64,000 bases of DNA from Adhaeribacter pallidiroseus (lineage in GTDB: Bacteria; Bacteroidota; Bacteroidia; Cytophagales; Hymenobacteraceae). Position 1 is the stretch's first letter; each line of letters opens with the position of its first letter. Below, in pieces: positions 1-64,000 of the stretch. The notes below the pieces were generated by a model. That model ran no database searches, was not told the origin of the DNA, and saw only the letters and a program-made list of their open reading frames with translations. A program made the position numbers and the translations under genes. Location: NCBI RefSeq assembly GCF_003340495.1, contig NZ_QASA01000001.1:620001-684000 (forward strand), written 5' to 3'.

Positions 1-87
1 GGTATAGGGGATTGTGTTGTAAGACATGTCGAAAAAATGCAGAACCGGCTTAGTAATCCGCATGCTGCTGGTTTATACTTGTACTAA
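1..87 (+). CDS. C-terminal end of an unidentified protein (partial)
   Basis: An open frame runs from the window edge to a TAA at 85-87 and encodes the last 28 residues, ending HAAGLYLY. The gene starts before the window, so the product cannot be named. It is followed by the strong hairpin at 156-200, as expected for a gene end. The tail faintly resembles the end of flavin-dependent oxidoreductases, but it is too short to support a call. Confidence 0.45.
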   Translation, partial: GIGDCVVRHVEKMQNRLSNPHAAGLYLY

Positions 88-155
88 CCACCATTTTTTA
101 ATGTGTAACTAAGAGGAACTTTTAAATTTAAAAAACACAAAGACAGATTTATTTA

Positions 156-200
156 AAACCAAAAGCCGGCTCATATAAGCCGGCTTTTGGTTTATTTTTT
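156..200. terminator. Bidirectional intrinsic terminator
   Basis: A perfect 16-bp stem (AAACCAAAAGCCGGCT at 156-171 with its complement at 178-193) closes a 6-nt loop and is followed by a T-run on the + strand and preceded by A-rich sequence. It lies between the partial + gene and the convergent - gene ending at 217, so it can end both transcripts. Confidence 0.85.
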
Positions 201-216
201 AAAAAAAATCAAAAAT

Positions 217-1761
217 TTAATCAGCTCCATCGGTTTTAGCCCGGTTAATGGCATAGTTGCCGATTTTGTTGCCAGTTTCTAAGCCCGCCTGGCAATCGGC
301 CCGGTAATGGATACCGCCGTACATGCGGGAATTCGACGCTTCCTGGGCCATCGCTGTAAAATCGGCGGCTTTTTCCGGCACTAAATAACCCAGTACCGTA
401 GCCGCCGCGCCGCTAAAAGTAGAATGCCCCGAAATATACGCCGGGAAGTTAGGTACCCCGGTTAAAGTTTTAATTTTCGGATTTAACTGGCACGGCCGGG
501 CGTTGAAGTAGTAATATTTCGTGTTCCAGCACATAATAGCCGCGTCCATTAACGAGGCGTTGAGTAAAGCGTAATTACGAGCCCAACGTACTTCGCTGTA
601 GCCTTTTTTAACAAATTCTTCGGTAGCAATGGCATTCCAGTGACCGGGTGGGGTATAAGTGCCAACCCCATCGGCCCAATAATTAACAATGCGCATGCGG
701 TCGCGGGTTGGATTTTCCGTATAGTTTAATATCTCATCCAGCTCTTTTTTCATTTGTTCGGAAGTGGCCGATGGGGGAGGACCGGGCCGTAAAGTGGCTA
801 CCGTTTCGGTACCGAAAAGCAAAGGTTTTACATTCCCGAAAAACGGTAACATCGGCGGGCGTTTAGGCGTTTCTAACGAATACCACGGCGTTTCGCCCTT
901 GGCTTTGCAGTCATCTTCCAGTTTGGTCCACAAGGTTGGGTTACCGCCAGCTGTACCCATGCCATCGGTTTTAGCACGCTGAATAATTTTGCGGGCCACC
1001 CACCGACCTAAGGAATCGCCGGCTACTATATCGCTTTTTACGTTGGCGCCACTCCATAAACGGTAATTTTTTTCTTCTTCCGCCATCTTCTTCAGATATT
1101 CCAAATCCGCCGGAAATAATAATTTCATCATTTCTACGGAAGCTCCGGCTATTACAGCGTCTTCGGAAGGATAAGCTGCTAATTCACTCTTGGGGATAGC
1201 CGTTTGAATAGAATTATCTACCTGGTAAGGAGCCGGACGATTAAATTCACTTTTAAAATGGTGCGCCATTACCAAGGCATCGTACTGCGCAACGCTCACG
1301 TAAGCATAAGCGCGAGCCGCATACGGCGGATTAGAAAAAGGAAAAATAGGATAAGCAAAAGGGTTAGCGGCACTGGGTACCGGGTAGGTGTTATCTTCTT
1401 TTTGGTAGGGCGGTAAATTATGCTTGGCTACTAATTCCCGCATAATTTCATTCCACCGCAATACACTTCCAGCTTTCCAGTAGTTTATAATCCGTTTTTG
1501 TTCTGCATTTAAATTAGTAGTCATACCTTTTAATTCCTGCAGTTCTTGCTGGTAGGCCGTCGAGTTGGTAGGCTGCGGGGCAGGTACCGGAAAATCAGAT
1601 GGCGAGGTTGCAATCAGGGTGCTCCAGTTGCCGGCGTTAGCATCTGTTTTCTGGGGTTGCAAAGCCGGATATCCTGCATTATTTTCTTCAATTTCTTTAT
1701 CGCAGGACACTAAATGGTACGCGCAAAAACAAGCACTTATGTAAATAAAAAACTTTTTCAT
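217..1761 (-). CDS. Vanadium-haloperoxidase-like / PAP2-superfamily lipoprotein
   Basis: A 514-residue protein with a lipoprotein-type signal (about residues 1-20, Cys in HLVSC), so probably anchored outside the inner membrane. The C-terminal third carries the acid phosphatase/haloperoxidase signature: SGHSTFSGAA (motif 2, catalytic His) and HYRADCQAGLETG (motif 3, Arg/Asp), with an upstream Lys/Arg-rich region (NARPCQLNPK) fitting motif 1. Bacterial proteins of this family bind vanadate or phosphate and act as haloperoxidases or phosphatases; the substrate cannot be read from sequence. Its start lies 18 bp after the stop of the upstream outer-membrane gene, so the two are probably co-transcribed. 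Confidence 0.8.
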   Translation of the reverse strand: MKKFFIYISACFCAYHLVSCDKEIEENNAGYPALQPQKTDANAGNWSTLIATSPSDFPVPAPQPTNSTAYQQELQELKGMTTNLNAEQKRIINYWKAGSVLRWNEIMRELVAKHNLPPYQKEDNTYPVPSAANPFAYPIFPFSNPPYAARAYAYVSVAQYDALVMAHHFKSEFNRPAPYQVDNSIQTAIPKSELAAYPSEDAVIAGASVEMMKLLFPADLEYLKKMAEEEKNYRLWSGANVKSDIVAGDSLGRWVARKIIQRAKTDGMGTAGGNPTLWTKLEDDCKAKGETPWYSLETPKRPPMLPFFGNVKPLLFGTETVATLRPGPPPSATSEQMKKELDEILNYTENPTRDRMRIVNYWADGVGTYTPPGHWNAIATEEFVKKGYSEVRWARNYALLNASLMDAAIMCWNTKYYYFNARPCQLNPKIKTLTGVPNFPAYISGHSTFSGAAATVLGYLVPEKAADFTAMAQEASNSRMYGGIHYRADCQAGLETGNKIGNYAINRAKTDGAD

Positions 1762-1779
1762 TGGTATTACAGGATTGAT

Positions 1780-2715
1780 TTATTTGGCAGATTTAGGAGA
1801 TAAGTTAAAAATATAATCTACGCCGGCCATAAAACCGGTAGCTTGCCCCACGTTGCGACCAGCCACGGTATGCCAGGCGTTGGCGTGGAAGCCTAAGGCC
1901 GGTATCTTGGCCAAATAATGTTTGGCTTCTACGCCTACTTTGGTGCTGTTCATCTGATTACTCACAAAAGGCATGTCGTTTTTGCGAATATCAAAACCGC
2001 CAAAAGTAGTCATGTTATCCACAAAGGCTTCGGCAATTAGGCGAGGGGTGCGATAACCGGTGCGGAACTGAAAATTACCGGCATCGGGCATTTCTACTTC
2101 GTGCGAATTAATCTGGTGATCCGTGTAATAAGCAGAACGATCAATTTCTACGTTGCTGCGGTGCAGATAAGCGCCCGAAAGAGTAAAGAAGAGTTTGCTC
2201 ACCTGCACATCCGCAATTAAACGGCCACTTAAAACCCGGCTGCCTAAACCAATGCACATGGGTAAGAAATCAACGTTGTACTTGTTAGACGGGGTGGAGT
2301 AACCTCCTACCGCAAAAAGCGAAATATTCTGTTGGCCCAACTGTTGCTGCCAGGCCTTGTATTTTACAAAAACGCCCACGTCCTGAAAGCCGCCTAAACC
2401 ATATAAGGTACCCTGGGTAGCCTTAACTTTAATGTAAGGCAAAGAAGCCATAATGTTTAAATTGTTTTTTAGACCGTAATTCAACATCAGCATTGCCGAT
2501 TTAGTGGATACTTCGCCTAAATTAGCATTATCGCGTTTAAAAGTGCCTTCCCAATAATTAGTCCAGCTGTTGTAGCCAACGGAACCGGCCACGCAAAGCT
2601 TACGCTCGCCCATCATTAGGGCATCTTGTTCGGTTTGGGCCTTAGCCACGAGGGAAGTAAAAACAAGCAGTAAAAAGGTAATTTTAAGATAAAGGGGGTA
2701 AAAGTTTGTTTTCAT
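1780..2715 (-). CDS. Outer-membrane beta-barrel protein, transporter-like
   Basis: 311 residues with a clear signal peptide ending AKA-QTEQ. The rest is alternating polar/hydrophobic strands rich in Gly, Tyr and Asn (for example GLGGFQDVGVFVKY), ending in a short Lys-containing tail, typical of small outer-membrane barrels of the MetA/phenol-degradation-like transporter type. No catalytic motif is seen. It is the first gene of a two-gene operon with the vanadium-haloperoxidase-like lipoprotein. The substrate is unknown. Confidence 0.6.
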   Translation of the reverse strand: MKTNFYPLYLKITFLLLVFTSLVAKAQTEQDALMMGERKLCVAGSVGYNSWTNYWEGTFKRDNANLGEVSTKSAMLMLNYGLKNNLNIMASLPYIKVKATQGTLYGLGGFQDVGVFVKYKAWQQQLGQQNISLFAVGGYSTPSNKYNVDFLPMCIGLGSRVLSGRLIADVQVSKLFFTLSGAYLHRSNVEIDRSAYYTDHQINSHEVEMPDAGNFQFRTGYRTPRLIAEAFVDNMTTFGGFDIRKNDMPFVSNQMNSTKVGVEAKHYLAKIPALGFHANAWHTVAGRNVGQATGFMAGVDYIFNLSPKSAK

Positions 2716-3132
2716 GGATGATTAATGGATCATTAAGATAAAAATTACAAAAAAATGGCGGTAGAAAAGAAGTTTACTTTTGAGAGGAAGCAGGAAAAAT
2801 CATAAACCAGAATAAAAAAGTATAAAACTTTACGTGCATCATCATTAAAATACAAAGGTGTTAACCAAAGTCAACAGCATCTTTTTAGAGCTATATGGTT
2901 TCTAAATTAAGAAAAAATTAAGTAATAGTTAAACTTACCGCCAACAAAAAATTAAAAATATACTAATAAATGCTAAAATATAGCCAAAACAAGGCTTTGA
3001 ACCGGAAACATTATGGAATATATTACGTAGCAAATTTTTTGCTGAATAGGGTATTGAATCCGGGAAAGCCTTATTAAAGCTTTTTGTACGGGATCAACCA
3101 TCCGGCAAGGTGTTCTAAAGAGAAACGGTTTA
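2716..3132. other. Intergenic, AT-rich, no gene seen
   Basis: 417 bp between two - strand genes. It should hold the promoter of the barrel gene ending at 2715 and the 3' region of the WYL gene. I see no convincing ORF, RNA or strong hairpin. Confidence 0.5.
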
Positions 3133-4872
3133 TTAAATAGTTTCCCGTTCCAGCCACTCCAGCTCACCCGGTAGTTCCCGGCAATTAAATTCCAGGTGAA
3201 TGACCCGGCGGTGTTTATCGTTCTCGGTTTTAGCCGAAGCGTGCAAGGTTAAAGGCTTGAGTAAATGCACTCCGCCCTTTTTTACGTTACAGGTTTTTAT
3301 TTCGCCTACCTCTCGCAATGCGGCTATTTCCTGGTCGGTTAGAACGGAGAAGTGGGTTTTAGGAATAACTTTTAACGCCCCGTTCTTTTCGTTGGTATCG
3401 TCCAAGTGAATGCGCACGGTGTAAGCCGATTGCAGGTACTCCAGGGGCGGAATGACGCTGGTTACGTGATGTTTATGCGTCCAGCCGCGGAAGCCATCGG
3501 TATCTACTTTTGTTTTTACGTTGATCGGTACATCCTGGTGCCAGGTAACAAACCAGTTTGACTGCGGGGGTTTATCGAAGTAAATAGCCTTGGTTAAAAA
3601 ATAATCTTTCCCGAATCCTTCTTGTACCAGGGTGCGCAAATTACTGTTAAAAAGTACTTGCTTTAAATTGGGAAGCTCCTGTAATAAACACCGGATGGCG
3701 AATAAATCTTCGGTTTTTTTAAAACGCGTTGGGTCTTCGGTGGCCCGGGTTATTATGGAAAGCACGCGGCCCATTTCTTTGGAAGTATAGATATTATCCA
3801 GAATAGCAAAGCCCCGCTTTTTTACCTTGGTCAGGCTGGCGCCCAGTTCCACCAGCTTTAATTCCCGCTCGTACAGTTCGGTGGTGTTCTGGGCTTTATC
3901 GTAAACCCGCCGTTTAAGCCGTTCGGGTTTTAGTACTTTAATGCAATCGCCAAAACCTAGGATTTCGCGCTCTAATTCAAAATTAATTTGTACGGTTAGC
4001 TGAATAATAATGCCGTTGTTTACCGTTTCGATTAATTGCTGCGATTGGTGAAAAGGTTTGGTTAAAACGTATGGCGCATTTTCGCGGTTAATGTACAACA
4101 CCACTTCTTCCGGCGCTTCCTGCTGGTTTACCGTTACGCCTACCACGTGTTCAAAGTAACGAGCCAGATCTATTGTGTTATTTTCTAGATACTTTTCCGT
4201 TGATTCCGCTACTGCATTCATCCGGTCTAGGGCCAGGTTCATGATTGGCTGGTTTTTACCCCGGGTACCCAGCACAAACCAGCGGTTGCGGTATTCTTTT
4301 AAAAAATAAGGATGAAAGGTAAAGGTGTTGGCTTCCCGGGCTTTAAACGATTGATACGTAAGGGTAATACCTTTCTTTTTCAGAATGGCCTGGTAGATAA
4401 AATCCAGGTATTCCAGGCCTTTCAACCCTTCGTTTTTCTCCAGATCGATAATTGGCGCTTGTTTGGTTTTGGCCGTATGGATGCGGTCTTCGAGGCGTTG
4501 CACCATGCCGTTTAACTCGTTAAAATGAGTAAACCCTTTAAACTGCCGCAGTATTTCTACTACTTCGGTTAGTTTACCTAAGTCCTGGTCGGTTAAGGGA
4601 ATGTTGGTAATGGAGTAATCCGGATCTTCGTACACGTAGTATTTTTTATCCACCACCACAATGGGCGCATGGTAGCCCAACTTTTCGCTGCGCATCATCT
4701 GCAAATCCATCTGAATCGATCGACGACTGACGCCCTTGTCGATGCCTTCGTATTCGTACAAAGCTTCCGAACAAGCTTCCACTAAATCTTCCAGAGTCCA
4801 TTGGCGATACTTATTGCGCAAACAATTATCAATAGTGCGGTACCGGATTAAGGCATTGCGGTTTACGGGCAT
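3133..4872 (-). CDS. WYL-domain transcription regulator fused to a phytanoyl-CoA dioxygenase-like domain
   Basis: 579 residues from the ATG at 4872; a longer frame exists upstream but would run through the divergent promoter and operator. Residues ~5-80 are a winged-helix/HTH of the YafY type (QWTLEDLVEACSEAL, then VSRRSIQMDLQMMR). Residues ~150-330 are a WYL domain with NRWFVLG at 196-202. Residues ~350-579 resemble PhyH Fe(II)/2-oxoglutarate oxygenases: HQD (H445, D447), distal H544 in LTLHAS, and R555/R556 in HRRVIHLEF for 2OG binding. WYL domains sense ligands, often nucleic-acid fragments, in stress and defence regulators. Its -7 box (TATATTTG, 4895-4888) shares the divergent spacer with the operator at 4911-4933, suggesting autoregulation and control of the neighbouring RNA-repair genes. 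The fusion is unusual. Confidence 0.8.
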   Translation of the reverse strand: MPVNRNALIRYRTIDNCLRNKYRQWTLEDLVEACSEALYEYEGIDKGVSRRSIQMDLQMMRSEKLGYHAPIVVVDKKYYVYEDPDYSITNIPLTDQDLGKLTEVVEILRQFKGFTHFNELNGMVQRLEDRIHTAKTKQAPIIDLEKNEGLKGLEYLDFIYQAILKKKGITLTYQSFKAREANTFTFHPYFLKEYRNRWFVLGTRGKNQPIMNLALDRMNAVAESTEKYLENNTIDLARYFEHVVGVTVNQQEAPEEVVLYINRENAPYVLTKPFHQSQQLIETVNNGIIIQLTVQINFELEREILGFGDCIKVLKPERLKRRVYDKAQNTTELYERELKLVELGASLTKVKKRGFAILDNIYTSKEMGRVLSIITRATEDPTRFKKTEDLFAIRCLLQELPNLKQVLFNSNLRTLVQEGFGKDYFLTKAIYFDKPPQSNWFVTWHQDVPINVKTKVDTDGFRGWTHKHHVTSVIPPLEYLQSAYTVRIHLDDTNEKNGALKVIPKTHFSVLTDQEIAALREVGEIKTCNVKKGGVHLLKPLTLHASAKTENDKHRRVIHLEFNCRELPGELEWLERETI

Positions 4873-4910
4873 GAATATAAATTTTACCAAATATATTAAA
4901 ATTAATTTAT

Positions 4911-4933
4911 ACTGCGCAAAAACACTGCGCAGT
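4911..4933. promoter_or_regulatory. Operator copy 1 (RNA-repair regulon)
   Basis: TGCGCA (4913-4918) and TGCGCA (4926-4931) are separated by 7 bp (AAAACAC), in the 93-bp spacer between the divergent WYL gene and the first nucleotidyltransferase. Two further copies with the same spacing occur upstream of rtcB and rsr. The WYL protein is the obvious candidate binder; that is inference. Confidence 0.75.
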
Positions 4934-4940
4934 GCCGCTT

Positions 4941-4948
4941 TACCTTTG
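4941..4948 (+). promoter_or_regulatory. -7 promoter box of the nucleotidyltransferase operon
   Basis: TACCTTTG fits the Bacteroidota -7 consensus TAnnTTTG, 17 bp before the ATG at 4966. It begins 9 bp after the operator, so the operator covers the place of the -33 element. Confidence 0.6.
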
Positions 4949-4965
4949 AGGCATAATTTTAAAAA

Positions 4966-5727
4966 ATGAGAAAGCGGATACAAGAAAAACTGCGCGCAGT
5001 TGAAAAAGAGTACGGGGTAAGTATTTTGCTCGCCTGCGAAACCGGCAGCCGGGCCTGGGGGTTCTCCTCGCCCGATAGCGACTACGATGTCCGGTTTATT
5101 TACCGGCATCCGGCTAGTAATTACCTTGCCCTGAATGAGCCACAAGACCATATCGAATACCTGAAAGAAGATTTAGATCTGGTGGGTTGGGACGTTCGCA
5201 AAAGCTTGAAACTTTTGCTGAAATCGAATGCAGCCATGTTCGAGCGGTTACAATCCCCGATTATCTACCAACAACAAGGTAATTTCCGGAAACAATTACA
5301 GGCATTAGCTCCAGCTTATTTTTCTGGCCAAGCCGGATTGCACCATTACGCCAGCATGGCTTTTAACTACTATAAGACCTGTGTTCCGGCGGAGGCGGTT
5401 AAACTAAAAAGTTACTTTTATCTGTTACGGACCACTTTAGCTAGTCTATGGATTGTAGAGAAATGCCGCATACCTCCAATGTGGTTTCAGGAGCTTTTGC
5501 CTTTGGTACAAGATGCCCGAATAAAAAATAAAATAGATGAATTGCTCCTGCTGAAAGCCGAAATGAACGAAACGTACCTGCACCCCAAAGAAGCAGCGCT
5601 GGAACAATATTGCTGGCAAATTTTAAATTATTGCGAACCGTTTAAAAATGCGTTTACCTCACCACTTGGGGCTGTTCAAAAACTAAATAATCTGTTCCGG
5701 ACCATTATAACCGAACCATGGCCTTAA
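4966..5727 (+). CDS. RlaP-type (COG3541) nucleotidyltransferase, RNA repair associated
   Basis: 253 residues. The N-terminal half has the polymerase-beta-like nucleotidyltransferase signature GSRAWGF followed by SPDSDYDVRFIY (residues ~27-46), with metal-binding Asp pair DYD. The helical C-terminal half is typical of this family (RNA-repair-pathway polymerase-beta family, RlaP). Such enzymes are found next to RNA ligases and are thought to add nucleotides to RNA ends; the exact substrate is not known. It is the first gene of an operon under operator copy 1, overlapping the next gene by 10 bp (ATGGCCTTAA), so translation is probably coupled. Confidence 0.85.
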   Translation: MRKRIQEKLRAVEKEYGVSILLACETGSRAWGFSSPDSDYDVRFIYRHPASNYLALNEPQDHIEYLKEDLDLVGWDVRKSLKLLLKSNAAMFERLQSPIIYQQQGNFRKQLQALAPAYFSGQAGLHHYASMAFNYYKTCVPAEAVKLKSYFYLLRTTLASLWIVEKCRIPPMWFQELLPLVQDARIKNKIDELLLLKAEMNETYLHPKEAALEQYCWQILNYCEPFKNAFTSPLGAVQKLNNLFRTIITEPWP

Positions 5728-6776
5728 CCATAGAAATTTTAAAAATTAAAAAATACCTGTTATTTGAATGCATTAGCGGCAGCAAAGCTTACGGCCTCCA
5801 CACCGTTGCGTCGGATACCGACATAAGGGGCATATTTGTGTTACCCCAAAACGAATATTATGGTTTAAACTACGTGGAGCAACTCAGTAATGAGAGCAAC
5901 GATGTGGTATATTATGAGCTAAAGTGTTTTGTAGAACTGCTGGCCCGTAACAACCCCAACATGCTGGAATTACTAAACACGCCCCAGGACTGCATCACAT
6001 ATAAACACCCACTTTACGACCAGTTTCAACCCGAACTGTTTTAATCGCGGCTTTGCCAAAGCACTTTTGCCGGTTATGCCCTCACGCAAGTAAAGAAAGC
6101 CAAAGGCCTGAACAAGAAAATTGTTAATCCCATGGAACCGGAACGTAAATCGGTGCTGGACTTTTGTTATGTGGTGCAAGGCCAAGGCTCCGTAGCACTG
6201 CGGCAATTCTTACAGGTAAAAGAAATAAACCAGGAAGATTGCGGCTTAACTAAAATTCCGCACATGCCCGATTTGTATGCTTTGTTTTATAGTCCCGAAT
6301 TTAAATTTAAAGGCATTGCGCCCCGCGAAAATGCCAACAATGTTTCGCTTAGCTCTATTCCCAAAGGTTTAGAGCCCATGGCGGTGCTATCGTTTAACAA
6401 AAATGCGTATTCTACTTACTGCAAAGAATACCAGGAATACTGGGAATGGGTAGCAAAGCGCAACGATGCCCGTTACCAGAATACGTTGTCGCATGGAAAA
6501 AATTACGATGCCAAAAACTTGATGCATACGTTCCGGTTACTCGCCATGGCCGAAGAAATTGCCCGGTCAGGGGAAATTAACGTGCGCCGCCCTGACCGGG
6601 AATTTTTACTTAAAATCTGCGTCGGCGCTTTTGAATACCCCGAACTGGTAGCCATAGCGGAAGCCCGCATCGCTAAAATGGACGAGTTATATGCGCAATC
6701 TAAACTCCCGGAAGTACCGGATTTAGCTAGCATCAATCAAGTTTTGGTGCAGGTTAGGAAAGAATTTTATAAGTAA
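5718..6776 (+). pseudogene. Second RlaP-type nucleotidyltransferase, interrupted by an in-frame TAA
   Basis: One continuous reading frame of 352 codons is interrupted only by TAA at 6042-6044 (codon 109). Codons after the stop continue in the same frame (SRLCQSTFAGYALTQVKKAK) into the segment beginning at the internal ATG 6132, so this is a single-base nonsense change (TTA Leu to TAA would explain it), not a frameshift. The first part has the catalytic motif GSKAYGL and SDTDIRG; the second has the helical domain (RNDARYQNTLSHGKNYDAKNLMH is split across positions ~6459-6527). It is a paralogue of the upstream gene. Without readthrough the catalytic domain would be made without its partner domain. 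A base-calling error is the alternative. Confidence 0.8.
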
Positions 6777-6781
6777 AATCT

Positions 6782-6803
6782 TCTACGCAAAAAGACTGCG
6801 CAC
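6782..6803. promoter_or_regulatory. Operator copy 2, upstream of rtcB
   Basis: TACGCA (6784-6789) - 7 bp - TGCGCA (6797-6802), same 13-bp phase as copies 1 and 3. A weak -7 candidate ending in TTTG (GTTTTTTG, 6811-6818) follows after 8 bp. The site is just after the nucleotidyltransferase stop, so rtcB probably has its own promoter, 118 bp before its ATG. Confidence 0.75.
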
Positions 6804-6920
6804 AGCTTCTGTTTTTTGCTTTATCATTTACCTTATTCTTCATACTCTTCTTAAAAAATGGGTTTTTAATTTTTTCTATGGAAAAAGAAGATGTAGGATG
6901 AGGAGCAAAACCAAAAAAGA

Positions 6921-8339
6921 ATGGAAACTAAACCGTTAACCGGGAATGATTTACTAACCCTCGGCTATCCCGAAGGAAAAATTATAGGCATTGCCTTAAA
7001 AACTTTACAAACGCATTTTACCAACAGTACTTTAAAAGAGCAAACCCAAATACTGCAAGCGGTTTTAGCAGCTCCTGCTGCTTATCAAGATCACCCTACC
7101 TTAGCGCCAATAGCCACTGTTTTATTAGAACCCAAATTTGAAAAATACCTGCCGTTACCGGATTCTTATTTACCATTTGCCGTGTACGACAAAGCAGGCA
7201 TTGAAGAAGGCGCTTTAAAGCAGATGCGTACCGCCATGCGTTTGCCGGTAGCGGTGGCTGGTGCCCTGATGCCGGATGCTCACCAGGGTTACGGCTTACC
7301 CATTGGTGGCGTATTAGCTACGCAAAACGCCGTAATACCGTATGGGGTAGGTGTGTATATTGGCTGCCGGATGTGCCTGACGATTTACCCGGTGCCCGCT
7401 AGCTTTATAGAACAACAGCGGCAACCGTTAAAGAAAATTTTGTTGGCGAACACCCGTTTTGGTCGTGCCACTTTTCATAAACCATTGGAACACGCCGTAA
7501 TTGACCAGCCGGAGTTTACCGAAATTCCTGTATTACGGACCTTAAAAGACCGGGCTTTTGCGCAACTGGGTTCTTCGGGCGGGGGTAACCATTTTGTAGA
7601 ATTTGGCATTGCTGAGATTCCAGCTGGTCCGAACGAATGGAATCTCGCCCCGGGCAATTACCTGGCTATTCTCTCGCACTCTGGTTCGCGGGGGATGGGT
7701 GCTACCATTGCCGGCCATTATACCAAGTTAGCTATGGCCGCTTGTCCGTTACCGCCCGAAGCAAAACATTTAGCCTGGCTCGATTTAAATACCGAAGCCG
7801 GCCAGGAATACTGGCGGGCCATGAATTTGGCCGGTGATTATGCCTCGGCTTGCCACCACCAGATTCATCAGCGATTAGCAGCAGCTTTAGCACTGGAACC
7901 ACTCGCCAGAATAGAAAACCACCATAACTTTGCCTGGAAAGAAAAAGACGCCTCTGGTAACAACTTAATAGTACACCGCAAAGGTGCCACCCCGGCCGGC
8001 AAAGGAGTACTGGGCATTATTCCGGGCTCAATGGCTACCCCGGGGTTTATTGTCCGCGGTAAAGGAGTAGTGACCTCGATAAATTCGGCTTCGCACGGGG
8101 CAGGGCGTACCATGTCGCGTACCAAGGCTAAATCTATGCTTTCGGTAAATCAGGTGCAACAGTATTTGCAGGCAGCCGGAGTAGAAGTGTTAGGTTCCGG
8201 CCTGGATGAGGCACCCATGGCCTACAAAGATATTCACCAGGTAATGGCGGCGCAGCAGGATTTAGTAGAAGTAGCAGGCACTTTTTACCCCAAAATAGTC
8301 CGGATGTGCGGCGACGAGCAGTATAAAGAAGTGGATTGA
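6921..8339 (+). CDS. rtcB: RNA-splicing ligase RtcB, with an altered metal ligand
   Basis: 472 residues, normal family length. RtcB joins 2',3'-cyclic-phosphate or 3'-phosphate RNA ends to 5'-OH ends using GTP and Mn(II). Visible family motifs: MPDAHQGYGLPIGGVL (~117-132), GGGNHFVEFG (Asn/His metal ligands), LSHSGSRG, the HHNFAW His, HRKGATPAGKG, and the guanylylated His in SHGAGRTMSR. The motif normally read as VDIGCxM is here VYIGCRM: Tyr146 (codon TAT at 7356-7358) stands where other RtcBs have the Mn-binding Asp, while Cys149 is kept. A GAT-to-TAT change would explain it. The enzyme may be impaired or altered. It lies in the RNA-repair locus under operator copy 2. Confidence 0.93.
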   Translation: METKPLTGNDLLTLGYPEGKIIGIALKTLQTHFTNSTLKEQTQILQAVLAAPAAYQDHPTLAPIATVLLEPKFEKYLPLPDSYLPFAVYDKAGIEEGALKQMRTAMRLPVAVAGALMPDAHQGYGLPIGGVLATQNAVIPYGVGVYIGCRMCLTIYPVPASFIEQQRQPLKKILLANTRFGRATFHKPLEHAVIDQPEFTEIPVLRTLKDRAFAQLGSSGGGNHFVEFGIAEIPAGPNEWNLAPGNYLAILSHSGSRGMGATIAGHYTKLAMAACPLPPEAKHLAWLDLNTEAGQEYWRAMNLAGDYASACHHQIHQRLAAALALEPLARIENHHNFAWKEKDASGNNLIVHRKGATPAGKGVLGIIPGSMATPGFIVRGKGVVTSINSASHGAGRTMSRTKAKSMLSVNQVQQYLQAAGVEVLGSGLDEAPMAYKDIHQVMAAQQDLVEVAGTFYPKIVRMCGDEQYKEVD

Positions 8340-8507
8340 TTTTGATATTTCTAAGTAATAAAATTTAAAGCAATAAATAACTTTATTATATTAAATAATC
8401 TATATATTTTAGGGCCTTAATTTTAAAACCGTAAAATATTTAATCAAAGAAGATTATGCCAAGGGATTTGTACGTCTTGGAATTTTTTAGTTTGCTGTTA
8501 TTAATAA

Positions 8508-9809
8508 ATGAATTGGTCTGAAGAACAGGTTTTAGCTTTATCACCAGATACTTCCTCCACAAAGTCGGGTAAAGATTTAGCCCGACCGGAAAAGTGGCTA
8601 ACTTTGGCTACAGAGGATCGTGCCCTTTGGGGCGAAATCAAAGGGAGTGGCAGTACTCCTTACCGCACCCAGATAGATCTGCAGAACATTGCTTTTAAAT
8701 GCTCTTGCCCCAGCCGCAAATTTCCTTGCAAGCATGGACTAGGTCTTTTTTTAATTTATGCCCGCAAACCCGAGGTGTTCACGGCAGCAAATCCACCGGA
8801 GTGGGTTGCCGAATGGCTCGGCAAAAGAACAGCAAAGACCGAGAAAAAAGAAGAAGCCCCCGTAAAAACCCCGGACCCGCTGGCCCAAACCAAACGGGCA
8901 GAAGCGAGAGAAACAAAAATTTTAACCGGCCTGGCAGAAATTAGCTTATGGGTGAAAGATTTAATTCGGAACGGCCTATTGGTCGTGCCGGAAAAAAGTT
9001 ATTCTTTCTGGCAAAACCCAGCTGCCCGCCTAGTAGATGCCCAAGCTCCTGGGGTAGCTAACTTAATCCGTGAATTAGGTATTATTTCGTACGTTCAGGA
9101 AGGTTGGCAATCGCCATTACTTCACAAATTAATTCAGATTTATTTGCTGGCTCAAGCTTATCCTGCTATAGCAAACTTACCAGAAACTGTGCAAGCTGAT
9201 TTAAAAGCCCTGGTAGGTTGGACTCAGAATCAGGAGGAGTTAAAAGCCGGCGCCGGCTTAAAAGATACCTGGCTGGTACTGGCCAAGCAATCTACCGAAG
9301 AAGCAAATATTCTTACCCAATCCTACTGGCTTTACGGACAAAATACAGGAAGATCCGCGATGGTGCTTAACTTTTACCATTTGTCTAAACCGACTGATTT
9401 AGGATTACTGGTTGGTACCGCCCTGAAGGCAGAGCTACTGTTTTATCCGGGAAGCTTCCCCTTACGCGCCTTAATTAAAGAGCAAAGCCAGACGATGGAA
9501 ATGCCGGAGTTAGAAGAATTTAATCCATTATCCGTTATACAGGATCAGTTTGCAACAGCAATTGCGAGTTATCCCTGGCAAAATAATTTACCTTGCCTGG
9601 TAAAAAGTTTGAATCCTTTCTTTTATCAAAATCAATGGTATTTGAAGGATGAAGAAAACCGATACCTTACTCTTGACAAAAATTTTAAAAAATCGTGGCA
9701 ACTTTTAGCCTTAAGCGGCGGAACCCCACTTAATCTGTTCGGGCTTTACCGGCCGCAATCCTTTTTACCTTTAGGCGTGTGGCACAATAAAACGTATTTA
9801 CCTTTATAA
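8508..9809 (+). CDS. SWIM zinc-finger protein
   Basis: 433 residues. An N-terminal SWIM zinc finger is seen as CSCPSRKFPCKHGLGLF (C65, C67, C74, H76), a CxC...CxH fold that binds DNA or protein. Residues ~110-130 are charged and Lys/Glu-rich, a likely linker; the remainder is helical with no further motif recognised. It is the first gene of a five-gene set (SWIM, DUF5691, MoxR, DUF5682, VWA) that recurs together in diverse bacteria. The next gene starts 3 bp after its stop. Confidence 0.85.
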   Translation: MNWSEEQVLALSPDTSSTKSGKDLARPEKWLTLATEDRALWGEIKGSGSTPYRTQIDLQNIAFKCSCPSRKFPCKHGLGLFLIYARKPEVFTAANPPEWVAEWLGKRTAKTEKKEEAPVKTPDPLAQTKRAEARETKILTGLAEISLWVKDLIRNGLLVVPEKSYSFWQNPAARLVDAQAPGVANLIRELGIISYVQEGWQSPLLHKLIQIYLLAQAYPAIANLPETVQADLKALVGWTQNQEELKAGAGLKDTWLVLAKQSTEEANILTQSYWLYGQNTGRSAMVLNFYHLSKPTDLGLLVGTALKAELLFYPGSFPLRALIKEQSQTMEMPELEEFNPLSVIQDQFATAIASYPWQNNLPCLVKSLNPFFYQNQWYLKDEENRYLTLDKNFKKSWQLLALSGGTPLNLFGLYRPQSFLPLGVWHNKTYLPL

Positions 9810-9812
9810 TTT

Positions 9813-11342
9813 ATGGATGTTTGGGAAGAAGCTGTAAAGGTTGCTTTGGTAGGTACAGAACGCCAAAAACTTAGTTCGGAATATTTACCGCTGCCGGTAC
9901 AGGATTTACTTAGCCAACTAGGTCCTGATGATCCAGAAGAATATTTCTTAAAAACAGCCGCCTTGCTTTTAAACTATACGCAAGCGGGTGGCAACCTTCC
10001 GGTTTGGCAAACCAGCGTGCCTCAACCAGCTGAATCAGATCATAAACCGGTTTGCTCTGACAAAGCCGTACAAACCTTGGCAACTATTCTGGAAGAAGGC
10101 TTTCCTACTTTAGTATTAGTTTGGTTGCAACAATGTACGCAAGCCCAACAGCGAGTGCGGGAAGATTATATTCCGGTATTGTTGGACGAAGGCAGAAAAA
10201 ATGTAAACCTCCGTGCTTTGGTGAAAGAAGCGGTGGGTAACCGGGGAAAATGGCTGGCCAGTTTTAACGCCGATTGGCAGTATTTACTGCAAACCGAAAC
10301 TGAAATTTGGGAACAAGGCAAACCGGAAGAACGCAAACAATTACTAAGGCAAATCCGGCAAGAAGATCCCGACCGGGCTCGGGAACTTTTAACTTCCAGT
10401 TGGAAAGAAGAAAATGCGAATAGCCGGGCGGAGTTACTCAGCATTTTTGTTAAAAATTTATCCTGGGCCGATGAAGCCTGGCTTAAAGATTTACAAACCG
10501 ATAAAAGCCAGAAAGTAAAAGAGGCAATTACCCTGCTGCTTAGCCAACTACCCGAATCAACATGGGTGCAAGAATTAGGAGAGGAAGTTAAAACCTGGAT
10601 TACTTTAAAAATAACCAAATCCTTGATTGCTTTCTCGAAAGAAGAACTGGAAGTAAAAATACCCGATACTTTCCCGGCTATTTTAAAAAAGAAAGGAATT
10701 CAAGAATTAAGCAATAATAAAAATATTCCCGATCAGGATTATTGGCTGAGCCAGGTTTTATCCTTAATCCCACCGGCATTTTGGGAAACACACCTTCAGG
10801 CGGGCCCGGAGAAAATATTATCCTTATTTTTTAAAAATAAATTATTACAAGCTAACCTGGCCGCTCTTATTTCGGCTACTATCCGCTTTAAAGATGCTCG
10901 CTGGGCAAAGATTTGGTTAAACGTAAAACTACCAGAATACGACGAATTAAGATTTTCTGCCTATTCCCTGGTGCCTCAACTATTAAATTTGCTACCCGAG
11001 GCGGATCAGCAAGATTACTTAAATCAGGTTTTGCGTAAAAAAAAGCTGGACTACCGGTTACATACCATCGACTTCTTGTTGGAACTTAATTTTAACTGGG
11101 ATGCCCCTTTCTCCATGAAAGTAATGCAGGAATTAGCAAATACCTATACCGAGCAAACCATGTACCAAGGGTTTTATCGCCTGTTCGAACTGCATTTGCT
11201 TTTGCACCCGGAAATACTTCCGCATCTACACGCTATAGAACCAGCCGACCCCAATCTCAGCTCGCGGTGGCACGCGTTGCAAAATAAATTAATCCGGGCT
11301 TTGGAAATAAGATTAGACCTCCAGACCTGCTTCCCTAACTAA
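9813..11342 (+). CDS. DUF5691-type helical-repeat protein
   Basis: 509 residues beginning MDVWEEAVKVALVGTER, the usual opening of this family. The sequence is almost entirely predicted helix with Leu/Trp-rich repeated pairs (for example LLRQIRQEDPDRARELL and AELLSIFVKNLSWADEAWL), suggesting a HEAT-like scaffold. No catalytic motif. Position 3 bp after the SWIM gene implies tight coupling. The role is unknown; a scaffold for the MoxR/VWA pair is a reasonable guess. Confidence 0.75.
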   Translation: MDVWEEAVKVALVGTERQKLSSEYLPLPVQDLLSQLGPDDPEEYFLKTAALLLNYTQAGGNLPVWQTSVPQPAESDHKPVCSDKAVQTLATILEEGFPTLVLVWLQQCTQAQQRVREDYIPVLLDEGRKNVNLRALVKEAVGNRGKWLASFNADWQYLLQTETEIWEQGKPEERKQLLRQIRQEDPDRARELLTSSWKEENANSRAELLSIFVKNLSWADEAWLKDLQTDKSQKVKEAITLLLSQLPESTWVQELGEEVKTWITLKITKSLIAFSKEELEVKIPDTFPAILKKKGIQELSNNKNIPDQDYWLSQVLSLIPPAFWETHLQAGPEKILSLFFKNKLLQANLAALISATIRFKDARWAKIWLNVKLPEYDELRFSAYSLVPQLLNLLPEADQQDYLNQVLRKKKLDYRLHTIDFLLELNFNWDAPFSMKVMQELANTYTEQTMYQGFYRLFELHLLLHPEILPHLHAIEPADPNLSSRWHALQNKLIRALEIRLDLQTCFPN

Positions 11343-11430
11343 TTTAAACTTAGCACTCACTAACAGGTACAAACGCCGGCTTTTTTCCGGCATTATTCCC
11401 AAAATCAAGCAACATTATAAATAATACCTC

Positions 11431-12510
11431 ATGCAACAAGTACAACGTGCTCACGCGGAGCACCAGTTTGCCGAAGAAATTGAAGAACTTAAAAAAGTTG
11501 ATTCTCACCCTTGCCCACCAAATTGGCAATTGTCGCCGTGGGCCGTGGTTACTTACTTAATCGGTGGCACATTAACAAATGGCTTTCGGATTACTCCTAA
11601 ATACATTGGTAGCCGCCGGTTAATGGAAATTGCCGTGGCTACCTTAACCACCGACCGGGCCTTATTGCTGTACGGATTACCGGGCACAGCCAAGTCGTGG
11701 GTTTCCGAGCATCTGGCTGCCGCTATTTCCGGCACTTCTACTTTACTGATTCAGGGTACGGCTGGCACCGGCGAAGAAGCCATCCGGTACGGCTGGAATT
11801 ACGCCAAGCTATTAGCCGAAGGACCTTCGCCCAATGCCTTGGTAGTAACGCCCATGATGCGGGCCATGCAGGACGGTAAAATTGCCCGTATAGAAGAATT
11901 AACCCGGATATCGGCGGATGTACAGGATACGCTTATTACCATTCTATCGGAAAAAATGCTGCCGGTACCCGAATTAAACATGGAAATACAATCGAACCGG
12001 GGTTTTAACGTAATTGCCACCGCCAATAACCGCGACAAAGGCGTAAACGAGCTTTCCGGTGCTTTAAAGAGAAGGTTTAACACCGTTATTCTACCGGTGC
12101 CCGATACCATGGAAGAAGAGGTAGAAATAGTAACCCGGCGGGTAGAAACTTTAGGCCGGGCACTAGAATTACCGGCCGAGCCACCCGCCTTAGAAGAAAT
12201 TAAACGCATTGTTACTATTTTCCGGGAGTTGCGCAGTGGGGTAACGCTGGATGGTAAAACCAAACTTAAAATCCCGACCAGCACCATGAGCACCGCCGAA
12301 GCCATATCGGTGATTAACAGCGGCATGGCCTTGGCAGGGCATTTCGGGGATGGCGTTCTGAATGCCCACGATGTAGCCGCCGGTTTAGTTGGGTCGGTGG
12401 TAAAAGACCCGGTACAAGATAAGGTAGTCTGGCTGGAGTACCTGGAAACTGTGGTTAAAAGCCGCGATGGCTGGAAAGATATTTACCGGTCGTGCCGGGA
12501 GTTAGTTTAA
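11431..12510 (+). CDS. MoxR-family AAA+ ATPase
   Basis: 359 residues. Walker A is GLPGTAKS (82-89); the Walker B region is KIARIEELTR, followed by sensor 1 (VIATANNRDKG) and an Arg-finger region (GALKRRFN). The form IEELTR in place of the usual DEiNR is characteristic of the MoxR subtype found in this gene set. MoxR ATPases act with VWA proteins as chaperone-like remodelling machines. The gene follows a weak GCCGG hairpin at 11375-11391, and the next gene starts 4 bp after its stop. Confidence 0.9.
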   Translation: MQQVQRAHAEHQFAEEIEELKKVDSHPCPPNWQLSPWAVVTYLIGGTLTNGFRITPKYIGSRRLMEIAVATLTTDRALLLYGLPGTAKSWVSEHLAAAISGTSTLLIQGTAGTGEEAIRYGWNYAKLLAEGPSPNALVVTPMMRAMQDGKIARIEELTRISADVQDTLITILSEKMLPVPELNMEIQSNRGFNVIATANNRDKGVNELSGALKRRFNTVILPVPDTMEEEVEIVTRRVETLGRALELPAEPPALEEIKRIVTIFRELRSGVTLDGKTKLKIPTSTMSTAEAISVINSGMALAGHFGDGVLNAHDVAAGLVGSVVKDPVQDKVVWLEYLETVVKSRDGWKDIYRSCRELV

Positions 12511-12514
12511 CCAC

Positions 12515-14731
12515 ATGAGCGTAACTGTTTTTGGCATCCGACATCATGGTCCGGGTTCGGCTCGCAGCCTGAAACTGGCTTTGGAAAAATTGCAACCGGA
12601 CATGGTTTTAGTGGAAGGACCGCCCGATGCCAACGAAATTTTAAAATTAGCCTATCAGGAAGCGATGAAACCGCCGGTAGCCTTACTGGCGTACCTCCCG
12701 GACAAACCCGAAGAAGCGGTGTTTTACCCGTTTGCTGCTTTCTCGCCGGAATGGCAGGCCATTAAATACGCCCAGCAAAATCAGGTACCCGTAAATTTTA
12801 TGGACCTGCCGTTGGCCCATAGATTTGCTTTAGAGGCCAGCAAACCGGAGCATAACTCTACTTTACCAAAGACGCAAGCCGACGAACCTGGTAATTATCC
12901 TCTGGATTACTTAGGCCAAGCAGCGGGTTTCGATGACGGTGAATCGTGGTGGGAGCACATGTTTGAGCAGCGCCGTGAGTCCGAAGAAGCTTTTGAAGCA
13001 GTGCTGGAGGCCATGCAGCATTTAAGGAAAGATCTGAACCGAGCAGAATCAGAAGAAACTTTGTTGCGGGAAGCCTTTATGCGCAAAATAATCCGGGATG
13101 CAGAAGCAAACGGATTCCAGAATATAGCCGTGGTTTGCGGTGCCTGGCACGCCCCGGCCTTAGTAGAAATGCCCTCTAAAAAACACGACAACGATTTACT
13201 AAAAGGCTTGCCCAAAGTAAAAGTAGCTTCTACCTGGATTCCGTGGACTTTTAGCCGCCTGACGTTTTACAGCGGGTACGGAGCCGGGGTTACCTCGCCG
13301 GGTTGGTACCAGCATTTATGGGATTACCCGCAGGATACCGGCATTACCTGGATGACCAAAGTGGCCCGGGTTTTCCGGCAGAAAAAGATGGACACTTCCG
13401 TAGCGCACGTAATTGATGCCTTTCGGCTGGCCGAAACGTTGGCTGGGCTCCGGCAACTATCCCGGCCGGGCTTAACGGAACTGAACCAGGCTACACAGTC
13501 CGTTATTTGTTTTGGTGATGCCTGGATGCTCGACTTACTTTTTCAGGAGTTAATTGTTGGCAAAAAAATGGGCCGGATACCCGAAGATGTTCCCCAGGTT
13601 CCGCTGCAAAAAGATTTGGAACGGTTGCAAAAAAAGTTACGCCTGATGCCAAAAGCATTCGAGCAAAGCTTAACACTAGACTTGCGCCAGACTACCGATT
13701 TAGAACGAAGTAAAATGCTACACCGCCTTTCTATCTTGGGTATTCATTGGGGAAAGCCCCAAAGAGCATCCGGGAAAGGCACATTTAAAGAACAATGGTC
13801 GCTTAATTGGGAGCCAGAACTGTTAATTAAAATTATTGAAATGGGCGTATGGGGCAATACCCTGGAAATCGCCGCTACTAATTTCATTGTTCAAAAGGCC
13901 CGGGAGATTACCAACATCAGCGAAGTAGCCGAATTACTGGAAAAAGCTATTCCCGCTGATTTAGAAGTAGCTGTGGCGCAACTTATGCAACGCATCGATG
14001 CTTTAGCTTCCGTTTCCGGGGACATTACGCCACTCATGCAGGCCCTTATTCCGTTGGCTTACGTGAGTCGTTACGGAAATGTACGCCAAACGGACTTAAA
14101 TCTGCTGATTAACTTGGTGCGCAGCTTAACCATTCGGGTAAGTATTGGATTACCGAACGCCTGTTATGGCTTAGACGAAGATGCTTCCGGCACGCTGTTC
14201 GAAAAGATCTCAGAAGTACAGTCGGCGTTAAGTCTTTTTCAAGACCTGGAAATTGCAAACCCCTGGAAACAAGCATTACAAACCTTACTAAACAGCCACA
14301 ATGTTCACGGATTAATTGTAGGCCGCGCTTGTAGGTTGCTGGCCGATGCGCAAGAAATTAAAGAAGAAGAACTGGGGGTAAAGTTCAGTTTGGCGCTTTC
14401 CAGTGCTCAGGAACCTGGTTACGCTGCTGCCTGGCTCGAAGGTTTTTTAAAAAACAGCGGCATGATCTTGCTCCTGGATGAAGGATTATGGACTATTCTG
14501 AACAATTGGGTAAGCACGCTGGATGAAGAAACATTTGTACAAGTATTGCCTCTCTTGCGGCGCAATTTTGCATCTTTTACTCCTGCCGAAAGAAGAAAAA
14601 TCGGGGAAAAGGCTAAAAACGGCGGAGCTAACCGAAGAACCACTAGCCGCGCCACAACTTTAGACTTTAATTACGAACGCGCCGAACAAGCTTTACCGGT
14701 GGTAGCACAATTATTCGGCTTAAGGAATTGA
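12515..14731 (+). CDS. DUF5682 protein
   Basis: 738 residues opening with SVTVFGIRHHGPGSARSL and LVEGPPDANEI, then VVCGAWHAPAL at ~205-215. These resemble the TraB/EreA-like fold (conserved His and Glu near the N-terminus and a late GxxH), which in relatives is a membrane-associated or hydrolase-like domain; the activity here is unknown. The C-terminal ~350 residues are helical. It is linked in all known layouts to the SWIM/MoxR/VWA genes, and starts 4 bp after moxR. Confidence 0.8.
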   Translation: MSVTVFGIRHHGPGSARSLKLALEKLQPDMVLVEGPPDANEILKLAYQEAMKPPVALLAYLPDKPEEAVFYPFAAFSPEWQAIKYAQQNQVPVNFMDLPLAHRFALEASKPEHNSTLPKTQADEPGNYPLDYLGQAAGFDDGESWWEHMFEQRRESEEAFEAVLEAMQHLRKDLNRAESEETLLREAFMRKIIRDAEANGFQNIAVVCGAWHAPALVEMPSKKHDNDLLKGLPKVKVASTWIPWTFSRLTFYSGYGAGVTSPGWYQHLWDYPQDTGITWMTKVARVFRQKKMDTSVAHVIDAFRLAETLAGLRQLSRPGLTELNQATQSVICFGDAWMLDLLFQELIVGKKMGRIPEDVPQVPLQKDLERLQKKLRLMPKAFEQSLTLDLRQTTDLERSKMLHRLSILGIHWGKPQRASGKGTFKEQWSLNWEPELLIKIIEMGVWGNTLEIAATNFIVQKAREITNISEVAELLEKAIPADLEVAVAQLMQRIDALASVSGDITPLMQALIPLAYVSRYGNVRQTDLNLLINLVRSLTIRVSIGLPNACYGLDEDASGTLFEKISEVQSALSLFQDLEIANPWKQALQTLLNSHNVHGLIVGRACRLLADAQEIKEEELGVKFSLALSSAQEPGYAAAWLEGFLKNSGMILLLDEGLWTILNNWVSTLDEETFVQVLPLLRRNFASFTPAERRKIGEKAKNGGANRRTTSRATTLDFNYERAEQALPVVAQLFGLRN

Positions 14732-14864
14732 TTTTAAAATTTAAACAATCCTGTATTTAACAATTAAAGAAAAAAGCATTTTAAGCGGGCTAGTTAAAAG
14801 TTTTTGAGAGTCAAAAAGCTCGTGGCAGATAATAGGTTACTTAACCAGTGAAATTTTAAAAATA

Positions 14865-16022
14865 ATGAACAAAAATTACTTAAAACGGTGGCGTTTAATA
14901 TTAGGTGGCGAAGCGGCCGACGGTACGGGCGTAAGCTTAACTGGTCAGGATATAAATCTGGATAAAACCTTAACCGCCCTCTATGACTCGGAACGGACCG
15001 CCGGTTTAGGTTCTTCTTCCCCCAACGTATCGCGTTGGCTCGGCGATATCCGGACTTATTTTCCCTCGTCGGTGGTTAAAGTAATGCAGCAGGATGCCCT
15101 AAAACGGCTGAACCTGACTTCCATGCTGTTGGAACCCGAAATACTCGCTACGGTAGAACCAGATGTAAATTTAGTAGCTACCCTCATGACTTTAAGCCGG
15201 GTAATACCCGACAAAACTAAAGATACTGCCCGGGAAGTAGTGCGGAAGGTAGTGGAGGAGCTTATGAAAAAATTAGCGCAACCCATGCAACAGGCCATTA
15301 CCGGCAGTCTGAATAAATCAGTAAAAATAAACCGGCCCCGGCACAACGAGATTGACTGGCCTACTACCATTCGTAAAAATCTTAAACATTACCAGCCCGA
15401 ATATAAAACCATTATTCCGGAAACTCGCGTTGGTTTTGGTCGCAAAAGAGCTGCTTTAAAAGATATTGTCCTGTGCCTCGACCAAAGTGGTTCGATGGGT
15501 TCGTCGGTGGTTTATTCTGGTATTTTCGGAGCAGTAATGGCTTCGTTGCCTTCCGTAAAAACCAAGATGGTGGTGTTTGATACCGCCGTAGCTGACCTGA
15601 CCGAAGAATTACACGACCCGGTAGATTTACTTTTTGGCGTGCAACTAGGTGGCGGTACCGACATCCAATTGGCATTAGGTTACTGCGAGCAAATCATTAC
15701 CCGGCCAACAGATACCGTTATGGTGGTAATAACTGATTTATACGAGGGTGGCAATGTAAATGAAATGAGAAAACGCTTTGCTGCCCTGGTAGCGAGCGGC
15801 GTACAAGTAATTGTATTATTAGCACTTAACGACGATGGTTCTCCGGCCTACGACCATAGTAATGCGTCTTACCTGGCCTCTATTGGGGTGCCGGTATTTG
15901 CCTGCACCCCAGATTTATTTCCCGATCTTATGGCAAGTGCTATCCAGAAACAAGATATTGGTCAATGGGCGGCTATTCATAATATTCCCATCGCCCGCGG
16001 AAGCCGAGAGTTGGTACCGTAA
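14865..16022 (+). CDS. VWA-domain protein of the MoxR set
   Basis: 385 residues. The N-terminal ~190 residues are helical. The VWA domain (~198-370) has an intact MIDAS: DQSGSMGSS (D206, S208, S210), a Thr in GGGTDI, and an Asp in VITDLYEG. VWA proteins of this type are the metal-dependent partner of the MoxR ATPase. It is separated from DUF5682 by 133 bp but has the same orientation, and ends the five-gene set. Confidence 0.88.
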   Translation: MNKNYLKRWRLILGGEAADGTGVSLTGQDINLDKTLTALYDSERTAGLGSSSPNVSRWLGDIRTYFPSSVVKVMQQDALKRLNLTSMLLEPEILATVEPDVNLVATLMTLSRVIPDKTKDTAREVVRKVVEELMKKLAQPMQQAITGSLNKSVKINRPRHNEIDWPTTIRKNLKHYQPEYKTIIPETRVGFGRKRAALKDIVLCLDQSGSMGSSVVYSGIFGAVMASLPSVKTKMVVFDTAVADLTEELHDPVDLLFGVQLGGGTDIQLALGYCEQIITRPTDTVMVVITDLYEGGNVNEMRKRFAALVASGVQVIVLLALNDDGSPAYDHSNASYLASIGVPVFACTPDLFPDLMASAIQKQDIGQWAAIHNIPIARGSRELVP

Positions 16023-16048
16023 CATGAGTAATACAGCGTAAAAAATTA

Positions 16049-17146
16049 CTAATTTAAAGTTCTGTCTTTTGACACTTTCCAGATAAAGCCATCCAGTACA
16101 TAATGGGTTATTTGGGGCAAAGTTAATAAGGGCACAAATATGGCTAATAGCAAACTATCCTGAATTTGCGGCAGATTCGCAAAAAAGGTAAAAACTTCGC
16201 CGTGTTCGCGCCAAACCAGACTGTCCCAAAAACCTTCTTCCAGGTAAGCCAAAAAAGCTACTATCGCGATAAATAAAACAATGCCCGTATTCCGGTAAAG
16301 TAAGTTTTCTAGTCTTGGTATTACCGTACCTTTACTAGCGGCCCTAACCTGCTTTTTGCGACCATAAATCCAAACCAAGGCCAAGTACGGAATACCGTGG
16401 GATACCACGTTAAATGTGGTATAAATTAAATCGCCGTTGTAATGCACAATGCCTAAGTACCAGGAAAGCAAAGTACCCACAATAACCAGATTTCGGGGAA
16501 TATTGACTGTTTTTTGCTGATACACCATCCTGATCTCCTTAAGAACATAAATCAGGATGATTATGTAATAACCAGCGGTTAGTACGGGTAAAAAGCTGGG
16601 ATAAGGTATTTTTATAAAGTCGCCCGGAACAAACCAGTTAAAAAGACGCTTGCCTTCCAGATGCCAATACAGAATAGGGAAAACGGTAGCTGTATAAATA
16701 GTAATTATATTAATCTGCCGCTCTGATTGGCTTACCTTTTCTTTTCGGGAGTAAAGTTGCATAAAACCATACTGCTGGCGGATAAAATGATAAACCGCCA
16801 GATAAGCTAAAATTCGCCAGAAAAGAACCGAACTCACCGAGTACAGGAGCATACCCAGTATCCAGGAAAGTAAGGGTACCAGCAACATGAGTTGCTTTTG
16901 CCGCCGGAAAGTTTCTTTGTCGAAGTAAGTTCTAAATAGCGTGCTGTATACATGGCTTACATCAATTAATAAAACTAAAATTACCCAGGCGGCAACCGGC
17001 ATTTCCTGGTTGTTCCGGAAAAATTCCGGGAAAGCTATAATGGCCAGCAAACACCCAAAAGGAGGTGACAGCACAAAGAGCAAGTCTACTGCGGCCGAAT
17101 ACAGCCACGGTTGTTTTTTAATGTTTGGTTCTTTCTGCCCCCGCAT
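16049..17146 (-). CDS. Multi-pass membrane protein, unrecognised
   Basis: 365 residues with about eight to ten hydrophobic segments (for example VAAWVILVLLIDVSHVY, LLVPLLSWILGMLLY, AGYYIIILIYVL). Conserved-looking polar positions sit inside or next to helices: DVSHVYSTLFRTYFD, YHFIRQQYGFMQLY, NVVSHGIPY, the kind of His/Arg arrangement seen in membrane enzymes. I do not recognise the family. It is transcribed against the RNA-repair genes, convergent with the VWA gene, so probably not part of that system. Confidence 0.6.
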   Translation of the reverse strand: MRGQKEPNIKKQPWLYSAAVDLLFVLSPPFGCLLAIIAFPEFFRNNQEMPVAAWVILVLLIDVSHVYSTLFRTYFDKETFRRQKQLMLLVPLLSWILGMLLYSVSSVLFWRILAYLAVYHFIRQQYGFMQLYSRKEKVSQSERQINIITIYTATVFPILYWHLEGKRLFNWFVPGDFIKIPYPSFLPVLTAGYYIIILIYVLKEIRMVYQQKTVNIPRNLVIVGTLLSWYLGIVHYNGDLIYTTFNVVSHGIPYLALVWIYGRKKQVRAASKGTVIPRLENLLYRNTGIVLFIAIVAFLAYLEEGFWDSLVWREHGEVFTFFANLPQIQDSLLLAIFVPLLTLPQITHYVLDGFIWKVSKDRTLN

Positions 17147-17371
17147 CCCACATAATCGGAGAATGAAATTATCTTACAAAGTCCCTCTCTCTGGAGGGGG
17201 CTTTGGGTAAGATATTTAAGGAAAGTAACTTCCTATCCCTGGATAAGAACTTTCCTACTCTCTTAAGCTATCGGAACAGCTGGAAAACAACTTAAATTTT
17301 AAAAATTTTCTCTATTCCGCGCCTACTTTATCCAGGAAAGACCCGGAATAGAGCTTTACAGCACAAGAGTT

Positions 17372-17559
17372 ATGAATATTTCACAAAAATACGGCAGTAC
17401 CTACCATTATCCGTTTTCGCCGGGCACTACCAGCGACGACCGGATAAAAATGCCCAACGCGAGAACCCCGTACCCGAAAAAGTTCTGGACCGATCACTGC
17501 AAAAGCTGGAAGTACCGCAAGTATATGAAGCCCATGAGGTGATTTATGCGGTGGAGTAG
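17372..17559 (+). pseudogene. Fused remnant: start of an ATP-dependent RNA ligase joined to the end of a polynucleotide kinase
   Basis: From ATG 17372 one frame gives MNISQKYGSTYHYPFSPGTT then SDDRI, which closely matches the opening of bacterial T4-type RNA ligases (KYPRTYHLPWSPG..SDD pattern). Just after this, from about 17440 to TAG 17557-17559, a different frame gives DKNAQRENPVPEKVLDRSL then QKLEVPQVYEAHEVIYAVE, which fits the C-terminus of P-loop polynucleotide kinases (the NRxRPVPExV...LExPxxxEAHEV pattern). The two pieces meet near GACCGGATAAAAATGCC, so an internal deletion appears to have removed most of a ligase-kinase pair. Family matches are from memory of the patterns. The relic lies directly upstream of rsr in the RNA-repair locus. 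Confidence 0.6.
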
Positions 17560-17650
17560 TAGTTTAATTAAAAATCAATCTTCAAGATCAGCAATTTTAA
17601 AACAGGCGTTTTACATCAAGAAAAATTTATAAATATTTTAAAAAAAATTC

Positions 17651-17671
17651 GCTACGCAGAAAGACTGCGCA
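17651..17671. promoter_or_regulatory. Operator copy 3, upstream of rsr
   Basis: TACGCA (17653-17658) - 7 bp - TGCGCA (17666-17671). The spacer GAAAGAC differs at one base from that of copy 2 (AAAAGAC). A -7-like box CAATTTTG (17681-17688) follows after 9 bp, matching the spacing at copy 1. The ATG of rsr is 42 bp from the operator's end. Confidence 0.75.
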
Positions 17672-17712
17672 CTGGGCTTTCAATTTTGAATCGTCAACTA
17701 AAATAAGAGGTT

Positions 17713-19230
17713 ATGCGATTCAACTTTTTCCGGGCGAAAGAAACGGCTACTACCAACCACGAAGAGGCTTTGGCTTTTCCGCTGGATGTCCGAACTGAAC
17801 TGTACACTGCCGTGGTAACGACTTCGTTACAGGACAACTTCTACGAAAAAACAAATGAGCGACTTAACCGGATCGTAGAACTAATCGCGCAGAACGATGC
17901 TGTTTTTGTGGCTAAACTGGCGGTATATGCCCGTACCCGACTGCACCTGCGCAGTATACCCCTGGTGTTGGTAATCGAACTGGCCCGTTTGCACACCGGC
18001 GATAGTCTGGTAAGCCGTACCATTTACCGGGTAATCAGTCGCGCCGACGAAATAACCGAATTGCTGGCCTATTACCAGTTAAGCAACCAGCGCCAAAATT
18101 TAAAAAAACTGAACCGCCTCTCGAAACAAGTCCAGAAAGGCATTGCCCTGGCATTTAATAAGTTCGATGCTTACCAGTTTGCCAAGTACAACCGGGCCGC
18201 CGAAGTAAGACTACGCGATGCGCTGTTTCTGGTACACCCGAAAGCCAAAGATGCAGCGCAGCAGGAGCTGTTCGATAATATTATCAATAACACCTTGGCT
18301 ACGCCCTTTACCTGGGAAACCGAATTATCGGCTTTGGGCCAGGTTGCTTTTGAAACCGCCGAACAAAAAAGCCGGGCTTTTACCGCCAAGTGGGAAGAAT
18401 TGCTGGATAGCGGCAAGCTGGGCTACATGGCTTTGCTCCGCAACCTGCGCAATATTCTGGAAGCGAATGTTTCCGGCGAACACGTGGCCCGCTTAGGTGC
18501 GTACCTGGCTAACGAAAAAGCGGTAAAAAATGCCAAACAATTGCCGTTTCGCTACCTGGCTGCTTACCGCGAAGTATTGACTGTAAAATCCGGCTTTACG
18601 GCGTACGTACTAACCGCTTTAGAAGAAGCCGTAAAAGTAAGCATCCGGAACGTGAAAGGCTTTGCCCAGCCGGTAAAAGTGGTAATCGCCTGCGATGTGT
18701 CGGGCTCCATGCAGCAACCAGTTTCGGCGCGCAGTAAAATTTTGTTGTACGACATTGGCTTACTTTTAGGCATGTTGTTGCAACACCAATGCCGCCACGT
18801 TATGACCGGTATGTTCGGCGACCGTTGGAAATTGATAAACTTGCCTCAAACTAACGTATTGCAGAACGTGCAGGAATTTTACCGGCGCGCCGGCGAAGTA
18901 GGCTATTCTACCAACGGCTACCTGGTAATCCGGGACTTAATACAACGAAAAGTAAAAGCTGATAAAGTTCTGCTATTTACCGATTGCCAGCTCTGGAACA
19001 GTACCGGCGACGGCGGGCACCTGGCTCAGGAGTGGCAGCAGTACAAAGTTCTATTTCCCGGTGCCAGGCTTTACCTCTTCGACCTGGCGGGTTATGGCCA
19101 GGCGCCCGTTCATCTCGTCCAGAACAGTGTGTTCCTGATTGCCGGCTGGTCGGATAAAGTATTTGAGGTATTGGAAGCCATCGAAAACGGGCAGGAAGCT
19201 TTAGCGGTAATAGATGCAATAGAAATTTAA
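17713..19230 (+). CDS. rsr: Ro60 orthologue Rsr (TROVE + VWA domains)
   Basis: 505 residues. Residues ~15-310 form the HEAT-like TROVE ring (for example VFVAKLAVYARTRLHLRSIP and LGYMALLRNLRNILE are typical). Residues ~320-500 are the VWA-like domain with an intact MIDAS: DVSGSM (D328, S330, S332), a Thr/Ser in GYSTNGY, and an Asp in LLFTDCQLW. Ro proteins bind Y RNAs on the ring's outer face and the 3' ends of misfolded RNAs in its hole; bacterial Rsr works with PNPase and other exonucleases in RNA decay and stress survival. Four Y RNA-like genes begin 10 bp downstream. Operator copy 3 links expression to rtcB and the nucleotidyltransferases. Confidence 0.95.
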   Translation: MRFNFFRAKETATTNHEEALAFPLDVRTELYTAVVTTSLQDNFYEKTNERLNRIVELIAQNDAVFVAKLAVYARTRLHLRSIPLVLVIELARLHTGDSLVSRTIYRVISRADEITELLAYYQLSNQRQNLKKLNRLSKQVQKGIALAFNKFDAYQFAKYNRAAEVRLRDALFLVHPKAKDAAQQELFDNIINNTLATPFTWETELSALGQVAFETAEQKSRAFTAKWEELLDSGKLGYMALLRNLRNILEANVSGEHVARLGAYLANEKAVKNAKQLPFRYLAAYREVLTVKSGFTAYVLTALEEAVKVSIRNVKGFAQPVKVVIACDVSGSMQQPVSARSKILLYDIGLLLGMLLQHQCRHVMTGMFGDRWKLINLPQTNVLQNVQEFYRRAGEVGYSTNGYLVIRDLIQRKVKADKVLLFTDCQLWNSTGDGGHLAQEWQQYKVLFPGARLYLFDLAGYGQAPVHLVQNSVFLIAGWSDKVFEVLEAIENGQEALAVIDAIEI

Positions 19231-19240
19231 AAATATAAAT

Positions 19241-19354
19241 CAGCGGGTGTCGTGGAGAAGTGTTACTTCGGTAAAACCTCATTAAGGTGAGCGGGTTCAA
19301 ATCCTGCGTGCTTGCAAAAGCAAAACACTTCTCGTTTATCACTCCGCTGGTTTT
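19241..19354 (+). ncRNA. Y RNA-like RNA 1 (T-arm only)
   Basis: Lower stem CAGCGG (19241-19246) / CCGCTG (19344-19349); internal region GTGTCGTG opposite GTTTATCACT; upper stem GAGAAGTG (19255-19262) / CACTTCTC (19326-19333), then the conserved TTACTTCG. The loop carries a T-arm, GCGGG-TTCAAAT-CCTGC (19291-19307), and a short acceptor-like hairpin TTGC-AAAA-GCAA, but no D-arm. It starts 10 bp after the rsr stop and probably comes from the rsr transcript. The blocks align with those in copies 2-4, though this is the most divergent copy. Confidence 0.8.
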
Positions 19355-19481
19355 AAAACTTCATCCCCGGCCTTTCTTAACCGGAAGAAGAGGAGAGAAT
19401 AGTTTGTAAGGAGGAAAATAGCCACCTAACTTATTATCCAAATAGCGCCTCTCCTGAAGGTGAAGGATTTAGAGTAAAGTT

Positions 19482-19637
19482 TATAAGCAGTGCCGTAGAT
19501 AAGAGTTACTTCGTCGGTCGCCGGTTCGAATCCGGTCAGCTCCACAAATGAATAAAATGGGGCTGTAGCTCAGCTGGTAGAGCAACGCACCTCCGGGTGT
19601 TTCGGTCTTTTGTCGCTAATTGCCTGCTTGTATTTTT
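19482..19637 (+). ncRNA. Y RNA-like RNA 2 with permuted tRNA mimic
   Basis: Lower stem TATAAGCAG (19482-19490) / CTGCTTGTA (19624-19632), followed by TTTTT. Inner blocks TGCCGTA / GCTAATTGC. Upper stem GATAAGAG (19498-19505) / CTTTTGTC (19607-19614), then TTACTTCG. Inside, in permuted order: T-arm GCCGG-TTCGAAT-CCGGT (19520-19536), acceptor 3' strand CAGCTCC + A (19537-19544), 14-nt linker, acceptor 5' strand GGGGCTG (19559-19565), TA, D-arm GCTC-AGCTGGTA-GAGC (19568-19583). The Y stem takes the place of the anticodon arm, as in YrlA-type bacterial Y RNAs, whose tRNA-like module is known. Rsr is the expected partner. Confidence 0.9.
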
Positions 19638-19722
19638 CAAATGCATGGCCGGGCTAATCGGTTGGCTAGTTGTTAGCTTGCCTGGTTCGATCCGGTATGG
19701 TTTACTTATGTATGCCTTAATT
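19638..19722 (+). other. Degenerate tRNA-like stretch between Y RNAs 2 and 3
   Basis: Contains a T-arm-like CCTGG-TTCGAT-CCGG (19681-19695, loop one base short) and, before it, a D-arm-like GGCT-AATCGGTT-GGCT pairing only through G-U pairs. The conserved TGCCGTA and TTACTTCG blocks are absent, so I do not call a fifth Y RNA. It may be a decayed copy or a spacer with tRNA-derived sequence. Confidence 0.35.
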
Positions 19723-19858
19723 AAAAGCGGTGCCGTAGCCGGGAGTTACTTCGCCTGTCACGCGGTTGGTCGTGGGTTCGAGCCCCACTATTCTAAAAAG
19801 AATATAGCTCCGTTGGTTAGAGTAACCTATAGTCTCCTGGTGCTAGTTGCCCGCTTTT
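19723..19858 (+). ncRNA. Y RNA-like RNA 3 with permuted tRNA mimic
   Basis: Lower stem AAAAGCGG (19723-19730) / CCGCTTTT (19851-19858), 8 perfect pairs. Inner blocks TGCCGTA / GCTAGTTGC. Upper stem GCCGGGAG (19738-19745) / CTCCTGGT (19834-19841), then TTACTTCG. Permuted module: T-arm GTGGG-TTCGAGC-CCCAC (19772-19788), acceptor TATTCT (19789-19794) - AAAA - AGAATA (19799-19804), TA, D-arm GCTC-CGTTGGTTA-GAGT (19807-19823) with the GG pair needed for D/T-loop contact. Stems differ in sequence from copies 2 and 4 but pair equally well, which is strong evidence for selected structure. Confidence 0.9.
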
Positions 19859-19879
19859 GAATGGTATCTTCCTAAAACT

Positions 19880-20017
19880 AAACGGTGCCGTAAGGTAGAG
19901 TTACTTCGATTCAGGTTCGGGAGTTGCCGGTTCGATTCCGGCTTTTCACCTCGGGGTGAAAATGGTGAAATGGTAACACGCTTTATAGTCTCTAGCTGCT
20001 TTTTGCGCGTTTTTTTA
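19880..20017 (+). ncRNA. Y RNA-like RNA 4 with permuted tRNA mimic and terminator
   Basis: Short lower stem AAACG (19880-19884) / CGTTT (20008-20012) followed by a T-run to 20017. Inner blocks GTGCCGTA / GCTTTTTGC. Upper stem AGGTAGAG (19893-19900) / CTCTAGCT (19990-19997) with one G-G mismatch, then TTACTTCG. Permuted module: T-arm GCCGG-TTCGATT-CCGGC (19926-19942), acceptor TTTTCACC - TCGG - GGTGAAAA (19943-19962, 8 perfect pairs), D-arm GTG-AAATGGTAA-CAC (19965-19979). The T-run makes this the likely end of the array transcript. Confidence 0.88.
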
Positions 20018-20423
20018 ATTTTTAACTGGTTGTGATCTAATAAAATAATTCAAATACCCGAAACTTTATTTTTTACCGATGGTTTTCAGGCCTTGGCGAG
20101 CAACCCGAAGCATTTAACTCTAAGTCTTTATGACCTTAAACGCTCTTAAACATGTAAAACAGGCAAGGGGAGACCGTTCGTAAAAGGGTGCGGTTAGATC
20201 GACTTACCAACTTGTAATAATATTTAATACTAAGAATGGTTTATAAAAGAAGAAAACATTCCTCCTTTATAAACCATTTTTACTGGATAGTGTTGGGAAA
20301 ATGCCAAATTTTAATAATTGTTGCCTTCGCCAAAGATTATACAAACTCCCTAACCGGTAAAAAGTTAACCATACCAAAAACTGGTTCTCTGATTTTTAAG
20401 TTTTAATACCCGCGGGAAGTACC
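20018..20423. other. Non-coding stretch after the Y RNA array
   Basis: 406 bp with no credible gene. It holds the hairpin at 20235-20282 and, before it, about 150 bp (20060-20215) of relatively GC-rich sequence with short complementary pieces (for example ACCG...CGGT around 20173-20194). An additional structured RNA is possible but I cannot fold one convincingly. Confidence 0.4.
20235..20282. terminator. Hairpin terminator
   Basis: AATGGTTTATAAA (20235-20247) pairs perfectly with TTTATAAACCATT (20266-20278) and is followed by T's. It lies between the Y RNA array (+) and metQ (-), and may end a + transcript that reads past Y RNA 4 or the met operon transcript. Confidence 0.7.
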
Positions 20424-21235
20424 CTACCAACCCTTTATAGCACCACCATCGAATGCTTTTAAAGCTGCCTGTTCTACCTCGGGCGATTGATACGCTTTAA
20501 CAAACAATTTCACTTTTTCTTCATTTTTATTGTCGTCGCGGGCAACAATGTTGTTGACGTAGGGGGAGCTTTTGTCTTCCACAAAAATGCCGTCGCGCAA
20601 GGCATTCAGGCCGATGGGGGTTGCAAAAGTGGCGTTGATAACAGCCACCGTAACTTCCTGGTCGTCGAGGGCGCGGGGTAGTTGGGGAGCTTCCATTTCC
20701 AGGATGCGGATGTTTTTGGGATTAGCCGAAACATCGGCCAGCGTTGGAAACAAGCCCACGTTGTTTTTTAACTGTATAATGCCCGCTTGTTGCAGCAATA
20801 ATAAAGCGCGGGCACTGTTGGTCGGGTCGTTCGGGATAACAATGGTGTTGCCTTCCATTAACTCATCCACTTTTTTAATTTTTTGGAATAACCCGCCAAG
20901 GGATAAACAAAAGTATTGCCCACAATGGCCATCTGGTAGCCCCGTTGTTTGGCCTGGATATCGAGATAAGGTTTGTTTTGAAAAGCGTTTACGTCCAGAT
21001 CACCTTGCTGCAGGGCCTCGTTGGGCATTACGTAATCGTTGAAGCTCACCAGTTCCACCTCCAATTTATATTTTTCTTTGGCTACTTTCTTGGCCGCTTC
21101 GGCTATCTGGTATTCCGGGCCCGCCATAATGCCGACTACAATATGGTTGGGGTCATTCTTTTTTTCGGCACCGCCGCAACCGGTTATAAAAATGCCGGAT
21201 AATAATATTATAAAAAGTTTGATTTGTTTTTGCAT
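20424..21235 (-). pseudogene. metQ: Methionine-binding lipoprotein MetQ, with a -1 frameshift
   Basis: The first frame (21235 down to 20858) encodes a lipoprotein signal (SGIFITGCGG) and the N-terminal lobe (PNHIVVGIMAGPEYQIAEA..., FQNKPYLDIQ). It ends after ...YSKKLKKWMS. The next frame continues as VDELMEGNTIVIPNDPTNSA and runs to ...GGAIKGW at 20424, giving the normal ~270-residue MetQ if one base is re-read. The switch is at AAAAAAG (+ strand 20870-20876), in phase A AAA AAG, the same slippery heptamer used in dnaX. It is either a lost base in a homopolymer (real or sequencing error) or frameshifting. MetQ delivers methionine to the MetNI transporter encoded upstream in the same operon. 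Confidence 0.85.
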
Positions 21236-21244
21236 TTCACAAAA

Positions 21245-21907
21245 TTAAAGTGATTTCCGGTGATCGACCTTCCGGGATAGGTAATTTCCGGTAAATTGAA
21301 TAATAAAAACCAGCCCGACCAGGAGTATGAGTACCGAGTTCATTACCAGCGTATCGTAACCTACGTAGCCATATTGATACCCAATTTGTCCTAAACCGCC
21401 GGCCCCTACGGCGCCCCCCATGGCCGAGTAGCCAACCAGGGTAATTAAGGTAATAGTGGCCGCGTTTACGATGGAAGGCAATGCCTCGGGCAGTAATATT
21501 TTGCGGATTACCTGCCAGGGCGTAGCGCCCATAGCCCGGGCTGCTTCTATTAAACCGGGCGGTATTTCGAGCAGGCTGTTTTCTATTAAACGGGCAATGA
21601 AGGGGGCCGCGCCGATGCTCAACGGTACAATCGCGGCTTTCACCCCGATGGAAGTACCCACTAAGCCGCGGGTGAAAGGGATCATCCAGACAATAAGAAT
21701 GATAAAAGGGATAGAACGGAAAATGTTAACAATAACCGAAATAACCCGGTTCAGCGAACGGTTTTGCAGTATTTCGCCGGGCCGCGTCATGAACAATAAT
21801 ACCCCGGCCGGCAGGCCGATCACAAAGCCGAAAAAACCCGAAGCAAGCGTCATTAATATGGTTTCCAGCAAGCCCTGAATTAAAAGCGATACCATGGAAT
21901 CAGACAT
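21245..21907 (-). CDS. metI: Methionine ABC transporter permease MetI
   Basis: 220 residues from the ATG at 21907, chosen because it overlaps the metN stop by 8 bp (ATGTCTGA) and gives the usual length; a longer frame would extend 28 residues into metN. About five membrane helices; the EAA loop that docks to the ATPase is seen as [20 protein letters not shown]. It forms the membrane channel for D/L-methionine import together with MetN and MetQ. Confidence 0.93.
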
Positions 21908-22931
21908 AGCCGATAATTTGGGTTTTAATAAATTTATCTTCAAAAAAGGCCAGAACCTTTTTTGTTTGTTCGCCGGTGCTGTAAGCTTCAATCAGTATGA
22001 TGCCAAATTTAACCCCACCGGCATATTCCATGCGGGCGCTGACAATATTATAGTCGACCCCAAAAACCCGGGCTATTTCGGAAAGTACGGGAACATCCAC
22101 CGACCGCCCCGAAATTTCCAGCTTTATTAACGGATGTTTGCCGTTATCGGGAGTTTCGCTTAAACGTTGTTTAAAATCATCGGGCAGTTCTATCTCTAAG
22201 GATGAGGCAATAAATTTCTGGGTCAGCTCGGTTTTAGGGTACGAAAAAATGTCGGCTACGGTACCTTGCTCAATTAGTTGGCCGTTACTGATAACGCCTA
22301 CTTCGTCGCAAATGGATTTTACCACGTTCATTTCGTGGGTAATCAGCAAGATGGTAATGTTTAGCCGCTGGTTAATGTCTTTCAACAATTTCAGTATCGA
22401 ACCGGTGGTTTCCGGGTCCAGGGCACTGGTCGCTTCGTCGCAAAGTAAAACCTTGGGGTTACTGGCCAGGGTACGGGCAATGGCTACGCGCTGCTTTTGC
22501 CCGCCCGAAAGGCTGCTGGGGTAATCGTGCTGTTTTTCCGGTAAACCCACCAGGGTTAGCAGATCGAGTACCCGGGTATTAATTTCTTGTTTGGGCGTGT
22601 TGCTTAACTCTAAGGGCAAGGCAATATTATCAAACACGGTGCGGGACGATAACAGGTTGAAGTGCTGAAATATCATCCCGATCTGCCGGCGGGCCTGCGC
22701 CAGTTGAGCAGCGGATAATTGCCGTAAATCCTGCCCATCCACCATGACGCTGCCCGAAGTAGGTTTTTCCAACAAATTTACACAACGGATCAGGGTGCTT
22801 TTGCCCGCTCCCGATGCACCAATCACCCCAAATATCTTACCTTTACCCACTTGCAGCGAGACCCCATTAAGGGCGGTAACTAGCCGGTCTTTCTGGCGGT
22901 ACGTTTTAGTTATATCTTTTAATTCAATCAT
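21900..22931 (-). CDS. metN: Methionine ABC transporter ATPase MetN
   Basis: 343 residues. Walker [11 protein letters not shown]-loop, signature LSGGQKQR, Walker [14 protein letters not shown] and switch His in LLITHEMNV are all intact. The C-terminal ~80 residues ([20 protein letters not shown]...) form the NIL/ACT-like domain that binds methionine and inhibits transport. First gene of metNIQ. No SAM riboswitch is visible in the 112 bp upstream. Confidence 0.95.
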
Positions 22932-23043
22932 TTATCTTATTAAAGTACTTGGACAAAATTAAATAAAAGAGGGATAATCAGGTAATTGATTCTCCTAACG
23001 CTAGGAGCCGAACAACGAACAACGAACAACTAATAACGATCAA

Positions 23044-24171
23044 CTACTTAGTAAATCGGTTAATACGGAACATCGAGATATCCAGTTCCGGTTTTTCATC
23101 CAAGGCTAACTGACTTAACAGCTTGCCCGTGATGCTCGCAAATTTAAAACCGTGCCCCGAACAAGGGCTGGCGATAATCATGTTTTTATGCTGTGGATGA
23201 TAGTCGATAATAAAGCACTCGTCGGGCGTGTTGGTGTACATACAAACCGTACCGTAATTAAAATCAACGTTTAGGTGAAAATAATCGCTTACTACTTCTT
23301 TCATCGATTGTATTTCTTCTGAACTTATGTGGCGGTTTAAGGTTTCCGGGCTGGTTATTTCGCCGGCATGGTGGTGCGCTACTTTCAGGCCATCGCCCAA
23401 ATCCGGAAAACCATAAAACATTTTACCCGGCGCATATTCCCAAATGTAAACCGGCAAATTATCCACCCGAATCTTATGATTAGTGGTTTTAAACCAGTAC
23501 AAAACTTGTCTCTCTACGGTTAATGGTAGGTTTAAGTCCGGTATAAACGCGCTTATCCAGGCACCGGTTGCTACAATTACTTCATTTACCAGGTATTTGC
23601 CTTGATTAGTCACCACTTCTACAAAACCAGAATTTGCATTAATGGTTAAAACCTTTTCATTTTTTAAAATTTTGGCCCCGTTTGCCGCGGCTACTGTCAG
23701 GTGCGCTTCTACGCAATCTTCCGGAAATAAAATGCCGGCGTTTTTTTCCAGCACGCCCACAATATCGTTACCCGGCTTAAAGGCTGGGAAGCGGGTTTTT
23801 ATTTCCTGGTTGCTCAAATACTCGTAGGGAATATCATGCATTTGGGCGCTTTGTTCAGCACCCTGGATAACACGAGAATTGGGACTGCCCAACATTAATC
23901 CGCCGGTTTTCCGGAATAACGGCTTGCCCGAATTTTTTTCAATTTCCTCCCAGAGCGTGTACGCGCGCTTAATAAAAGGAACATACAATGGATCTTCGTG
24001 GTAAGCCTGCCGGATAATCCGGCTTTGTCCGTGCGACGAACCTTGCGCGTGCGGCGGCCTAAACTGGTCTATACCACCCACTTTTTTACCTGTTTTGGAT
24101 AAGTGATATAAGGCAGCGCTACCCGTTGCGCCCAGGCCTATTACCATTATATCAAAAGTACTACTCATCAA
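23044..24171 (-). CDS. Monomeric sarcosine oxidase / N-methyl-L-tryptophan oxidase
   Basis: 375 residues. N-terminal FAD-binding Rossmann motif GLGATGSAALYHL, then SSHGQSRIIRQAY, a hallmark of this family. The Cys in VCMYTNTPDECFIIDYHP corresponds to the covalent-flavin cysteine of monomeric sarcosine oxidase. The enzyme oxidatively demethylates N-methyl amino acids, giving formaldehyde and H2O2. Substrate preference (sarcosine or N-methyltryptophan) cannot be decided. It stands alone, 112 bp from metN, followed by a short CTCCTA/TAGGAG hairpin near 22994. Confidence 0.88.
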   Translation of the reverse strand: MMSSTFDIMVIGLGATGSAALYHLSKTGKKVGGIDQFRPPHAQGSSHGQSRIIRQAYHEDPLYVPFIKRAYTLWEEIEKNSGKPLFRKTGGLMLGSPNSRVIQGAEQSAQMHDIPYEYLSNQEIKTRFPAFKPGNDIVGVLEKNAGILFPEDCVEAHLTVAAANGAKILKNEKVLTINANSGFVEVVTNQGKYLVNEVIVATGAWISAFIPDLNLPLTVERQVLYWFKTTNHKIRVDNLPVYIWEYAPGKMFYGFPDLGDGLKVAHHHAGEITSPETLNRHISSEEIQSMKEVVSDYFHLNVDFNYGTVCMYTNTPDECFIIDYHPQHKNMIIASPCSGHGFKFASITGKLLSQLALDEKPELDISMFRINRFTK

Positions 24172-24423
24172 TCGCCTTGTTAACTAAACGAAGGTAGGAG
24201 AAATATCATTAGGAAAGTGGAAATCACATTAGGTTTAAGAAATTGTGATTATGAAAAGATGAGTAAGGCTATTTGATTAGGATATTCAGAGTCAATATTT
24301 TTAAGTAAAATTTTATTTTAAAAATCTAATTCAAAAATTATAATAAACCAGTAAACTTGGCGTGGGATAAATGTTGATTAAAGTTTTATTTGATTGGCCA
24401 GTTACCTTAACTTGCTGATGCTA

Positions 24424-25530
24424 TAAGTACTGATTCAAAATTAAGCATAAGAAAATAGTAAATAGTAACTTTGCGCTATGCGCTATATCAAAGGACTTAC
24501 TCCAGAACAAAAACACGCTTTAGAGCAAGGTCATAAAATGGGGAAAAGCTACCGGTTCCGCAACCGCTGTCAGGCCATTCTGTTGTCTGCTGCCGGCTAC
24601 TCGGTTCAAGAGTTAGCGGCCATGTTCCAAGTAGCTGATCTCAGTATTTATCAGTGGTTCAATCGCTTTGAAGCGAGGGGAGTAACCGGCTTGCAAAACC
24701 AATCCGGCCAAGGCAGAAAGCCCTTGTTGAAGCTACAGAACCAGGCCCATGTGCAAGTAGTCGAAGAGCAGCTTGAAAAGGAAAACAAGCGCTTGAAACT
24801 AGCAAAAGCCCAAATCGAGCAGCAACTGGGTCAGTCCCTGAGTGAAAGTACGCTCAAGCGGTTTTTAAAAAAATTGGTTACCGCTGGAAACGCTTCCGCC
24901 AGTGGGTAAAGCCCTTGCAGGACGAAAAAGAATATGAACAAAAACGCACTACCTTATTTACTTTACTGTTCTTGGCCCAAGCTGGATACATCGACCTGTG
25001 CTTTGGGGATGAGAGTGGTTTTTCGCTGATGCCGACTGTTCCTTATGGTTGGATTAAAAAAGGCAAGCAAGCTTGCCTCTTAGCGCAACGCAGTGCCCGG
25101 GTGAATGTGTTTGGCTTATTGTCGACTACTAATCAGCTCACGGCTTACCAGAAACAAGAAAGCCTTACTGCTGATTTTATTATAGAATGCCTGGAAGATT
25201 TTTGCCCAACTATATCCCAAATGACGGTGATTGTTTTAGATAATGCCCCTTTACATACCAGTACTACCTTTCGCGCTAAACAAGCCGAGTGGGAAAGCAA
25301 AGGCCTTTACCTCTTTTTTTTACCTAAGTATAGCCCCCACTTAAACCGGATCGAACAACTTTGGAAGCAAATCAAACATCATTGGCTCAAAGCGGCGGAC
25401 TATCTTTCTTTAACCCATTTGAAACAAGCTCTAGAGCGCATCATTACTGGTTTTGGTACCTCTTTTACCCTGGATTTCAAACAACTTGACTTATCCCTTT
25501 TTCCTATACTTAATTTTGATTGAGTACTTA
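24424..25530 (+). mobile_element. IS630-family insertion sequence, complete
   Basis: About 31-bp imperfect terminal inverted repeats: left TAAGTACTGATTCAAAATTA (from 24424) and, on the other strand, right TAAGTACTCAATCAAAATTA (from 25530). TA dinucleotides at both ends fit the TA target duplication of this family. It encodes one transposase made by -1 frameshifting. It is inserted 15 bp upstream of the S9 peptidase start, so it probably displaced or replaced that gene's promoter. Confidence 0.9.
24478..25523 (+). CDS. IS630-family transposase, joined by -1 frameshift
   Basis: Frame 1 (24478-24909) encodes the helix-turn-helix half (SYRFRNRCQAILLSAAGYSV, then a winged-helix stretch). Frame 2, open past 24909 to 25523, encodes the DDE catalytic half (CFGDESGFSLMP, VIVLDNAPLHTS, LPKYSPHLNRIEQLWKQIKH). 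The change occurs at A AAA AAA (24867-24873) in TTA AAA AAA TTG; slipping back one base gives IGYRWKRFRQWVKPLQ and a ~348-residue protein. Slippery A-runs are known in several IS families, so this is probably programmed and the element may be active. A TAACTTTG -7 box lies at 24466-24473. Confidence 0.88.
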
Positions 25531-25545
25531 CCTAATATAATTACC

Positions 25546-27579
25546 ATGCTTTACCGGTACATCTTTCTTATAGTATTAGGGCTATTTACAGGCAATACCG
25601 TATTAGCGCAAAAACAAAATGGGGAGGACACCGCCAATGCAAGCACTTTACGTAAACAAATCGCGCAATTTGTAAAGCAGCAAGGCAAGGTAAAATATAT
25701 TTCACAAGGGGTTATTAGCCACGATGGTAAATTGGTTGCCTGGGCGGCCGATGGTCCGGAGGGAAACAGCACTCATGGTATTTATTTCGCGCCGGTAAAA
25801 GAAAATTTAAAAATTACCCGGGTTTCCGCTTCAGCCGGAGAAGAATACTACTACGACACCGAACCGGAGTTTTCGCCGGATGGCAAACAGCTGGCTTTTT
25901 TATCGGATAAAGAGGATGGTCAGAACCAGATTTATTTAGCAAACACCACCGGCTCGCCAGCACCGGCAAAAAAGCTGAGTAATTTCAAAGGCTATGTGTC
26001 GCATTTAAAATGGTCGCCGGATGGTAAATACATCAGCGTTTTGTACGTGGAAGAGGCTAGCCGGGAACCCTCGCCCATGGCGGCCATTGGCCGGAAAGTA
26101 GGTTTGATTGATTCGATATTAAACAAGGACGTGCAGCGGATAGCCATGGTGGAGGTAGCCACCGGTGCATCCAGGCAAGTAAGTCCGGCGGGTTTGTACG
26201 TGTTTGAGTACGATTGGTCGGCCAGTAGCCAAAATCTGGCCTATACGGCGGCAGCGCCGCCAGGGGATGATAATTGGTACATCGCGCAACTTTACCAGCA
26301 AAACCTAGCTTCGCCGGAAGCCAAATGGGTTTATAAGCCCGAATGGCAGATTGCCTTACCGAAATGGTCGCCGGATGGCAAACACATCGCTTTTATCGAA
26401 GGTTTAATGAGCGACCAAGGCGGTACCGGCGGGGAAATCTTTACGGTAAATTCAGAAGGCAAAGGCACCCCTAAAAATCTTACCCCCGGACGTAAATGTA
26501 CTCCCGGCTGGTTTAAATGGATGCCTGACGGGAATATGCTGATCAGCGAATTTGTCAGCGGCTCGGTGGCCATTTCTTCTTTAAACACCGTTACCAAAGC
26601 CACCAAGCAGCTTTGGCAGGCCGATGCCTCGATAGGAGCTACTTCCACTTCGTTAAGCCTTTCGGTAAGTGATACCAAAGGCGGCCCGGTAGTGGCGTTC
26701 GTTGCTCATGGCTGGTCGGCCTTGCCGGAAGTCTGGGTAGGTACTTTTAAAAAATTAAAACCTTTTACCAAACTTAATACCGAAGCCAAGTTACCCCTGC
26801 CACCGGCAAAAAATATAGTTTGGCATAACGAAGGATACAATGTACAAGGCTGGCTGTTGTTTCCGGTTAATTATGATCCTGTTAAAAAATATCCTTTGCT
26901 GGTTACCGTGCACGGTGGACCCGCCTGGATTGCCACGCCCACCTGGATGGCACCTGATTTTAATACCACCGTTTACCCGCAGATGGGTTATTTTGTGTTT
27001 TTTCCCAACGCGCGGGGTGGCTATGGCCAAGGCGAAACTTTTACCCGGGCCAACCGGCGGGACTGGGGTTTTGGCGATTTGCGCGATATTATAGCCGGAA
27101 TGGATGCAGTGGCAGCTAAATACCCAATTGATACCAGCCGGGTAGGTTTGCTGGGCTGGAGTTACGGTGGTTCGCAAGCCATGTTTGCCGGTACCCAAAC
27201 CAACAAGTTTAAGGCCGTGGTGGCCGGCGCCGGTTCCGCGGATTGGCTCAGTTATTACGGGCAAAACTCAATTGATAAATGGATGCGGTCTTATTTCGGA
27301 GCATCGCCCTACGATGACCCGGCGGCTTACGCGAAGGTCTCGGCGATGACGTATATTAAAAAAACAAAAACTCCCGCCTTGCTATTGGTGGGCGAACACG
27401 ACGGCGAATCGCCGCCTCCGCAATCCCTGCAATACTGGCACGCCCTTAAAGAATTGGGGGTACCTACCCAATTAATGATCTATGCCGACGAAGGCCACAG
27501 CTTTTACAAACCAGAAGACATGATCGATGTAACGGAGCGTACCCTGGAGTGGTTTAATACTCATATGCCGGCCAGATAA
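25546..27579 (+). CDS. Secreted S9-family (prolyl oligopeptidase-like) peptidase
   Basis: 677 residues from ATG 25546, chosen because it opens with a signal peptide (LYRYIFLIVLGLFTGNTVLAQ). Residues ~40-400 contain TolB/WD40-like propeller repeats (EFSPDGKQLAFLSD, KWSPDGKYISV, KWSPDGKHIAFIEG). The C-terminal hydrolase has the nucleophile in GWSYGGSQ, acid Asp in GEHDGES and His in DEGHSFY. These enzymes cleave short peptides or acylated residues in the periplasm. An IS630 copy ends 15 bp upstream. Confidence 0.9.
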   Translation: MLYRYIFLIVLGLFTGNTVLAQKQNGEDTANASTLRKQIAQFVKQQGKVKYISQGVISHDGKLVAWAADGPEGNSTHGIYFAPVKENLKITRVSASAGEEYYYDTEPEFSPDGKQLAFLSDKEDGQNQIYLANTTGSPAPAKKLSNFKGYVSHLKWSPDGKYISVLYVEEASREPSPMAAIGRKVGLIDSILNKDVQRIAMVEVATGASRQVSPAGLYVFEYDWSASSQNLAYTAAAPPGDDNWYIAQLYQQNLASPEAKWVYKPEWQIALPKWSPDGKHIAFIEGLMSDQGGTGGEIFTVNSEGKGTPKNLTPGRKCTPGWFKWMPDGNMLISEFVSGSVAISSLNTVTKATKQLWQADASIGATSTSLSLSVSDTKGGPVVAFVAHGWSALPEVWVGTFKKLKPFTKLNTEAKLPLPPAKNIVWHNEGYNVQGWLLFPVNYDPVKKYPLLVTVHGGPAWIATPTWMAPDFNTTVYPQMGYFVFFPNARGGYGQGETFTRANRRDWGFGDLRDIIAGMDAVAAKYPIDTSRVGLLGWSYGGSQAMFAGTQTNKFKAVVAGAGSADWLSYYGQNSIDKWMRSYFGASPYDDPAAYAKVSAMTYIKKTKTPALLLVGEHDGESPPPQSLQYWHALKELGVPTQLMIYADEGHSFYKPEDMIDVTERTLEWFNTHMPAR

Positions 27580-27660
27580 TTAATCTGATCTTATATCGAA
27601 TCGTAAATAATAGTTACATGGATAGGAAAGGAAGATTTACTTAGAAACGCAACGGTTTAT

Positions 27661-28326
27661 CCTTGGCGCCTTTCCAAGTCTCTATTCTCTGATGCTGTCG
27701 AGTTTGATTTTTTTAGTTTTGCCTTGTGGCCGGCGGGTTTTAACCCCTCCGCCCTAAAGGGCACCTCCCCTAAAAACAGGGGAGGAGATGCGGCTATTAC
27801 TATTTTCCCCTTTCCTCAACTCCTTCTGCGGAATGCCTCGTGCCTTGGCACCGGAACCTTAAAAGGCCTCTTCACAGCCAAGCTGATGCTGTTTGTTTTT
27901 AGATACGGCTTTCCTAAAGTACCGTTTAAACGTGAATCAATCTATAGCGTGGAAGGTACTTCCGTGACTTGCCTCCATAACCCGTCAGTCGGGAGACTGA
28001 CTAATGTCCAAAAGGCACAAGTGACGCTACGCTCAACACTTGCGCCAGGTTCGTCCTCCTTTCTACAGATTGCACCAGCAAAGCTGAAGTTAAATGTATT
28101 AGACACCAGTATAGCTGCGGAACACCTGTTGGAATTCCGAGTGGCACCGCCCCATTCCGTAGCGGAGCAAGTAAGGGAATTAAAAAGTAATAGCCGCATC
28201 TCCTCCCCTGTTTTTAGGGGAGGTGCCCTTTAGGGCGGAGGGGTTAAAACTCGCTGGCCACAAAGCAAAACTTAAAATATTTAACTACACAACACCAGAA
28301 AATGGGAACTTGGAAAGGCTCCAAAG
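27661..28326. repeat. Long palindromic repeat element with ~140-bp inverted arms
   Basis: The left arm (27661-27800) and right arm (28187-28326) are imperfect inverted copies; their inner ~60 bp (from ACCCCTCCGCCC to the CGGCTATTAC side) are almost identical. Each arm contains a smaller hairpin, CCTCCCCT/AGGGGAGG. The outer ~45 bp of each arm match a compact palindrome at 60776-60834, so this is a family of repeats. The ~385-bp core has further hairpins (GTCAGTC-GGGA-GACTGAC near 27988) but no credible gene. No transposase is present; a non-autonomous, REP/MITE-like element is the best description. Confidence 0.75.
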
Positions 28327-28584
28327 AAAAGCCGAGTGTTCAGTAAGGAACGAGAACCAGCTCCACAGAATTACTCTGACCAATATGCTGCTATGGTAAA
28401 TCCTATCTACTATTTGGTATTACGGACATTTTAGAGACACAATTTGGCGAAAATTTAAAAAATCGCCTATATACAGCAATAGACTTTTAATGGGAATATT
28501 TTTAGGCTTTATAACAGGTTGGAGCATCTGAATTATTGCCGGTAGTTAATTTGCAAAGCTGACCAATTTATCTATTTTTACTTA

Positions 28585-30615
28585 TTGCCAACATCCTCTC
28601 AAACAGGCATCTTGAAACCAGCAAAAAGCATATTAATCCTAGTTTGGACGGTAGCATTTACCCAGTGCCTGGCCGCGGAAATTATTCTGCATAAAAAGGA
28701 TGCTACCATTTGGCTGCCTCAGCAACGTATCACCGGTGAAATAGCCGGGTTTAAGGCAAAAACCCTTACTATTCATCATAATAAAAAAAAATTTAAGGTA
28801 AAAGTTAGCCGTAACAAGTTCAGCTTCAATATTTACGCCGAAGCCAAGAACATTATTTGGGCCAGTTACCGGAAGAATAAAGTACAATCCGCTAAAATAC
28901 TGCTGGTGCTGGGCTACCATCCGGTACCAATAGTGAAGCCGGTAGTAGCGGTAAATAGCGGAAGTCTTACGCTAAGCGCCGTTGTTTTAAAAAATCCCGG
29001 TAATAAGCCCTTAGGTTACCGGTGGTACGCCGATATAAGCAACCCGCAGGTTACTCCCATAAATAACGCAAATAAGTCCGCTGCTACCGTCCCGATCCCG
29101 GAAAAGCCGGGTATGTATTACTTCAACTTGTTAATTACCGCGGGTACGGATTCGGTTACGTACCGGACCTACGTAAACCGCACCGCGCAGGAAGTAAAGC
29201 CTTTTACTATCGATACCGATTACGCTCCTTGGATTAATGAGGCAATTATTTACCAGATAACGCCCAATACGTTTGTTAAAAAAGGCGGGTTCGAGGCCAT
29301 TACCGCCAAACTTGCCGAGATTCAGCAACTCGGCATTAATACCATTTACCTGCAGCCGGTTACCAAAACCGAAAAAGGGGGGCAAGGGTACGATGTTATG
29401 GATTACCTGGCGGTAGATAGCCGCTTGGGCAACGCCGCGCAATTGAAAGTATTAATTGATTCGGCCAAAGTGCTCGGGTTGAAAGTGATATTGGATTTAG
29501 TGCCGAATCATACTTCCGTTAATCATCCGTATGCCCTCGATTGCGTAGCGAATGGTACTGACTCGCATTATTTTAAATTTTACCAGCATGCCAACGATAA
29601 GGCGCCGTATTCGTCGTTTTACCACACCGATGCGAACCAATTTATTTACTATTTCTGGCACGGACTGATAAATCTGGATTATACCAATCCGGAAGTACAG
29701 CAGTGGATGACGGAGATATGCAAATACTGGGTGCGCGAATTTGATATTGATGGTTACCGGTTTGATGCGGTTTGGGGCATGAACGCGCGCGCGCCACAAT
29801 ATGCCCGCCGTTTACGTACCGAACTTAAAATAATTAAACCGGAGATCCTCTTACTGGCCGAAGATAAGGCAACCGACCCCGGCGTGTATAACAAAGGCTT
29901 TGATGCCGCGTACGACTGGACCGCCGATACCACCTGGGTCTCGCAATGGACCTGGCAAACCCACTACGACGATAAAAAAAGTTTCACCGTTTTTAATTTA
30001 ACCGACAGCACTCAACGTGCGGCGCAATTACGCGAGGCCTTGTTCCGAAACACGGTTATGGATAAGCCGGTGCTACGATTTATGGAAAACAATGATTTGC
30101 CCCGGTTTATTAATACGCATAACCAGGCGCAAACCAAAATGGCGGTCGGGCTGCTTTTCGCTTTACCCGGAATGCCCCTATTATTCAACGGGCAAGAGGT
30201 GGCGCGCACCTTTCATCCGTACAGCAGCCGCAGCATTTTTCAAGCCAATAAACCTATTCAGGCGCTGGATAGCCTGGGTATGCGCTACTATTACCAGCAG
30301 TTAATCAGCCTCCGGAAACAATATCCCGCGTTGGGGCAATCGCCGATCCAACCGGTAAAAGTAGTTGGTGCCAATAGCGTGGTGGCCTTACACCGATCCG
30401 CGGGTAGTCAGCATTTTATCGTGTTGGTGAATGTGAATGGGGCACCCGTTACCGCGAGCATCGACTTGAAACAGTTAATATTGCCCGTTATACCGCAGGG
30501 TGCCAAGGATGTATTGCATGACAAAAGTTATTCTTTAATCAAAAAAGAAACAATGGATGAATTAAGCGTGCCCCTGGAGGGATACGCGGTAAAATGGTTA
30601 TTGCTCACTAATTAG
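28585..30615 (+). CDS. Alpha-amylase family (GH13) glycoside hydrolase
   Basis: 676 residues from a TTG start; a hydrophobic N-terminal segment (~15-30) is a likely signal. Residues ~115-200 form an Ig-like N-domain. The GH13 barrel starts near 215 (INEAIIYQITPNTF) with region I DLVPNH (304-309), region II DGYRFDAVW (nucleophile D394), region III LLLAED (acid/base E426) and region IV MENNDLPR. It cleaves alpha-glucosidic links, probably in the periplasm, and lies 19 bp before a SusC/SusD pair, so the three form a starch- or glycan-use locus. Confidence 0.88.
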   Translation: MPTSSQTGILKPAKSILILVWTVAFTQCLAAEIILHKKDATIWLPQQRITGEIAGFKAKTLTIHHNKKKFKVKVSRNKFSFNIYAEAKNIIWASYRKNKVQSAKILLVLGYHPVPIVKPVVAVNSGSLTLSAVVLKNPGNKPLGYRWYADISNPQVTPINNANKSAATVPIPEKPGMYYFNLLITAGTDSVTYRTYVNRTAQEVKPFTIDTDYAPWINEAIIYQITPNTFVKKGGFEAITAKLAEIQQLGINTIYLQPVTKTEKGGQGYDVMDYLAVDSRLGNAAQLKVLIDSAKVLGLKVILDLVPNHTSVNHPYALDCVANGTDSHYFKFYQHANDKAPYSSFYHTDANQFIYYFWHGLINLDYTNPEVQQWMTEICKYWVREFDIDGYRFDAVWGMNARAPQYARRLRTELKIIKPEILLLAEDKATDPGVYNKGFDAAYDWTADTTWVSQWTWQTHYDDKKSFTVFNLTDSTQRAAQLREALFRNTVMDKPVLRFMENNDLPRFINTHNQAQTKMAVGLLFALPGMPLLFNGQEVARTFHPYSSRSIFQANKPIQALDSLGMRYYYQQLISLRKQYPALGQSPIQPVKVVGANSVVALHRSAGSQHFIVLVNVNGAPVTASIDLKQLILPVIPQGAKDVLHDKSYSLIKKETMDELSVPLEGYAVKWLLLTN

Positions 30616-30634
30616 TTAACTTAAATCTGTTTAT

Positions 30635-33600
30635 ATGAGAATTTTTACAAACTGGAGTCACCCGGGGCTGCAATGGCTGCTGGCGATATTTTTAATTTTT
30701 AATGTCGGCACCCAGGTGCTGGCCCAAAACGAGGCGTTAATTACCGGTATTGTGGTCGACGAGAAAGGGGATGCCCTACCCGGGGTAACCATCTTAGTAA
30801 AAGGCTCCACCCAGGGGGTAGTGAGCGATGGAGATGGCAAATACAGCGTGAATGTACCGGGGAGCAAGGGCGTACTGGTTGTATCCTACGTGGGGTTCCT
30901 GACCCAGGAAGTGGCGGTTAATGGCAGCGCCACTATCCGGATTACCCTTGCCGGCGATGCCAAAGCCCTGAACGAAGTAGTTGTAATTGGTTACGGTTTG
31001 CAAAAGCGCGAAACGGTTACCGGTTCCATTGCTACCGTGAAAGCCGAAGATTTTAACGCCGGTTTAATTGCCGACCCACTCACTCTTATTTCCGGGAAGG
31101 TGGCCGGTTTAACCGTAACCCGACCGAATGGGTCGGACCCAAACGCCGGGGCCCAATTTTCCTTGCGGGGCGCTACTACGGTGTATGGCTACAACGGTCC
31201 GCTTATTGTGATTGATGGGGTGCCGGGCGGCGACCTGCAAACCATTGCGCCCTCCGATATTGCGTCGGTGGATGTTTTAAAAGATGGTTCGGCGGCCGCG
31301 ATTTATGGCTCCCGGGCCACCGGCGGCGTTATTATTATTACCACTAAAAAAGGAAAAGCCGGGGCTCCCACGGTTACGTACAGCGGCAACGTTTCTTTCG
31401 ACCAGGTGGCTAAAAAATACGATATGCTCACCGGCGACCAGTATCGCCAGTTAGGGGCCGATAATAACTTAACCGTGGATGACCGCGGCGCTAATACCGA
31501 TTGGTTTAAGGAAGTTACCCGAACCCCGGTCAGCCAGGTACACAACGTATCGGTAAGCGGCGGCAACGATAAAACCAACTATTACGCCTCCGTAAACTAC
31601 CGGGATTTTAAAGGCATGGATAAAGTTACCGATCGCGAATCGGTAAATGGGACGGTGCGCTTAAATACCAAAGCTCTAAACGATAAGCTTGATTTTGCCT
31701 TAAACCTAACGAATACGTTTGACAACCGGACTTTTGCCAATTACGGCGCTATTGCCCAATCGTTGAATATGCTGCCGGTTTATCCGGTAAGAAATGCCGA
31801 CGGAACGTTTTTGAAAATCCCGATACTCCTTACCAACTGCAATGGAACCCGGTTGCCAACCTGGCCAATAACACCAATGGGGCGAAAGAAAGCCAACTTT
31901 TGGGCACCGTATCCGCGGCCTACCGCATTTTGCCGGCGCTGAAAGCTTCGGTTAACTATTCCATTATTAAAAATTCCTACCTGAACAGCTCCTTCAGCAG
32001 TAACCTGGATTTCTTTCAGCAGCAAAATAGTTTAAACGGGCAGGCTTCGCGTTCGCAAACCACCAATACCAATAACATTTTCGAGGGATTATTAACTTAT
32101 AACAAACAATTTGGTAAACATAACTTGGACGTACTGGGCGGTTATTCTTATCAGAATATCTTTGAAGAAGGTTTAGGAGCCGGTAACAACAACTTTATCA
32201 CCAATTCATTTCTTTATTACAATCTGGGTGCTGGCCGGGCCTTGAATGAGTTAACGCCGGGCTTCAACCGGTCGGGAGTGTTTGTGAACAGCTACGCTTG
32301 GGAGCGTACCTTGTTAGCCGGCTTCGCCCGGGTATTGTATAATTACGAGGAAAAATACCTGTTAAATTTAAGCATCCGGCGGGAAGGCGCATCAGTGTTG
32401 GGCGTGGAAAATAAATGGGGTAATTTCCCCTCCGTATCCGCGGGTTGGGTACTGAGCAAAGAAAACTTTCTGGCTGATAATGGCATTATAACCAACCTGA
32501 AACTACGGGGTGGTTATGGCGTAACTGGTAACCAGGAAAGCCTTGGGCCCTACCAATCGCTCAGCACCTTAGGCGCATTTTCGGGGCAAAGTGGTTATTT
32601 CGATGGGCAGTGGTTAATTCCGTATGGCTCTACCTATAACGCCAACCCCTTATTACGGTGGGAAACCAAAAACGAGGTCAACGTTGGTTTAGACTTTGCT
32701 TTTTTTAAAAATGGCTGGCTAAACGGTTCCCTAGATTTCTATAATCGTCGCATCAACAACCTGATTGGCAACTATACCGCCCAGCTGCCCTCGCAGGTTA
32801 ACCCGAACATTTTTGCCAACGCCGGAACCATGGAGAACCAGGGCTTCGAGTTAGCGCTGAACGCGCAAATAGCCAATCGCGAAAAATTTAGCTGGAATGT
32901 GAGTTTTACCGGCGCCTATAACAAGAACAAGATTAAATCGGTTACCAGCGATCAGTTTAAAGGCACGGCGTTTAATATAACCGATGTGGGCGTGGGCTTC
33001 ACGCAGCGCATTGCAGCCGGTCAGCCGATAGGCGTTTTCTACGGTCGTAAATTTGCCGGCTTCAACGACGATGGTAAATGGCTGTTTTACAACCAGGCCG
33101 GCGACGCGGTTACCGCCGAAGATGCGGGCGATAGTTATTTTTACCTGGGGAGCGGCATCCCGAAATACAACCTGGGTTTAACCAATAACTTTAAGTTCGG
33201 CAGTTTTGACGCCACTATATTATTCCGGGGAGCCTTAGGTTTCAAAGCCTTAAATGCGAAACGCATTTTCCACGAAAATTACAGCAATTTCACTACCCAT
33301 AACTTGTTTCAATCGGCCATTAACAAGGGCGTTAAAAACGACCAGATGTATTTTTCGGACTACTACCTGGAAAAAGGCGATTACCTGAAACTGGATAACC
33401 TGACAATTGGATATTCCTTGCCAGTAAAAGCAAATGGCTTTATCAAGTCGCTCCGGTTCTATGCTACCGGCACCAACCTGTTAACCCTAACCAAATATTC
33501 GGGCACCGACCCGGAATTACCTTTGAACGTCGATTTAAGCGGAGAACAGGAATTTACAACCGGTCCGGGTGTGGAAGCTAACTATAGTTATTATCCGTTT

Positions 33601-33639
33601 ACCCGCACGTATACCTTTGGCATAACCGGCAGTTTTTAA
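30635..33639 (+). pseudogene. SusC-type TonB-dependent receptor, split by a one-base frameshift
   Basis: Signal peptide, then a carboxypeptidase-regulatory-like domain (ITGIVVDEKGDALPGVTILV), the plug (VVIGYGLQKRETVTGSI) and the barrel ending in the aromatic FGITGSF. Frame 1 stops at 31942. Frame 2 carries on to 33639. The frames join if one T is added to the T5 run at 31808-31812, restoring GTFFENPDTPYQLQWNP and a ~1001-residue receptor of normal size. The lost T may be a mutation or a homopolymer sequencing error. SusC proteins import glycans bound by their SusD lipoprotein partner, encoded 15 bp downstream. Confidence 0.9.
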
Positions 33640-33654
33640 ATATTTATAGAGAAG

Positions 33655-35205
33655 ATGATGAAAAATTTTAAAAATAAAAAAGTTGAGCTGATCGTGGTGT
33701 TGGCCACTTTATTAAGTTTTGGGGCTTGTAAAGACCTCGACGAAGAAGTTTATAGTGCGGCCATCCCCGAGAATTTTTTTCAAACCAAAGACCAGGTAAT
33801 GGCTGGTTTTGTAATGCCCTACGCTTTTATGCAAACGCATATTTACCAGGTGCATTTTGCCTTGCAGGAGTTTGTTACCGATGAGGCCGTGGCGCCGGTC
33901 CGGGGGGGCTACGTTGATCAGAACGGGGCCTGGAACCGCTTTCACCGCCATACCTGGACTGCCGCCGAACCCTGGATTGAGCTGGAATGGAACAACATGT
34001 GGCAGGCGATCGGCTACAGCAATTATTTTATTGACGCAGTTCAGGACAAAGACCTAAGTAAGATGGATCTCCCGATCAGCAAAGAAAAAATGATTGCCGA
34101 AGTGAAGCTGGTGCGGGCCTTACACTATTATTGGGCCTTCAGTAATTTCGGCAATATTCCGATTGTGGAGCATGTGGGGGAGCCCAACCCACCTACTCGG
34201 CCAGCAGCCGAAGTTTTTACCTGGCTGGAAAAAGAAATAAAAGACAATATGCCGTTATTAAGCGATAAAGGCGAAACCGGCTGGTATGGCCACTTTACCA
34301 AAAACGCCGCTCGGGCTTTGCTGGCCAAATTATACCTCAATGCCGAAGCCATAACGGGTACCGTGCGCTGGCAAGATGCCCTGGACCAATGTAACGCGAT
34401 CATCAATTCCGGTGAATATACGCTGGATGCGGCCTGGAACACCCCCTTCTTAGCCCATAACGAAGGCAGCCAGGAAAACATTTTTGTTATTCCGTTTGAT
34501 GCGAACCGCGCCCCGCAATTTAATGCCGCCCAACAGCAGTTGCACTGGAGCCTGGCCCCGGTAAAATACGGTCTGGAAGATGCCTGGTACAAAACCGTTA
34601 CCCAGGAATCGTTTTTTGAATTATTTGCCGATAACGATCTCCGGAAGCAACAATGGCTTTACGGTCCGCAAACGTATATAGATGAGGAGGGAGAGGAACA
34701 ACCGGTAATGGATGGCGAAGAACAACTCGTGTTAAACCCAGCGATTGAAGCGTTGGAAAACTTTGAAGGCGGCTGGACCGACGGGGTGGTAAACGTAAAA
34801 TACGAAGTGGAGAATAGCTCCCTGGCTAATATGAATAATGATTTGGTAGTATTCCGCTTATCCGACATCCTATTTATGAAAGCCGAATGCCTGATGCGCT
34901 TAAACGGTGGAGCCGCCACTTCCGAAGCGGTTAACCTGGTGAACCAGGTAAGAGCGCGCAGCTTTAAGAAGAACGACCGGGCTGCCCGGTATACCACCAG
35001 TCAATTAACCTTCGACGAACTGCTGAACGAGCGCGGCCGGGAGTTTGCTTACGAGATGCTCCGCCGGGAAGACCTGATCCGTTTTGGTCATTTTAACGAC
35101 GAGTGGTGGGAAAAGCCAGTTTCAGAGCCTTTTCGCAAGTTTTTCCCGATTCCGTTTAACGCTTTAACTGCTAATCCGGCGTTAACACAAAACCCCGGCT
35201 ACTAA
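33655..35205 (+). CDS. SusD/RagB-family glycan-binding lipoprotein
   Basis: 516 residues with a lipoprotein signal (LIVVLATLLSFGACKDLD). Typical family features: EEVYSAAIPENFFQTKDQ near the N-terminus, the TPR-containing EVKLVRALHYYWAFSNFGNIPIVE region, and the C-terminal RGREFAYEMLRREDLIRFG and FPIPFNALTANPALTQNPGY. It sits on the outer surface over the SusC channel. Last gene of the GH13-susC-susD unit, followed by a strong terminator. Confidence 0.93.
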   Translation: MMKNFKNKKVELIVVLATLLSFGACKDLDEEVYSAAIPENFFQTKDQVMAGFVMPYAFMQTHIYQVHFALQEFVTDEAVAPVRGGYVDQNGAWNRFHRHTWTAAEPWIELEWNNMWQAIGYSNYFIDAVQDKDLSKMDLPISKEKMIAEVKLVRALHYYWAFSNFGNIPIVEHVGEPNPPTRPAAEVFTWLEKEIKDNMPLLSDKGETGWYGHFTKNAARALLAKLYLNAEAITGTVRWQDALDQCNAIINSGEYTLDAAWNTPFLAHNEGSQENIFVIPFDANRAPQFNAAQQQLHWSLAPVKYGLEDAWYKTVTQESFFELFADNDLRKQQWLYGPQTYIDEEGEEQPVMDGEEQLVLNPAIEALENFEGGWTDGVVNVKYEVENSSLANMNNDLVVFRLSDILFMKAECLMRLNGGAATSEAVNLVNQVRARSFKKNDRAARYTTSQLTFDELLNERGREFAYEMLRREDLIRFGHFNDEWWEKPVSEPFRKFFPIPFNALTANPALTQNPGY

Positions 35206-35217
35206 TAAAAAAGGGCG

Positions 35218-35252
35218 ATGCTATACCAATTAAATTTGGTATAGCATTACTT
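35218..35252 (+). terminator. Terminator of the susCD operon
   Basis: ATGCTATACCAA (35218-35229) pairs perfectly with TTGGTATAGCAT (35236-35247), followed by TACTTTTTG. It lies 13 bp after the SusD stop. Confidence 0.75.
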
Positions 35253-35280
35253 TTTGAAAAGTGCATATTTGTAGGCTAAA

Positions 35281-36000
35281 ATGCAACCGATTTATAAGAA
35301 AGTACAACTAAATACAAAGAGTACGCAAACTTTTGTATATTTAAGAGTTAACAGCTATTCGATGAAGCCAACCATTTCAATTCAAGGAGAGCAAAAAGAA
35401 AGTCTCATTAAAACCACTGAAGCTTTAATTGACAAAATAAATAGAGAAATTCCAATGTTGAAAAAGTCAATTACAGAAGTGCCCAATGTGCATCTTGCTA
35501 ATGAAGTTTCATATCACTTTGCAAGTGTTCCCTTGCTGTTGCGCCTTTCACTACTTGACCTATGTATTTTATTTAAGTTGTATTTAGAAAGCAATTCTGA
35601 TACAGAACAGAATATGTTGATACGGTTAATTTGTGGACAGCTCTATGAATTTACAGAAGATGTTCCCACTCTTTTTGGGAAAAAGTATCGTGAATTGTTA
35701 AGTAATTTTCCAAATTCTGGAGACTTGATAAAAGATTTGAATGGCAACGTTACCAAGGAGTTTAATCTTGCTAAATTAAGGCATGTTGACTTCTTGAAAA
35801 TAATAAGGCATAACGTTTCGCACCATAAAGACATTGACGCACTATGGCAATATTATCTGATAAACAATATAGATTTCAACTGGGGTATAAAGGCGTACAT
35901 TGACTTCACACAGTGGTATGTAAGTCATTACTCAACTTTTGAATTAAAGCTGATTGATATTGCAATGAAAGCACAAGCAGCGACCAAGAACGACTGCTAA
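35281..36000 (+). CDS. Hypothetical protein, AT-rich island
   Basis: 239 residues from ATG 35281 (an alternative start is ATG 35362, giving 212 residues and beginning MKPTISIQGEQKES). Largely helical, with RHNVSHHKDIDALWQYYL and DFTQWYVSHYSTFELKL near the end; no family recognised. Base composition is clearly more AT-rich than the preceding sus genes, suggesting acquisition. No signal peptide or membrane segment. Confidence 0.55.
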   Translation: MQPIYKKVQLNTKSTQTFVYLRVNSYSMKPTISIQGEQKESLIKTTEALIDKINREIPMLKKSITEVPNVHLANEVSYHFASVPLLLRLSLLDLCILFKLYLESNSDTEQNMLIRLICGQLYEFTEDVPTLFGKKYRELLSNFPNSGDLIKDLNGNVTKEFNLAKLRHVDFLKIIRHNVSHHKDIDALWQYYLINNIDFNWGIKAYIDFTQWYVSHYSTFELKLIDIAMKAQAATKNDC

Positions 36001-36412
36001 CAGCGGTTTTGCGTCAGCGGGGGCGCCGAATGAACAATCGGCTTTTTGTTCTTTGTTCAGCAGTAGTTCCAGCATGACCGAACACACATGGGCTTTTGAA
36101 AAAGTTCTAAAGATTAGTTTTTCAAGCAGCTTCAATTCCAGGTTGACGAATATAAAATACCCCACCGAACGCAAAGCAATTAGCCTTTAGGTGCTATACA
36201 GACCGACACTTGCGCAGATAGATAGTTGACATAACCAACACCTTTTATCAGCAGGTAGACCTTTGAATTATATTAAAAAGAAAGTTTAAAAAAATGCAAT
36301 TTATCTTAACTTTAAATCGAAATGTAGATTTATGTAGTGAGTGGTTGCATGTTTTTTAAATTGTAGAGTAATTTTAGTAAATGATGTTGTTAAACCAAGT
36401 AGAACTTATTTC
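36001..36412. other. Non-coding spacer in the accessory island
   Basis: 412 bp. It starts with GC-rich CAGCGGTTTTGCGTCAGCGG directly after the preceding stop, the kind of sequence seen after cassette-like hypothetical genes in Bacteroidota. The rest is a patchwork without a credible ORF. Confidence 0.4.
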
Positions 36413-36928
36413 ATGTCAAAAGAAGAAATTAAACACCAGATAATCCAGACACTAAATTTCTTTTCTGAAGATGCACTCTACGATTTGTTTTCTTATTTAA
36501 ACACATTTATATCCAAAAGTGGTGCAAACACCTTAAGAATTTCAATTTTTAATATAGAAAAGTTGGTAATGCCCTTGCCTGAACTTATTGATAGGATGGC
36601 TATTTCTGAACTAAAAATAGAAAGGATTAGTGACAATGAATGTTTTCAAGAGTACAATAGTTACACTTATATTTATGAATTTTATAAGGAGTTAGGATTC
36701 GTTGTAACTGAAGAAAAATACAAAGAATTAAAGGATATTCATTCAAGAATTTGGGATTTAGAAAGCGATTTAAGAAGGGGAAAAGAAGGAATATTGACTA
36801 AAGATGAAATAGCAGACAGAACTTTGCTTATAAGAGATTTAAATAGAAAGAGAGTTCATCTTAAAAATGTTATTGCTGCAAATTATAGTTTTCCATTAGA
36901 GATAAAAAGAAATCATGCTAGTGAGTAG
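36413..36928 (+). CDS. Hypothetical protein, partner of the 2-TM gene
   Basis: 171 residues from ATG 36413 (MSKEEIKHQIIQTLNFF); an in-frame ATG 72 bp upstream adds residues without support. Helical, with PLPELIDRMAISELKIERI and DIHSRIWDLESDLRRGKEG then DLNRKRVHLKNVI, a pattern of small helical proteins that I cannot assign to a named family. AT-rich. The next gene starts 46 bp downstream in the same direction, so they may form an operon. Confidence 0.55.
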   Translation: MSKEEIKHQIIQTLNFFSEDALYDLFSYLNTFISKSGANTLRISIFNIEKLVMPLPELIDRMAISELKIERISDNECFQEYNSYTYIYEFYKELGFVVTEEKYKELKDIHSRIWDLESDLRRGKEGILTKDEIADRTLLIRDLNRKRVHLKNVIAANYSFPLEIKRNHASE

Positions 36929-36974
36929 AGTTGTTGGTAATTCTTCTAAGAAATAATTTATACTTGAATTAATT

Positions 36975-37982
36975 ATGCAGCTATTAAGACTAACTTTCAA
37001 AACTTTATTTGGCGGAAGGATTAAATACATTACATATATTTCTATTGTTTTTTTTATATCCTCTTTAATTGTTGCCTTAATAACTGTTTGTTTAGTTTCT
37101 TCAGAAATAAATAAGGCATTTTGGAATGTAATTTCCAACATTTTACTCGGTATTGGAACTTCCATATTGGCTGCTGCTCTTATATCAACTTTTGAACTTA
37201 TAAATGTAAATAGGGTAATTAATTTAATAAAATTTTTTTCTATAGACGTAACCAAAAAGACAGTTATTGTTTTACCTCATTTTTATAACCAACTTTTACA
37301 AGAGAAAGAACGTGGAAATTATGGATTGAAAACTGATACTCTTAATGAAATCACTTTCGTATCTTATGCTGATTTTACGACTGTTAAGTATTTAATTGCG
37401 TTATTTCAAGAACACAATTTAGGATTGCCGGAAATTATGACAGATGATGAAGCATTAGAAATTCTATCGAATGAAGAAAAATTAAAAAAGTATAATACTT
37501 TTCTTAGTTTGGGCTTGTACTCGAATAAATTCTCTAATCAACTTAATTCTGAAAAAATCCAGAATCGTTATTTTAATTTTGAAGCAAAAAACGTTCAAAA
37601 TTATGGAGATAGGAAGATAGAGTACTTAGAACCTGTTGGAGTTGAGAAAGAAAACTGGTTAACATTAACTCCTAATAATCAAGACTGTTCTGACTTGTCT
37701 CTTATTTCAAAAATTAACTATGAGGTGAATGCAAAACAGAAATTAAATATTTTAATTTTAGGAGGGTTAAATGCTACTGGAACAAAGTTATTAGGCGAAT
37801 ATATATATAATCAATGGGATAAAATCTTATGCAAAGGTATTGGGCGAAATAAATTTTACGAATTAAGGCCAATAATAAACGAGAAAAACTTTTGTATGAT
37901 TTTCAAGATAAATGGGCAAAAAAATGTTAGTTATGATGAAAATGCAACAATAAAATTAGACAGTTCATTCTGTAGAATTTAG
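36975..37982 (+). CDS. Two-TM membrane protein with soluble C-terminal domain, unrecognised
   Basis: 335 residues. Two membrane helices lie near residues 17-43 (YITYISIVFFISSLIVALIT) and 52-75 (ISNILLGIGTSILAAALIST). The remaining ~260 residues look cytoplasmic and alpha/beta: TVIVLPHFYN, NEITFVSYADFTTVKYLIAL, and a Gly-rich LNILILGGLNATGTKLLGEY. The architecture recalls 2-TM effector proteins of prokaryotic defence systems, but I see no diagnostic motif. AT-rich codon use; probably acquired. Confidence 0.55.
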   Translation: MQLLRLTFKTLFGGRIKYITYISIVFFISSLIVALITVCLVSSEINKAFWNVISNILLGIGTSILAAALISTFELINVNRVINLIKFFSIDVTKKTVIVLPHFYNQLLQEKERGNYGLKTDTLNEITFVSYADFTTVKYLIALFQEHNLGLPEIMTDDEALEILSNEEKLKKYNTFLSLGLYSNKFSNQLNSEKIQNRYFNFEAKNVQNYGDRKIEYLEPVGVEKENWLTLTPNNQDCSDLSLISKINYEVNAKQKLNILILGGLNATGTKLLGEYIYNQWDKILCKGIGRNKFYELRPIINEKNFCMIFKINGQKNVSYDENATIKLDSSFCRI

Positions 37983-38495
37983 TTAAATTTTGATTCTTAT
38001 TTTGGACTTAAATTCAAGAATCTAATAATGAACTTATCTTATTAACAAAATAACATTACCAGTATTCCGACCACACTTTACTGCATGGTTTGTAGACGTT
38101 TAAAGATGGACAGTTACAGCATTTCAGACAGACAAATTTAAATTTTACTTTTATTTTGTTAGTTGTTGCGGCGGAAAGTTGATAAGTACTTTGTTCAGCC
38201 CGTTTTGCAAACAGACAACGAAGTTATCGTACATTTTGTAGGCTTGTTGTGGGAGATCGTTTACGTTACTAGTGGACATAACATGAGTGTGACAGATTGC
38301 ACGGCACATAACAAGACTATTGCCAATAGTGGGCTGGACATTGGAGCAATCGGCAGCATATCGCTATTGGCTTTGGTTCGAGCGGAAGGAACTCTCTTGA
38401 ACATCAGAATAAATTTTTAATCTATGAACAAGTAAAGAACATCGGTCTTCAGGCGGAGTTTTCAATTCTCCCATCATCGGCAATACTTGTTCGGT
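37983..38495. other. Non-coding AT-rich spacer
   Basis: 513 bp with no gene I would support. A short open frame at 38163-38420 has no recognisable product. Sequence style resembles the spacer at 36001-36412. Confidence 0.4.
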
Positions 38496-38950
38496 GGTGG
38501 CAATGCCTTGCAATTTATTTAGTGTTAATTTGATGTCATTGCCTAAAAGATTTAACAACCAGAGCAGGTACCTACCCTGGTTAATTTTAAAATTTTCACC
38601 TAAAATCTAATCCAAGATAGCCGCTTACAAATGAAAAAAATACACATCCTTGGGATGATAGCGTTAAGCCTATTGGCTGTTGGCTGTAATAACGATAAAC
38701 CTGCCTTTGGTTCCAAGCAATGGGCGGAGTATCTGGGAGGGCCCGAACGTAACCATTACTCCACGCTGGAGCAGATCAACCCGGCCAACGTAAAACAGTT
38801 GCAGGTGGCGTGGCAGTACCGCACGCTGGATTCGGGCCAAATCCAGTGTAACCCGATTGTGGTGGATAGCATCTTGTACGGTATGACCGCTACCACCGAA
38901 CCTTTCGCCTTGAACGCCGCCACCGGTAAAGAAATTTGGCGCGTGCAAAG
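38496..38950 (+). repeat. Duplicated segment, copy A (second copy at 41001-41458)
   Basis: About 455 bp: the 135-bp upstream region and first ~320 bp of the PQQ-dehydrogenase gene. It is repeated in direct orientation at 41001-41458. The coding part is highly similar, the upstream part less so. Copy A breaks off at GTGCAAAG and runs into unrelated sequence; copy B continues as the intact gene. Confidence 0.85.
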
Positions 38951-38975
38951 TGTAAACGCTAAACGGATAGCATGA
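38631..38975 (+). pseudogene. Truncated 5' copy of PQQ-dependent dehydrogenase
   Basis: 114 codons: lipoprotein signal (LLAVGCNN) and the first propeller strands, nearly identical to the intact gene at 41139 up to ATGKEIWRVQS, then NAKRIA and a stop from unrelated sequence. Too short to function. It marks a duplication whose first copy was cut off, with toxin-antitoxin relics and a nuclease gene now lying between the copies. Confidence 0.85.
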
Positions 38976-39021
38976 AGTAGCTATTTTTCACTAACTTTAA
39001 AATATAAAAACTAACAGTACA

Positions 39022-39228
39022 ATGCTAATCGAACGAACAAACAAAAACCAAATAACTATTACGGTTTCATCGTCAGTTGACAGTTTCGGCTTGCAACGCC
39101 TTATCGACTATGTTAAATATTTGGAGGCAACTGCTAAGAGCAAGGCAAAGCAATCGGACATTGATAAGCTGGCTGACGAAGTAAACGCTTCTTGGTGGAC
39201 CGAAAATCGTAAACGCTTTATTAAGTGA
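39022..39228 (+). CDS. Small antitoxin-like protein
   Basis: 68 residues, with RLIDYVKYLEATAKSKAKQSDIDKLADEVNASWW; size, charge and position (overlapping the start of a PIN-domain gene by 4 bp) fit a type II antitoxin of the kind seen before PIN toxins in Bacteroidota. Family not named with certainty. Its partner is frameshifted. Confidence 0.6.
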   Translation: MLIERTNKNQITITVSSSVDSFGLQRLIDYVKYLEATAKSKAKQSDIDKLADEVNASWWTENRKRFIK

Positions 39229-39471
39229 AAGTAATTGTTGACGCAAACATTATTTTTAGCGGCATACTCAACTCTAATGGAAAAATTGGAGATCTTCTGA
39301 TAAATTCAAAAAAACATCTTCACTTTATCGCCCCAGAATTTTACGAACAGAAATTTACAAGCATTTCTCAAAACTTAGTAAAGTCTCCCAATTACATTAG
39401 AACAAGTTAGAGAAGCTAAATATCAAATTTGCAAGGATATAATTTTTATTTCGACAGACTTGTCTGATTGA
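39225..39471 (+). pseudogene. PIN-domain toxin, frameshifted
   Basis: GTG start overlapping the antitoxin. The first frame gives MKVIVDANIIFSGILNSNGK (PIN opening with the first acidic residue, Asp6) and HFIAPE, stopping at 39410. The continuation LEQVREAKYQICKDIIFIST is in another frame, ending at 39471. It is much shorter than a whole PIN domain (~130 residues) and lacks later acidic residues, so it is inactive debris of a VapC-like RNase. Confidence 0.7.
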
Positions 39472-39554
39472 CAACACGACAACTCTAAAACGAACAATAA
39501 GATTTTCATAATTTTAAAGTAATTAAGAATAGTTTAAAAATAAAGACCACCGAC

Positions 39555-39829
39555 ATGAATGCAAATCTGATTGATAGCTACTTTTTAATGCTAAAAAACC
39601 TTGGCCCCGACAATAAGTTGGAGCTGATTGCACGACTTTCTAAGTCAATGAAAACGACAAAAAAACAAAAGATAACTCTTGGAAGTCTTTATTCGGAGCG
39701 TTGGTGCTTGACCAATCGGCAGATGAATTTGTGGAAGATTTAAAAAAGGATAGAAAGTTCAGCCGCAAAACGATTAGCAGCAATGGCATTGCGGTACCGA
39801 GTAGGCTAATAACCAATGATATACACTAA
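39555..39829 (+). pseudogene. Second antitoxin-like gene, frameshifted
   Basis: The first frame (39555-39743) begins MNANLIDSYFLMLKNLGPDN. After the A-rich run near 39660, the likely original sequence continues in another frame: DNSWKSLFGALVLDQSADEF then VEDLKKDRKFSRKTI, the usual ending of antitoxins preceding PIN toxins. No toxin follows. A decayed toxin-antitoxin remnant. Confidence 0.55.
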
Positions 39830-39879
39830 GAAAAAACAGGGTAAATAACTTTTAAGTTTGCAACTTATAGCAATAAAAT

Positions 39880-40863
39880 ATGGACAGTCGGTTCACGGAC
39901 ATTATTCAACTTATAAAACAATCGCGGACTAATGCCATAAAAGCCGTTAATGCTGAATTGATTAATCTTTATTGGAATATAGGAGAATATATTACTAAGA
40001 AAATTGAACGATCTGAATGGGGCGAATCGGTTGTAGCTGAATTAGCAAAATACATTCAACGAAACGAACCGGAAGCAAAGGGATTCTCCGATAAAAATCT
40101 TTGGAGAATGAAGCAATTCTATGAGACTTACAAGGACTTTCCAATACTCTCAACACTGTTGAGAGAAATTAGTTGGTCTCATAATTTAGCTATTTTTTCA
40201 AGATGTAAAACAGCAGAAGAAAGAGAATTTTACATTAAGTTATCGAAAAAAGAAAAGTATAGTTTCAGAGAACTTGACCGACAAATTTCCGCCAGTCTTT
40301 TCGAGCGAGCTATGATAGGAAATTTAAAAATCTCAACAGCGTTGAGAGAAACTAATAACGACTTAACCAATACCTTCAAAGACAGTTATATTTTTGAATT
40401 CTTGAGTTTACCCGAACAACACCGCGAAAGTGAGCTACAATATGGACTTGTCAGACAAATGAAGAACTTCATACTCGAACTTGGCAAAGATTTCTTGTTC
40501 ATTGGGGAAGAATACAAATTACAAGTTGGCAACAGCGACTTTTATATTGACCTTCTGTTTTACCACCGTGGCTTGCAATGTTTAGTTGCTTTTGAACTAA
40601 AGGCAGACAAGTTTAAGCCTGATCATTTAGGACAGTTGAACTTTTACTTGGAAGCCTTAGACCGTGATGTGAAAAAATCAAATGAAAATCCAAGTATTGG
40701 AGTTTTGTTGTGCAAAGACAAGGACAACGAAGTAGTTGAATATGCTTTGAGTAGAAGTCTTTCTCCGACAATGATTTCAGAATACAAGACCCAACTTCCT
40801 GACAAGAAGCTATTGCAACAGAAGATACACGAACTATTTGCCAATGATAGCGGCGGAAAATAG
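39880..40863 (+). CDS. YhcG-family PDDEXK nuclease (DUF1016)
   Basis: 327 residues. The N-terminal half (AVNAELINLYWNIGEYI, WGESVVAELAKYIQ) is the DUF1016 helical domain. The C-terminal half has the PD-(D/E)XK core: GNSDFYIDLLFYHRGLQCLV then AFELKAD. The family is found near restriction-modification and mobile regions; its role is not settled. A -7 box TAAGTTTG lies at 39853-39860. It appears intact and sits between the two PQQ-dehydrogenase copies. Confidence 0.88.
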   Translation: MDSRFTDIIQLIKQSRTNAIKAVNAELINLYWNIGEYITKKIERSEWGESVVAELAKYIQRNEPEAKGFSDKNLWRMKQFYETYKDFPILSTLLREISWSHNLAIFSRCKTAEEREFYIKLSKKEKYSFRELDRQISASLFERAMIGNLKISTALRETNNDLTNTFKDSYIFEFLSLPEQHRESELQYGLVRQMKNFILELGKDFLFIGEEYKLQVGNSDFYIDLLFYHRGLQCLVAFELKADKFKPDHLGQLNFYLEALDRDVKKSNENPSIGVLLCKDKDNEVVEYALSRSLSPTMISEYKTQLPDKKLLQQKIHELFANDSGGK

Positions 40864-41138
40864 AACCACTGCTGCCAACAAGGGTTTGGCAAAAGGGTGA
40901 GTAACGTGTTTTTATGACACATTTCTAGTTGAAGAGACGATAGTGAATTTAATGAGCTTTTATGCTGAAATGCTGCTACTTCACCAAATCCTAAACCGTT
41001 GGTAGCAATGCCTTGCAGATTTATTTCATGTCAAGTTGTATATCATTGCCTAAGAGATTTAGTAAACCTAGCTAATACTGGCTGGGACAATTTTTTTAAA
41101 TTTTCACCTAAAATCTATTTCAATATACCCGCTTATAA

Positions 41139-43259
41139 ATGAGAAAACTATACATCATCGGGATTACGGCATTAAGCCTGCTGGCTGTTGCTTGTAATAA
41201 CGATAAACCTGCCTTTGGTTCCAAGCAATGGGCCGAGTACCTGGGAGGCCCCGAGCGTAACCATTATTCCACGCTGGAGCAGATTACCCCGGCCAACATC
41301 AAACAGTTGCAGGTGGCGTGGCAGTATCGCACGCTGGATTCGGGCCAAATCCAGTGTAACCCGATTATAGTGGATAGCATCTTGTATGGCATGACCGCTA
41401 CCACCGAACCTTTTGCCTTGAATGCCGCCACCGGTAAAGAAATTTGGCGCGTGCAAAGCGAAGGCACCGACCAGTTTAGCACCAGTCGCGGACTCAGTTA
41501 CTGGAAAAAAGGCGACGATCAGCGGATTTTATATACCAACGGGCCCTGGTTGTACGCCGTAAATGCCCTGGATGGTAAACCTATAACTTCCTTTGGCGAA
41601 AAAGGGCGGGTAAGTTTAAAAGCTGGTCTGGGTAAAACGGCCGTCGATAAAATGGTAATTTCCAACACCCCGGGCACCGTTTACGAAGACCTGATTGTGA
41701 TGCCATTGCGGGTATCCGAAGGTACCGATGCTGCCTTAGGGTTTATCCATGCTTTCAATATTGTTACGGGTAAAATAGCTTGGGTTTTTCATACCATTCC
41801 TTTGCCCGGCGAATACGGTTACGATACCTGGCCGCCGGATACGTATAAAAATACGGAAGTAGGTGGGGGCAACAACTGGTCGGGTATGTCCGTGGACCGG
41901 GAGCGCGGCATACTGTATGTGCCAACCGGCTCGGCGGCGTATGATTTTTACGGGGCCAGTCGTAAGGGCACCAACCTGTTTGCCAATTGTTTGCTAGCCC
42001 TGGATGCTAAAACGGGCAAGCGCAAATGGCATTTTCAATTGGTGCACCACGATATCCTGGACCGCGACCCGCCCGCGCCCCCGAACCTGATTACAATTAC
42101 CCGCGACGGTAAAAAAATCGACGCGGTAGCGCAGGTAACCAAGCAAGGACTTGTTTTTTTATTTGACCGGGAAACCGGCCAGCCCTTGTTCCCGATAGAA
42201 GAAAGAAAAGTACCGCCATCCGATATTCCAGGGGAAGCCAGCTGGCCTACGCAGCCGTTCCCGGTTAATCCAGCCCCGTATGCCCGACAAACCTTCACCG
42301 AGGCCGATATTAACCCGTTGGCCGAAAACCGCCAGGAACTACTGGACCTGTTCCGGAAAAGCCGCTCCGAAGGAATATTTACCCCGTTGAGTGAAAACGG
42401 AACCATTATTTATCCCGGATTAGACGGTGGTGCCGAATGGGGCGGGGCCGGGGTGGACCCGGAGGGTATTATGTACGTGAACAGCAGCGAAATGCCCTGG
42501 CGTATCTCCATAGGTCCATCTGCCACCGAAGAGCAACTGGTAAGCATGACGCCCGGCGAAAGCCTTTACCGGATGACCTGTACGTCTTGTCATGGTGCGG
42601 AGCGTAAAGGAAATCCCCAAAGTGGTTTCCCGTCTTTGGTGGATATTAAAGATCGGCGCGATAAAAACTACGTTAAAAATATTGTTTCGCATGGTAAAGG
42701 CATGATGCCGGCTTTTCCGAAACTGACGGAGAAACAGAAAGAAGCCTTAGTCGGTTTCTTATTCGACGATGAAAAAATTGAGGAGAAAGAGTCGGGTTTA
42801 GCCAAAGAGCCGGGAAAAGTAAAAAATACCTACTCCATATCGGGCTACAGTAAGTTTATCGATAAAAATGGGTATCCGGCCGTCCGGCCGCCCTGGGGTA
42901 CGCTAAACGCCATTAACCTGAATACCGGCGAATATGTCTGGAAAGTAACTTACGGCGAGCATCCGGAATTAATCGCAAAAGGGATTCCGCAAACCGGTGC
43001 CGAAAGTTACGGTGGTCCGGTAGTAACCGCCAGCGGATTAATCTTTATTGCCGGTACCAAAGATGGTAAGTTTCGGGCCTACGATAAAATAACCGGGAAG
43101 CTGCTCTGGGAAACCAAACTGCCAGCGGCTGGTTTTGCTACGCCCAGTACCTATGAGGTTAACGGCAAGCAGTACGTGGTAATCGCCTGCGGCGGTACCA
43201 AACTGGATTCGCCTTCGGGCGATAGTTACGTGGCATTTGCGCTACCCGATAAGAAATAA
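41139..43259 (+). CDS. PQQ-dependent dehydrogenase with cytochrome c domain, lipoprotein
   Basis: 706 residues; lipoprotein signal LLAVACNN. Eight-bladed quinoprotein propeller (NAATGKEIWRVQS, ALDAKTGKRKWHFQL, NLNTGEYVWKVTYGEHPEL), similar to membrane quinoprotein glucose dehydrogenases. A cytochrome c domain is inserted at ~475-550 with the haem site CTSCHG and a later Met. It oxidises a sugar or alcohol in the periplasm and passes electrons to haem. First gene of a three-gene unit with the isomerase and GMC genes. A truncated duplicate of its 5' end lies upstream. Confidence 0.9.
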   Translation: MRKLYIIGITALSLLAVACNNDKPAFGSKQWAEYLGGPERNHYSTLEQITPANIKQLQVAWQYRTLDSGQIQCNPIIVDSILYGMTATTEPFALNAATGKEIWRVQSEGTDQFSTSRGLSYWKKGDDQRILYTNGPWLYAVNALDGKPITSFGEKGRVSLKAGLGKTAVDKMVISNTPGTVYEDLIVMPLRVSEGTDAALGFIHAFNIVTGKIAWVFHTIPLPGEYGYDTWPPDTYKNTEVGGGNNWSGMSVDRERGILYVPTGSAAYDFYGASRKGTNLFANCLLALDAKTGKRKWHFQLVHHDILDRDPPAPPNLITITRDGKKIDAVAQVTKQGLVFLFDRETGQPLFPIEERKVPPSDIPGEASWPTQPFPVNPAPYARQTFTEADINPLAENRQELLDLFRKSRSEGIFTPLSENGTIIYPGLDGGAEWGGAGVDPEGIMYVNSSEMPWRISIGPSATEEQLVSMTPGESLYRMTCTSCHGAERKGNPQSGFPSLVDIKDRRDKNYVKNIVSHGKGMMPAFPKLTEKQKEALVGFLFDDEKIEEKESGLAKEPGKVKNTYSISGYSKFIDKNGYPAVRPPWGTLNAINLNTGEYVWKVTYGEHPELIAKGIPQTGAESYGGPVVTASGLIFIAGTKDGKFRAYDKITGKLLWETKLPAAGFATPSTYEVNGKQYVVIACGGTKLDSPSGDSYVAFALPDKK

Positions 43260-43262
43260 AGC

Positions 43263-44174
43263 ATGAAAAATCAATCACGGCGGGATTTTTTAAAAATTGC
43301 CGGCAGCCTGGCGGGAGCTGCGGTTCTAAATCAGGTATTGCCGGGTTGTGCTGGTTCCGGGGCGTCTGGTAACGAGGTAAAGCTAAGCGCGCATTTATGG
43401 GAGTACGCCCGCCAGTTTCCGCCTGATTGGGATTGTACCCCCATCCTGGATTCCATATTTGCCGATTTTAAATACGCCGGATTAAAAGGCATGGAAATGA
43501 TGGAAATACACCTGCAGCAGAAAGATGCGGTCGAAAATATTGGGGCCATCAGCCAAAAGCACGGGGTAGCCGTAACCGGCATTTCTTATTACGCCGAAAT
43601 GTTCGATAAAAACCAGCACACTGAAATATTGGAAGACGTGGAACTAGTTAGCGGCCACATGCAACAGCTGGGAGCCACCGAATTTGGGATCACCACCGGT
43701 TTTTTTAAAGGCAAAAAAACGGAAGAACACCTGGATAACGAAGCATTATTGATCAAGGAAATCATCAAAATTTGTGAAAATCATCAGGTAGTAGCCAATA
43801 TTCACAGCCATAGTAATGAGTTGCAGAATGAGCAGTTTGAGTGGAAAGGCTTGATTAAACGGATACCGGAAATAAAACTAGGACCTGATCTGAACTGGGT
43901 AGTGCGGGCCGGGTTAGACCCGGTGGCGTTTATCCACGAATACGGCCGGCAAATGGTTTACCTGCACCTGCGCGACCAAACGGCGGCTGGGGTCTGGACG
44001 GAAGCAGTAGGCGAGGGCGTAATTAATTTTCCGGGTATTGCGAAAGCGTTACAAGAGGTAAATTATACTGGAACGGCGGCCATTGAGCTAGCTTTTGATA
44101 AACCACCGGTAAGGCCGATTAAAGAAAATTTAAAAATAAGCCGCGCGTACGTGCACCAGGTTTTTGGATGGTAA
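43263..44174 (+). CDS. Sugar phosphate isomerase/epimerase-type TIM-barrel protein, exported
   Basis: 303 residues. The N-terminus has a Tat-like motif (SRRDFLK) and a Cys after Gly (LPGCAG), so it is exported and perhaps lipidated. The rest is a xylose-isomerase-like TIM barrel: ANIHSHSNE, LGPDLNWVVRAG, YLHLRDQ and AIELAFD carry metal-binding candidates. Exported members beside GMC oxidoreductases are common in Bacteroidota and have been linked to 3-keto-sugar metabolism. It starts 3 bp after the PQQ gene. Confidence 0.85.
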   Translation: MKNQSRRDFLKIAGSLAGAAVLNQVLPGCAGSGASGNEVKLSAHLWEYARQFPPDWDCTPILDSIFADFKYAGLKGMEMMEIHLQQKDAVENIGAISQKHGVAVTGISYYAEMFDKNQHTEILEDVELVSGHMQQLGATEFGITTGFFKGKKTEEHLDNEALLIKEIIKICENHQVVANIHSHSNELQNEQFEWKGLIKRIPEIKLGPDLNWVVRAGLDPVAFIHEYGRQMVYLHLRDQTAAGVWTEAVGEGVINFPGIAKALQEVNYTGTAAIELAFDKPPVRPIKENLKISRAYVHQVFGW

Positions 44175-44178
44175 TTTT

Positions 44179-45900
44179 ATGACAAGGGAAAAATTAAACG
44201 ATACGGTAAACATTAACAGCAAAGGGATTGCTGCGAATACTTATGATGCCATTGTGATTGGCTCGGGTATGTCGGGAGGCTGGGCGGCGAAAGAACTTTG
44301 CGAAAAAGGTTTGAAAACGCTGGTGCTGGAACGGGGCCGGAACGTGGAACACATCAAAGATTATCCCACTGCCACCAAAGCGCCCTGGGAAATGCCGCAC
44401 CGGGGTACTTTGCCGCTAAAACAAACCGAAGAAAATCCCATAGCCAGCCGCTGTTATGCTTACGACGAATACACCCAGCATTTCTTTGTAAAGGACCAGG
44501 AACATCCTTACCAACAAGTAAAACCGTTCGATTGGATACGCGGTTACCAGGTAGGCGGCAAATCGCTGATGTGGGCCCGCTGGACCCAGCGCTGGAGCGA
44601 CCTGGATTTTGAAGCGAACGCCAAACAAGGCATTGCGGTCGACTGGCCGATCCGTTATAAAGACATCGCGCCCTGGTACGCGTACGTCGAAAAATTCGTG
44701 GGCATCAGCGGCAACCGTGATGGCATTCCCCATCTGCCCGACGGGGAGTTTCTGCCACCCATGGATATGAATGCAGTTGAGGAGCATCTGAAAGAAAGCA
44801 TTGCTACAAATTACACCGACCGGCAACTGATCATATCCCGTACGGCTAACTTGTCGAAAGGCTTAACCAACCGCGGACCCTGCCAGTACCGGAACATGTG
44901 CGCCCGGGGGTGCCCTTACGCGGGTTACTTTAGCAGCAATTCGGCTACTTTACCTGCTGCCGCCGCCACCGGGAACATGCTGCTCCGGCCGTTCTCGGTA
45001 GTGCATTCTCTTATTTATGACGAGCTTACCCAAAAGGCCAAAGGAGTACGGGTAATAGACACCAACACCCAGGAGGCCACCGAATATTTTGCCAAAGTGA
45101 TTTTTGTAAATGCCGGTACGTTAAACACCACCTTGTTATTTTTAAATTCAACCTCCTCGCGCTTTCCCAATGGCTTCGGTAATGATAGCGGCGAACTGGG
45201 GCACAACCTGATGGACCACAATTACCGCGGCCACGTGAACGCCGAATTCCCTGGTCTGCAGGATACGTATTATTATGGCCGGCGGCCCACCGGGGTATAT
45301 ATTCCGCGCTTCCGGAATGTAGGAGCTAATGTGCAGAAAGATTTTTTACGGGGCTATGCTTTCGCGGCCGGTGGTTCCCGGCGTACGGGTAACCCGGGTA
45401 ACGAAACCATTGGCGCGGCCTTTAAGGAGGCACTGACTAAACCGGGGGTTTGGGATATCTGGATGACCGGCATGGGCGAATGTTTGCCTTACCACGAAAA
45501 CCAGGTAACCTTAAGTAAAACCAAAAAAGACCAGTGGGGCATGCCCGAACTGGAGATTGATTGCGAGTACAAAAACAACGAACTTACCATGCTTAAGGAT
45601 ATTTTAGTTAGCGGGGCCGAAATGTTGGAAAAAGCTGGTTTTGTCAACATCGAAGCGTACGATTCGGAACAGGCACCCGGCCAGGGCATTCACGAAATGG
45701 GAACCGCGCGCATGGGCCGCGACCCTAAAACATCTGTATTAAACGGCAATAACCAGGTTTGGGGAGTTAAAAATGTGTTTGTTACCGATGGCGCGTGTAT
45801 GGTGTCATCCGCTTGCCAAAATCCTTCCTTAACCTATATGGCGCTAACCGCCCGGGCCGTTGATTTTGCCGTAAAGGAGCTTAAGCGCCGGAATATTTAA
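44179..45900 (+). CDS. GMC-family oxidoreductase
   Basis: 573 residues from ATG 44179, 4 bp after the previous stop (an ATG 15 bp earlier would overlap it). FAD-binding GSGMSGGWAAKELCEKG, then VGGKSLMWARWTQRWS, RNMCARGCPYAGYFSSNSAT, and the C-terminal HEMGTARMG...NVFVTDGA with SACQNPSLTYMALTARA are typical. It oxidises sugar hydroxyls using FAD. Last gene of the PQQ-isomerase-GMC unit, which as a whole suggests periplasmic glycoside oxidation. Confidence 0.92.
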   Translation: MTREKLNDTVNINSKGIAANTYDAIVIGSGMSGGWAAKELCEKGLKTLVLERGRNVEHIKDYPTATKAPWEMPHRGTLPLKQTEENPIASRCYAYDEYTQHFFVKDQEHPYQQVKPFDWIRGYQVGGKSLMWARWTQRWSDLDFEANAKQGIAVDWPIRYKDIAPWYAYVEKFVGISGNRDGIPHLPDGEFLPPMDMNAVEEHLKESIATNYTDRQLIISRTANLSKGLTNRGPCQYRNMCARGCPYAGYFSSNSATLPAAAATGNMLLRPFSVVHSLIYDELTQKAKGVRVIDTNTQEATEYFAKVIFVNAGTLNTTLLFLNSTSSRFPNGFGNDSGELGHNLMDHNYRGHVNAEFPGLQDTYYYGRRPTGVYIPRFRNVGANVQKDFLRGYAFAAGGSRRTGNPGNETIGAAFKEALTKPGVWDIWMTGMGECLPYHENQVTLSKTKKDQWGMPELEIDCEYKNNELTMLKDILVSGAEMLEKAGFVNIEAYDSEQAPGQGIHEMGTARMGRDPKTSVLNGNNQVWGVKNVFVTDGACMVSSACQNPSLTYMALTARAVDFAVKELKRRNI

Positions 45901-46113
45901 AAAATCAGTTTATGAAAAATCACTTTTTTAAATTTTTTGAATTGGGGAGTATCGACTTGTTGGCTGTATGCTAAATCTATAGCTAAAACAAGAACAGCCG
46001 CCGCAATATAATTTCCCGGATATTTGTTGTGCTCCGTAAATGCTTACTGAAAATTTTACAGAATAGCACAAATCCTTTTATTAGGTGTTGACCCGTTGGA
46101 GTAAACTTAGAAT

Positions 46114-46590
46114 ATGGAAATAGCTTCAATAATAGTGATAGTTATAATGGCAGTTAGTCTCATGTTAACTGTAGTATTCTTATTAGGCTATTTAATAAAA
46201 AGGAGAAAAGCAAGGTTAAAAAATGCGGCACTATCTTTTAGCACTGGGGCTTTCGCATTGTTTTTACTTATAGTTGCCGAAGAGCTGTTCTTCTCTTACA
46301 ATTCTAAAAACAAGAAAGAAGTTTTAGTTGCTTCCAGAGAAGCACCAATTGGGGGTATACTACTAAAGCTTTATGAAGATAGCACCTATGAGATAGGTGT
46401 TTTAAGAGAAGTGAGATCGGCTGGTACGTTTGTACTGAAATCGGATACTCTCTTTATTACCGCTACTGATCATCCAAAGCAAAATAATTATATTACCCAA
46501 ATATCTTTCATCATAAAAGATGGATACTTGGAGCAGATAGAAAATACCGGAATTGGATTTTTAGAAATTCACGTGAACAAGTTAAAATAA
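46114..46590 (+). CDS. Small membrane protein, unrecognised
   Basis: 158 residues: two membrane helices (~5-28, SIIVIVIMAVSLMLTVVFLL; ~42-62, FSTGAFALFLLIVAEELFF) then a ~95-residue soluble part with beta-strand character (GGILLKLYEDSTYEIGVL, AGTFVLKSDTLFIT). No family recognised. It stands alone. Confidence 0.6.
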   Translation: MEIASIIVIVIMAVSLMLTVVFLLGYLIKRRKARLKNAALSFSTGAFALFLLIVAEELFFSYNSKNKKEVLVASREAPIGGILLKLYEDSTYEIGVLREVRSAGTFVLKSDTLFITATDHPKQNNYITQISFIIKDGYLEQIENTGIGFLEIHVNKLK

Positions 46591-46816
46591 GAAAAGCTCT
46601 CCCCACACGATGTTAAGCCAAGTCTCGGCTTCGTGTTGCGCGCTTTACTTATTAAATGTTACGCTTAAACTAATGCTTCTCTGATTTAATTTTAAAATAA
46701 TTCGGATTATCAATCCGAGTACTCCCGGGCAATTATATAAACTGGTATTTAAGTAAAATGTATGCAAATAAAAAAGCACTTACCAGATTTCTCCGAGTAA
46801 GTGCTTGATATTGAGG

Positions 46817-46890
46817 TGGGCCCACCTGGAATCGAACCAGGCACCTACTGATTATGAGTCAGTTGCTCTAACCGAATGAGCTATAGGCCC
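46817..46890 (-). tRNA. tRNA-Met (CAT), possibly tRNA-Ile2
   Basis: Full cloverleaf on the - strand: acceptor GGGCCTA/TGGGCCC, D-arm with GGTTAGAGC, anticodon stem CTGA-CTCATAA-TCAG, T-arm CCTGG-TTCGATT-CCAGG, discriminator A. CCA is not encoded. A CAT anticodon may read Met or, after lysidine modification, Ile; sequence alone does not settle it. Confidence 0.93.
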
Positions 46891-46979
46891 GTCAAAAAGA
46901 GTTTGGCTTCTTTTTGATTTTGGGAGTGCAATTTTACATATTTGCAGCGCATTTTCCAAATTGTATTTAAAAAAATCCC

Positions 46980-47609
46980 GTGGATTTAGCGCGTATCAAA
47001 AACATTATCTTCGACCTGGGTGGCGTAATCATTAACCTGGCTTTTCAAAATTCGGTAGAGGCACTGCGTTTGCTCAGTAAAGAACAACGCGCCATTGACT
47101 TTACGCCCAAGGTGCAATCCGAGTTTTTTGACTTATACGAAACTGGCCAGATTTCCTCGGAAGCTTTCCGGCAAGGTTTGCGGGACCAATATGGTATTAT
47201 GGGCGACGATAACGCTCTGGATGAAGCCTGGAGCGCCATGCTGCTCGACATACCCGCTGAAAGAATAAAGCTGTTACAAGAGTTAGGCACGCAGTACCGT
47301 TTGTTCCTACTCAGTAACACCAATGCCATCCATGCTGAGCGTTTTAACAAAACCGTACAGGAAGTATCGGGTTTACCGAGCCTGGATAGCTTATTTGAAA
47401 AAACGTATTATTCGCACCTGGTAGGTTTGCGCAAACCGCATGCCCCCGTGTTCGAGCATATTTTAAAACAAAATAACCTGGTAGCCGCCGAAACTTTATT
47501 CATCGACGATAGTATGCAGCACATCGAAGGGGCCCGGCAGGTGGGCTTGCAAACGCTGCATTTGCAGCCACCGCTTACGATCAACGAATTTTTCCAGAAT
47601 GCGCGCTAG
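46980..47609 (+). CDS. HAD-family hydrolase
   Basis: 209 residues from GTG 46980. Motif I FDLGGVIINL (nucleophile Asp, with Gly replacing the second Asp-loop residue as in many members), motif II LSNTNAIH, the Lys in GLRKPH and motif III FIDDSMQHIEGA are present. The small cap fits subclass I enzymes similar to haloacid dehalogenase-like phosphatases acting on small phosphates. It overlaps the next gene by 11 bp. Confidence 0.88.
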   Translation: MDLARIKNIIFDLGGVIINLAFQNSVEALRLLSKEQRAIDFTPKVQSEFFDLYETGQISSEAFRQGLRDQYGIMGDDNALDEAWSAMLLDIPAERIKLLQELGTQYRLFLLSNTNAIHAERFNKTVQEVSGLPSLDSLFEKTYYSHLVGLRKPHAPVFEHILKQNNLVAAETLFIDDSMQHIEGARQVGLQTLHLQPPLTINEFFQNAR

Positions 47610-48744
47610 TCATACTGCCCGAGAATACCTTTTTCATTTTTTTTTATTTTGCCTGGCTTTAGTTACTACTACCATTGCGGGAGCCGAGTGGATGTCGGCG
47701 AAGTTTTTGCTGGTAATTACTACCGATTGGCGGTTTGTTAGTTTACTGACGCAAGCACAAGTTTTAAACGGTTTGTATTATTCACTGCCGTTTTTAGGGG
47801 TTTTAACCGCTCACGAATTCGGCCATTATTTTACGGCCCGCTATTACCAGATCCGGGTAACGTTGCCGTATTACATTCCGTTTTGGCTTCCTTTGCTGCC
47901 TACTATTGGCACCATGGGCGCCGTTATTAAAATACGAGACCGTATTTTTTCCAAAAAAGAATATTTTGATGTGGGTATTGCCGGGCCGTTGGCGGGGTTT
48001 GTAGTGGCTATTCCTTTGCTGTGGTACGGCTTTACGCATTTACCCGCGCCCGAATATATTTTTACCATCCACCCGGAATATAAAAAATACGGACTCGATT
48101 ACGCAAACCAAGTTTATCAGAATACGGGCGGCTCTATGGCCTTAGGAAAAAATTTGTTGTTTGTGTTTTTTGAAAAATTTGTTGCCACAGACCCGGCTCT
48201 GGTACCTAACCAGTACGAACTCATGCATTATCCCTTTATTTTCGCCGGGTTTTTGTCTTTGTTTTTTACCGCCATGAACTTGCTGCCCATCGGCCAGTTA
48301 GATGGGGGGCATATTCTGTACGGATTAATTGGATTTCGGAATTTTAACCGGCTCTCTCCGGTGTTTTTTGTGGCTTTTATTTTTTACGCGGGTTTAGGAA
48401 TAGTGGGACCACATACCCCACCCGACGAAAGATACTGGCAATTTTTGCTGTACGCCGGTTATTTGTATATCGTATTCGAACGAGTAATGCCTACTCCCCG
48501 CATGGCGCTGGCTTTAGCGGCCATCGTGTTCTGCGTGCATGTGGGCTTGGCATTTCTGATACCAGGTATAAAAGGCTACCCCGGTTGGTTGGTATTTGGC
48601 TTACTATTATCCCGGTTATTAGGAATATTCCATCCGCCAGCCCCCGACGAAGCTCCGCTAAGTACCGGCCGGAAAGTACTAGGCTGGTTAACGGTGCTTA
48701 TTTTTATACTTAGCTTTAGTCCTGCTCCTTTTTTGTATGAATAA
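47599..48744 (+). CDS. Site-2 protease family (M50) membrane metalloprotease
   Basis: 381 residues with about eight hydrophobic segments. The zinc site HEFGHY (HExxH) near residue 72 and LPIGQLDGGHIL near 230 supply the metal ligands. It resembles the EGY1/yeast-unrelated bacterial S2P group that cleaves transmembrane segments, often in sigma-factor or membrane-stress control. Co-transcribed with the HAD gene. Confidence 0.9.
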   Translation: MRASHTAREYLFHFFLFCLALVTTTIAGAEWMSAKFLLVITTDWRFVSLLTQAQVLNGLYYSLPFLGVLTAHEFGHYFTARYYQIRVTLPYYIPFWLPLLPTIGTMGAVIKIRDRIFSKKEYFDVGIAGPLAGFVVAIPLLWYGFTHLPAPEYIFTIHPEYKKYGLDYANQVYQNTGGSMALGKNLLFVFFEKFVATDPALVPNQYELMHYPFIFAGFLSLFFTAMNLLPIGQLDGGHILYGLIGFRNFNRLSPVFFVAFIFYAGLGIVGPHTPPDERYWQFLLYAGYLYIVFERVMPTPRMALALAAIVFCVHVGLAFLIPGIKGYPGWLVFGLLLSRLLGIFHPPAPDEAPLSTGRKVLGWLTVLIFILSFSPAPFLYE

Positions 48745-49079
48745 ATTACAGGCAGCCCTCTTTTTTAATTTTTAGCAGTCTTCCTGCCAATCAGCTGCTT
48801 TTATTACAATGTAATACTTAGCCACGCTTTGATTATAGCTAGAAAATAGCAGCAGGAGAGAAGGATTTAATAGAAATCCTGGGGAGTAACACTTTCGAAT
48901 AGTATCACAACCACAAGCCTTCGGTTTTTGAAATGGCTTTAGGTGCGCCAGCGTTTAGATTCAAACAAGCCGTAATTCTATAAAATATTTAGGTTGTTTG
49001 CACGACAACTTTCAGGTTAAGCTTGGGGTATTATAATTGCCGGATTCGATTTTATTGCTTATAAAGCAGGTAAGTAATC
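48745..49079. other. Intergenic, nothing recognised
   Basis: 335 bp of AT-rich sequence between two + strand genes. I see no ORF, RNA gene or strong terminator. Confidence 0.5.
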
Positions 49080-49859
49080 ATGAAAAGATTTGTACTGTCG
49101 GATAGTCATGGGGGGTATAGAGCCATAAGGCAGTGCTTAGAACGGTGCGGGTTTAACCAGGAGCAGGATCAGCTGTTTTTTATAGGCGATGTGGTAGATG
49201 GCTGGTCCGAAACCAAAGAAAGTATTGCGCTTTTACTTACTATCCCCAATCTAATTTACTTACTGGGCAATCACGACCAGTGGGCATTGCAGTATTACAC
49301 GGGCAACTTTTTTAGTGTGGCAGACGAAAATGATGCGGAGCTGGATATGTGGCTGGTGCAAGGCGGCGCGGCTACTCTAAAATCATACGGTTTAAAAGAA
49401 GGAATACCAGCAGAGCACCTGCAATTCTTACTAAATGCCAAATCGTATCACGTAACCCCGGATAATATTTTACTGGTTCATGCCGGATTTGATCCGGAAA
49501 TGGACCTTGCTAAAACTAACTCCGAATATTTGATTTGGAGCCGAAATTTTATAAAACAACATTATCAGGCTTACCACAAACTAAAACGTAATCCTTTCTC
49601 GAAGGAAGAACTTCGGGTTGCTCCTTACAAAGAAATATACCTGGGCCATACGCCCACTATTAGTTTCGAGAAAAAGCAGACCTTACCCTTAACCATGGGC
49701 AATGTAATTTTAATGGATACCGGCGCTGCTTTTACCGGAAGGCTTTCGGTGATGGATATGGATACGAAAGAAGTTTGGCAATCAGATCAATTAATACATT
49801 TGTACCCGGATGAACCTGGCCGGAATGGTATAAGTTGGCGTGAATTACGCAGCGCCTGA
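49080..49859 (+). CDS. Metallophosphatase (calcineurin-like), Ser/Thr phosphatase or Ap4A-hydrolase type
   Basis: 259 residues. Metal motifs: SDSHGGYRA (DxH), FIGDVVDGW (GDxxD), LLGNHDQW (GNHD), LVHAGFDPE and LGHTPT. This order and size match bacterial PrpA/ApaH-like enzymes, which remove phosphate from proteins or cleave dinucleoside polyphosphates. Stands alone. Confidence 0.88.
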   Translation: MKRFVLSDSHGGYRAIRQCLERCGFNQEQDQLFFIGDVVDGWSETKESIALLLTIPNLIYLLGNHDQWALQYYTGNFFSVADENDAELDMWLVQGGAATLKSYGLKEGIPAEHLQFLLNAKSYHVTPDNILLVHAGFDPEMDLAKTNSEYLIWSRNFIKQHYQAYHKLKRNPFSKEELRVAPYKEIYLGHTPTISFEKKQTLPLTMGNVILMDTGAAFTGRLSVMDMDTKEVWQSDQLIHLYPDEPGRNGISWRELRSA

Positions 49860-49962
49860 AACGAAGTACCTGCTTCCTAATTTAAAAAAAACGGCAGGAA
49901 GCAGGGGGCGTATCTCCGAAATTTAAAAAATTGTAGAAGCCTTGGAGTAGTAATTTAATTTA

Positions 49963-50367
49963 TTAACTCAGCAACCAAGATTCTGCTTCTGTTTCAGTAT
50001 CAAAAGTTTCGATTTGCAGGTAATTATGGGCCAGTTGATAAAATTTTTGAAAGGACCGTTGGCCGTAAATGCCCGGCGATAAAACATGAGCAAAATGAAC
50101 CACCCCTAACATATTAGCTTCCAGCACCCATTTTCCGCCCAAAAATAAAGCGCCATCGTCCCAGGGGCCAATAAGTTCTTTGTTGCTGTTGAGGATAGCC
50201 GAACAAGGATCTTGTTTTAATATACTGAGTATCTGATTAGCCCCCATCATAATCGTTTCGATGGACTGAATGCCAATCCAATTCACGTAAATAAAGGAAT
50301 TGGCACCCTTCCGGTCTGCTTCAAAAAACAGATCGCCGTTGGCTTTTTTTAACTCCTTTTTATGCAT
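49963..50367 (-). CDS. Hypothetical STAS/SpoIIAA-like protein
   Basis: 134 residues, soluble, alternating strands and helices (YVNWIGIQSIETIMMGANQI, LIGPWDDGALFLGGKWVLEA) ending in TETEAESWLL, as in the small SpoIIAA-like/STAS-like proteins of Bacteroidota. Weak assignment. It lies 58 bp downstream of, and in line with, the RsbQ-like gene. Confidence 0.55.
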   Translation of the reverse strand: MHKKELKKANGDLFFEADRKGANSFIYVNWIGIQSIETIMMGANQILSILKQDPCSAILNSNKELIGPWDDGALFLGGKWVLEANMLGVVHFAHVLSPGIYGQRSFQKFYQLAHNYLQIETFDTETEAESWLLS

Positions 50368-50425
50368 TATTATTTAAAATAGGCGCTGGGTAGATGGTAC
50401 GAATAAGAACGGGCAAAATGTAAAA

Positions 50426-51241
50426 TTAGTGATTCACGAGATAATGGTCGTGGGTTAGAAAGTCTTTGATAGCCTGGATGGTTTCTGCGGGGGCGCTTAA
50501 ATTAGGACAATGACCCGTGGCCTGCATTACTACCAAAGTGCTTTCCGGAAGGTGGTGGTGCATGTAGTGGCCCACTTCCAAAGGCGCAATAACATCTTCC
50601 TGGCATTGTAAGATCAACGTTTTTTTAACTAACTTTTTTAAATCGGCGCGGTTATCCGACCGAAAAGTAAGATGCGCAAAGTTGCGGGCTACTTCTTCGT
50701 TGCTCCGGCAAAAACTGCTCACCAGTTCAGCGCCCAACTCTGGCCGGTCGGCGTTGCCCATAATTACCGGCGCCATGGCCCCGGACCACGTTAAATAGTT
50801 GCTATCCAGCGATTCCAACAAACTAAGGATATCCGATTCCGCAAATCCGCCGGTATAGCCGGGTTCATTGATATAGCGTGGCGAAGGCGCAATTAATACT
50901 ATTTTCTGAAAAAGCTTTGGAGCCTTTATAGCGGCCAAAACGCCCAGCATGGCACTCACCGAGTGACCCACATAAATTACTTCTTCTAAACTCAGCGCTT
51001 CGCAAATTTCCAACACGTCGTCGGCGTAGGCTTGCAAAGAACAGTATTTGGCGGGTGAATAATCCGAAACATCCGACTGGCCAAAACCCACGTGATCAAA
51101 AAGAATTACCTGGTAATCGTTGGTAAAAGCAGGCGTGATAAAACGCCACATGTTCTGATCGCAACCGTAACCGTGCGCGAAAAGCAAGGGAGTTTTTCCC
51201 CGGCCAATTATTTTAACATTATTTCTTTTTAAAACATCCAT
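50426..51241 (-). CDS. RsbQ-like alpha/beta hydrolase
   Basis: 271 residues. HGYGCDQNMWR (oxyanion region), nucleophile in GHSVSAM, acid Asp in CQEDVIAP and His in ATGHCPNLS form the triad, all typical of the RsbQ/KAI2/D14 group rather than general esterases. In Bacillus, RsbQ with RsbP triggers the general stress response; the same group includes plant hormone receptors. Here no RsbP is adjacent, but an SpoIIAA/STAS-like gene follows. Confidence 0.88.
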   Translation of the reverse strand: MDVLKRNNVKIIGRGKTPLLFAHGYGCDQNMWRFITPAFTNDYQVILFDHVGFGQSDVSDYSPAKYCSLQAYADDVLEICEALSLEEVIYVGHSVSAMLGVLAAIKAPKLFQKIVLIAPSPRYINEPGYTGGFAESDILSLLESLDSNYLTWSGAMAPVIMGNADRPELGAELVSSFCRSNEEVARNFAHLTFRSDNRADLKKLVKKTLILQCQEDVIAPLEVGHYMHHHLPESTLVVMQATGHCPNLSAPAETIQAIKDFLTHDHYLVNH

Positions 51242-51942
51242 ATATATGCACTATAAACAACCCATTAAGGGTAAAAACTTGGATTGAAATTGCTGGATCA
51301 ACTCTTTGCTATGCCTAAAAACTACCATCCGAACAGTATTTTTTAAATTTTAGACTAATGTGCCAACAAGGTTTTGGCTTTAAAAAGGCTAAACCAAATG
51401 GCCACTACAAGTAAAAGAACCAACGTTAAAAATCACGAGAGAAGAATCTTGAAGCTTATACGTAAGTTATACCAGAATCTTTATAAAATTTATCCACATT
51501 TTGCAAATTAAGCGAAATGCCTGCCACATACAAAAACCTACTGACCGGAAAATTAAAAAGCCCCGGATGTTTTAACCGGGGCTTTAAACCAAATGCTTGT
51601 TTTTGTAAAAGGATACAGTAAAAATTAGTTCAGTTTTTTGGCTGTGGTGCAAAATGTATGCTGGACTTAAATTGTGAAGCATTAGCAATTATAGGCTACA
51701 AAGTACTTCTTCAAATCTACAAAACATCACTGTTTAAGTTGTTCCAGAAGGTTTTAAAGGCTATTTAATTTTGAAAGCAATCTCATTTTTCACTAGAGCC
51801 ATTTCAATAATTTTTTATAAAACAAATCCTTGTCCGGAAAAGAAACTGAAAAGGTGCAGATTGTAAAGCTGTTTATTCCTGATTTTAAAGAAAGTATTCT
51901 TACATTTAACAAATATACCCATCCTTTTTCCCAGGTTTTTTT
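51242..51942. other. Intergenic region with one terminator-like hairpin
   Basis: 701 bp between divergent genes. It contains AAAAGCCCCGG / CCGGGGCTTT (51557-51586) with T's following only weakly. No credible ORF. The remainder is AT-rich, including the promoter regions of the RsbQ-like and GH39-like genes. Confidence 0.5.
51557..51586. terminator. GC-rich hairpin in the divergent spacer
   Basis: A stem of about 9-10 bp (AAAGCCCCGG with CCGGGGCTTT) and a ~9-nt loop. Because it lies between two divergent genes, it may end a small transcript or be a remnant. Confidence 0.5.
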
Positions 51943-53649
51943 ATGAAAAGAGGCTACTTTGTATTCTGGTTGTTGCTGTTATTACTACTTAGCGGTAGTG
52001 GATTGGTTAAGGCTCAAAATACGCCGCCCAAAGCAGTAAACTTAACCATTAACCTGCAACAGCCCCTTGCGCCCATGGAACCCGTATGGGCCTGGTTTGG
52101 CTACGACGAACCTAATTATACGTACATGCGCGATGGCCAAAAGCTTTTGTCGGAGCTGGCCGCTTTAAGTCCGGTGCCGGTTTACGTGCGGGCGCACAAT
52201 TTGCTTACCACCGGCGATGGCACCCCGGCTTTAAAATGGGGCTCCACCAATGCCTACACCGAAGATGCCAACGGCAACCCCGTGTACGATTGGACGATTG
52301 TGGACCGGATTATGGATACCTACGTAGAAAGAGGCATGCGGCCCATGGCGCAAATGGGTTTCATGCCCGAAGCATTATCAGTAAAACCGCAGCCTTACGG
52401 CCATCATTGGCAACCAGGCCAATCCTACGAACAAATTTTTGCCGGCTGGACGTACCCGCCCAAAGATTATAAAAAATGGGCCGACTTAATCTACGCCTGG
52501 GTAAAACACTCCATCGACCGGTACGGCAAAGCCAAAGTACAAACCTGGTACTGGGAACTCTGGAACGAACCCAACAGCAAATACTGGGGTGGCACCGTAG
52601 AAGAATACTGTAAATTGTACGATTACTCCGCCGATGCTGTAAAACGGGCCTTGCCCACCGCCAAAGTAGGCGGGCCGCACGTAACCGGGCCAGCGGGCAG
52701 CGGGGCGGCCAAATTTTTAAATTTTTTCTTAGATCATTGCTTGCGCGGCACCAACAATGTAACGGGTAAAGTAGGTACGCCCCTGGATTTTATTGCTTTT
52801 CACGCCAAAGGAGCGCCCAAAGTGGTAAACGGCGCCGTGCGCATGAACATGGGCCAACAGTTGCGCGATATCTCCAGTGGTTTTGAAATTGTTGCTTCTT
52901 ACCCGGAATTAAAAAAATTGCCGATTATTATTGGCGAATCCGACCCGGAAGGCTGCGCGGCTTGTGGCATGCAAACCAATCCCGAAAATGCCTACCGCAA
53001 CGGTACTATGTACTCCAGTTATACCGCGGCCTCGTTTGCCCGTAAATACGCTTTAGCCGATTATTTTAAAGTTAATTTTAAGGGGGCAGTGTCGTGGTCG
53101 TTTGAATTTGAAAACCAGCCATGGTTTTACGGCTTCCGCGACCTAGCTACCAACGGCGTCGATAAACCGGTGCTGAATGTTTTCCGGATGTTCGGTAAAA
53201 TGCAAGGCCAGCGGGTACAAGTAAGCGGTAATCCGGCGTACTCGTTTTTGCAAGTGCGTGATAACAGTGTGCGCGGTCCGGAACCGGACATTAACGCTTT
53301 AGCCAGCTCCGGTGTAAAATCGGCGGCCATCATGGTTTGGAATTACCACGACGATGATGTACCCGCGCCCGCTTCGCCGGTAACCATTACCATAACTGGC
53401 CTACCCGCGAAACCAGTTACGTTTACGCATTACCGCATCGATCAGGAGCACAGCAATTCCTACGAAGTTTGGAAAAAGATGGGCTCGCCCCAGCAACCCT
53501 CGGCTGCCCAAATGAAAGAACTGGAAAAAGCTGGTCAACTACACCCCCTGAGCGCGCCAAAAAGAATAACCGCTAATCAGGGGCAAACGCAAATAACCAT
53601 GCAGCTGCCGCGCCAGGGTGTATCGTTGCTGGATTACACCTGGCAGTAG
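51943..53649 (+). CDS. GH39-like secreted glycoside hydrolase (beta-xylosidase type)
   Basis: 568 residues; signal peptide to LVKAQ. TIM barrel with acid/base Glu in WELWNEPN (E209) and nucleophile Glu in IIIGESDPEG (E332), both as in GH39 (clan A). The C-terminal ~130 residues are beta-rich (ITITGLPAKPVTFTHYRID). GH39 enzymes include beta-xylosidases and alpha-iduronidases; the substrate here is not certain. Confidence 0.85.
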   Translation: MKRGYFVFWLLLLLLLSGSGLVKAQNTPPKAVNLTINLQQPLAPMEPVWAWFGYDEPNYTYMRDGQKLLSELAALSPVPVYVRAHNLLTTGDGTPALKWGSTNAYTEDANGNPVYDWTIVDRIMDTYVERGMRPMAQMGFMPEALSVKPQPYGHHWQPGQSYEQIFAGWTYPPKDYKKWADLIYAWVKHSIDRYGKAKVQTWYWELWNEPNSKYWGGTVEEYCKLYDYSADAVKRALPTAKVGGPHVTGPAGSGAAKFLNFFLDHCLRGTNNVTGKVGTPLDFIAFHAKGAPKVVNGAVRMNMGQQLRDISSGFEIVASYPELKKLPIIIGESDPEGCAACGMQTNPENAYRNGTMYSSYTAASFARKYALADYFKVNFKGAVSWSFEFENQPWFYGFRDLATNGVDKPVLNVFRMFGKMQGQRVQVSGNPAYSFLQVRDNSVRGPEPDINALASSGVKSAAIMVWNYHDDDVPAPASPVTITITGLPAKPVTFTHYRIDQEHSNSYEVWKKMGSPQQPSAAQMKELEKAGQLHPLSAPKRITANQGQTQITMQLPRQGVSLLDYTWQ

Positions 53650-53678
53650 TATTTAGACGATAGCTACCAGCAATACAA

Positions 53679-54209
53679 ATGAAAACTATAATTGCTTATG
53701 TTCTCCCATTGCTTATTTCCTGCTCTAAACCTACTGTGAATCACTCTGAGATAAAATTAGATTTAAGAGGAAAACACTTGACGGCCATCCCTAATGAGGT
53801 ATTAGAGAACACTAATATTGTTTATTTAGACTTAGGTAGTTGCGAAATATCCTTTTACCCCCCGTTATCGACTGCAGACCATAGTAAAGCTAACAGTTTA
53901 ACTAAATTGCCTGAAAGGATTGGTAAGCTTACCAAATTAAAAACATTAATTCTGAATACAAATAAGTTAACAACATTACCTAATTCTATTACAAAGCTAA
54001 AACAGCTTGAAGTATTGGACTTATCAATTAATACTGAGTTGGATATTGTAAAAGAGTTAGATAAACTTAAAAGGTTGCCTAATCTTAAAGTTCTAAAAAT
54101 TGTGGATGTTAAGCTTAGTAGGGACGATTTTGAAGTAGTAAAAAAGTCTTTATCTCCTGAAATAAAAATAATAGTGACTATTCAGGAATATGCAGATAGT
54201 ATAAACTAA
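53679..54209 (+). CDS. Leucine-rich-repeat lipoprotein
   Basis: 176 residues; lipoprotein signal (YVLPLLISCSK). About four leucine-rich repeats: LDLRGKHLTAIPNEVLENTN, LTKLPERIGKLTKLKTLILN, KLTTLPNSITKLKQLEVLDL, LKRLPNLKVLKIVDVKLS. Probably a surface or periplasmic protein-interaction module. More AT-rich than the gene 29 bp upstream, suggesting a separate origin. Confidence 0.8.
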   Translation: MKTIIAYVLPLLISCSKPTVNHSEIKLDLRGKHLTAIPNEVLENTNIVYLDLGSCEISFYPPLSTADHSKANSLTKLPERIGKLTKLKTLILNTNKLTTLPNSITKLKQLEVLDLSINTELDIVKELDKLKRLPNLKVLKIVDVKLSRDDFEVVKKSLSPEIKIIVTIQEYADSIN

Positions 54210-54432
54210 GCAGTAAAGCAGGTAACAACACCTATAGTGCATAAGCGCAGCATAGCTCAGTCCGTTTTAGACACTCGTAGCAAGAAACAAGCATTAGGAT
54301 TAAAGTAATTCTACTAAGAACTGGGAACAAGTCCGTTGTGGCTTTTGATGGAATAATGTATTTTTTATTTAGCCTCCTAATCAAGCAATTATTTTTAAAT
54401 TTTTACTTGTCCAAAGCCATCTGTTTGGCTAA

Positions 54433-55335
54433 CTAATCCTCTATTTTGGGTTCAATGTATAGTTGTTTAATAGTAGGAATGCGGCTTTGAATATTTTGCC
54501 GGATATCTTTGATAGCCTGCGTAATTTCCCGGCTCAAAATATCTTCTTCAAACGTAAGCGGAATAACCACAATTATTTCTTCGGGACCCATGTGCATGGA
54601 GAGCGGTTTATCTACCTGCGCAACAGCCGGGTTGGCTTGGGCCAGTTGCATTACTTCCTGCAGCAAAGTTTCATCGGCAATTTCACCCATAAGCAAACTG
54701 CGGCTTTCGCGGAGCAATAAACCGGAAATAGCGGTCAGAATTACCCCAATCAAAATAGAAGCCACCGCGTCAAAATAAGGATTCTGAAAATAATGCCCCA
54801 GGAATACACCCAGAAAGGCTACCGTTAAACCTAGCAAATCGGCGGCATCTTCAAATAAAACCACAAACGTAGAAGGATCTTTGCTTTGCCGGACGGCGGT
54901 CCAGAAGGGCGTACCGGCGCGTTGCCGGGTAAATTCGCGTTGCGCGGTAATATACGAAACACCATCAAACAAAAAGGCAAAACCCAGCACAATGTAGTTC
55001 CATTTCGGGTCTTCGATGATCGTGGGGTGTTGCAGGTGCGTAATGCCCTCGTAAAACGAAATGCCGCCGCCAATGCCAAAAATTAAAATTGAAACAATAA
55101 ATGCCCAAAAATATAACTCTTTGCCGTAGCCAAACGGCCGACGGGCATCGGCAGGTCTATTACTCCGGTGAATGCCGTACAGTAACAACACTTCGTTGGC
55201 CGTATCTACCACCGAATGAATGCCTTCCGAAATCATGGCGGAACTGCCCGTTATGCTGGCCGCAATAAATTTAGTAACCGCAATCGCTAAATTGGCCGCC
55301 AGGGCACTGTACAAAGGAACTTTAGAAGCCGCCAT
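54433..55335 (-). CDS. Cation diffusion facilitator (CDF) transporter
   Basis: 300 residues with about six membrane helices. The transport-site HSVVD (H40, D44) and EDAAD in the fifth helix fit Zn/Co/Fe-type CDF proteins; the C-terminal ~80 residues (VDKPLSMHMGPEEIIVVIPL) form the ZT-dimer domain. It exports divalent metal ions by proton antiport. The metal cannot be decided. Confidence 0.88.
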   Translation of the reverse strand: MAASKVPLYSALAANLAIAVTKFIAASITGSSAMISEGIHSVVDTANEVLLLYGIHRSNRPADARRPFGYGKELYFWAFIVSILIFGIGGGISFYEGITHLQHPTIIEDPKWNYIVLGFAFLFDGVSYITAQREFTRQRAGTPFWTAVRQSKDPSTFVVLFEDAADLLGLTVAFLGVFLGHYFQNPYFDAVASILIGVILTAISGLLLRESRSLLMGEIADETLLQEVMQLAQANPAVAQVDKPLSMHMGPEEIIVVIPLTFEEDILSREITQAIKDIRQNIQSRIPTIKQLYIEPKIED

Positions 55336-55702
55336 AATCCAGATTAAGTTTTTAATACGAATACCTACTGCATTTTACTTGAATGGTTGACTCAAGAAAG
55401 ATTATTTTGTGATTGGTTTGGGAATTATAAATAAAGCAATACAAAAAAAATCTCCGAATGTTAGAACCAAGATTGATTGCAGCCCGGCTTGGGTCGTTTT
55501 TTGGTACTTGTTAGTTTTGCAGCAAGCCGGTAAGTTCCCCAATACTAAACGGTAAATTTTTAAAAATATAATGCAATCGTGTATTTAAAGAGATAATTTT
55601 AAATTATTTTAACAGGAACCGAACGTCCGGTTGTAAAATGTAAACAAGTACGCTTATCGGGAATGATTGAAGGTGTTTAACTTGTTTATCCCATATAAAT
55701 TT
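55336..55702. other. Intergenic, nothing recognised
   Basis: 367 bp between divergent genes, holding their promoters. No ORF or structured RNA seen. Confidence 0.5.
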
Positions 55703-56113
55703 ATGATGGAAAAGCCTTTAGCGGATATTACCTCGGAAGCCGATATAAAACATTTGGTCGATAGCTTTTACAATAAAGTAAACCAAGACGTTTTACTGGC
55801 TCCTATTTTTAACGACCACGCCCGGGTAAACTGGGAAAAGCATTTGCCGATCATGTACCAATTCTGGAGTTCTATGTTATTAGGCACGTATACCTACGCT
55901 GGTCAGCCTTTTCCGAAGCACGCTTTTTTGCCGGTAAATGAACTGCATTTTGACCAATGGCTCCTTTTGTTTAACCAAACTGTAATTGAAAACTTCAGCG
56001 GGCCTATAGCCGATGAGGCTAAACTGCGCGCCGCCAACATTGCCCGTATTTTCTCTAATAAAATCGCCATTATTCAGGGGCATCAACCAGGTATTCCTAC
56101 CATTACACATTAG
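55703..56113 (+). CDS. Group III truncated haemoglobin
   Basis: 136 residues from ATG 55703 (an in-frame ATG 36 bp earlier gives an unlikely extension). ITSEADIKHLVDSFYNKVNQ, FWSSMLLGTYTYAGQP and HFDQWLLLF (proximal His) match group III truncated globins. They bind haem and are thought to handle oxygen, NO or peroxide. Stands alone. Confidence 0.88.
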   Translation: MMEKPLADITSEADIKHLVDSFYNKVNQDVLLAPIFNDHARVNWEKHLPIMYQFWSSMLLGTYTYAGQPFPKHAFLPVNELHFDQWLLLFNQTVIENFSGPIADEAKLRAANIARIFSNKIAIIQGHQPGIPTITH

Positions 56114-56337
56114 AAATTCAAATCTAAAGAAACAGTAAAAGCAGGAGTTCGGCGGCACTTATCTGGGAAATAGTCCGTTGAAAAATAAAAAATTTAAAAA
56201 ACTGCCTTTACCTTTTGTTTTTAAAAGTAAATTCCGACGTTTCACCTTTTCCATTCGACACTTCAATCTACTTCCGGTTTTCTGAAGGCGGCTTTTTCAA
56301 GAGTTTTGGTCTATGTTTTACTTAACGCCTAACCAAA

Positions 56338-58710
56338 ATGAAAAAGCTTTTCTTATTTATACTTTTGTGCACTTTCGCGCAACAATTGCTGGCCCAGCCC
56401 ATTACCCAGGTGGTGCGCGGTACCGTTACGGACGGGGCTTCTAAAACTCCCATTCCGGGAGCAAGTGTGTTGTTGTTAAATCCGGCGCCCGCCGTGGGTA
56501 CCACTACCGATGGAAACGGCCGCTTCCGGTTAACCCAGGTGCCCGTCGGGCGGGTAAACCTGCGTCTTACTTTGGTGGGGTACGAAGACTTGTTTTTAAA
56601 AGATGTAGTGGTGAACGCGGGGAAAGAAGTAGTGCTGGATCTGCAATTAATTGAAAGTATTACGCAACTGCAGGAAGCCGTAGTCACGTACCGCCGGTCC
56701 GAAGATGTTACCGTAACCAATAACGAAATGGCTACCGTGAGCGCCCGGCCTTTTAACCCCGGCGAAACCTTAAAATACGCGGGCAGCCTGGGCGATCCTT
56801 CGCGCATGGCCGCTAATTTTGCCGGCGTAAGCGGCGCCAACGATGCCCGCAACGATATTGTGGTGCGCGGCAACTCGCCGGCTACCTTGCTGTGGCGCCT
56901 GGAAGGGGTGAATATTCCGAACCCGAATCATTTTGGGGCGCTGGGCAGCTCCGGTGGACCAGTGCCGATGCTCAACGCCAACTTATTAGCTAAATCGGAT
57001 TTTTTAACCGGGGCTTTCCCGGCCGAGTACGGCAATGCCTTAAGTTCGGTGTTTGATTTACGCTTACGCCAAGGCAACGACGAGAAAAAAGAACACTTGG
57101 TGCAGGTTGGTTTTAACGGCATTGAATTGGGGGCCGAAGGTCCGTACAGCAAAAAATCAAAAGCCTCGTACCTGGTAAATTACCGCTATTCGTTGTTCGG
57201 GTTAATGGCCAACCTGGGTTACAAAATTGCCGGCACGCCTTACTATCAGGATTTTACTTTTAAAACCGATGTGCCGGTAGGTGCCAAGGGCCATGTATCT
57301 TTCTGGACGATTGGCGGCCGCAGCAACATTACTTTTCTGGGCAAAGACGTGAGTACCGATGGCGATGGCTACGGCGATGAAAACAACAACATAAAGGTGA
57401 ATTTTTTTACCGGCATGGCGGCTCTGGCCTACGAGCACCGTTTTACCAACAATACTTACGGCCGGCTAACTTTCTCGGGTTCCCGTTCTTACCAGCAGTA
57501 CAACGCCGATACCGTACTGTACAACGCCGGCGACGGCAAAGAAATAATTGCGGAAATCCCTAGTGAACAGTCGGAATTTGAGAACGAGAAGTTATCCGTA
57601 AATGCGTCGGTTAACCATAAATTTAGTGCCCGCGATAAAATAGCGGGGGGAGTTATCTTAGATTTAAGCCGCTTTAACTTAAGCAACAGCCAGCTTTACC
57701 CGGTTGCCCAGGCGTTCCGCAATTCCGAAGGGAAAACTACGCTGGCGCAAGCTTATGTGCAATGGAAACACCGGTTCACGGAACAACTTACGCTAAACAC
57801 CGGCCTGAACGGGATGCATTACGAATTGAATAACCAAACGGTGCTGGAGCCGCGCTTGGGTTTAAATTACGAACTAAATAACCGCAGCTCGGTAAGTGTG
57901 GCGTACGGTTTACACAGCAATGTGCAACCCATTCTGCTTTCGTTTTACCAAACCCAAAACCCGGATGGTACTTACGACCTCAGCAACAAAAATTTAAAAT
58001 TTACCCGCAGCCACCATTTTGTAGGAAGTTACCAAAGAAGTTTAGCACCTAATCTGCAACTAAAAACCGAAATCTATTACCAGGCCATTTTTGATGCGCC
58101 CGTCGAGAAACAACCTAGTTACTACTCAGTACTTACCGAAGGGGCCGACTTTGCCCCCATTGATAAAGGCAACCTGGTGAATAACGGCACCGGCCGCAAC
58201 TACGGTCTGGAAGTTACCCTGGAGAAATTATTCGCCCACAACTATTATTTTTTAATTACCAACTCGCTGTTTAATTCTAAATACAAAGGCAGCGATGGCC
58301 AGGAGCGCAATACGCCATTTAACGGCAAATACGTGGTAAATGCCTTAGCCGGCAAAGAAATAGCCCTGGGCAACCGGAATAATACGCTCAGCTTAAACTG
58401 GAAAATTACCTCCGCCGGCGGCCGGTACGTGCGCCCCATTGACTTAGCCGCATCGGCGGAGCAACGCACCACGGTTTACCAAGATAACCGCGCCTACAGC
58501 GAAAACCTGAGCAGTTATTTCCGGATGGACTTTAAGTTTGGCTACAAAATTAACCGGAGCCGCCTGACCCACGAAATTGCCCTGGATTTGCAAAATATTA
58601 CCAACAAAGAAAACGTGTACCAGCGTGCCTATAATCCCCGGACCCAACGAATTGGTACGGCTTACCAGCAAGGCTTTTTACCCATACCTTTTTACCGCCT
58701 TACTTTTTAA
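56338..58710 (+). CDS. TonB-dependent receptor with carboxypeptidase-like N-domain
   Basis: 790 residues; signal peptide to LLAQPIT. Residues ~23-115 are the carboxypeptidase-regulatory-like domain (VVRGTVTDGASKTPIPGASV), then a plug (NDIVVRGNSPATLLWRLEGV) and a barrel ending in an aromatic residue (PFYRLTF). Not of the SusC subtype and no SusD follows, so a siderophore, vitamin or peptide ligand is possible. The LytS/LytTR pair is downstream in the same direction. Confidence 0.92.
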   Translation: MKKLFLFILLCTFAQQLLAQPITQVVRGTVTDGASKTPIPGASVLLLNPAPAVGTTTDGNGRFRLTQVPVGRVNLRLTLVGYEDLFLKDVVVNAGKEVVLDLQLIESITQLQEAVVTYRRSEDVTVTNNEMATVSARPFNPGETLKYAGSLGDPSRMAANFAGVSGANDARNDIVVRGNSPATLLWRLEGVNIPNPNHFGALGSSGGPVPMLNANLLAKSDFLTGAFPAEYGNALSSVFDLRLRQGNDEKKEHLVQVGFNGIELGAEGPYSKKSKASYLVNYRYSLFGLMANLGYKIAGTPYYQDFTFKTDVPVGAKGHVSFWTIGGRSNITFLGKDVSTDGDGYGDENNNIKVNFFTGMAALAYEHRFTNNTYGRLTFSGSRSYQQYNADTVLYNAGDGKEIIAEIPSEQSEFENEKLSVNASVNHKFSARDKIAGGVILDLSRFNLSNSQLYPVAQAFRNSEGKTTLAQAYVQWKHRFTEQLTLNTGLNGMHYELNNQTVLEPRLGLNYELNNRSSVSVAYGLHSNVQPILLSFYQTQNPDGTYDLSNKNLKFTRSHHFVGSYQRSLAPNLQLKTEIYYQAIFDAPVEKQPSYYSVLTEGADFAPIDKGNLVNNGTGRNYGLEVTLEKLFAHNYYFLITNSLFNSKYKGSDGQERNTPFNGKYVVNALAGKEIALGNRNNTLSLNWKITSAGGRYVRPIDLAASAEQRTTVYQDNRAYSENLSSYFRMDFKFGYKINRSRLTHEIALDLQNITNKENVYQRAYNPRTQRIGTAYQQGFLPIPFYRLTF

Positions 58711-58836
58711 GTGCCAGGTTATTAATGGTTTTCTAATTGATTTTCAGGCTTAAAAGAAGTAATATTAAGGAGTAAAATTTAAAAAAACGGCAAAAGCCAG
58801 ATCCGGATTTTGCCGGACATCCGAAAGAGAAAAAAT

Positions 58837-59880
58837 ATGATACGAATGGAAACGAATATACTCGCCCGGGATGGTACGGCCCGGCTGATCGGCATCCCGC
58901 TCATTAGCTTTACCATTGCGGCGATCATGCATATTAATGAACTACTAACCGGCGACCCGGGTTTTCTGCAACATTGGTTCATGGCTTTTTTTACTACTTT
59001 AACCATTTGGGAAGGCTGCCGGCAAGCATTCTTCTTTTTTCGCCGGCAATATCCGGGTTTTCATCAAACCCGGATACGGCTGATCACCCAGGGCATTTTC
59101 ATATTAATTTACACCTTTCTGGTAGCCGCCCTCAGCAACCAGGTTTGCCACTTTTTGTGGTCCGGTAACGAACCCCGGCATACGCTCCTGAATGATTTTT
59201 TAATTTCGTTAATACCCACGGCCATTGTTACCATGGTGTACGAAAGCGTTTACTTTTTTGACGAATGGAAAAAGAACGTGCAGAAAACCGAATCGCTGGC
59301 GCGCGAAAACGTGCAATCGCAACTGGAAACTTTAAAAAACCAGCTCGATCCGCACTTTTTATTCAACAGTTTAAATACCTTGGCGGCCTTAATTGACGTG
59401 GAAAATGAAGCGGCGGGCGAGTACCTGGAAAAACTGTCGGATGTGTACCGTTATGTATTAACCAGCCGCGATAAAAATACGGTAACCCTGGCAGAAGAAA
59501 TGAATTTCTTGGATGATTACGTGTATTTAAACAAGGTCCGTTTCCGGGATAACTTACAAATAACCAAGGCTATTTCGCCGGAAGCGTACCACCAGTTAGT
59601 AGCGCCCCTGAGTTTGCAGATGCTCGTGGAAAATGCCATTAAACACAACATAGTTTCGAAAGAAAAGCCGCTCCACATCCGGATTGTGCAGGAAGAGGGC
59701 CAGTATTTATCGGTAGTGAATAATCTGGAAGCGAAAGTAATTTTTGAAACCTCCACCAAAGTAGGACTGCAGAACATTGCCAACCGGTACAAATTACTAT
59801 CGGAGGAACACATTGAAATTAAAAAGGAAGCCAGTTTTTTTAAAGTTCGGCTGCCTTTGTTGCAACCCAGCTTTGCCTGA
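58837..59880 (+). CDS. LytS-type sensor histidine kinase
   Basis: 347 residues from ATG 58837 (a TTG nine codons earlier is possible). Four hydrophobic segments in the first ~155 residues, a coiled-coil linker, then the His_kinase domain with DPHFLFNSLNTLAALID (phosphorylated His) and ATP-binding LQMLVENAIKHNI and VGLQNIANRYKLL. It controls the LytTR regulator encoded 16 bp downstream. The signal is not known. Confidence 0.9.
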   Translation: MIRMETNILARDGTARLIGIPLISFTIAAIMHINELLTGDPGFLQHWFMAFFTTLTIWEGCRQAFFFFRRQYPGFHQTRIRLITQGIFILIYTFLVAALSNQVCHFLWSGNEPRHTLLNDFLISLIPTAIVTMVYESVYFFDEWKKNVQKTESLARENVQSQLETLKNQLDPHFLFNSLNTLAALIDVENEAAGEYLEKLSDVYRYVLTSRDKNTVTLAEEMNFLDDYVYLNKVRFRDNLQITKAISPEAYHQLVAPLSLQMLVENAIKHNIVSKEKPLHIRIVQEEGQYLSVVNNLEAKVIFETSTKVGLQNIANRYKLLSEEHIEIKKEASFFKVRLPLLQPSFA

Positions 59881-59896
59881 AAATTTTAAAAAAATT

Positions 59897-60664
59897 ATGA
59901 CCACCACTATTATTATCGAGGATGAGTACCCGGCGGCCGAAAGATTGGAGAAATTACTGTTAAAATTAAACAGTCCGGTGCAGATTTTGGCCGTAATCCA
60001 AAGTGTGTCGGGCGCGTTAGCTTGGCTGGCCGAAAACCCGGCGCCCGATTTGATTTTTTCGGATATTCAGTTATCCGACGGTTTAAGTTTTCAGATCTTC
60101 GAAGAATTTCCGGTAAAAAGCCCCATTATTTTTACCACTTCCTACGACGAATACGCTATTAAAGCTTTTAAAGTAAAAAGCATCGACTACTTACTCAAGC
60201 CCATCAAGTTTCAGGAACTACAAACGGCGGTGCACAAATTTAAAGAAATGCAACTACTGTCGGTAAACGATTACTCGCTTAAAATTGACTCCTTACTGGA
60301 TAGCTTACAAACTACCGGTAAACGCTACAAAAACCGTTTTTTAGTAAAGCACCACGAGCAATTAGTACCCATCCAGAAAGAAGAAATTGCGTATTTTTTT
60401 ACTTCTAACGGCTTGGTGTGCCTGGTGCGGCGCGACGCCAAGCATTTTTTAATTGATTACCATCTGGAAGAACTCGAAAAGCTATTGGAGCCCAGTTACT
60501 TTTTCCGGTTAAACCGCCAGGTAATTGCTACTCTGCCCGCCATTCAGCACATTCATACGTACTTTAACGGCAAACTCAAACTAGACTTACAACCAAAACT
60601 GACCCAGGAAGTAGTGGTAAGCCGCGAAAAAGTGCAGGCGTTTAAAGAATGGATGGAAGGGTGA
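59897..60664 (+). CDS. LytTR-family response regulator
   Basis: 255 residues from ATG 59897. Receiver domain: acidic IIIEDEYPAAERL, phosphorylated Asp in LIFSDIQLSDG, Thr/Ser in IFTTSYDEYA and Lys in YLLKPI. C-terminal LytTR DNA-binding domain: RFLVKHHEQLVPI, EIAYFFTSNGLVCLV, FFRLNRQVIATL. Partner of the upstream kinase. Confidence 0.93.
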   Translation: MTTTIIIEDEYPAAERLEKLLLKLNSPVQILAVIQSVSGALAWLAENPAPDLIFSDIQLSDGLSFQIFEEFPVKSPIIFTTSYDEYAIKAFKVKSIDYLLKPIKFQELQTAVHKFKEMQLLSVNDYSLKIDSLLDSLQTTGKRYKNRFLVKHHEQLVPIQKEEIAYFFTSNGLVCLVRRDAKHFLIDYHLEELEKLLEPSYFFRLNRQVIATLPAIQHIHTYFNGKLKLDLQPKLTQEVVVSREKVQAFKEWMEG

Positions 60665-60676
60665 TGAACTACGTGA

Positions 60677-60723
60677 AAAATTTAAAAAACGGCCTCTTTG
60701 GAGTGCGTTTTTTAAATTTTAAG
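60677..60723 (+). terminator. Terminator after the LytTR gene
   Basis: AAAATTTAAAAAACG (60677-60691) pairs with CGTTTTTTAAATTTT (60706-60720), a 15-bp stem 13 bp after the LytTR stop. Confidence 0.65.
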
Positions 60724-60775
60724 TAAAAGATCAAAATAGTAAGCAGGAGTTTCCATCGCTAACTACATGGTCTTT

Positions 60776-60834
60776 CTTTGGCGCCTTTTCAAACTCGATA
60801 GCACCTGAGCATGGAGACTTGAAAAGGCTCCAAG
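60776..60834. repeat. REP-like palindromic repeat, compact copy
   Basis: CTTTGGCGCCTTTTCAA and, 25 bp later, TTGAAAAGGCTCCAAG form an imperfect palindrome. Read on the - strand, ~46 bp match the outer end of the large inverted repeat at 27661 (TCGAGTTTGA and CCTTTYCAAGTCTC shared), so they belong to one repeat family. Confidence 0.7.
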
Positions 60835-60994
60835 TAAGTAGGCAATATCTACCAAGATAAATGCAGTTAACAGCAGAACCTTTGTAAATGAGAAATTACC
60901 TATAAAAAATTTACTTAAATTTGTAACATGTTGGAAATTAACTGCGTAAGAATAGTTATAAACGAACTAAGGTAGCAATGCTTTAGTATTTAAG

Positions 60995-61027
60995 AAAAGC
61001 CAGACTTAAAACGCCTGGCTTTTTGTT
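60995..61027. terminator. Terminator between convergent genes
   Basis: AAAAGCCAG (60995-61003) pairs with CTGGCTTTT (61015-61023) with T's following and A's before. It can end the + transcript and the S9 peptidase transcript from the - strand. Confidence 0.7.
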
Positions 61028-61067
61028 TTGTATTACGGCTTATCCCATTTTTTAAATTTTTTACCTT

Positions 61068-63268
61068 TTACCGGCCCCCGGGCGGACAATGCTGTTTTAA
61101 ATAATTGGTATATAAAGTAGATAAATGCTCCTTTGTCCCCGCACCTTCCGAAATGCTGTGCGTGCGGTTGGGATAGGGCATTACCTGGAACTGCTTGTTA
61201 TATTTAATCAGCTCGTTAATCAACTGCTCGGCGTTGTTGTAATGCACGTTATCGTCGCCGGTACCGTGGATGTAGAGCAAATTGCCCCGTAAGTTTTTGG
61301 CGTAAGTGATGGGCGAACCTTTAACAAAATCTTCTTTGTTTTCCTGGGGCAAGCCCATGTAGCGTTCCTGGTAAATGTTGTCGTACGTTAGTTGGTTGCC
61401 CACCGCCGCTACGGCAATGCCAGTTTTGTAAATCTGCGGGTACTGAAATAACAAGTTTAAAGTAGCCGAACCGCCCCCGCTCCAACCCCAAACCGCTACC
61501 CGCGCGGTATCAATAAAGGGCATTTTTAAAATTTCTTTGGCCGCGAGAGCCTGATCCTTAATATTTATTAAACCTATGTGGCGGTAAACGCTTTTGCGCC
61601 ATTCCCGGCCTTTGGGCACAGGCGTGCCCCGGTTATCGATGGCAACGTATACGTAGCCGTCCTGGGCCATGTTGCCCCGGTACAAAGTGTTACTGCCAAT
61701 GCCGTACTCGTCTTTTACAATCTGACCCCAAGGCTCGGTGTACACGAAAAATACGACCGGGTATTTTTTGGTTTTATCCAGGTTAGCGGGTTTTAGCATC
61801 CAGGCATCCATTTCTACGCTTTCGCTGGTTCTAATTTTAAAAAATTCCAGGTTGGATTTGGCTTTATCAGCTTTGCTCACGGCATCCGCTACGGCGCTGG
61901 TTTTATCTAAAGGCTGGTGGTTGGGTAGGCTTATCCATTCGGTACTACTGGGCGTGTAATAGTTCGAAAACTGGTGCCGGGCAAATTTGGTGTTGGACGC
62001 TAAAATATAGGAGTGCGTGCCGGGCTGGGTGGCGGGCGAAAGGCGTTGTGCCGGGCCTTTGCCGTTCAGGGGCGTACGGTACAAGTAAGCCTGCGTGGCG
62101 TTTTCCGGCGAGGCCATAAAATAAATCATTCCTTCGGGCTCGGCTACTTTTACAATTTCCATCACGTCGTAATTGCCGCGGGTTACCAGCGTTTCTTTTT
62201 TGCCGTCCCGACTGATCCGGTATAAGTGACGCCAACCGTCTTTCTCGCTAGCCCACAAAAACTCCTGGCCATTTTTCAACCAATCCCAACCGCCATTGGT
62301 GTATTTCTGATCCCAGGCGGGCAAAATATCAATCCAGGCAGCATCTTTTTCCTGGTAAATCGGGGTAACCTTACCGGTACCGGCCTGACCAATAAATAAC
62401 CGGCTTTCGTTTTGTTTGCGGTTGAGCTGCTGCAAAATAACCTCGTTCGGGTTAGCCGTCCACTCGAGGCGCGGCACGTAGTGCTGGCGCGGGTCGCCGG
62501 GAATTTGCAGCCAGGTGGTTTTGGCCGTAGCTATTTCTACGATCCCGATTTTATAAGGCGAAGGCGCCTGGCCAGCCACCGGGTATTCCACGGGCTGTAT
62601 CTGCGAGTAAACCGAATCCGTCAGGTTGATCATGTAGTAATCTTTTACCTGGTTGGCATCAATCTGCCAGTAAGCAATTTTTTTGCCATCGGGGCTCCAC
62701 CGGAAACCGTTCCGGCAGAAAAACTCTTCTTCGTAAGCCCAATCAAAAGTGCCGTTAATTAACTTGCGGGTGCCATCGGTGGTGAGGGGCTTGGTAGTTT
62801 GGGTGCTTAAGTCTTCTACGTAAATATTATGCTGGCTCACGTAGGCCACCTGGTTGCCATCCGGCGAGAATTGCGCAAACATTAAACTGGCGGTTAGCTG
62901 GTTCTTTCCGATTTGGGCTAAAGTTTGGTTTTTTAAATTGTACACCCAGTAATCGCCCCGGGTATGCTCCCGCCACACTTTGCGGGTATTGGTAAACAGT
63001 AAAATTTTTTGCTCATCCGGAGAAAATGCAAAGCTGCGAAACGCCAAAGGAGTTGTTTGTCCAACCGGAATTAACTTTTCCTGCGCCAGCATTACTTGTT
63101 TTTCGCGCCCCGGCAAGGTGAATCGAACAATATTGCCCTCTTCCTGTTGCACAAAGGCATTACCAGCTTTCAGCCAGGTTACAGTTCCGCTGTTTTGGGC
63201 CCAAGCCGGATGCATTTGGAAAGCTATGGCAAGCAGAAGTAACCATTTTTTAAAAATTTACCTTTCAT
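61068..63268 (-). CDS. DPP4-like S9 peptidase, secreted; signal peptide frameshifted
   Basis: Main frame from 63215 covers 715 residues: DPP IV N-terminal propeller (SPDEQKILLFTN, FRWSPDGKKIAYWQID) and peptidase with nucleophile in WGWSGGGSA, Asp in GTGDDNVHY and His in NRTHSISEG. The true start is probably ATG 63268: MKGKFLK, then a shift by one base at A AAA AAT (A6 run, + strand 63246-63251) gives KWLLLLAIAFQMHPAWAQ, a convincing signal peptide. As read, the signal would be lost; one missing base in the homopolymer explains it. The enzyme removes dipeptides from Xaa-Pro/Ala ends. Confidence 0.88.
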
Positions 63269-63969
63269 GCAGTAAGATTAAGGGGGTATTTAGGGGCAAG
63301 TAAATGTTTTACTGGATAAGTATAAGCCTTCTTCTTGATTTTTTTCTGAAGTATTTGGTTCTGAATTTATTGCAAGGTTAAAATGTAGCTTTCAGGTTAT
63401 TCTGTCCATAAGTGTAGCCAAGCTGGCGTGCCTGCCATATAACTAAAACTTACCGGCTATGGCCTCTGGAGGGAGTAGGGTAGGGAGTAATACGGCTGCC
63501 GCCATAACCGGGAATATTTTAAATAATTTTTAAAAAAGATGCGCGTTTGTAACAAGCCCCGGCTAAATGTAACAAACCCATTGCCTATCACCAGCAATAC
63601 CAACACAAGAAACCGGTAAATTATTTTAATTCTAACCCTATTTTAAGGCCTTTGTTTACCAGAACTAACCCCTCTGCATTGGTAACAGAAATGGCAAAAA
63701 TCAGTTGGTAATACCGGCGAGTAAGTTAAGCCGGATAGGTAAACGGTTTCCGTTTGTAAAATGCAAGTGGTTAAAAATAAACTTTTCGGGTTAAATCTGG
63801 TTTGTTTTTGCAACAAGGTTTGTAACGGGTTTAGGTAAAATCTACCAGAGTCGCCGCGCGTATCAGGGCTAGAGCACTGAAGAATATTTTGCCTTTTTTT
63901 TAATTAAAACTTTAACTAGTGAGCCGCTAATAAACCAGTAATTAGTAGTTTATCTAAAAAACAAATAGC
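63269..63969. other. Intergenic, nothing recognised
   Basis: 701 bp between divergent genes. Several scattered TTTGTAAC/GTAACA-like words occur, but no ORF, RNA gene or clear hairpin. Confidence 0.45.
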
Positions 63970-64000
63970 ATGAAAATAGTTGTATTGGGTGCTACCGGTA
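63970..64000 (+). CDS. Start of an NAD(P)-binding Rossmann protein (partial)
   Basis: ATG 63970 begins MKIVVLGATG and runs off the window. The GATG pattern after a beta-strand is typical of NmrA/SDR-like NAD(P)-binding proteins. Ten residues are too few for more. Confidence 0.55.
   Translation, partial: MKIVVLGATG

What the first reader, a model, noticed from the sequence alone, without database searches (positions are those of the whole stretch)
19241..20017. Tandem array of four Y RNA-like genes with circularly permuted tRNA mimics behind rsr
Four units share one plan: variable but paired lower stem, block TGCCGTA-like opposite GCTAATTGC-like, variable but paired 8-bp upper stem, then invariant TTACTTCG. 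Units 2-4 enclose T-arm, acceptor 3' strand, linker, acceptor 5' strand and D-arm, a tRNA opened at the anticodon. Stems change sequence yet keep pairing across units (for example GATAAGAG/CTTTTGTC against GCCGGGAG/CTCCTGGT), strong evidence for selection. Single Y RNAs with tRNA-like modules are known (YrlA); an array of four with different tRNA bodies suggests several tRNA-like baits or effectors for one Rsr.
Basis: partly seen in the sequence, partly recalled or inferred. Interest (0 to 1): 0.95.

Follow-up and report, generated by a model that had tools for sequence, protein, structure and literature searches.

The report
Ro-bound RNA array displaying anticodon loops
Behind the gene for a ring-shaped RNA-binding protein (Ro60/Rsr), inside an RNA-repair gene cluster, lie four small RNA genes built like rearranged transfer RNAs, two of them with the anticodon loop kept; related bacteria and some phages carry similar arrays with other anticodon loops, which suggests decoys for enzymes that cut tRNA.

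Summary
A covariance model built only from other genomes finds all four units (E 3.8e-26 to 1.2e-12) and no further full-length unit among the candidates scored in the genome. Stems are kept by compensatory change (95.1% paired, 27 of 32 pairs changed on both sides). They are Y RNA-like genes of the adjacent rsr, in an RNA-repair island with RtcB and RlaP. All 99 family rsr loci fetched (of 105) carry at least two units; arrays also occur in other Bacteroidota and beside rsr in several phages.

Correction: many units (window U3 and U4 too) keep an anticodon stem-loop. Of 86 distinct 7-nt loops (T33, >=3 bp), 14 equal a real tRNA loop, against 5.6 expected. Near-identical units differ in anticodon, and loop and body identities do not match, so this is one scaffold with exchangeable loops. 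An Aquimarina unit copies 27 nt of 23S rRNA.

Best reading: Ro-held decoys for anticodon nucleases. The decoy step is inferred. Anticodons are not shown to change faster than an unpaired linker.

The parts
17713..19230 (+). rsr, Ro60/TROVE protein, 505 aa
   Evidence: Pfam TROVE 92.1 bits (cut-off 23); vWA_Ro60 25.0 bits, just under its cut-off of 27.7
19242..19348 (+). Unit 1: Ro-type stem, T arm and acceptor-like hairpin, no D arm
   Evidence: R1 52.2 bits, E 1.2e-12; fold z -5.19
19485..19629 (+). Unit 2: T arm, acceptor 3', linker, acceptor 5', D arm, then a small hairpin; no 5' anticodon loop
   Evidence: R1 74.6 bits, E 8.6e-19; Rfam YrlA 39.1 bits, below its cut-off of 69
19725..19856 (+). 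Unit 3: full permuted tRNA-like body with anticodon arm
   Evidence: R1 101.4 bits, E 3.8e-26; Rfam YrlA 35.5 bits over the tRNA-like part, below cut-off
19755..19761 (+). Unit 3 anticodon loop CTGTCAC (anticodon GUC), the same 7 letters as in this genome's tRNA-Asp
19880..20012 (+). Unit 4: permuted body with Gln/Leu-like D arm and anticodon arm; a T run follows the lower stem
   Evidence: R1 88.1 bits, E 1.7e-22
19910..19916 (+). Unit 4 loop TTCAGGT (anticodon CAG); no tRNA loop of this genome is identical (its Gln loop is TTTTGGT, its Leu-CAG loop CTCAGAA)
4966..5727 (+). RlaP nucleotidyltransferase of RNA-repair pathways
   Evidence: Pfam PF10127, E 2.1e-72
6921..8339 (+). RtcB RNA ligase
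   Evidence: Pfam PF01139, E 2.6e-79
11431..16022 (+). MoxR-type AAA ATPase, DUF5682 and vWA/CoxE genes between RtcB and rsr
   Evidence: no match in the stored flanks of the 22 named rsr loci, so membership of the system is doubtful

Best explanation
The region is an array of four Rsr-associated Y RNA-like genes, probably transcribed with rsr. Each RNA has a Ro-type stem at its base and a tRNA-shaped body above it. In the full form the body is a complete tRNA shape, circularly permuted, with the Ro stem inserted into the 5' strand of the anticodon stem, so that D arm, T arm, acceptor and a 7-nt anticodon loop are all present. The loop is exchangeable between otherwise near-identical RNAs. Proposed mechanism: Rsr holds a repertoire of tRNA-like decoys whose anticodon loops bind or titrate anticodon-cutting ribonucleases (from phages, from defence systems, or from competitors), while RtcB and RlaP of the same island reseal cut tRNAs. 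Shown here by sequence: arrays, structure, anticodon-like loops, linkage to rsr and, in most loci examined, RtcB. Inferred: transcription, Rsr binding, decoy action.
For: Units and structure; closing pairs of the anticodon stem 91.4% paired with covariation 0.722 against at most 0.118 when slid. Anticodon loops: 331 of 565 units have a 7-nt loop with >=3 bp after TTCG, against 182 shuffled; 116 of 565 hold an exact loop of this genome's tRNAs, against a mean of 7.1 and maximum of 41 for scrambled loop sets; counting each distinct loop once, 14 of 86 against mean 5.6, maximum 13 in 5000. Short units made of little more than an Asp-type anticodon arm exist (clusters 2 and 5). Within an array the same loop recurs in 1 of 102 pairs against 6.4 expected, P 0.0105. 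23S rRNA mimic in Aquimarina, 27 of 27 nt. RtcB in the fetched stretch of 100 of 130 rsr loci, T4-type RNA ligase and PNK in L050. Phage arrays with Asn (exact), Gln-like and His-like loops. A competitive-inhibitor role for YrlA's tRNA-like domain is already proposed in PMC7790460 (passages).
Against: No expression or binding data. The anticodon triplet differs in 22.6% of positions between near pairs, about as much as an unpaired linker (26.2%), so an arms race is not shown. With >=4 bp required, loop sizes 5 (121 against 80 shuffled) and 9 (142 against 92) are enriched about as much as 7 (144 against 88), so loop size alone is weak evidence. U1 and U2 of the window show no anticodon loop at that place; 234 of 565 units have no such arm by my test. 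Loop and body identity are not coherent. 72 of the 86 distinct loops are not exact copies of the 41 tRNA loops compared, although those came from one whole tRNA set and 30 of 41 tRNA loci of another genome.
Confidence: 0.5

Rival explanations
1. Ordinary YrlA-type tether and gate: the tRNA-shaped body recruits PNPase and tRNA-modifying enzymes to Rsr; the array is paralogue expansion and the anticodon loops are relics of tRNA ancestry.
For: YrlA is reported to bind PNPase and to be modified by DusA and TruB (PMC8394870, passages). Rfam YrlA matches two units below cut-off. Anticodon triplets drift about as fast as a linker.
Against: Relic loops would not be expected to match real tRNA loops beyond shuffles, nor to persist in short units with little else, nor to differ whole between near-identical units. 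YrlA as described has D, T and acceptor arms.
Confidence: 0.28
2. Sacrificial sensors: invading or stress nucleases cut the displayed loops, and the ends formed (2',3'-cyclic phosphate) or the loss of the RNA switch on the repair island.
For: The Salmonella operon is switched on by tRNA fragments (PMC7790460, abstract and passages; PMC9879122, passages); the window holds a WYL-domain gene next to RlaP and RtcB.
Against: YrlA fragments were not detected in Salmonella under conditions that cut tRNAs (PMC7790460). No sensor for these RNAs is identified here.
Confidence: 0.14
3. Permuted tRNA genes that are processed into translation-competent tRNAs.
For: Complete tRNA arms; the model weakly matches the tandem tRNA-Ile/tRNA-Ala junctions, which suggests origin from tandem tRNAs.
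Against: ARAGORN calls no tRNA at the array; loop and body identity disagree; the Ro-type stem is conserved by covariation; arrays sit at rsr.
Confidence: 0.03

Closest known systems
YrlA / YrlB Y RNA-like RNAs (Rfam RF02553; Salmonella rsr-yrlBA-rtcBA)
   Same: Beside rsr, in an operon with RtcB, long closing stem, T arm, acceptor and D arm in permuted order.
   Different: Arrays of 2-10 per locus where the Salmonella operon has two; anticodon arm retained in many units; Rfam scores 39.1 and 35.5 bits against a cut-off of 69.
Deinococcus Y RNA (DrY RNA) and RYPER
   Same: Ro orthologue Rsr bound to a small RNA (reported in PMC4726728, passages).
   Different: PNPase tethering not tested here; I did not compare the sequence of DrY RNA.
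T4 RNA ligase / polynucleotide kinase repair of PrrC-cut tRNA-Lys (recalled)
   Same: Theme of anticodon damage and repair; one array locus (L050) carries an RNA ligase and a PNK.
   Different: Repair after the cut, not a displayed loop.
tRNA gene arrays of phages and haloarchaeal plasmids
   Same: rsr lies among ordinary tRNA genes in Arthrobacter phage Atuin and on three haloarchaeal plasmids.
   Different: Those are ordinary, unpermuted tRNA genes; Atuin has three units of the present kind as well.

Membership tests
Bacterial Y RNA (YrlA type) | Gene next to rsr | tested here: met
   11 nt after rsr; 99 of 99 family rsr loci fetched have units
Bacterial Y RNA (YrlA type) | Score above the Rfam YrlA cut-off | tested here: not met
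   39.1 and 35.5 bits for U2 and U3, cut-off 69; U1 and U4 no YrlA match up to E 10
Bacterial Y RNA (YrlA type) | tRNA-like D, T and acceptor arms | tested here: met
   U2-U4; U1 lacks the D arm
Bacterial Y RNA (YrlA type) | Long basal stem with conserved internal loop, kept by covariation | tested here: met
   that this is the Rsr-binding site is inferred
Bacterial Y RNA (YrlA type) | Binds Rsr and PNPase | not testable with these tools
   needs experiment
Rsr / Ro60 | TROVE domain | tested here: met
   92.1 bits, cut-off 23
Rsr / Ro60 | Ro60 vWA domain | tested here: inconclusive
   25.0 bits, cut-off 27.7
RNA-repair operon rsr-Y RNA-rtcBA | RtcB with rsr and Y RNA | tested here: met
   RtcB 6921-8339, same strand, about 9.4 kb before rsr
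RNA-repair operon rsr-Y RNA-rtcBA | RtcA and the regulator RtcR | not tested
   not searched; a WYL-domain gene is present nearby
Functional tRNA gene | Recognised by ARAGORN, or by Rfam tRNA at its cut-off | tested here: not met
   the only tRNA called in the window is tRNA-Met at 46815-46890
Permuted tmRNA (RF04321) | Score above cut-off | tested here: not met
   30.4 bits against 47, over part of U2

The most novel reading that the evidence does not exclude
Rsr arrays are an exchangeable repertoire of RNA decoys: one Ro-held tRNA scaffold presents many different anticodon loops (and in Aquimarina a 23S rRNA hairpin) against ribonucleases used in conflicts, inside RNA-repair islands of bacteria and in phages, with loops swapped as the attackers change.
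Probability: 0.4. Interest if true: 0.92.

Novelty: new variant of a known kind. Interest (0 to 1): 0.82.

Why it matters
What bacterial Ro60 and its Y RNAs do is only partly known: with PNPase they are reported to favour decay of structured RNA (PMC8394870, passages), while for the Salmonella complex no RNA substrate has been identified (PMC9879122, passages). RNAs that present identifiable anticodon loops make the question testable one nuclease at a time: each loop names a tRNA, and so candidate enzymes. It would also give a common reason why rsr sits with RNA ligases in bacteria and with tRNA genes in phages, and would add decoys to the known answers to tRNA-cutting defence and toxins.

Tried and rejected
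Arms-race claim: in 84 independent pairs the anticodon triplet differs at 22.6% of positions, upper stem 10.0%, T arm 5.9%; I first took this as diversification, but the unpaired linker differs at 26.2%, so it is not shown. T33 was a selection rule in those 84 pairs; without that rule position 33 differs in 11 of 120 pairs.

Mimic of one particular tRNA: not supported. In 68 units with an exact tRNA loop, that tRNA has median rank 10 of 38 by body similarity, shuffled 11.9; rank 3 or better in 17, shuffled mean 11.9, maximum 18.

MoxR / DUF5682 / vWA as partners: no tblastn match in the 22 named rsr loci, as far as their stored flanks reach; the upstream sides of the unnamed family loci were not fetched. 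Energy-based folding as proof: fails for U3 and U4 and is weak for U2. Promoter and terminator scans: no more than in shuffles. rRNA mimicry elsewhere: in the part of the output shown, only the Aquimarina match stands clear of the reversed control outside tRNA genes; 11-13 nt matches do not. On the three haloarchaeal plasmid loci the best model match has E 1.2e-4, and in four of the twelve phage or virus loci (phiTY18, crAss001, Desulfovibrio 7757, HGTV-1) there is none better than 1.6e-5.

Rows dropped: units scoring under 17; duplicate sets (124 to 116 locus-strand sets, from 111 loci); for distinct-loop tests, loops without T33 or with fewer than 3 bp. Five of the 565 units are lone hits on the strand opposite to an array and are probably chance; they were left in the counts. 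In the search of the own genome 150 of 719 candidates were scored.

Literature: eight searches (only the best rows are listed, for example 25 of 149 and 25 of 70) listed no paper on such arrays or on anticodon loops in Y RNAs. The central papers (Chen 2014, Sim and Wolin 2018, Sim 2020, Wang 2018, Burroughs and Aravind 2016) are not held and are known to me by recall or citation only, so absence from print is not established. PMC7824862, PMC7159879 and PMC11208441 were seen as passages.

Full report
What is there. The window is base 620001-684000 of contig 1 of a 6.4 Mb genome. Eleven bases after its stop begin four RNA units in tandem: 19242-19348, 19485-19629, 19725-19856 and 19880-20012. 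At the gathering threshold Rfam finds none of them; at a permissive threshold it gives YrlA matches below cut-off to U2 and U3. A covariance model built from 29 units of other genomes finds all four, E 3.8e-26 to 1.2e-12. In the whole genome (150 of 719 candidates scored) it finds no further full-length unit; the three remaining matches (29.7 bits, model positions 19-117) coincide with the tRNA-Ile/tRNA-Ala tandems. The seven other genomes of the genus lack rsr (one is 78% complete) and give at most matches of 29.6-31.1 bits over the same model span.

Structure. On 29 units from other genomes the drawn structure is 95.1% paired, 27 of 32 pairs have a change on both sides, and the covariation score is 0.699 against 0.081-0.185 when partners are slid. 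On helices that played no part in choosing the units, acceptor strands pair 6.37 of 7 (shuffled 3.98; 193 units), the outer T-stem 2.63 of 3 (2.02; 415 units) and the anticodon stem 2.82 of 4 (1.82; 39 distinct stems); with sequence anchors only, upper stems pair 6.39 of 8 (4.57; 123 units) and lower stems 5.14 of 6 (3.58). Three further pairs close the base of the anticodon stem, 91.4% paired. So the full form is a whole tRNA shape whose anticodon stem is interrupted on its 5' strand by the Ro-type stem.

Anticodon loops. After TTACTTCG many units hold a 7-nt loop closed by TTCG(x). With >=3 bp, loop size 7 stands out (331 of 565 units, 182 after shuffling; 5: 192 against 155; 9: 224 against 187; sizes 4, 6, 8 and 10 are below the shuffles); with >=4 bp sizes 5, 7 and 9 are enriched about alike, so the letters of the loop are the stronger evidence. 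Exact loops out of this genome's 35 tRNA loops stand at that place in 116 of 565 units; scrambled loop sets give 7.1 on average and 41 at most. Orthologous units inflate such counts, so I counted each distinct loop once: 14 of 86 equal one of 41 loops of this genome and of a Hymenobacter-family genome, against 5.6 on average and 13 at most in 5000 deals of the triplets over the flanking positions (12 against 4.8 with this genome's loops alone). Lys (UUU) 32, Asp (GUC) 25, Asn (GUU) 8 and Pro (UGG) 6 are the commonest of the 92 matching units, out of 215 with such a loop. By recall, Lys-UUU and the GUN group are targets of PrrC/RloC-type nucleases and colicin E5; that link was not tested. In the window U3 carries CTGTCAC, the Asp loop, and U4 carries TTCAGGT in a Gln/Leu-like body. 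U1 and U2 carry none there.

One scaffold, exchangeable loops. Nearest-neighbour units that agree elsewhere differ in anticodon in 39 of 84 independent pairs, for example CTTTTAA against CTCTTAA at 98.5% identity elsewhere. Body similarity does not follow the loop. Two Caulobacter phages have a unit in which the sequence on both sides of the loop is the same but the anticodon reads CUG in one and UAG in the other. The rate at the triplet is about that of an unpaired linker, so exchangeability is shown, positive selection is not. Within one array the same loop recurs in 1 of 102 pairs (expected 6.4, P 0.0105).

Distribution. rsr is found in 106 of 200 genomes of the family, this one included, and in 30 of 395 of the phylum sample. 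Of the 105 others in the family I fetched the downstream side of 99 (the six left out have only short rsr pieces); each of the 99 has at least two units. After removing duplicates, 111 loci hold 565 units; the main array of each locus has 2-10. In 20 named loci 98 units lie downstream of rsr on its strand, 4 upstream and 1 on the other strand; two of the 20 (L038, L053) have no downstream unit by the finder, and L038 has its units upstream. Of 20 stretches from rsr loci in other families of the phylum, 19 have at least one full-length model match at E <= 0.001. Of twelve phage or virus rsr loci examined (93 records have a tblastn match to this Rsr), eight have a full-length match at E < 1e-10: CcrColossus 7 units, CcrPW 7, RHph_TM39 4, Olaya 3, Marchewka 3, Atuin 3, csAssE-Sib 2 (the second overlaps an annotated tRNA-Lys) and Kradal 1 plus one weak (counts include weaker further matches in those loci). 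The two Caulobacter phages are close relatives. One CcrColossus unit is annotated in GenBank as tRNA-Gln. Three IMG/VR contigs hold units too (L311, L332, L338).

Context. The window holds RlaP (4966-5727), RtcB (6921-8339), a SWIM-domain protein, DUF5691, MoxR, DUF5682 and vWA genes before rsr. RtcB lies in the fetched stretch of 100 of 130 rsr loci; L050 has a T4-type RNA ligase and a PNK next to its array, L032 an SPFH protein. The MoxR, DUF5682 and vWA genes have no match in the stored flanks of the 22 named loci. In two Aquimarina genomes a unit has 27 nt identical to this genome's 23S rRNA, from the last two letters of TTACTTCG on (E 6.5e-11; inside the LSU rRNA match); by recall this is helix 69. 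Aquimarina's own rRNA was not compared.

Mechanism. The sequence shows conserved Ro-type stems, complete tRNA shapes, real anticodon loops that vary on one scaffold, and linkage to RNA repair. The simplest reading is a set of decoys for anticodon-cutting enzymes, held by Rsr. [quoted passage not shown] YrlA as described has D, T and acceptor arms (PMC8394870, passages). The rivals are a YrlA-like tether for PNPase with relic loops, and sacrificial sensors. None of transcription, binding or activity has been tested.

Novelty. Y RNAs with tRNA-like parts, their pairing in tandem (yrlBA, PMC9879122, passages) and the rsr-rtcB linkage are known. Arrays with exchangeable anticodon arms, and a unit that copies rRNA, did not appear in the listings searched, but the central papers are not held, so novelty is graded as a new variant of a known kind.

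Noticed in passing
L342 1809-2910, L357 2813-3911, L343 2347-2958, L344 2299-2940, L363 2717-3673, L358 5848-6274: Arrays of the same kind of unit beside rsr in Caulobacter, Xanthomonas, Brevundimonas, Rhizobium and Arthrobacter phages, mostly without annotation in the record.
   Followed up: partly
L034 7625-7846, L035 7600-7819: Aquimarina unit whose body starts with a 27-nt copy of 23S rRNA, overlapping the end of TTACTTCG.
   Followed up: partly
L345, L346, L347: On three haloarchaeal plasmids rsr is flanked by 9, 14 and 9 ordinary tRNA genes within the stretch fetched.
   Followed up: partly
window 19630-19724: The spacer between U2 and U3 folds better than shuffles (z -2.40) and holds a GCTAGTTG block and a T-arm-like stretch: perhaps a decayed fifth unit.
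   Followed up: no
window 3133-5151 (-): One open frame with WYL/WCX regulator and PhyH dioxygenase domains.
   Followed up: no
L362 5254-6160: crAss001: several TTACTTCA blocks and T-arm-like stretches after rsr, seen by eye, not found by the model.
   Followed up: no
L256, L257, L259, L261, for example position 508 of the reverse strand of L257: A unit type with GGGGAGGAATAGCG...CCC, apparently an unpermuted tRNA shape without anticodon arm.
   Followed up: no
window 24478-25523: Two neighbouring frames that look like an insertion-sequence transposase; the first has helix-turn-helix domains, the second was not searched.
   Followed up: no
own genome, tRNA-Ile/tRNA-Ala tandems, C1:439953-440056 and two more: The model matches the junction of tandem tRNA genes weakly, which suggests the permuted body arose from a tandem tRNA junction.
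   Followed up: no
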